Below, one piece after another: positions 1 to 18,025 of a stretch of DNA of 18,025 nucleotides; position 1 is the first letter of the stretch, and each line of letters starts with the position of its first letter. A program made the translations under genes and the position numbers. The DNA is taken from assembly GCA_003503355.1 (NCBI GenBank), contig DOCS01000112.1:1-18025 (forward strand). Reading direction: 5' to 3'. This stretch comes from Opitutia bacterium. GTDB lineage: Bacteria > Verrucomicrobiota > Verrucomicrobiia > Opitutales > Coraliomargaritaceae. Under the pieces are notes generated by a model, which saw nothing but the letters and a program-made list of their open reading frames with translations, ran no database searches and was not told the DNA's origin.

Positions 1-232
1 CCGCTGCCGTTAAATTCTAGGTGACTGGGGGTGTCTAAACTCATCGAGCGCCACATAAAGACGCGTGCCGTGCAGGCTGGCAACGTGAAACTGCGACAGG
101 TTTCGCTGCAATGTTACGTTGCTGCTATGGCTGTTTTTTTTCCGTGTTGCGTTCAATGTTTGATCTGCCTCGGTCGGTCACTTGGTGAAATCCAGTCTTG
201 TCGTCCTGTGTTGCTGGAATCACGTTCTGGGC
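1..232. other. Leader region upstream of tgt, no gene recognised
   Basis: No convincing coding region was found here. The open frames crossing it (one from base 31 on +, one ending at base 125 on -) are low-complexity and overlap tgt in other frames. The first ~20 bases could be the last codons of an upstream gene: the three forward frames all stop by base 24. The only structure seen is a weak hairpin followed by a run of eight T at 134-141, listed separately. No clear -35/-10 pair for tgt was found. Confidence 0.5.
105..141 (+). terminator. Possible intrinsic terminator upstream of tgt
   Basis: Bases 105-112 pair with 118-125 across a 5-base loop, with one T-T mismatch and one G-U pair. A run of eight T follows at 134-141. 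The eight bases between stem and T-run make it imperfect, so this is a candidate only. It could end transcription of a gene lying before the window. Confidence 0.3.
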
Positions 233-1348
233 ATGTTCACATTGCTCAAAGAATCCGGTTCGGCCCGCCGCGGTGTCCTCGAAACCCGCCATGGCTCTAT
301 TCAGACCCCGATCTTCATGCCGGTCGGCACACAAGCCACGGTCAAGGGGATGACGCCTGCGCAGATCGAAGAGGTCGGTGCGCAGATCATTCTGGGCAAT
401 ACCTATCACCTGAATATTCGCCCCGGTTCTGATCTGGTGAAGGAGATGGGTGGGCTGCACAAATTCATGAACTGGGACAAGCCGATCCTGACCGATAGCG
501 GCGGTTTTCAGGTGTTCAGCCTTTCCAAACTGCGTAAGATTACCGAAAAGGGCATCGAGTTTCGCTCGCATCTCGATGGTCGTAAGTTGTTTCTCGGGCC
601 AAAGGAGTGTTTTCAAATTCAACAGGAATTGGATACCGACATCGCGATGGTGCTGGATGAGTGTCCGCCGTTTCCGTGTGAGCGTGATGCCTGTGAAGCC
701 GCGGTGCAGCGTACCATTCGCTGGGCGGGTGAATTTCTAGAGCATGCACGCGGCGAGGGCTTTCTGGAGTCGGGGCACCATGTGTTTGGGATTATTCAGG
801 GCTCGACCTACGATGATTTACGTCAGCACTGTGGGCGCGCGCTGGCTGAAATGGATTTTCCAGGCTATGCGATCGGTGGCGTGAGTGTCGGTGAGCCAGA
901 GGAGGAAATGATCCGTCAAGTGGCCGCCTGCGCACCGGTGATGCCGAAGGAAAAGCCGCGCTATGTGATGGGCGTTGGCACGCCGGTGCAGTTGTTGAAA
1001 ATGGTGGGCCTTGGCATGGATATGTTCGACTGCGTGATGCCGACACGGCTCGCGCGTCACGCCTCGGTGTTTACGCCGCATGGCGTGTTGAATTTAAAGA
1101 ACGAGCGTTTTAAGCGTGATCCGAATCCGATTATGGAGGCCGATAACTATACCTGTCAGAACTTCAGCCGTGCGTATTTGCGTCATTTGATCATGGCAAA
1201 GGAACTGCTGGCGCATACGCTCTTGTCGATCCACAACACGCATTTCTTCTTGGATTTGATGGCGCAGGCGCGCGCGCACATTGAGGCGGGCGATTATGAT
1301 CAGTGGAGCGCCGCATGGATCGCGCGTTACAACGCAGGCGGCAAGTAG
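233..1348 (+). CDS. tgt: tRNA-guanine(34) transglycosylase (Tgt), variant zinc site
   Basis: Exchanges guanine for the queuine precursor preQ1 at the wobble position of GUN-anticodon tRNAs (queuosine pathway, cytoplasmic). The 371-aa protein has the normal bacterial length and hallmarks: DSGGFQ at 88-93 (Asp88, general acid/base), GGVSVGEP at 215-222, MGVGTP at 246-251, and MFDCVMPTR at 264-272 with the expected nucleophile Asp266. The ATG at 233 gives the usual family N-terminus; a TTG at 182 would add 17 residues that do not look like the family. Oddity: the C-x-C-x2-C...H zinc motif reads Ala303-Asp-Asn305-x2-Cys308, with His334 kept. Two of the four usual ligands are therefore absent. It converges with recO 48 bases downstream. 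Identity is very secure; whether it still binds zinc is open. Confidence 0.95.
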   Translation: MFTLLKESGSARRGVLETRHGSIQTPIFMPVGTQATVKGMTPAQIEEVGAQIILGNTYHLNIRPGSDLVKEMGGLHKFMNWDKPILTDSGGFQVFSLSKLRKITEKGIEFRSHLDGRKLFLGPKECFQIQQELDTDIAMVLDECPPFPCERDACEAAVQRTIRWAGEFLEHARGEGFLESGHHVFGIIQGSTYDDLRQHCGRALAEMDFPGYAIGGVSVGEPEEEMIRQVAACAPVMPKEKPRYVMGVGTPVQLLKMVGLGMDMFDCVMPTRLARHASVFTPHGVLNLKNERFKRDPNPIMEADNYTCQNFSRAYLRHLIMAKELLAHTLLSIHNTHFFLDLMAQARAHIEAGDYDQWSAAWIARYNAGGK

Positions 1349-1352
1349 GCGG

Positions 1353-1391
1353 CTTGCGATGCCCCTTGGTGTGGGGCGCAGTGACCGCAAG
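1353..1391. terminator. Dyad between convergent tgt and recO
   Basis: An outer stem CTTGCG (1353-1358) / CGCAAG (1386-1391) encloses an inner hairpin GCCCC (1361-1365) / GGGGC (1373-1377). It fills the gap between two converging genes, where a shared terminator is expected. No T-run follows on either strand, so it may be Rho-assisted or simply a structured spacer. Confidence 0.35.
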
Positions 1392-1396
1392 TCTGG

Positions 1397-2032
1397 TTAG
1401 CACTTCAAACAGTCTGGCAGCATGAGGTCGGTTTCCCGGCGCAGCCAGTGGCACAGATTGTTGCTCGCTAGTTCGCAAGCTTCCAACAGCGAAGGATCTG
1501 CGTTGTCGGGCGTCGGATTGTTGAGCAGGTGCTTGGCAGGTCCGCGCAAGGGGGCGTGTAATTGTGGCCACCAGGATTCGCGGACGGGGTAACCTTCGTC
1601 TTTGAGCAGCAGATAGACGGCTTTGAGGAACACGATGGCGGGGGCGTCCCGTTCGGCGAAGGCATTTAGGGTGCGCTCCGTGAGCAAGTACAGCGCGGTG
1701 GGGTCGGCCATATGCGGACCGTTTTGAGCGATCAGGGCGCAGAAGTCGGAGGCGTAGCGGAGCTTGCGGTAGGATTGACCGATTTGGCTGCGGCGGTGCA
1801 CAAGCTGGTATTCGCTGACGAAGCGGACAGTGCCTTGTTTCGAGGTTTCCAGATGAATGTCGGCGCTGTCGAACAGGTCGGGCGCGGCAATCAGGTGATT
1901 CTTTTTGGAGGCGCGTTTAAGGCAGAGAAATGCGCCGCTGTCAGGCGTGAGAATGTCGAGTTTTTGAAACGATTCGCCAGAGGCGGCGATGCGCAGCACG
2001 AGCGCGCGTTCGGTGACTGCGAGCGCGCTCAT
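1397..2032 (-). CDS. recO: DNA repair protein RecO-like
   Basis: RecO loads RecA onto SSB-coated single-stranded DNA (RecFOR pathway) and promotes strand annealing. The 211-aa protein begins with an OB-fold-like stretch resembling the RecO N-terminus: TERALVLRIA, then LDILTPDSGAFLCLKRASKK at about 17-44, where bacterial RecO has a similar V/LxTxxxG pattern followed by basic residues. A helical C-terminal half contains FLKAVYLLLKDEGYPV, matching the family's 'LL..LGY' stretch. It is at the short end for RecO (about 230-250 aa), and no zinc-binding cysteine cluster is seen. It lies 70 bases after the DUF502 gene on the same strand, probably co-transcribed. RecO diverges quickly, so the call rests on pattern and length rather than invariant residues. 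Confidence 0.6.
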   Translation of the reverse strand: MSALAVTERALVLRIAASGESFQKLDILTPDSGAFLCLKRASKKNHLIAAPDLFDSADIHLETSKQGTVRFVSEYQLVHRRSQIGQSYRKLRYASDFCALIAQNGPHMADPTALYLLTERTLNAFAERDAPAIVFLKAVYLLLKDEGYPVRESWWPQLHAPLRGPAKHLLNNPTPDNADPSLLEACELASNNLCHWLRRETDLMLPDCLKC

Positions 2033-2102
2033 AATTCAGGGCACACGGTTGGCGAGTTGGATAGTAGGCAGGCGCTCATGTTGCAGTCTGTGCGTGGCAT
2101 GC

Positions 2103-2774
2103 TTAGACACTACCGTTGGCTTCGGCTGGGTTATTGATGGTCACGGTATCGTGGCTATCGGCATCCGGCACCACGGCCCCACCGGAGATGATGAGTTTCA
2201 TGCCGTCGGCAATCGTCATCTGTAGGCGTTTGATGTCTGTTTCCGGCAGCATGAGGAGAAAGCCACTGGTCGGATTCGGGGTGGTGGGCACGAAAACGTT
2301 GACGATGTACTCGCCGGTCGCGTCTTGTGTCTCGCCTTTTGCAGAACTGGTCAGGAAGCCCAACGCATAGCAATCCTTGCGCGGATATTCGATCAGCACC
2401 ACTTGCTGGAACACCGCCTTTTTCTGCTGGCTGAAGGTCTGCACGATCTGCTTTACAGAGCGGTAAAAGGTGTTAAGGACCGGTACTTGGTCGAGTAGGC
2501 GTTCCATGTTGTGCAGAATGATTCGCCCGATAAAAACGCGTGAGCCGTAACCGAGCAGCGTGATGAGCAGAAAGACCACCAATACCGAGATCAACTCCAG
2601 TCCAATCTGAACGACCGGCATCGCTTTGAGTTCTTTATCCAGAAACCAAAAGAAAAGTTTGCTCGCTGGAGTGCCGAGTCGGTCGAGTAGGAAGTTGATC
2701 ACGATGATCGTCACGCCGAGCGGCAGGATGACGACGATGCCAGTGAAGAACGCGTTGCGTAGAGAACGGAGCAT
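2103..2774 (-). CDS. DUF502 family membrane protein
   Basis: 223-aa inner-membrane protein of the DUF502 family, whose function is unknown. Two hydrophobic helices are visible at about 8-30 and 57-78. Between and after them are the family's conserved pieces: TGIVVILPLGVT at 11-22, GRIILHNMERLLDQVPVLNTFYRSVKQ at about 83-109, VVLIEYPRKDCYALGF at 125-140 and VFVPTTPNPTSGFLLMLP at 160-177. The C-terminal tail after ~203 is polar and not family-like. Start at the ATG (complement of 2772-2774); no Shine-Dalgarno is visible. It is first in a probable two-gene unit with recO and is divergent from the HAD phosphatase, leaving about 170 bases (2775-2947) for both promoters. I could not place a convincing promoter there. 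Confidence 0.88.
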   Translation of the reverse strand: MLRSLRNAFFTGIVVILPLGVTIIVINFLLDRLGTPASKLFFWFLDKELKAMPVVQIGLELISVLVVFLLITLLGYGSRVFIGRIILHNMERLLDQVPVLNTFYRSVKQIVQTFSQQKKAVFQQVVLIEYPRKDCYALGFLTSSAKGETQDATGEYIVNVFVPTTPNPTSGFLLMLPETDIKRLQMTIADGMKLIISGGAVVPDADSHDTVTINNPAEANGSV

Positions 2775-2947
2775 TTTGTGGAGTCGAAAGAGGGAACCCG
2801 CTTGGCTCGGAGAGCGACGCAGTTCAATCAGTATGAAATTCGAGAGAGTCGGGGGGAAGTGAAAAGTGGAGCGTTTTTCTGATTCAGGTTATGTAAACCT
2901 TCAAGGATACACTTGCGTGCGCTTTGGTTCCATTGCTTTTTTCCCTT

Positions 2948-3526
2948 ATGCAGAATTTGCACTACAAGTACGACGGTCTGATTTTTGATATGGATGGCAC
3001 GTTGGCCGACACGATGCCGGCGCATTTTCTTGCGTGGTGCCGATCGATGGCCGAGCACGGTATAGATTTCCCTGAAGAGCGCTTTTACGCGCTAGGGGGA
3101 GTGCCCGCGTCGGAGATTATTGATCTGTTAGCGCAGGAGCAGGGGCTGTGTGTCGATGCGCATGCGATTGCCGAGGCAAAGGAGGTACTGTTTCTTGAGC
3201 TGCTGGGCGACGTGCAGCCGGTCGTGCCGATCAAAGCGATTGCTGAGTGGCACCGCGCGCACCTGCCGATGGCGATTGCTACCGGCAGCCCCAAATGGGT
3301 CGCGGAAAAGATACTCAAAGCGCTGGGGATCCGGGAGTGGTTCGACGCGGTGGTCGGTGCAGAATGCGTGGCTCATTCCAAGCCGGCGCCCGATGTGTAT
3401 CTTCGTGCTGCTGAATTGATCGGGGTCGACCCGAGGCGCTGTCATGCCTTTGAGGATACCGCACTCGGTGTGCAAGCCGCTAAAAATGCTGGTATGACGG
3501 TGGTCAACATTCACACATTGCTGTAG
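2948..3526 (+). CDS. HAD-superfamily sugar-phosphate phosphatase, YqaB-like
   Basis: 192-aa soluble HAD hydrolase of the beta-phosphoglucomutase / YqaB group, probably dephosphorylating a small sugar phosphate such as fructose-1-phosphate. All four HAD motifs are present: I, DMDGTLADT with nucleophile Asp14 and acid/base Asp16; II, ATGS at 111-114; III, KPAPD from Lys145; IV, FEDTALGVQAAKNAG with Glu169-Asp170 for Mg2+. The alpha-helical cap between motif I and II (about 20-85) has the small-cap layout of YqaB, and similarity to E. coli YqaB as I recall it runs along the whole length. The ATG at 2948 puts the first strand in the normal position; an in-frame TTG at 2924 is less likely. It lies 81 bases before arsS on the same strand, but a link to arsenic chemistry is not shown. 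Confidence 0.88.
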   Translation: MQNLHYKYDGLIFDMDGTLADTMPAHFLAWCRSMAEHGIDFPEERFYALGGVPASEIIDLLAQEQGLCVDAHAIAEAKEVLFLELLGDVQPVVPIKAIAEWHRAHLPMAIATGSPKWVAEKILKALGIREWFDAVVGAECVAHSKPAPDVYLRAAELIGVDPRRCHAFEDTALGVQAAKNAGMTVVNIHTLL

Positions 3527-3556
3527 GGTAAGTTTCCTTAACGCATTAACGCTGCA

Positions 3557-3583
3557 CTGGATCAATCCACTCTGGATTAATCC
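3557..3583. repeat. Tandem imperfect 12-mer / palindrome upstream of arsS
   Basis: CTGGATCAATCC (3557-3568) is repeated as CTGGATTAATCC (3572-3583) with a 3-base spacer and one mismatch. The second copy contains the perfect 10-base palindrome GGATTAATCC. It ends 24 bases before the arsS start codon, the position of an operator or of a short leader element. A regulator cannot be named from this. Confidence 0.4.
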
Positions 3584-3607
3584 GGCGCTCTCTGCTTTCG
3601 TCTGCGC

Positions 3608-4582
3608 ATGTCTAGCCCGTCACTAAATGTCCCGTTGTTTGAGGACACCCTCGCCGCGAATCAACTCGATCTCACGCGTACGGTGCCACGGGTGTTGCAG
3701 CTAAATATTGGCAAGCTCTGTAATCTCACCTGTGTGCACTGCCATGTGAACGCCGGCCCGCGCAGAAAGGAGATCATGACACGTGAGACGGTCGATCGGA
3801 TTCTCGGTTGGCTTGCTGGCACGCAGATCGAAGTGGTCGATCTGACTGGGGGCACTCCCGAGATGATTCCCGACTTCCGCCATTTGGTGGAACAAATTCG
3901 CGGGATGGGCAAGGCGGTGATGGATCGCTGTAACTTGACTATTCTAAACGAGCCGGGCTACGAATGGGTGGCCGATTTTCACGCCGAGCACGGGGTCGAA
4001 ATCGTGGCCTCAATGCCTTGTTACTGTCCAAAGAATGTGAACGAGCAACGCGGCGACGGCGTGTTCGATTCCAGTATCAGCGCGTTGCAGACTTTAAACC
4101 AACTGGGCTACGGCAGGGACACCGGTTTGAAACTGGATCTGGTTTATAACCCCAACGGCGCCAGCTTGCCGCCTGAGCAAGGTGCGCTTGAAGCGGATTA
4201 TAAGCGCGAGTTGAAGTCGCATTTCGATATCGATTTTGATCATCTCTACGCGATCACCAATATGCCGATTGCGCGCTTTACCTCCTACTTAAAGCGTGAA
4301 GGTGTTTATGCAGATTATATGCAATTGCTGCTCGATCATTTTAATCCGCATTCAGTCGCGGGGCTGATGTGCCGCGATACGATCAATGTCGATTGGGAGG
4401 GGCGTGTGTATGACTGTGATTTTAATCAGCAGCTCGGGCTGCATCATGGTGCGAAGCCGACGCCTTTGAAAGTGTGGGAGCTTGATTTCGTCAACTGGGC
4501 GAGCCTGCCCATTTTGACCGGCAGTCATTGCTATGGCTGCACCGCAGGGCAAGGTTCCAGCTGTGGTGGCGCGACGGTGTAG
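3608..4582 (+). CDS. arsS: Arsenosugar biosynthesis radical SAM protein ArsS
   Basis: 324-aa radical SAM enzyme of the ArsS family, which transfers the 5'-deoxyadenosyl group of SAM to dimethylarsenite on the way to arsenosugars. Seen directly: the [4Fe-4S]/SAM motif CNLTCVHC with Cys38, Cys42, Cys45; the SAM-contacting GGTPE at 81-85; a Cys138-x-Cys140 pair in SMPCYCPKN; and a cysteine-rich C-terminal domain (Cys255, Cys270 in VYDCDFNQ, Cys308, Cys311, Cys319 in CYGCTAGQGSSCGG) typical of the family's auxiliary-cluster region. Length is as expected. The ATG at 3608 has no Shine-Dalgarno. It opens a + strand run with DUF547, the redox fusion, the glycosyltransferase fusion and arsM, and this neighbourhood supports the arsenic assignment over other SPASM-type proteins. 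Confidence 0.9.
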   Translation: MSSPSLNVPLFEDTLAANQLDLTRTVPRVLQLNIGKLCNLTCVHCHVNAGPRRKEIMTRETVDRILGWLAGTQIEVVDLTGGTPEMIPDFRHLVEQIRGMGKAVMDRCNLTILNEPGYEWVADFHAEHGVEIVASMPCYCPKNVNEQRGDGVFDSSISALQTLNQLGYGRDTGLKLDLVYNPNGASLPPEQGALEADYKRELKSHFDIDFDHLYAITNMPIARFTSYLKREGVYADYMQLLLDHFNPHSVAGLMCRDTINVDWEGRVYDCDFNQQLGLHHGAKPTPLKVWELDFVNWASLPILTGSHCYGCTAGQGSSCGGATV

Positions 4583-4632
4583 TGGCGTGGATCGATCTGC
4601 ACTCTCCCGGACGAGGGCTGTTGGCTTCATGA

Positions 4633-4661
4633 CTGATACGTCAAAAATAGTGGAATAAAAT
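4633..4661 (+). promoter_or_regulatory. Possible sigma70-type promoter before the DUF547 gene
   Basis: CTGATA (4633-4638, 4/6 to the -35 consensus), 17 bases, then TAAAAT (4656-4661, 5/6 to the -10 consensus). Transcription would begin about 11 bases before the ATG at 4679. The -35 sits inside a small dyad, TGAC...GTCA. This is a pattern match only; the 96-base arsS-DUF547 gap is longer than the other early gap in the run (2 bases), leaving room for an internal promoter. Confidence 0.3.
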
Positions 4662-4678
4662 TCGAATCGTAGCTTCAA

Positions 4679-5440
4679 ATGGATATCATGTTTTTGATGA
4701 GCCGATCCTATATCTGTGTTCTCCTTGCGGTGCTTGTTTGCCTTCTTCGCGGTCTGTCCCTCCAAGCCGCTCCCGACTATACGGAGTATGCGCGCTTGCT
4801 TGAAACGTATGTGGTTGAGGATGGGGTGCGCTACGCGGAATGGCACAAGCAGGCCGCAGATATTGCCAGACTGGAGGCATTTGTCACGGAGTTGGGCCAA
4901 ACGGATGTCGACGCACTCTCGAAGGCGGAACAGAAGGCCTTGTATCTCAATCTGTACAACGCGGCGATGTTGCGCGCGGTGTTTGAGCATTATCCGATTC
5001 AATCGGTGAAGCATATTGGTCTGCTGCCCTTCAGTATCTTTAAGAAGAAGTTCATTGCCCTCGGGGATGCACGTGTGAGTTTGGATCGGTTAGAAAAGGG
5101 GATCTTGTTGAAGGCGTATTTTGATCCGCGCATTCACTTTGCGGTCAATTGTGCGAGTGAAAGTTGCCCGCCGTTGCGAGCGGAGCCTTATCGCGGGGAT
5201 CGCGTGGAAGCCCAGTTGGAGGAGCAAACGCGCCTCTTTGCCCGCAGTCATCGAGCCGCGCGGGTGAATGAAGCAGCGCATAGCGTGGCTTATTCGGAGT
5301 TGTTTAAGTGGTATGCGGACGACTTTTCGGTCCAGAATCCCGCTCAATTTTTAAATTGTTTTCGGCAGTCGAAGTTGCCGATTCATTATGCGATCGAGTG
5401 GCTGGATTATGACTGGTCGCTCAACGCTGCATCCAACTGA
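4679..5440 (+). CDS. Exported DUF547 domain protein
   Basis: 253-aa protein with an N-terminal signal peptide: hydrophobic core about 11-25, likely cleavage near SLQA-A (30/31). It is therefore periplasmic or envelope-located. The rest is a DUF547 domain, function unknown. Conserved family pieces are ALYLNLYNAAMLRAV (87-101, with Asn91 and the YNA core), HFAVNCASESCPPL (153-166, with His153, Cys158, Cys163) and SELFKWYADDF (206-216). The two cysteines with the histidine suggest metal or thiol chemistry, but no reaction is known to me. Start choice: ATG 4679, 4688 or 4697 are all possible; 4697 gives a shorter, more typical n-region. It ends 2 bases before the next start, so it is almost surely co-translated with the redox fusion. 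DUF547 proteins recur beside ArsS/ArsM genes, as I recall. Confidence 0.88.
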   Translation: MDIMFLMSRSYICVLLAVLVCLLRGLSLQAAPDYTEYARLLETYVVEDGVRYAEWHKQAADIARLEAFVTELGQTDVDALSKAEQKALYLNLYNAAMLRAVFEHYPIQSVKHIGLLPFSIFKKKFIALGDARVSLDRLEKGILLKAYFDPRIHFAVNCASESCPPLRAEPYRGDRVEAQLEEQTRLFARSHRAARVNEAAHSVAYSELFKWYADDFSVQNPAQFLNCFRQSKLPIHYAIEWLDYDWSLNAASN

Positions 5441-5442
5441 TT

Positions 5443-7710
5443 ATGCCGAATTTGATCGCTCGTTACACGCACTGGCTGCACACGCAATGGCCCTCCGGAG
5501 GCGTCGAAAAAGGCCCTGGTGTGAATGATGACGGCACCACGAATTTAAAAGGTGTGCGCGTGGTCGGCGATTTGACCGGAGTGCCGTTACTGAAGTTTTC
5601 GGCGGATACCGGAGCCAAGGCGGTCGGCGAGCTGTTACAAGAATCAGATTTTAAAGTGGGGGCCGGTACGGGCTCAGATGTGTATGATCTGGTGATTGTG
5701 GGGGCTGGAGTTTCCGGTATGTCGGCTGCGATCGAAGCAAAGCGGGCGGGCTTGAATTTTGTGCTGTATGAGGCGGACGAGAGCTTTGCCACGATTCACA
5801 ATTTCCCGCGCAAAAAGCCGATCTTCACGTATCCCACCGAGATGCGCAATGCCGGGCAGTTGGACTTCAAGGCGGATGTGAAGGAGGCGCTGCTCGAAGA
5901 GCTGAAGGCGCAGCAGTCCGCGCATGGCATCCAAACGACGCGGGCCAAGGTGCAGCGTATTTGTCGCGAGGGTGGTGTGCTGTGCGTGGATTTTTTCAAA
6001 GGTGCGCCGGTCAAAGCGCAGCGTGTGATCGTCGCAATTGGGCGCACGGGGAATTTTCGCAAGTTGAATGTGCCGGGTGAGGGGCTGGACAAGGTCTCGA
6101 ATCGGTTAATTGATGCTAGTGAACTCGCCGGTCAGCAGGTGATGGTGGTGGGCGGTGGTGACTCTGCGCTGGAAGCCGCCATCGCGCTGGCTGAGGCTGG
6201 GGCGATCGTGTCGCTCAGTTATCGCAAAAAAGCATTCTCGCGGGCGAAACCAGAGAACGTCGACAAGGTGCAGGAGCTGGCTACTAAACAGGAGCTGATC
6301 CTTTATATGGGCACGAATTTACAGCAGATCAACGAGGACGATGTCGTGGTGTGCGGTGAGGATAATCAAGACTGCCTCGTGCCGAATGCGGCGGTCTTTA
6401 CCTTGATCGGACGAGAGCCGCCGCTGGACTTTTTTCGTCAATCGAAGATTTCGGTGACGGGTGACTGGACGCCGAAGGTGTGGGCCGGGCTGGTTGGCTT
6501 CTTTATTGCCTTCATGGTTTTTTATCACTGGCAAAAGGGGCTGTGGCTTCAGGATCTCCGCCCTGGCAAAATGGCGTGGTGGCTGAGTTCGCTGGGTGGC
6601 TTTTTTCAAGCGCAGGTGGACAATCCGCGGCATCTGTTAAACCATCTGCGCGGGGCACTGAATCAGCCGGGGTTTTATTATTCCTTGGCTTATTGTGTGT
6701 GCGTGGTGGCTTTTGGGATTCGACGGATCAAGCGTCGTCGCACGCCGTATGTGAAGCTACAGACTTTGACGCTGTCGGCGTTTCAGATCATTCCGCTGTT
6801 TCTGCTGCCTTGGATTTTATTGCCTTGGTTCGGCGCTCTCGGTTGGTGGGAGTCCGGTATCGGTGGCATCATCGCCGATTGGTTCTGGCCGAATGGCGAG
6901 TATTGGCGGGCGTTCGGCTTGATTCTCGCATGGCCGCTATTTGTGTATAATTGGTTCACTGCGGAGCCTCTGTGGGGCTGGCTGATTCTCGGTTTCGTGC
7001 AGACTTTCGTTTTTATTCCGTGGATCGTCTGGAAGTGGGGCAAGGGCGCGTATTGCGGGTGGATTTGTAGCTGCGGCGCGTTGGCCGAGACTTTGGGCGA
7101 TGCACATCGGCACAAGATGCCGCATGGGCCGTTTTGGAATAAGCTTAATATGCTCGGGCAAGTGCTGCTCGCGGTGGCCTTTGTGATGATGGGCTTGCGC
7201 ATTCTCGGATGGCTGCTGCCGGACGGGAACTTTGCCGCGAGTCTTTTCAGCTCGATGCTGTCGGGGATTCCAGTGTTGAACTGGAAATACACGGTCGATG
7301 TGTGGCTCGCGGGTGTCTTTGGAGTCGCCTTTTATTTTCATTTTTCGGGGCGTGTGTGGTGCCGGTTTGCCTGTCCGCTTGCCGCGCTGATGCATATTTA
7401 TGCACGCTTCTCGCGTTACCGTATTTTCGCTGAGAAGAAAAAGTGCATCTCGTGTAATGTCTGCACCACGGTCTGCCACCAGGGGATCGATGTGATGAAC
7501 TTCGCCAACAAAGGGATTCCGATGGAGGATCCCGAGTGTGTGCGCTGCTCCGCGTGTGTGCAATCCTGCCCCACCGGCGTCTTGAACTTTGGTCGATTAG
7601 ACGGCAACGGCGGCGTGATTTATGATCAGTTACAGGCGTCACCTGTGCGGATGCAGGAAATCCATTCGCTCTCGCCGGTGGATAAATTACTCGCGGAGGG
7701 AAAGCGTTGA
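5443..7710 (+). CDS. NAD(P)H/FAD oxidoreductase fused to a membrane 4Fe-4S protein
   Basis: 755-aa multi-domain redox protein. Residues ~80-340 form a YpdA/thioredoxin-reductase-like flavoprotein: FAD-binding GAGVSG at 87-92, a second dinucleotide motif VGGGDSAL at 236-243 for NAD(P)H, and a closing VFTLIGREPP. Residues ~345-635 hold about seven hydrophobic helices with NapH/CcoG-like (Fer4_5) cysteine motifs: CGWICSCGALAE (Cys538, 542, 544, where families usually have a Pro after the second Cys) and WCRFACPLAAL (Cys640, 644). Residues 668-709 carry two classical [4Fe-4S] ferredoxin motifs, C668-x2-C671-x2-C674-x3-C678 and C699-x2-C702-x2-C705-x3-C709. It looks like a one-chain route from NAD(P)H via flavin to iron-sulfur clusters at the membrane. 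Substrate unknown. The 2-base gap to DUF547 and the arsS/arsM setting suggest a job in the arsenosugar pathway; a quinone-, thiol- or arsenic-linked acceptor are all open. Confidence 0.85.
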   Translation: MPNLIARYTHWLHTQWPSGGVEKGPGVNDDGTTNLKGVRVVGDLTGVPLLKFSADTGAKAVGELLQESDFKVGAGTGSDVYDLVIVGAGVSGMSAAIEAKRAGLNFVLYEADESFATIHNFPRKKPIFTYPTEMRNAGQLDFKADVKEALLEELKAQQSAHGIQTTRAKVQRICREGGVLCVDFFKGAPVKAQRVIVAIGRTGNFRKLNVPGEGLDKVSNRLIDASELAGQQVMVVGGGDSALEAAIALAEAGAIVSLSYRKKAFSRAKPENVDKVQELATKQELILYMGTNLQQINEDDVVVCGEDNQDCLVPNAAVFTLIGREPPLDFFRQSKISVTGDWTPKVWAGLVGFFIAFMVFYHWQKGLWLQDLRPGKMAWWLSSLGGFFQAQVDNPRHLLNHLRGALNQPGFYYSLAYCVCVVAFGIRRIKRRRTPYVKLQTLTLSAFQIIPLFLLPWILLPWFGALGWWESGIGGIIADWFWPNGEYWRAFGLILAWPLFVYNWFTAEPLWGWLILGFVQTFVFIPWIVWKWGKGAYCGWICSCGALAETLGDAHRHKMPHGPFWNKLNMLGQVLLAVAFVMMGLRILGWLLPDGNFAASLFSSMLSGIPVLNWKYTVDVWLAGVFGVAFYFHFSGRVWCRFACPLAALMHIYARFSRYRIFAEKKKCISCNVCTTVCHQGIDVMNFANKGIPMEDPECVRCSACVQSCPTGVLNFGRLDGNGGVIYDQLQASPVRMQEIHSLSPVDKLLAEGKR

Positions 7711-7791
7711 GTTGCCTTGGCCTTGGGTGGACCATCATGCTGTAGCGGTAACGATGGATTTTAAACCTACAAGGGGCTGCGCACCGAGCAA

Positions 7792-9819
7792 ATGATGGCG
7801 ATACGCATGTGGGCATGGCTGTTGCTGTTGAGCGTGGCATCGGTCGCCGTGTTCACCTATGGGCAGGTAACGGTGTGCTTTGATACGCCGAGTTTGTGGC
7901 GGGTCGGGTTGTTTCCAGTTATCGGGCTGGCGGGGCTGTTGAGCGTGTTCCTGTTTCCCAGCTTCAAGCACAAGCGCAGTGTTTTATTGGCGATTTGGAT
8001 TCCGGCGATTGTGCTGCGCGTGCTGCTGTTGCCAGCGGCGGTTTCCGATGATGTGAATCGCTATTTATTTGAGGGGCAACTGGTCCGCTCCGGTGTGAAT
8101 CCTTATGCGCAAACTGCGGATGCGGCAACTCTCGAGTCGTACCGCGATGTGTATTGGCAGGCGATGAATCACAAGGACAAGCCGACGGCTTATCCGCCGC
8201 TTGCGGAGCTCGCCTTCGCAGCGATTGGCGGTATCTGGTATCATCCACTGGCCTATAAACTGGTTTTTATACTCGCCGATTTACTCACTCTGGGAGCCGT
8301 GCTTCAATTGTTGCGCAGGCGCGGGCTGAGCTTGGCATTTTCTGGATTCTACGCGCTCAATCCGATTGTGCTGCTCGCCTATGCCGCAGAGGCGCATTTT
8401 GATTCATTGATGGTGGCCGCGTTGATGTGGGCTTTGTGCGTGCACCAGGCGGGGCGCCAGCAATTGGCGGTGGCCCTAGCCTCGGTGGCCACCGGGGTTA
8501 AATGGATCGCGTTGCCGTTTATTCCGTTTTTTGCCGGCAAGCGCCTGGTTGTTGGCGGTCTGGTTGCTTTGGCTGTGTTGTTGCTGCCAGCGCTGTATTT
8601 CAAGGACTCGCTCGGGGATCTGTTGCAGGCCTTGTTCGCCTTTGGCGGCACGCGCAGTTTCAATGGCTTCTTTTATGAGCTCTTGCTGCGAGGGGCGAAT
8701 TTTCCGCGTTCGCTGTGCAGCGGCATCGTGATGGCATTGTTTGCGCTGGTCATCCTGTGGCGCTGGCTGTGGCGGGATCGTGCGTCTGTGGAGTGCCATT
8801 TGCGCTGGATGCTGGCTGCCTTAATCGTGCTCTCGCCGACCGTACATTTCTGGTATCTGGCTTGGATTCTGCCGCTGGTGTGCCTGTGTCCGTCTTTGCC
8901 GTGGATTACCTTTTCGTTGACGGGCGGTATTTACTTTTTTGTGTGGCCGAACGCCCAGGGCGAGCGTGGTTGGAGTTTGGATTTGTGGCAGCAATCTGTG
9001 TTTTGGGCGCCTTTTGTGATCGCCTGTCTGTATGAGCTTTGGAGTACCCGAGGACGGATCGTGCTGCCTGTTTTGCGGCCGGCCGATGCGGTCGATGCCG
9101 AGGTCGCAGTGGTGATTCCTACACTGAATGCGGCGGCGGACTTGCCCCGCGCATTGGCGAGCATTCGGCGGCAAACGGTTGCGGTGCGCGAAGTGCTGGT
9201 CGTCGATGCGGGGTCGTCTGACGCTACCGTACAAATCGCGTCGGCAGCGTCGCTTCCGGCGCAAGTGCTGTACAGTGATCGTGGACGGGGCTTGCAGATT
9301 GCGACGGGACTCGAAGCGGCGCAGGCAGACTGGGTGATTGTCTTGCATGCGGATGCCGAGCTCGCGCCAAATGCCGTGGACTGTTTATTGCGCGCGGTTG
9401 AAGGTAATCGGGATGTGCTTGGCGGGGCGATGGGGCAGCGCTTTGCCGAGGGCAATCCGGAGCTGCTGCCGATTGAATTGCTGAACGATTTGCGTGCGCA
9501 GTTCACGCGTACGGCCTTTGGTGATCAGGTGCAGTTTTTTCACCGCGAAATGGCAGTGCGTTGTGCGCTGATGCCCAAGCAAGCATTGATGGAAGATGTC
9601 GAGTCGAGCTGGCGAACACGTGAGCAGGGTGGATTTTTGTTTTTGGGCCTACCATGTTTGGTGAGTCATCGCAAGTGGAACCCACAAGACTGGTTCAAGC
9701 GCTTCAAGCTGGTGATGCGTCTTGTCTCTAGATATCGCTGGGCGCGGATGCGCAGCAGCGCGGATGCGGAGGCATTGAGTGAGCAACTGTATGCCGAGTA
9801 TTACTCGGTCCGGAAATAA
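7792..9819 (+). CDS. GT-C membrane glycosyltransferase fused to TIGR04283-like GT2 domain
   Basis: 675-aa fusion. Residues 1-~415 are polytopic (about ten hydrophobic helices) and look like a GT-C polyprenyl-sugar-dependent mannosyltransferase: the first large loop carries SDDVNRYLFEGQLVRSGVNPY (85-105), with acidic residues where GT-C enzymes place the catalytic Asp. Residues ~435-675 are a cytosolic GT-A/GT2 domain: VVIPTLNAAADLP (440-452), VVDAGSSDAT (470-479), DRGRG (496-500), HADAEL (519-524, the metal-binding DxD equivalent), GDQVQFFHRE (577-586) and LMEDVESSWR (599-608). These fit the TIGR04283 family named for arsenosugar biosynthesis. ATG at 7792 or the adjacent 7795 is the start. 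The gap from the previous gene is 81 bases with no clear signal. Acceptor and donor are unknown; attaching a sugar to an arsenical aglycone or to a polyprenyl carrier is inference. Confidence 0.8.
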   Translation: MMAIRMWAWLLLLSVASVAVFTYGQVTVCFDTPSLWRVGLFPVIGLAGLLSVFLFPSFKHKRSVLLAIWIPAIVLRVLLLPAAVSDDVNRYLFEGQLVRSGVNPYAQTADAATLESYRDVYWQAMNHKDKPTAYPPLAELAFAAIGGIWYHPLAYKLVFILADLLTLGAVLQLLRRRGLSLAFSGFYALNPIVLLAYAAEAHFDSLMVAALMWALCVHQAGRQQLAVALASVATGVKWIALPFIPFFAGKRLVVGGLVALAVLLLPALYFKDSLGDLLQALFAFGGTRSFNGFFYELLLRGANFPRSLCSGIVMALFALVILWRWLWRDRASVECHLRWMLAALIVLSPTVHFWYLAWILPLVCLCPSLPWITFSLTGGIYFFVWPNAQGERGWSLDLWQQSVFWAPFVIACLYELWSTRGRIVLPVLRPADAVDAEVAVVIPTLNAAADLPRALASIRRQTVAVREVLVVDAGSSDATVQIASAASLPAQVLYSDRGRGLQIATGLEAAQADWVIVLHADAELAPNAVDCLLRAVEGNRDVLGGAMGQRFAEGNPELLPIELLNDLRAQFTRTAFGDQVQFFHREMAVRCALMPKQALMEDVESSWRTREQGGFLFLGLPCLVSHRKWNPQDWFKRFKLVMRLVSRYRWARMRSSADAEALSEQLYAEYYSVRK

Positions 9820-9829
9820 ACCTGCCTGG

Positions 9830-9858
9830 TTGCATCTGTGCGATGCATCACATATAAA
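9830..9858 (+). promoter_or_regulatory. Candidate promoter for arsM
   Basis: TTGCAT (9830-9835, 3/6 to the -35 consensus), a 17-base spacer, then TATAAA (9853-9858, 5/6 to the -10 consensus), ending 27 bases before the arsM ATG at 9886. The position and A/T-rich -10 are good; the -35 is weak. It would let arsM be expressed apart from the upstream genes. Confidence 0.4.
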
Positions 9859-9885
9859 CTATTCAACTTAAACCCTGTTTATCCG

Positions 9886-11043
9886 ATGTCTCAACCGACC
9901 CATACTCGATCCTCTGTAGAAAAACGCTATGCCGATGCGGCTAAACAGCAGGAGGCGGCCTTGTGCTGCCCGGTTGAATATGATCGCAAATATTTGGAAG
10001 TGATTCCGGACGAAGTGATCGAAAAGGACTACGGCTGTGGCGATCCTTCCAAGTGGGTGAAGGCGGGCGAGACCGTGTTGGATCTGGGCTCCGGCACGGG
10101 CAAGATTTGCTTTATCGCGGCACAGGTCGTTGGCGCGGCTGGCAAAGTGATCGGTGTCGATATGACGGACGATATGTTGGAAGTAGCGAATCGGAATGCG
10201 CCGATCGTCGCAGACAGGATTGGTTTTTCGAATGTGGAATTTCGCCGCGGACGCATTCAGGATTTAGGCTTGGATTTGGATCGACTTGAGCAGGCGTTGC
10301 AGGCGAATCCCGTCGCCAATGCGGCCGATTTTTTGAATCTGGATGTCGTCGCTGAGGAGCTGCGGATGAAGCATCCTTTGATTGAGAGTGATTCGATTGA
10401 TGTGGTGGTGTCCAATTGCGTGCTAAATTTAGTCGAGCCCGAACAGAAGCCGAAGTTGTTTCGCGAAATTTTCCGTGTGCTGAAGAAAGGCGGACGCGCA
10501 GTGATCTCGGATATCGTCAGCGATGAGCCGGTGCCGCTTGAGATGCGGCAGGATGCCGAGCTGTGGAGCGGGTGTATCTCCGGCGCGTTGACCGAGCAGG
10601 GATTTTTACAGGCCTTTGAAGATGCTGGGTTTTATGGAATTGAGTTGGTCAAGTTTGAGACCCAGCCATGGCAAACGGTGGAGGGCGTTGAATTTCGCTC
10701 CGTAACGGTTCAAGCCTACAAGGGAAAGCAAGGCCCGTGTTTTGAGCACAATCAGGCCGTGGTCTATCAGGGGCCTTTTAAGTCGGTGTTGGATGACGAT
10801 GGGCATCGTTTTGATCGAGGCGTGCGCACCGCTGTTTGCGACAAGACCTTTAATTTGCTGCAAAGTGGGCCGTATGCTGGTCTTTTTGCCGCGATTGAGC
10901 CCCTGGAGGCGATTGTTTCCGATCAGGCTCAGCCGTTTAATTGTCGCAAGGGCGCGCGGCGTCACCCTAAACACACCAAGGGGCAGGACTACGACGCCAC
11001 TACGGAAGCGGCACATTGCATTGACGGTGTCGAGTGCTGTTAG
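9886..11043 (+). CDS. arsM: Arsenite methyltransferase ArsM
   Basis: 385-aa SAM-dependent methyltransferase that methylates As(III) to mono-, di- and trimethyl species. Class I motif I is VLDLGSGTGKICFIAAQ at 64-80, followed by VIGVDMTDDML (88-98) with the SAM-ribose acidic residue. The three cysteines expected to hold As(III) are visible: Cys51 in GCGDPS, Cys178 in VSNCVLNL and Cys230 in WSGCISGAL. There is also a Cys27-Cys28 pair near the N-terminus and a CC end (384-385) after Cys378. A C-terminal domain of about 110 aa follows the Rossmann fold, as in long ArsM proteins. Start: ATG 9886 gives the family N-terminus; the in-frame GTG at 9838 overlaps the likely promoter. With arsS in the same cluster it should supply dimethylarsenite for arsenosugar formation. 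Confidence 0.93.
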   Translation: MSQPTHTRSSVEKRYADAAKQQEAALCCPVEYDRKYLEVIPDEVIEKDYGCGDPSKWVKAGETVLDLGSGTGKICFIAAQVVGAAGKVIGVDMTDDMLEVANRNAPIVADRIGFSNVEFRRGRIQDLGLDLDRLEQALQANPVANAADFLNLDVVAEELRMKHPLIESDSIDVVVSNCVLNLVEPEQKPKLFREIFRVLKKGGRAVISDIVSDEPVPLEMRQDAELWSGCISGALTEQGFLQAFEDAGFYGIELVKFETQPWQTVEGVEFRSVTVQAYKGKQGPCFEHNQAVVYQGPFKSVLDDDGHRFDRGVRTAVCDKTFNLLQSGPYAGLFAAIEPLEAIVSDQAQPFNCRKGARRHPKHTKGQDYDATTEAAHCIDGVECC

Positions 11044-11062
11044 CGGTAATGGCGGACGCGCG

Positions 11063-11102
11063 CTTAGCCTTCAATAGCCTTAGCTAAGTTGCTTAGTATT
11101 TT
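11063..11102. terminator. Hairpins between convergent arsM and the DUF2064 gene
   Basis: Two alternative hairpins are seen: CTTAGC (11063-11068) with GCTAAG (11083-11088), and CTAAG (11084-11088) with CTTAG (11092-11096) across a 3-base loop, followed by TATTTT. The second resembles a short intrinsic terminator for arsM. It overlaps the end of the opposite-strand gene by two bases. The stem is only 5-6 base pairs, so strength is doubtful. Confidence 0.35.
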
Positions 11103-11763
11103 ACTGCGCCAAGATTTCGGCGGGCAAGCAGCCGGTTTGAATCGCGCGTTCTAGCTCAGCGAGCTCGTCGATGTCGTACAAGGTCTCCAATCGTTTGACC
11201 CGCAGGCCTAGTTTCGCGGCTTGTTGCAATGAAGCGTCGAGGGTGTTTTGCGTGCTCCAGGGGATATTTTCAAACAGTTGCGGGTGGGGAGCACTGAGGC
11301 CGATTAAATAATAGCCGCCGTCTTCGCTTGGCCCGAAGACGACGTCGCAGTCTGTGTTGAGTGCCGCTGCCGCTTGCTCGAAGTGGCTTTGTTGCAGCTG
11401 CGGGCAATCGCCTCCGATACACAGGACGTTGTGCGCGCCGCGTGCAAAGGCGCCTTCGATCGCGCGCATCAATCGAACGCCCAAGGTGCCTTCGGCTTGA
11501 GGGTAGAGTGCGAGGTCAGTGCCCAGCCATTGCTGCATTTCAACTTCGGCATCAATGGGGGTGAAGTGGACTTCGGTGCGTTCTCGCTCAGGCAGTCGGC
11601 TGCACTGGCGTTCGACCAGAGCACGATAAGCGCGCAGTGCTGCTTCGTTGCCGATTGAGTGTGCGAGGCGTGTTTTGACATCACCGCTGCGCGGGGCTTT
11701 GAGGAACAGCAAAACTGCGGTGTCTTTTCTGGTCGGGGTGAATTGATTTACGCGGTGGTTCAT
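11101..11763 (-). CDS. TIGR04282-type (DUF2064) arsenosugar glycosyltransferase
   Basis: 220-aa soluble GT-A-fold protein of the DUF2064 / TIGR04282 group, named by association with arsenosugar genes; its substrate has not been proven to my knowledge. Visible motifs: LLFLKAPRSGDVKTRLA (18-34, nucleotide-binding loop resembling MobA/CofC-type nucleotidyltransferases), GGDCPQL (117-123, the DxD-like metal site with Asp119), FGPSEDGGYYLIGL (143-156) and IPWST (167-171), ending with YDIDE (196-200). All family hallmarks are intact and length is normal. It faces the rest of the cluster, converging on arsM with 57 bases between stops, and is divergent from ugd. Start at the ATG complement of 11761-11763. 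It could act as a nucleotidyltransferase rather than a glycosyltransferase. Confidence 0.85.
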   Translation of the reverse strand: MNHRVNQFTPTRKDTAVLLFLKAPRSGDVKTRLAHSIGNEAALRAYRALVERQCSRLPERERTEVHFTPIDAEVEMQQWLGTDLALYPQAEGTLGVRLMRAIEGAFARGAHNVLCIGGDCPQLQQSHFEQAAAALNTDCDVVFGPSEDGGYYLIGLSAPHPQLFENIPWSTQNTLDASLQQAAKLGLRVKRLETLYDIDELAELERAIQTGCLPAEILAQ

Positions 11764-11833
11764 TCTACATCAGGAGCATTGAGAATTAGCAAATTTTTGT
11801 TGTCTGATAATCGATATGGTGTACTCGTCACTC

Positions 11834-13195
11834 ATGAGAAAAATTTGCTGTATTGGAGCTGGATATGTTGGTGGGCCGACTATGGCCATGATTGCACACA
11901 AGTGCAAGGATCACTCGGTCACCGTTGTGGACATTAATCAGTCGCGTATCGATGCGTGGAATTCCGATGAGTTGCCGATCTTCGAGCCCGGGCTGGATGA
12001 GATTGTAAAAGGCTGCCGTGGCAAGACGCTGTTCTTCTCGACGGATGTCGATACCGCGATCCGCGAGGCAGACATTATTTTTATCAGCGTCAATACGCCG
12101 ACCAAGACCTACGGCGTCGGCGCCGGTCGTGCTGCGGATCTTCGTTACATTGAAAAGTGTGCCCGTAAAATTGCGCAAGTGGCGGAAGATGATAAGATCG
12201 TAGTCGAAAAATCCACTTTGCCGGTGCGCACCGCTGAATCGATCAAGCGTATTCTGGAGGCGAACTCGAACGGCCGTAAATTTCAGATCCTTTCGAATCC
12301 CGAGTTCCTAGCCGAAGGCACTGCGGTGGCGGATTTGGAAAATCCGGATCGTGTTCTGATCGGTGGCGATCAAACACCAGAGGGGCTCGCGGCGATCCAA
12401 GCATTGGTCGATGTCTACGCGACTTGGGTGCCGCGTGAGAATATTCTGACCACCAACTTGTGGTCTTCAGAGCTCTCCAAACTGGCTGCCAATGCTTTCC
12501 TTGCGCAGCGTATTTCTTCGATTAATGCGATTTCTGCACTGTGCGAAGCGACGGGCGCCCATGTCGATGAGGTGGGTCATGCCATCGGCACGGATAGCCG
12601 TATCGGTCCGAAGTTCCTCAAGGCCTCTGTTGGCTTTGGGGGATCATGCTTCCAAAAAGATATTCTTAATCTGGTGTATCTCTGCGAGCATTTCGGGTTG
12701 CCTGAAGTCGCCGCTTATTGGAACGGCGTGATCGAGATGAATGATTATCAGAAACATCGTTTCGCACGTCATATCATTTCAACTATGTTCAATACCGTGT
12801 CGGACAAGAAGATTGCTGTGCTCGGTTTCGCTTTCAAGAAAGACACCAATGACACGCGCGAGTCCGCTGCGATCTATGTGTGTAAAGATCTGCTCGATGA
12901 GCAGGCGAACATTAGTATCTACGACCCCAAGGTACCAGAGGCTCAAATACGCCGCGATCTGGATCTTGCCGAAGATGATTCATCAGTGACCGTTTGTGCG
13001 GATGCCTATGAGGCGACGAAGGACGCGCATGCAATAATCATTTTGACTGAGTGGGATGAATTCAAGGCACTCGATTTTAAGAAGATACACGACAGCATGA
13101 ATATGCCTGCCTTCTTGTTTGATGGGCGTAACTTGCTCGACCGCGCGGCACTGCGAGCAATCGGCTTTGAAGCGAGCGGCATCGGTCGTGGGTAA
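11834..13195 (+). CDS. ugd: UDP-glucose 6-dehydrogenase, animal-type
   Basis: 453-aa cytoplasmic enzyme oxidising UDP-glucose to UDP-glucuronate with 2 NAD+. NAD-binding GAGYVGG is at 8-14. Catalytic residues correspond to the human enzyme with a constant -4 offset: Thr127 in EKSTLPV, Glu157 in NPEFLAEGT, Lys216 in SELSKLAAN, Cys272 and Asp276 in [12 protein letters not shown]. Long blocks read like vertebrate UGDH as I recall it, for example [31 protein letters not shown] and [14 protein letters not shown], much closer than to E. coli Ugd. ATG 11834 gives the standard N-terminus; ATG 11816 would add six residues. It is divergent from the DUF2064 gene and ends at a strong terminator, so it is likely monocistronic. 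UDP-glucuronate probably feeds exopolysaccharide or glycan synthesis. Confidence 0.95.
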
Positions 13196-13229
13196 GCTTA
13201 GAATCTAGATTCAATAACCTTTAAACCTC

Positions 13230-13268
13230 AAGGCGCGGCTGGATAACTCCTTACGCGCCTTTTTGTTT
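13230..13268 (+). terminator. Intrinsic terminator after ugd
   Basis: AAGGCGCG (13230-13237) pairs perfectly with CGCGCCTT (13254-13261) over a 16-base loop. A T-rich tail follows (TTTTTGTTT, 13260-13268). The G/C-rich stem and tail, 34 bases after the ugd stop, make this a textbook Rho-independent terminator. Confidence 0.85.
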
Positions 13269-13285
13269 ACCTGAAAATTACAAGT

Positions 13286-13296
13286 TGCCACTGGCA
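13286..13296. promoter_or_regulatory. Small perfect inverted repeat upstream of fabV
   Basis: TGCCA-C-TGGCA is a perfect 5+5 inverted repeat just upstream of the candidate fabV -35 element. Its placement is that of an operator, for example for a fatty-acid regulator. It is short enough to be chance. Confidence 0.3.
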
Positions 13297-13307
13297 GTGT
13301 AGTTACT

Positions 13308-13338
13308 TTGACTCTTAACCTTACTAACTTTTTTTAAT
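13308..13338 (+). promoter_or_regulatory. Candidate fabV promoter
   Basis: TTGACT (13308-13313, 5/6 match) and TTTAAT (13333-13338, 5/6 match) are separated by 19 bases, which is longer than ideal. Transcription would start very near the ATG at 13354, giving a leader of about 8-10 bases without a Shine-Dalgarno. Confidence 0.35.
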
Positions 13339-13353
13339 TACCATACTACTACC

Positions 13354-14535
13354 ATGATCGTTAAACCGCGCATCCGAGGATTTGTTTGCATTACTGCCCA
13401 CCCGAAAGGTTGTGAGGCCAGAGTTCGTCAGGAAATAGAGGTCGCCAAGGCGGCCAAAAAAGAAGGTGGGCCCAAGAAAGTGCTCGTTCTTGGTTCGTCC
13501 ACCGGTTACGGGCTCTCGACCCGCATCGCTTCTGCGTTCAGTTACGATGCCGCCACATTTGGTGTTTTCTTCGAGCGTCCCTCAACCAAGGGTAAGACGG
13601 GTAGCGCGGGCTGGTATAACTCTGTCGGCTTCGAGAAAGCCGCTCATGAGGCTGGCTTGTACGCCAAGAGCATTAACGGTGACGCCTTTTCCAAAGAAGT
13701 GAAAGAGCAGGCGATCGCTCAGATTAAAGAAGATCTCGGTCAGATTGATTTGGTGGTCTACAGCCTCGCTTCTCCCCGCCGTACCGATCCCGAGACCGGC
13801 GAAACTTACAAGTCTGTTCTGAAGCCGATCGGCGACAAGCCTTTCACTAACCGTACTATGGATACGGATCGCAATGAGGTCAAAGAAGTGACCATCGAGC
13901 CTGCAACAGAGGAAGAAATTCAGCACACCATCAATGTCATGGGTGGGCAGGATTGGGAGCTTTGGATGAAAGCCTTGTCGGATGCCGGCGTGCTGGCTCC
14001 CGGTGCGAAAAGTGTCGCTTATTCGTATATCGGGCCGGAAGCCACGTGGCCAGTCTACACGAATGGTACGATTGGGCAGGCCAAAAAAGATGTCGAACGC
14101 GCAGCCGCTGCGATCACTGAAGCTTACGATTGCGAAGCGTATGTTGCAATCAATAAGGCAGTGGTCACTCAAGCCAGTTCCGCGATTCCTGTGGTCCCGC
14201 TATATATCTCGATCCTCATGAAGCTCATGAAGGAGAAGGGCACACATGAAGACTGTATTGAGCAGATGGTACGTCTTCTCGAGGATCGTCTCTACGGACC
14301 AGATTTGAAACTGGATGAGCTTGGTCGCATCCGTGTGGATGATTGGGAAATGGCGCCGGATATTCAGGCCGCAGTGATTGATATCTGGCCGGAAATTACT
14401 TCCGAGACGCTCAATACACTGGGCGATTACACCGGCTATCAGCACAATTTCCTGACACTCTTTGGTTTTGGCCTTGCTGGCGTCGATTACGACGAGGATG
14501 TCGAGGTCGATTTGCCTCTGCCAAGCAGCTTGTAG
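13354..14535 (+). CDS. fabV: Enoyl-[ACP]/trans-2-enoyl-CoA reductase FabV
   Basis: 393-aa NADH-dependent enoyl reductase catalysing the last step of each fatty-acid elongation cycle. The N-terminus MIVKPRIRGFVCITAHPKGC is diagnostic of FabV. The dinucleotide-binding VLVLGSSTGYGLSTRIA is at 43-59. The catalytic Tyr-x8-Lys is Tyr235 (in WPVYTNGT) and Lys244 (in GQAKKD), matching the positions known for FabV enzymes. Full length is normal (about 395-400 aa). Start at the ATG 13354 is fixed by the conserved N-terminus. The gene stands alone between two intrinsic terminators. FabV is insensitive to triclosan in characterised species. Whether it is this organism's only enoyl reductase cannot be told from the window. 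Confidence 0.96.
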   Translation: MIVKPRIRGFVCITAHPKGCEARVRQEIEVAKAAKKEGGPKKVLVLGSSTGYGLSTRIASAFSYDAATFGVFFERPSTKGKTGSAGWYNSVGFEKAAHEAGLYAKSINGDAFSKEVKEQAIAQIKEDLGQIDLVVYSLASPRRTDPETGETYKSVLKPIGDKPFTNRTMDTDRNEVKEVTIEPATEEEIQHTINVMGGQDWELWMKALSDAGVLAPGAKSVAYSYIGPEATWPVYTNGTIGQAKKDVERAAAAITEAYDCEAYVAINKAVVTQASSAIPVVPLYISILMKLMKEKGTHEDCIEQMVRLLEDRLYGPDLKLDELGRIRVDDWEMAPDIQAAVIDIWPEITSETLNTLGDYTGYQHNFLTLFGFGLAGVDYDEDVEVDLPLPSSL

Positions 14536-14571
14536 TCGCCTTATTTAGTGCCGGGGCCAGTGCCTCGAGTC

Positions 14572-14610
14572 AAAACCGCCAACGCAGGGATTCCTGCTTG
14601 GCGGTTTTTT
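14572..14610. terminator. Strong intrinsic terminator after fabV, possibly bidirectional
   Basis: An 11-bp stem AAAACCGCCAA (14572-14582) / TTGGCGGTTTT (14598-14608) has a second inner stem GCAGG (14584-14588) / CCTGC (14593-14597), then TTTTTT through 14610. The A-tract at its left side makes a T-run on the other strand, so it may also stop transcription from addA, whose stop lies at 14696. Confidence 0.88.
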
Positions 14611-14695
14611 GTTGCCGCATACCGCTTCGCTTCGACGAGCGCGGCTGTCGACGGGCTACCGCCGTGGAGGCAGGAAGCTTTGCCAGTTGACGGTT

Positions 14696-17600
14696 CTAGG
14701 CTGATAGCTGCACCAGTTGCGGTACATGCGTGAAGAGTAGCTTCAAATCGATGACGGCCTCATCGAGTCCGATGATTTTCGACAGTGCTGTGCGGTAGGC
14801 TTCAAGTTGCGGGCGATGGTGAGCAGCGGCTTGTTCGAGTGTATTGCCCGGGTGGATACGGTCGGTTTTGAAATCGATGATTTCCGCAGCGGTGATTCTA
14901 CCTGTGCCATCTTTGTGGATGACGACACGGTCGAAGATGCCGTTGATGAACTGGTCGCCTTCGACATAGCTGAATGCCCGTTCGCGCCAGACTAGCGATG
15001 TCGTTTGTGGGGGAGTGAACAGAGCACGTATCGCATTGTTTTCAAAGCACTGCTCCAGTGTCTGTTTAACGGCGGAATCAGAGTCGGGTGTGGTGTTGTC
15101 GAGCCACTCGATCTGTTCAAAGGCATCGTGCACTTTGGTGCCGAAGTCACTGGCTTGTTCGCTCAAATCGAATAGTTTGCCGGCCGCGAGCGAGATCGAT
15201 TTTCCGGACGAAGGGCGCGCCAGCTGTAAGCGTGGGTGTGCGGGAGGGAAGTGGGGGGCAGCTGGCTGCTGGTTGTGGGTTGGCTGGGCAGATGGAGCCT
15301 CAAACGATTCATACCAGTTGGGGTCGCCGGTACGCCACAGCACCGGGTAGTCCGCTTGCGGGAAGAGCGCGGTGGATTCAGCTTCGGTGCCAAGGCGTTG
15401 TTTGAGAAAATCGACGGTGGTGCCTTTGTGTGCGCCCTTTAGGTCGCTGATCATATACAAGCCCCGCTTGGCTCGGGTCATCGCTACGTATAATGTGCAG
15501 AGATTGCCGAATCCGCGTTGGCTGGTGCTTTGATCCAACAACTGATTGAGGGCCGGATCCGCTTGCATCAGCTCCTTTTTGATCGGCTCTAGGATCCAAT
15601 CCGCTTTGCCCGCTGAGTCGAGGCGTGGGCTGATGCGCTGCTCGCTGCGCGCGATCTTGTCCTCATTGACGAGAATGACGACGTCGTATTCGAGGCCTTT
15701 GGATTTATGGATGGTCTCGATGATGACGGCATCGCCGGCGTGGCACTCACCGCCGCTGCTGTTCTTTAGAAAGTGAATGAGTCCGTCGATATCGCGACGT
15801 TCCTCGGCATCGAACAGGCGGGCTTTGTCGATCAATCGATTGAGGCGCTCACGGTGGCGTGTGTCATCAGCGGGAAGGTGGGCGATAATTTGCTCGGCCG
15901 CCCACTGTACGGCGCTTTCGTTGCTGTCCGAGAGCAGTCGATTGCGCAACGCTTCGGCCGCGCTGCTAAGGGCCGGGCCGTCGGTCGAGACATCGATGAG
16001 TTGGAGGTAGCCACGCGCATGCGAATCACCCGGGTGCGCCGCTAGGCTGAGGAGTGCCAGCAGCGCGGCACCGGCAGCGTTATCGACCCCAGGTTTAATC
16101 GCGGAGCCAGTATGAATTGGCAACTGGCTGTTTTCCCGAAGATAGTCGGCGACTTCGTTGGCATCGGCGTTTTTACGCACCAGTACGCCGACGCTCATCC
16201 CGCGTTCAATCGGGTTCAGGTCCTGCAGGATTTTAAGGATGAGCTCGTTGCGAGTCGGGCTATCGTCTTTTTTTGCTTCCAGCCAACAAGTAAAGCCGCT
16301 GCGGTCTTTGGTGGTTGGCGATGCTTGGTGAGTTTGCCAGGCGCGGGCCCAACGTTCGGCGGTATCCTTCGAGAAGGTTTCGGCGATCAAGGCATTGTCG
16401 GAGAAGACTTCGTTGACCGCATCGAGGACGGCGGGGGCCGAACGCCATGACGTGGCGAGTGGCTGCTGGGCAATACGATTGGCGCCACCTTGATTGTAGT
16501 GCGCCTGAAGATCGTGGAACAGGCGGTCGTCGCTGTTGCGCCACAAGTAGAGGCACTGCTTGGTATCGCCCACATAGAAGAAGGAGCGCTCACCCGAGCC
16601 ATCTTGCACGATCTCGTCGATCAGATTGGCGACCACTTCCCACTGTGGACGGCTGGTATCTTGGAATTCGTCGAACAGCCAATGGTCGAATTGGCTATCA
16701 AGGCGAAAGTCCATTAGTTGGCGCGCGATTGGATCTACTGGCCCCATCGGAGAGCCTTCAGCGTCGGGCGCGAGGAGGTGGGTGAGGTCGGCGAAAGCGA
16801 GCCGCCCGGGCCGGCGTACGATCCGGTCGTAGTTTTCGTGGTAGGCTTGCAGGATGCGGTGGACGCCCTGGGTGTTTTCGAGTGCACGTTTGAGGTGGTG
16901 CCAAACAATGGCACGCAGGCAGTCGGCCAATGCGCGGCACGCGGCATCATTTAGGTGCGCCTGATTGTTTTTGCCCCTGCCACACTTGAGCACGGTTTGC
17001 CCTGCGAAGATTTCGTCGGCTTGCTCCAAGGCGCGGTTCAACAGCGTGTTGGTTTTCTCTTCGGTAGGGTACTGGCGTGTTTTCAGCGCGACCGCCTCAA
17101 AATCTTTACGCTGGCTGGCAGAGAGGTCATCGGGCAGGGCAGCCAGCAATGTATTCGCCAGTTGATCCCAGTCCGCCTCTGATTGGTTGGTCCACGGGCA
17201 GCCTTGCGGCCAGATGGTGCCGGCCTGGCCCCAGCGTTCGGATTGCGGTGTGTCGAGGTACAGCGCGTAGAGTTGCTCGATAAAATCGGAGACGATTTTT
17301 TCGACACTGCGCGCTTCTTGTCCGTAGGTGGCTTGTTTGAAGGCATGCCAGAACTCGTTGAGCTCGTGGGTGAGTGCCCCTGGCCGATGGACAATGCTGT
17401 CACGCACTTCGTTACGCATGCGCGACTCGCTGCTTTCGTCGAGCAGGTTGAGGCTGCCGGAAAGACCGAGTTCGAGCGCGAATGCAGAGACCACACGAAA
17501 GAAGAAACTATCGAGTGTTTGCAGGTTGAGTTGATGCATGCTGCGTATCAGCAAGTGCAATAGGTGGTGGTAGCGTGCGCAGTCGGCGGTGATCGACAGC

Positions 17601-17824
17601 TCTTTGGAGAGCGCCGCCGCTTTCTCTGGGGCTTCGGCGGCGTTGCAGAGTTTTTCGATGATCTTATGGAAAAATTCGCCCGCTGCTGTACGGGTAAAGG
17701 TCAGCGCGATAATGCGCTCCGGCTGCTCGAAGGCATGCAGCAAGTAGATGAAGCGATTGGTCAGGGTATATGTTTTGCCTGAGCCCGCGGATGCTGAAAT
17801 GGCGATGTTTTGAAGTGTGTTCAC
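14696..17824 (-). CDS. addA: AddA-like UvrD/Rep helicase with PD-(D/E)XK nuclease
   Basis: 1042-aa double-strand-break processing protein: an SF1 3'-5' helicase plus nuclease, the catalytic partner of AddB in the RecBCD-equivalent complex. Helicase motifs in order: Walker A ASAGSGKT at 11-18; TFTRTAAGE (42-50); DEFQDTS at 385-391 (motif II); VGDTKQCLYLWR at 418-429 (motif III, usual VGDPKQ with Pro replaced by Thr); SWRS at 459-462; ETIHKSKGLEYDVV at 703-716; LYVAMTRAKRGL at 778-789. The C-terminal nuclease has FGTKVHD (His899), GIFDRV (Asp965), EIIDFKTD (Asp984, Lys986) and PQLEAYR (1005-1011), so it looks active. It is shorter than B. subtilis AddA (~1230 aa). Start is a GTG at 17824, 15 bases after the upstream stop; no ATG fits. 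The 86 bases between its stop and the fabV terminator hold nothing recognisable. Confidence 0.9.
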   Translation of the reverse strand: MNTLQNIAISASAGSGKTYTLTNRFIYLLHAFEQPERIIALTFTRTAAGEFFHKIIEKLCNAAEAPEKAAALSKELSITADCARYHHLLHLLIRSMHQLNLQTLDSFFFRVVSAFALELGLSGSLNLLDESSESRMRNEVRDSIVHRPGALTHELNEFWHAFKQATYGQEARSVEKIVSDFIEQLYALYLDTPQSERWGQAGTIWPQGCPWTNQSEADWDQLANTLLAALPDDLSASQRKDFEAVALKTRQYPTEEKTNTLLNRALEQADEIFAGQTVLKCGRGKNNQAHLNDAACRALADCLRAIVWHHLKRALENTQGVHRILQAYHENYDRIVRRPGRLAFADLTHLLAPDAEGSPMGPVDPIARQLMDFRLDSQFDHWLFDEFQDTSRPQWEVVANLIDEIVQDGSGERSFFYVGDTKQCLYLWRNSDDRLFHDLQAHYNQGGANRIAQQPLATSWRSAPAVLDAVNEVFSDNALIAETFSKDTAERWARAWQTHQASPTTKDRSGFTCWLEAKKDDSPTRNELILKILQDLNPIERGMSVGVLVRKNADANEVADYLRENSQLPIHTGSAIKPGVDNAAGAALLALLSLAAHPGDSHARGYLQLIDVSTDGPALSSAAEALRNRLLSDSNESAVQWAAEQIIAHLPADDTRHRERLNRLIDKARLFDAEERRDIDGLIHFLKNSSGGECHAGDAVIIETIHKSKGLEYDVVILVNEDKIARSEQRISPRLDSAGKADWILEPIKKELMQADPALNQLLDQSTSQRGFGNLCTLYVAMTRAKRGLYMISDLKGAHKGTTVDFLKQRLGTEAESTALFPQADYPVLWRTGDPNWYESFEAPSAQPTHNQQPAAPHFPPAHPRLQLARPSSGKSISLAAGKLFDLSEQASDFGTKVHDAFEQIEWLDNTTPDSDSAVKQTLEQCFENNAIRALFTPPQTTSLVWRERAFSYVEGDQFINGIFDRVVIHKDGTGRITAAEIIDFKTDRIHPGNTLEQAAAHHRPQLEAYRTALSKIIGLDEAVIDLKLLFTHVPQLVQLSA

Positions 17825-17839
17825 TGGGAAATGGTTCTG

Positions 17840-18025
17840 CTAATCCAAATTGGATTTGAATGCGTAGTTCTTAAACGCTTCGGGGTTCACGGAGTTTTCA
17901 ATGCCGTCTGGAAAGAGCGCGGCAAAGTCGTCGTAGGTTTCGCGCACGTTCGGATTGGGCGGCCAGAAAATACCGGCTTTCATCTGTTTGATGACTGCTG
18001 CTGCGCAGGCTCTTGCGGAGTCGAG
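17840..18025 (-). CDS. addB: C-terminal end of AddB-like nuclease (partial)
   Basis: The last 61 codons and TAG stop (complement of 17840-17842) of a gene running off the right edge. The tail contains MKAGIFWPPNPNVRETYDDF followed by ALFPDG and ends AFKSNLD. A 'G.FWPP' stretch followed by DDFAALF is what I would expect at the end of an AddB / PD-(D/E)XK exonuclease-subunit protein, and the position 15 bases before addA on the same strand is the normal addB-addA order. The catalytic and iron-sulfur cysteine regions lie outside the window, so the identity rests largely on context. Confidence 0.65.
   Translation of the reverse strand, partial: LDSARACAAAVIKQMKAGIFWPPNPNVRETYDDFAALFPDGIENSVNPEAFKNYAFKSNLD

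Follow-up and report, generated by a model that had tools for sequence, protein, structure and literature searches.

Gene content of the locus

Six intact open genes, encoding ArsS, a DUF547 protein, a flavin/Fe-S fusion, a glycosyltransferase fusion, ArsM and a TIGR04282 protein, lie at positions 3608-11763 of the window (the whole stretch of 18,025 nucleotides that was analysed), as the initial annotation had read them (Table 1). The first five are on the plus strand, separated by intergenic gaps of 2 to 96 bp, and the TIGR04282 gene is on the minus strand. The proposed edges of the cluster also fit: the upstream HAD gene, used as query against the ArsS stretches of relatives, had no match among those listed, and the UDP-glucose dehydrogenase-like (UGDH) and FabV genes stay with TIGR04282, next to which they are found in G013 and G020, two genomes with ArsS on a different contig. 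That UGDH and FabV adjoin TIGR04282 without ArsS in these two genomes also rules out a link between TIGR04282 and ArsS that is one of position only. The tRNA and Rfam scans were empty, and promoter- and terminator-like sites did not rise beyond the shuffle level.

Table 1. Coordinates of the cluster genes and their flanking genes in the window.
Feature	Position	Strand	Basis or remark
HAD gene	2924-3526		upstream flank of the cluster
ArsS (TIGR04167), radical SAM enzyme	3608..4582	+	435 bits and CxxxCxxC motif
DUF547 protein, probably exported	4679..5440	+	PF04784; N-terminal hydrophobic stretch
FlavFeS: YpdA-like flavin domain and NapH-like membrane Fe-S domain	5443..7710	+	
GT fusion: GT87-like membrane (GT-C) domain and TIGR04283-like GT2 domain	7792..9819	+	
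ArsM, arsenite methyltransferase, most likely ATG start 9886	9886..11043	+	ArsM models, below cut-offs
TIGR04282 (DUF2064), putative CofC-like nucleotidyltransferase relative	11101..11763	-	188 bits, cut-off 134
UDP-glucose dehydrogenase-like (UGDH)	11834..13195	+	adjoins TIGR04282; outside the proposed pathway
FabV enoyl-ACP reductase	13354..14535	+	flanking gene; outside the proposed pathway

Members of the ArsS family join a 5'-deoxyadenosyl group to dimethylarsenic, and those of the ArsM family methylate arsenite to dimethylarsenic; both activities are known for these families from elsewhere. The presence of both genes was borne out. ArsS exceeds the TIGR04167 cut-off of 300, carries its CxxxCxxC cluster motif at residues 38-45 and is the single match in its own genome, which is 75% complete. 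ArsM matches the ArsM models, though under every cut-off shown: 340 bits against 500 for the arsinothricin ArsM model (NF040538), 206 against 263 for the wide-sense arsenite methyltransferase model (NF008823) and 134 against 400 for the arsenosugar ArsM model (NF038099). Its cysteines 52, 179 and 231, counted from the codon at 9883, stand in YGCG, SNCV and SGC motifs, and we take them to be the three conserved arsenic-binding positions; the ATG at 9886 is the most likely start.

The DUF547 protein matches PF04784 (E 1e-24) and has a single N-terminal hydrophobic stretch (residues 5-23), which suggests that it is probably exported. H153, C158 and C163 are invariant across 28 aligned rows, and a sequence comparison with solved structures gave no relative at E <= 1. 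The next gene does combine a YpdA-like FAD domain and a NapH-like part in one protein (FlavFeS), as had been proposed, with a GxGxxG-type motif, CxxxC at 538 and 640, and two CxxCxxCxxxC motifs.

In the GT fusion, one part is GT87-like at 25.8 bits (Pfam cut-off 25), and the GT2 domain reaches 145 bits on TIGR04283, under the cut-off of 182, so that "TIGR04283-like", the term already in use, is the right wording. Two other GT fusions score 145 and 151 bits on the same model; standalone TIGR04283-type proteins score 168 to 263 bits (6 of 8 over the cut-off), and a further two 251 and 260 bits. Across 34 rows the invariant residues of the fusion are D86, D87, R90, Y91, E94, G95, E601 and D602, and the DD in the GT87-like half is presumably the GT-C motif. 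Among solved structures, the GT2 domain matches polyprenyl-phosphate sugar synthases (dolichol-P-mannose synthase and ArnC) and other GT2 enzymes; the separate GT2 of locus L170 has no solved relative at E <= 1e-6.

Conservation of the neighbourhood

Among ten ArsS-bearing relatives, four (G007, G010, G004 and G023) have all six genes together, and a fifth (G027) has five of them in a stretch that stops at a contig end before TIGR04282. The recurrence of the same six genes indicates that the arrangement is not due to chance, and conservation of the neighbourhood is supported within the genus and family. However, none of the other five genes was present in the fetched stretch of the remaining five relatives (G020, G013, G017, G046 and G044), although in G013, G017 and G046 the stretch is a short one or the contig ends close to ArsS. 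The expectation that ArsS relatives would keep the neighbourhood was thus borne out in one half of them only. Outside this group, the order DUF547-ArsS-ArsM-FlavFeS-phosphorylase-TIGR04282 occurs in G057, G100 (as one block) and G075, and similar gene sets in other orders occur in other lineages, also at loci L042, L044 and L046. In the survey of loci, a relative was encoded by 169 candidates, of which the best 80 were taken. Eight loci that repeated contigs already taken were removed before the gene picker was applied; this picker misses genes, and its counts do not serve as rates here.

TIGR04282 and the phosphorylase beside it

The TIGR04282/DUF2064 assignment stands well above its cut-off (Table 1). 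The protein matches the solved structure 3cgx, a putative nucleotide-sugar transferase (2e-21), and weakly 7p97, a 3-phosphoglycerate guanylyltransferase (E 0.0016). K30, R32, D119 and D148 are each shared by 94% or more of the 50 aligned rows, and we assume that these conserved K/R and Asp positions have the residue roles of CofC-like nucleotidyltransferases, of which TIGR04282 would be a relative with a putative activity of this kind.

TIGR04282 tracks ArsS: it is over the cut-off in 18 of the 20 ArsS-bearing genomes of the order against 14 of 138 without ArsS (Fisher 3e-13, kinship ignored). Of the two others, G089 has its TIGR04282 gene split over two contig ends, and G044 gave no match. 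In G151, TIGR04282 and TIGR04283 form one 458-aa protein beside ArsS, both over cut-off. In the TIGR04282 tree, built like the FlavFeS tree after removal of repeat loci, the window's row falls in a set of 17 rows, all labelled as ArsS-bearing, with weak support (94/75); the set contains all nine phosphorylase-adjacent rows, and one row of the tree, L162 (G347), had been labelled ArsS-bearing by default although G347 has no ArsS. When the tree was rebuilt with FastTree and L162 relabelled, the ArsS labels clustered (6 changes, shuffled mean 13, 0/500).

A divergent methylthioadenosine-phosphorylase-like (MTAP-like) protein was observed in 12 genomes, 11 of them with ArsS. It is directly beside TIGR04282 in 9 of the 12 and in the same block in G347; in G342 and G478 it was not seen next to TIGR04282. 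At a minimum of 58% identity the subfamily is found in 5 of the 20 ArsS-bearing against 0 of the 138 other genomes of the order (five matches of 32-37% were left uncounted), and at E <= 1e-40 in 9 of 387 genomes of the phylum, 8 of which have ArsS. Loci L042 and L094 have an MTAP proper, scoring over the cut-off of its model, with ArsM on one side and ArsS on the other. No phosphorylase was found among the ten window proteins scanned, a set outside which the tgt, RecO-like and helicase-like frames, identified by eye, lie. The window's own genome shows only a fragment of a purine-nucleoside phosphorylase, and its PF01048 match is on contig C160 only, not on the cluster contig. The subfamily is also absent from G010, which is 100% complete and has the full cluster, and from 15 of the 20 ArsS-bearing genomes. 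What the arrangement lacks is one likely step, a nucleoside phosphorylase, which several relatives encode in the cluster.

Two types of flavoprotein and glycosyltransferase

In nine ArsS-bearing genomes FlavFeS is always accompanied by the GT fusion, and in eight a MerA-like flavoprotein (FADox) is always accompanied by a TIGR04283-type gene; no genome with both FlavFeS and FADox was found among the 20. Scoring was limited to 6, 7 and 9 first-look candidates per genome for FlavFeS, the GT fusion and FADox, respectively, and their absences are therefore not absolute. A FlavFeS count required a score above 290 bits summed over the pieces of the protein, and a FADox count 40% identity or more, with weaker or more distant matches excluded; in G076, FADox is represented by a piece of roughly 150 residues (72%). 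A GT fusion was counted if both halves matched, which includes G124, where they are on two contigs, and excludes G144, with the GT-C half only, as well as weaker matches.

The two glycosyltransferase types are not mutually exclusive, since G075 has the fusion and a standalone TIGR04283 (221 bits, cut-off 182), and the Fisher value for their exclusion therefore does not stand. One further GT2 match each from G057, G046, G010, G000 and G100 was scored on TIGR04283, none over the cut-off.

Proposed pathway and alternative readings

We propose that the window encodes a membrane-type variant of the arsenosugar cluster. ArsM would convert arsenite to dimethylarsenic, to which ArsS would add the 5'-deoxyadenosyl group, giving an arsenic nucleoside. 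A nucleoside phosphorylase encoded outside the window may then remove adenine to leave 5-dimethylarsinoyl-ribose-1-phosphate, which TIGR04282 could couple to a nucleotide. From this donor the GT fusion would take the arsenic ribose, its TIGR04283-like domain placing the sugar on a lipid or lipid carrier and its GT87-like half perhaps passing it on at the outer side of the membrane. FlavFeS and DUF547 would be accessory; our guess is product maturation, electron supply and perhaps keeping arsenic trivalent. We infer all steps after ArsS from neighbourhood, co-occurrence and family resemblance, and to the whole explanation, from ArsM and ArsS through phosphorolysis and TIGR04282 activation to membrane glycosyl transfer, we give a probability of roughly 0.48. 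The earlier interpretation, that the arrangement may define the missing late arsenosugar steps, is partly supported: the neighbourhood is conserved and TIGR04282 follows ArsS, but the arrangement alone does not define these steps, because half of the ArsS-bearing relatives show none of the other genes in the fetched stretch, the DUF547-flavin-GT module is separable, and a likely phosphorylase step is missing.

This separability is the basis of a different reading, possible though not probable, according to which the arsenosugar genes would be ArsM, ArsS and TIGR04282 only, and DUF547, FlavFeS and the GT fusion would form an independent surface-glycan or redox module, whose insertion has separated ArsS from ArsM in this genus. 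DUF547, FlavFeS, GT2 and the GT fusion stand apart as a separate block in G013, G020, G119 and the ArsS-less G065, and the module is therefore not arsenic-specific. FlavFeS occurs in 9 of the 20 ArsS-bearing genomes and in 10 without ArsS; the GT fusion is in 9 of the latter kind, and the two proteins share 18 genomes with one exception each. In the FlavFeS tree, rows with and without ArsS interleave (3 changes, shuffled mean 4.5, 36/500), which rules out an ArsS-specific clade, and the protein of G027 groups with that of G119 (support 100/100), so the module seems to have been exchanged. Against this independence, FlavFeS and ArsS co-occur beyond expectation in the order (9 genomes with both, 11 with ArsS only, 10 with FlavFeS only and 128 with neither; p 6e-5, kinship ignored), in clusters with other gene orders FlavFeS and DUF547 are again next to ArsS or close to it, TIGR04282 is present in each of the 19 genomes counted for FlavFeS, and FlavFeS and FADox behave as if filling one slot.

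The phosphorylase could also have a humbler role, which we regard as rather improbable: it would only clear 5'-deoxyadenosine, the radical SAM by-product, or methylthioadenosine, in which case the late steps would involve no ribose-1-phosphate and TIGR04282 would do something else. The PF01048 superfamily is indeed common (matches in 13 of 14 control genomes), and the MTAP-like subfamily is missing from most ArsS-bearing genomes; yet this subfamily is divergent (122 bits on the MTAP model for the L121 protein, cut-off 275), nearly confined to genomes with ArsS, and adjoins TIGR04282 even where ArsS is distant or on another contig (G339, G263 and G195). A broader and unlikely interpretation makes TIGR04282, the glycosyltransferase, the flavoprotein and DUF547 a general pathway that would carry a 5-substituted 5-deoxyribose, left over from SAM chemistry, through a nucleotide sugar to a membrane lipid or surface glycan. 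Synthesis of arsenosugar (phospho)lipid would be the arsenic branch of this pathway, with ArsM-ArsS and, in some lineages, a dedicated phosphorylase as its supply, and ArsS-less genomes would use another 5-substituted ribose or scavenged algal arsenosugar via a methylthioribose-kinase-like enzyme. In G065 a gene of this kind has TIGR04282 on one side and the GT fusion on the other, and such genes are present in 5 of 14 genomes with TIGR04282 and no ArsS against 2 of 144 others; as a fixed partner it was rejected as unproven, since it was seen to adjoin TIGR04282 only in G065. A different organoarsenical as the product, for example arsinothricin, is very improbable: the arsinothricin ArsM model is the one on which ArsM scores best, but that score is under its cut-off, the radical SAM gene is an ArsS far above its own, and the other five proteins matched no radical SAM model among the matches listed (best 25 per protein).

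Comparison with known systems

Polyprenyl-phosphate sugar synthases paired with a membrane GT-C transferase are represented by ArnC/ArnT and DPM1/GT-C. The GT fusion resembles them in its ArnC- or dolichol-P-mannose synthase-like GT2 and a GT-C-like domain with an invariant DD; it differs in being one polypeptide, and its GT-C likeness lies in the GT87 score of 25.8 bits (cut-off 25) and the DD motif. In the sets with a VTT/FAD oxidoreductase (for example L101, L102, L103, L104 and L105, from Pseudomonadota, and G151), ArsS and TIGR04282 recur as in the window, together with a GT2 of TIGR04283 type and a flavoprotein of the pyridine-nucleotide kind that has a membrane part, and G151 additionally shares DUF547 and ArsM. 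However, the flavoprotein there is MerA-like, beside or fused to a VTT domain, instead of a YpdA-like/NapH-like fusion, and the GT2 is not fused to a GT87-like domain.

The ArsM-ArsS arsenosugar pathway was reportedly described in cyanobacteria by Xue et al. in 2019. The window shares with it an ArsS over cut-off, an ArsM-like methyltransferase and TIGR04282, and differs in the GT-C::GT2 and flavin/Fe-S membrane fusions, in place of which eight other ArsS-bearing genomes of the order have the MerA-like flavoprotein and a TIGR04283-type gene without GT-C part. The ArsS work in this pathway is that of Cheng et al. 2021, as cited in an excerpt of PMC12159101, and seaweeds carry a large organic arsenic load, mostly arsenosugars and arsenolipids, according to the abstract of PMC6656958. 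In the open-licence literature (subscription papers were outside the scope) we found no enzyme assigned beyond ArsS. The comparison turns late steps described as unknown into named candidates: an MTAP-like phosphorylase, a nucleotidyltransferase relative and a glycosyltransferase. The L121 phosphorylase has the same sequence as a protein whose name assigns it to Puniceicoccus vermicola (G100), which is thus a named source of both the phosphorylase and the DUF547-ArsS-ArsM-FlavFeS-phosphorylase-TIGR04282 block.

Results

The six genes are all intact, each in the family that the initial annotation had named, and form a real, conserved arsenosugar-type cluster of a membrane-type variant. The gene set stands as described, but TIGR04282 lies on the strand opposite to the other five. 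The glycosyltransferase (GT) fusion, which joins a GT87-like (GT-C) and a GT2 domain, does resemble TIGR04283 in the latter, but scores under the curated cut-off; ArsM keeps its family, although its score is under the cut-off of the ArsM models among the matches listed. The genome itself is 1.89 Mb and 75% complete, the window being one entire 18,025-base contig, and among the matches listed the first named relatives of ArsS are from Opitutales and other Verrucomicrobiota.

Features with coordinates
Feature	Locus	Position	Observation
Arsenosugar-type cluster	window	3608-11763	
TIGR04282/UDP-glucose dehydrogenase-like (UGDH)/enoyl-ACP reductase (FabV)	window	11101-14535	linkage kept in G013 (L115) and G020 (L129), ArsS on another contig
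Cytosine-deaminase-like amidohydrolase	L121 (G100)	13121-14356	follows TIGR04282
Methylthioribose-kinase-like protein	L106	8197-9267	TIGR01767 93 bits vs cut-off 275; between TIGR04282 and GT fusion
Standalone TIGR04283	L173 (G075)	523-1320	over cut-off; elsewhere in genome than GT fusion

ArsS matches at E <= 1e-3 were found in 14 of 57 genomes, comprising 11 full proteins (own genome included) and 3 weak fragments. Conservation of the neighbourhood is partial: all six genes occur together in 4 of the 10 relatives with full ArsS (G007, G010, G004, G023), and five in G027, whose stretch stops before TIGR04282, but in the stretches fetched from G020, G013, G017, G046 and G044 ArsS stands without the other five (in G013, G017 and G046 this stretch is short or ArsS is close to a contig end). 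G013 and G020 carry DUF547, the flavin/Fe-S membrane fusion (FlavFeS), a GT2 and the GT fusion on one contig, and TIGR04282-UGDH-FabV on another. In G010, G023 and G027, FlavFeS and the GT fusion are separated by a CelA/PgaC-like GT2; none is present in the 81 bases that part them in the window. The flavin/Fe-S protein of G027 (locus L021) groups with that of G119 and not with its own family's (tree support 100/100), and this module seems to have been exchanged.

Other lineages present other arrangements. G057, G100 and G075 share the order DUF547-ArsS-ArsM-FlavFeS-phosphorylase-TIGR04282. Locus L042 holds the GT fusion, GT2, TIGR04282, ArsM, MTAP, ArsS, DUF547 and an ArsC-like gene, and L046 holds ArsM, ArsS, ArsC-like, TIGR04282, GT fusion, GT2 and DUF547. 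In G151, a single 458-aa protein combining TIGR04282 and TIGR04283 adjoins ArsS. A PitA-like phosphate permease gene was observed near ArsS in nine loci (L057, L065, L067, L075, L076, L077, L083, L087, L123), in several of them between ArsM and ArsS.

Across the order (158 genomes, counting the window's own), ArsS exceeded the cut-off in 20 and TIGR04282 in 32: 18 had both, 2 ArsS only, 14 TIGR04282 only and 124 neither (Fisher 3e-13, or 1.5e-12 without the own genome, shared descent being ignored). The corresponding counts were 9, 11, 10 and 128 for ArsS and FlavFeS (Fisher 6e-5, again ignoring shared descent), and 18, 1, 1 and 138 for FlavFeS and the GT fusion. TIGR04282 was present in 19/19 FlavFeS genomes and 19/19 GT-fusion genomes counted.

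FlavFeS occurs in 9 of the 20 genomes with ArsS, all nine with the GT fusion. A MerA-like flavoprotein (FADox) occurs in 8 of the 20, the G076 copy being a fragment, and all eight have a TIGR04283-type gene, standalone or fused to TIGR04282 (6/8 over the cut-off of 182; G101 178, G089 168). The two flavoproteins were not found together in any of the 20. FlavFeS is missing from G046, which has the GT fusion, FADox from G059, which has a standalone TIGR04283, and both from G155. Mutual exclusion of the two GT forms was rejected, as G075 holds both (standalone TIGR04283, 221 bits).

Discussion

ArsM and ArsS had been rightly placed at the start of the pathway. A late role for the remaining genes is probably correct for TIGR04282, and unproven for DUF547, the flavoprotein and the GT fusion. 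We found no assignment of steps after ArsS in open-licence literature; other literature may contain more. PMC12159101 attributes the adenosylation of arsenic to a radical SAM enzyme, with reference to the ArsS paper, and in PMC13077682 "arsenosugar biosynthesis glycosyltransferase" is used as a gene annotation. No step later than ArsS was found in the available part of PMC12608789, nor in the available reference lists of PMC8787705 and PMC11009773.

Do these genes serve arsenic only? The co-occurrence counts show that FlavFeS and the GT fusion go more with TIGR04282 than with ArsS, and 14 of the 32 genomes with TIGR04282 have no ArsS. G065, without ArsS, carries TIGR04282, a methylthioribose-kinase-like gene, GT fusion, GT2, FlavFeS and DUF547 in one block. 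In G066, G081 and G063, also without ArsS, a TIGR04283-type gene shares one block with FADox, VTT and DUF547, and a GT87-like gene lies separately close by in G066 and G081 (of the three, only G081 was scanned with the TIGR04283 and GT87 models). Rows with and without ArsS are interleaved in the FlavFeS tree. These blocks and this tree argue against an arsenic-only reading. In the relabelled TIGR04282 tree most ArsS-containing rows stand apart from the others, and the window's row groups, with weak support, with phosphorylase-linked rows. L106, from a genome without ArsS, also contains a fucosidase and a sulfatase.

An adenine-removing step is likely in the pathway; it is absent from the window but marked in relatives by a divergent MTAP-like phosphorylase (122 bits on the MTAP model vs a cut-off of 275). 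At 58% identity or more, this protein occurs in 5/20 order genomes with ArsS vs 0/138 without, five further matches at 32-37% identity being left out of the count. In the phylum, 9/387 genomes have a match at E <= 1e-40, and ArsS is present in eight (G057, G075 and 6/7 others). The ninth, G347, has MTAP-like, ArsC-like, ArsM and TIGR04282 genes in one block (L162); a distant flavin/Fe-S match lies close to them. The gene directly adjoins TIGR04282 in 9 of 12 genomes in all; TIGR04282 was not in the stretches fetched around it in G342 and G478. In the alignment this protein retains Asp206, whereas the segment reading TDYDCW, or differing from it by one letter, in the three ordinary MTAP rows is altered and shortened; given the roles of these residues, this hints that base recognition is altered. 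Phosphorolysis would remove adenine, the sugar-1-phosphate would pass to TIGR04282, and the nucleotide sugar to GT2. A pathway-linked phosphorylase would thus supply a concrete route for the late steps.

In many loci a VTT-domain gene adjoins FADox or is close to it, and in Pseudomonadota the two are fused. VTT/DedA proteins act as lipid scramblases; this link and the GT-C-like domain found in the FlavFeS type together suggest that the product may be lipid-linked.
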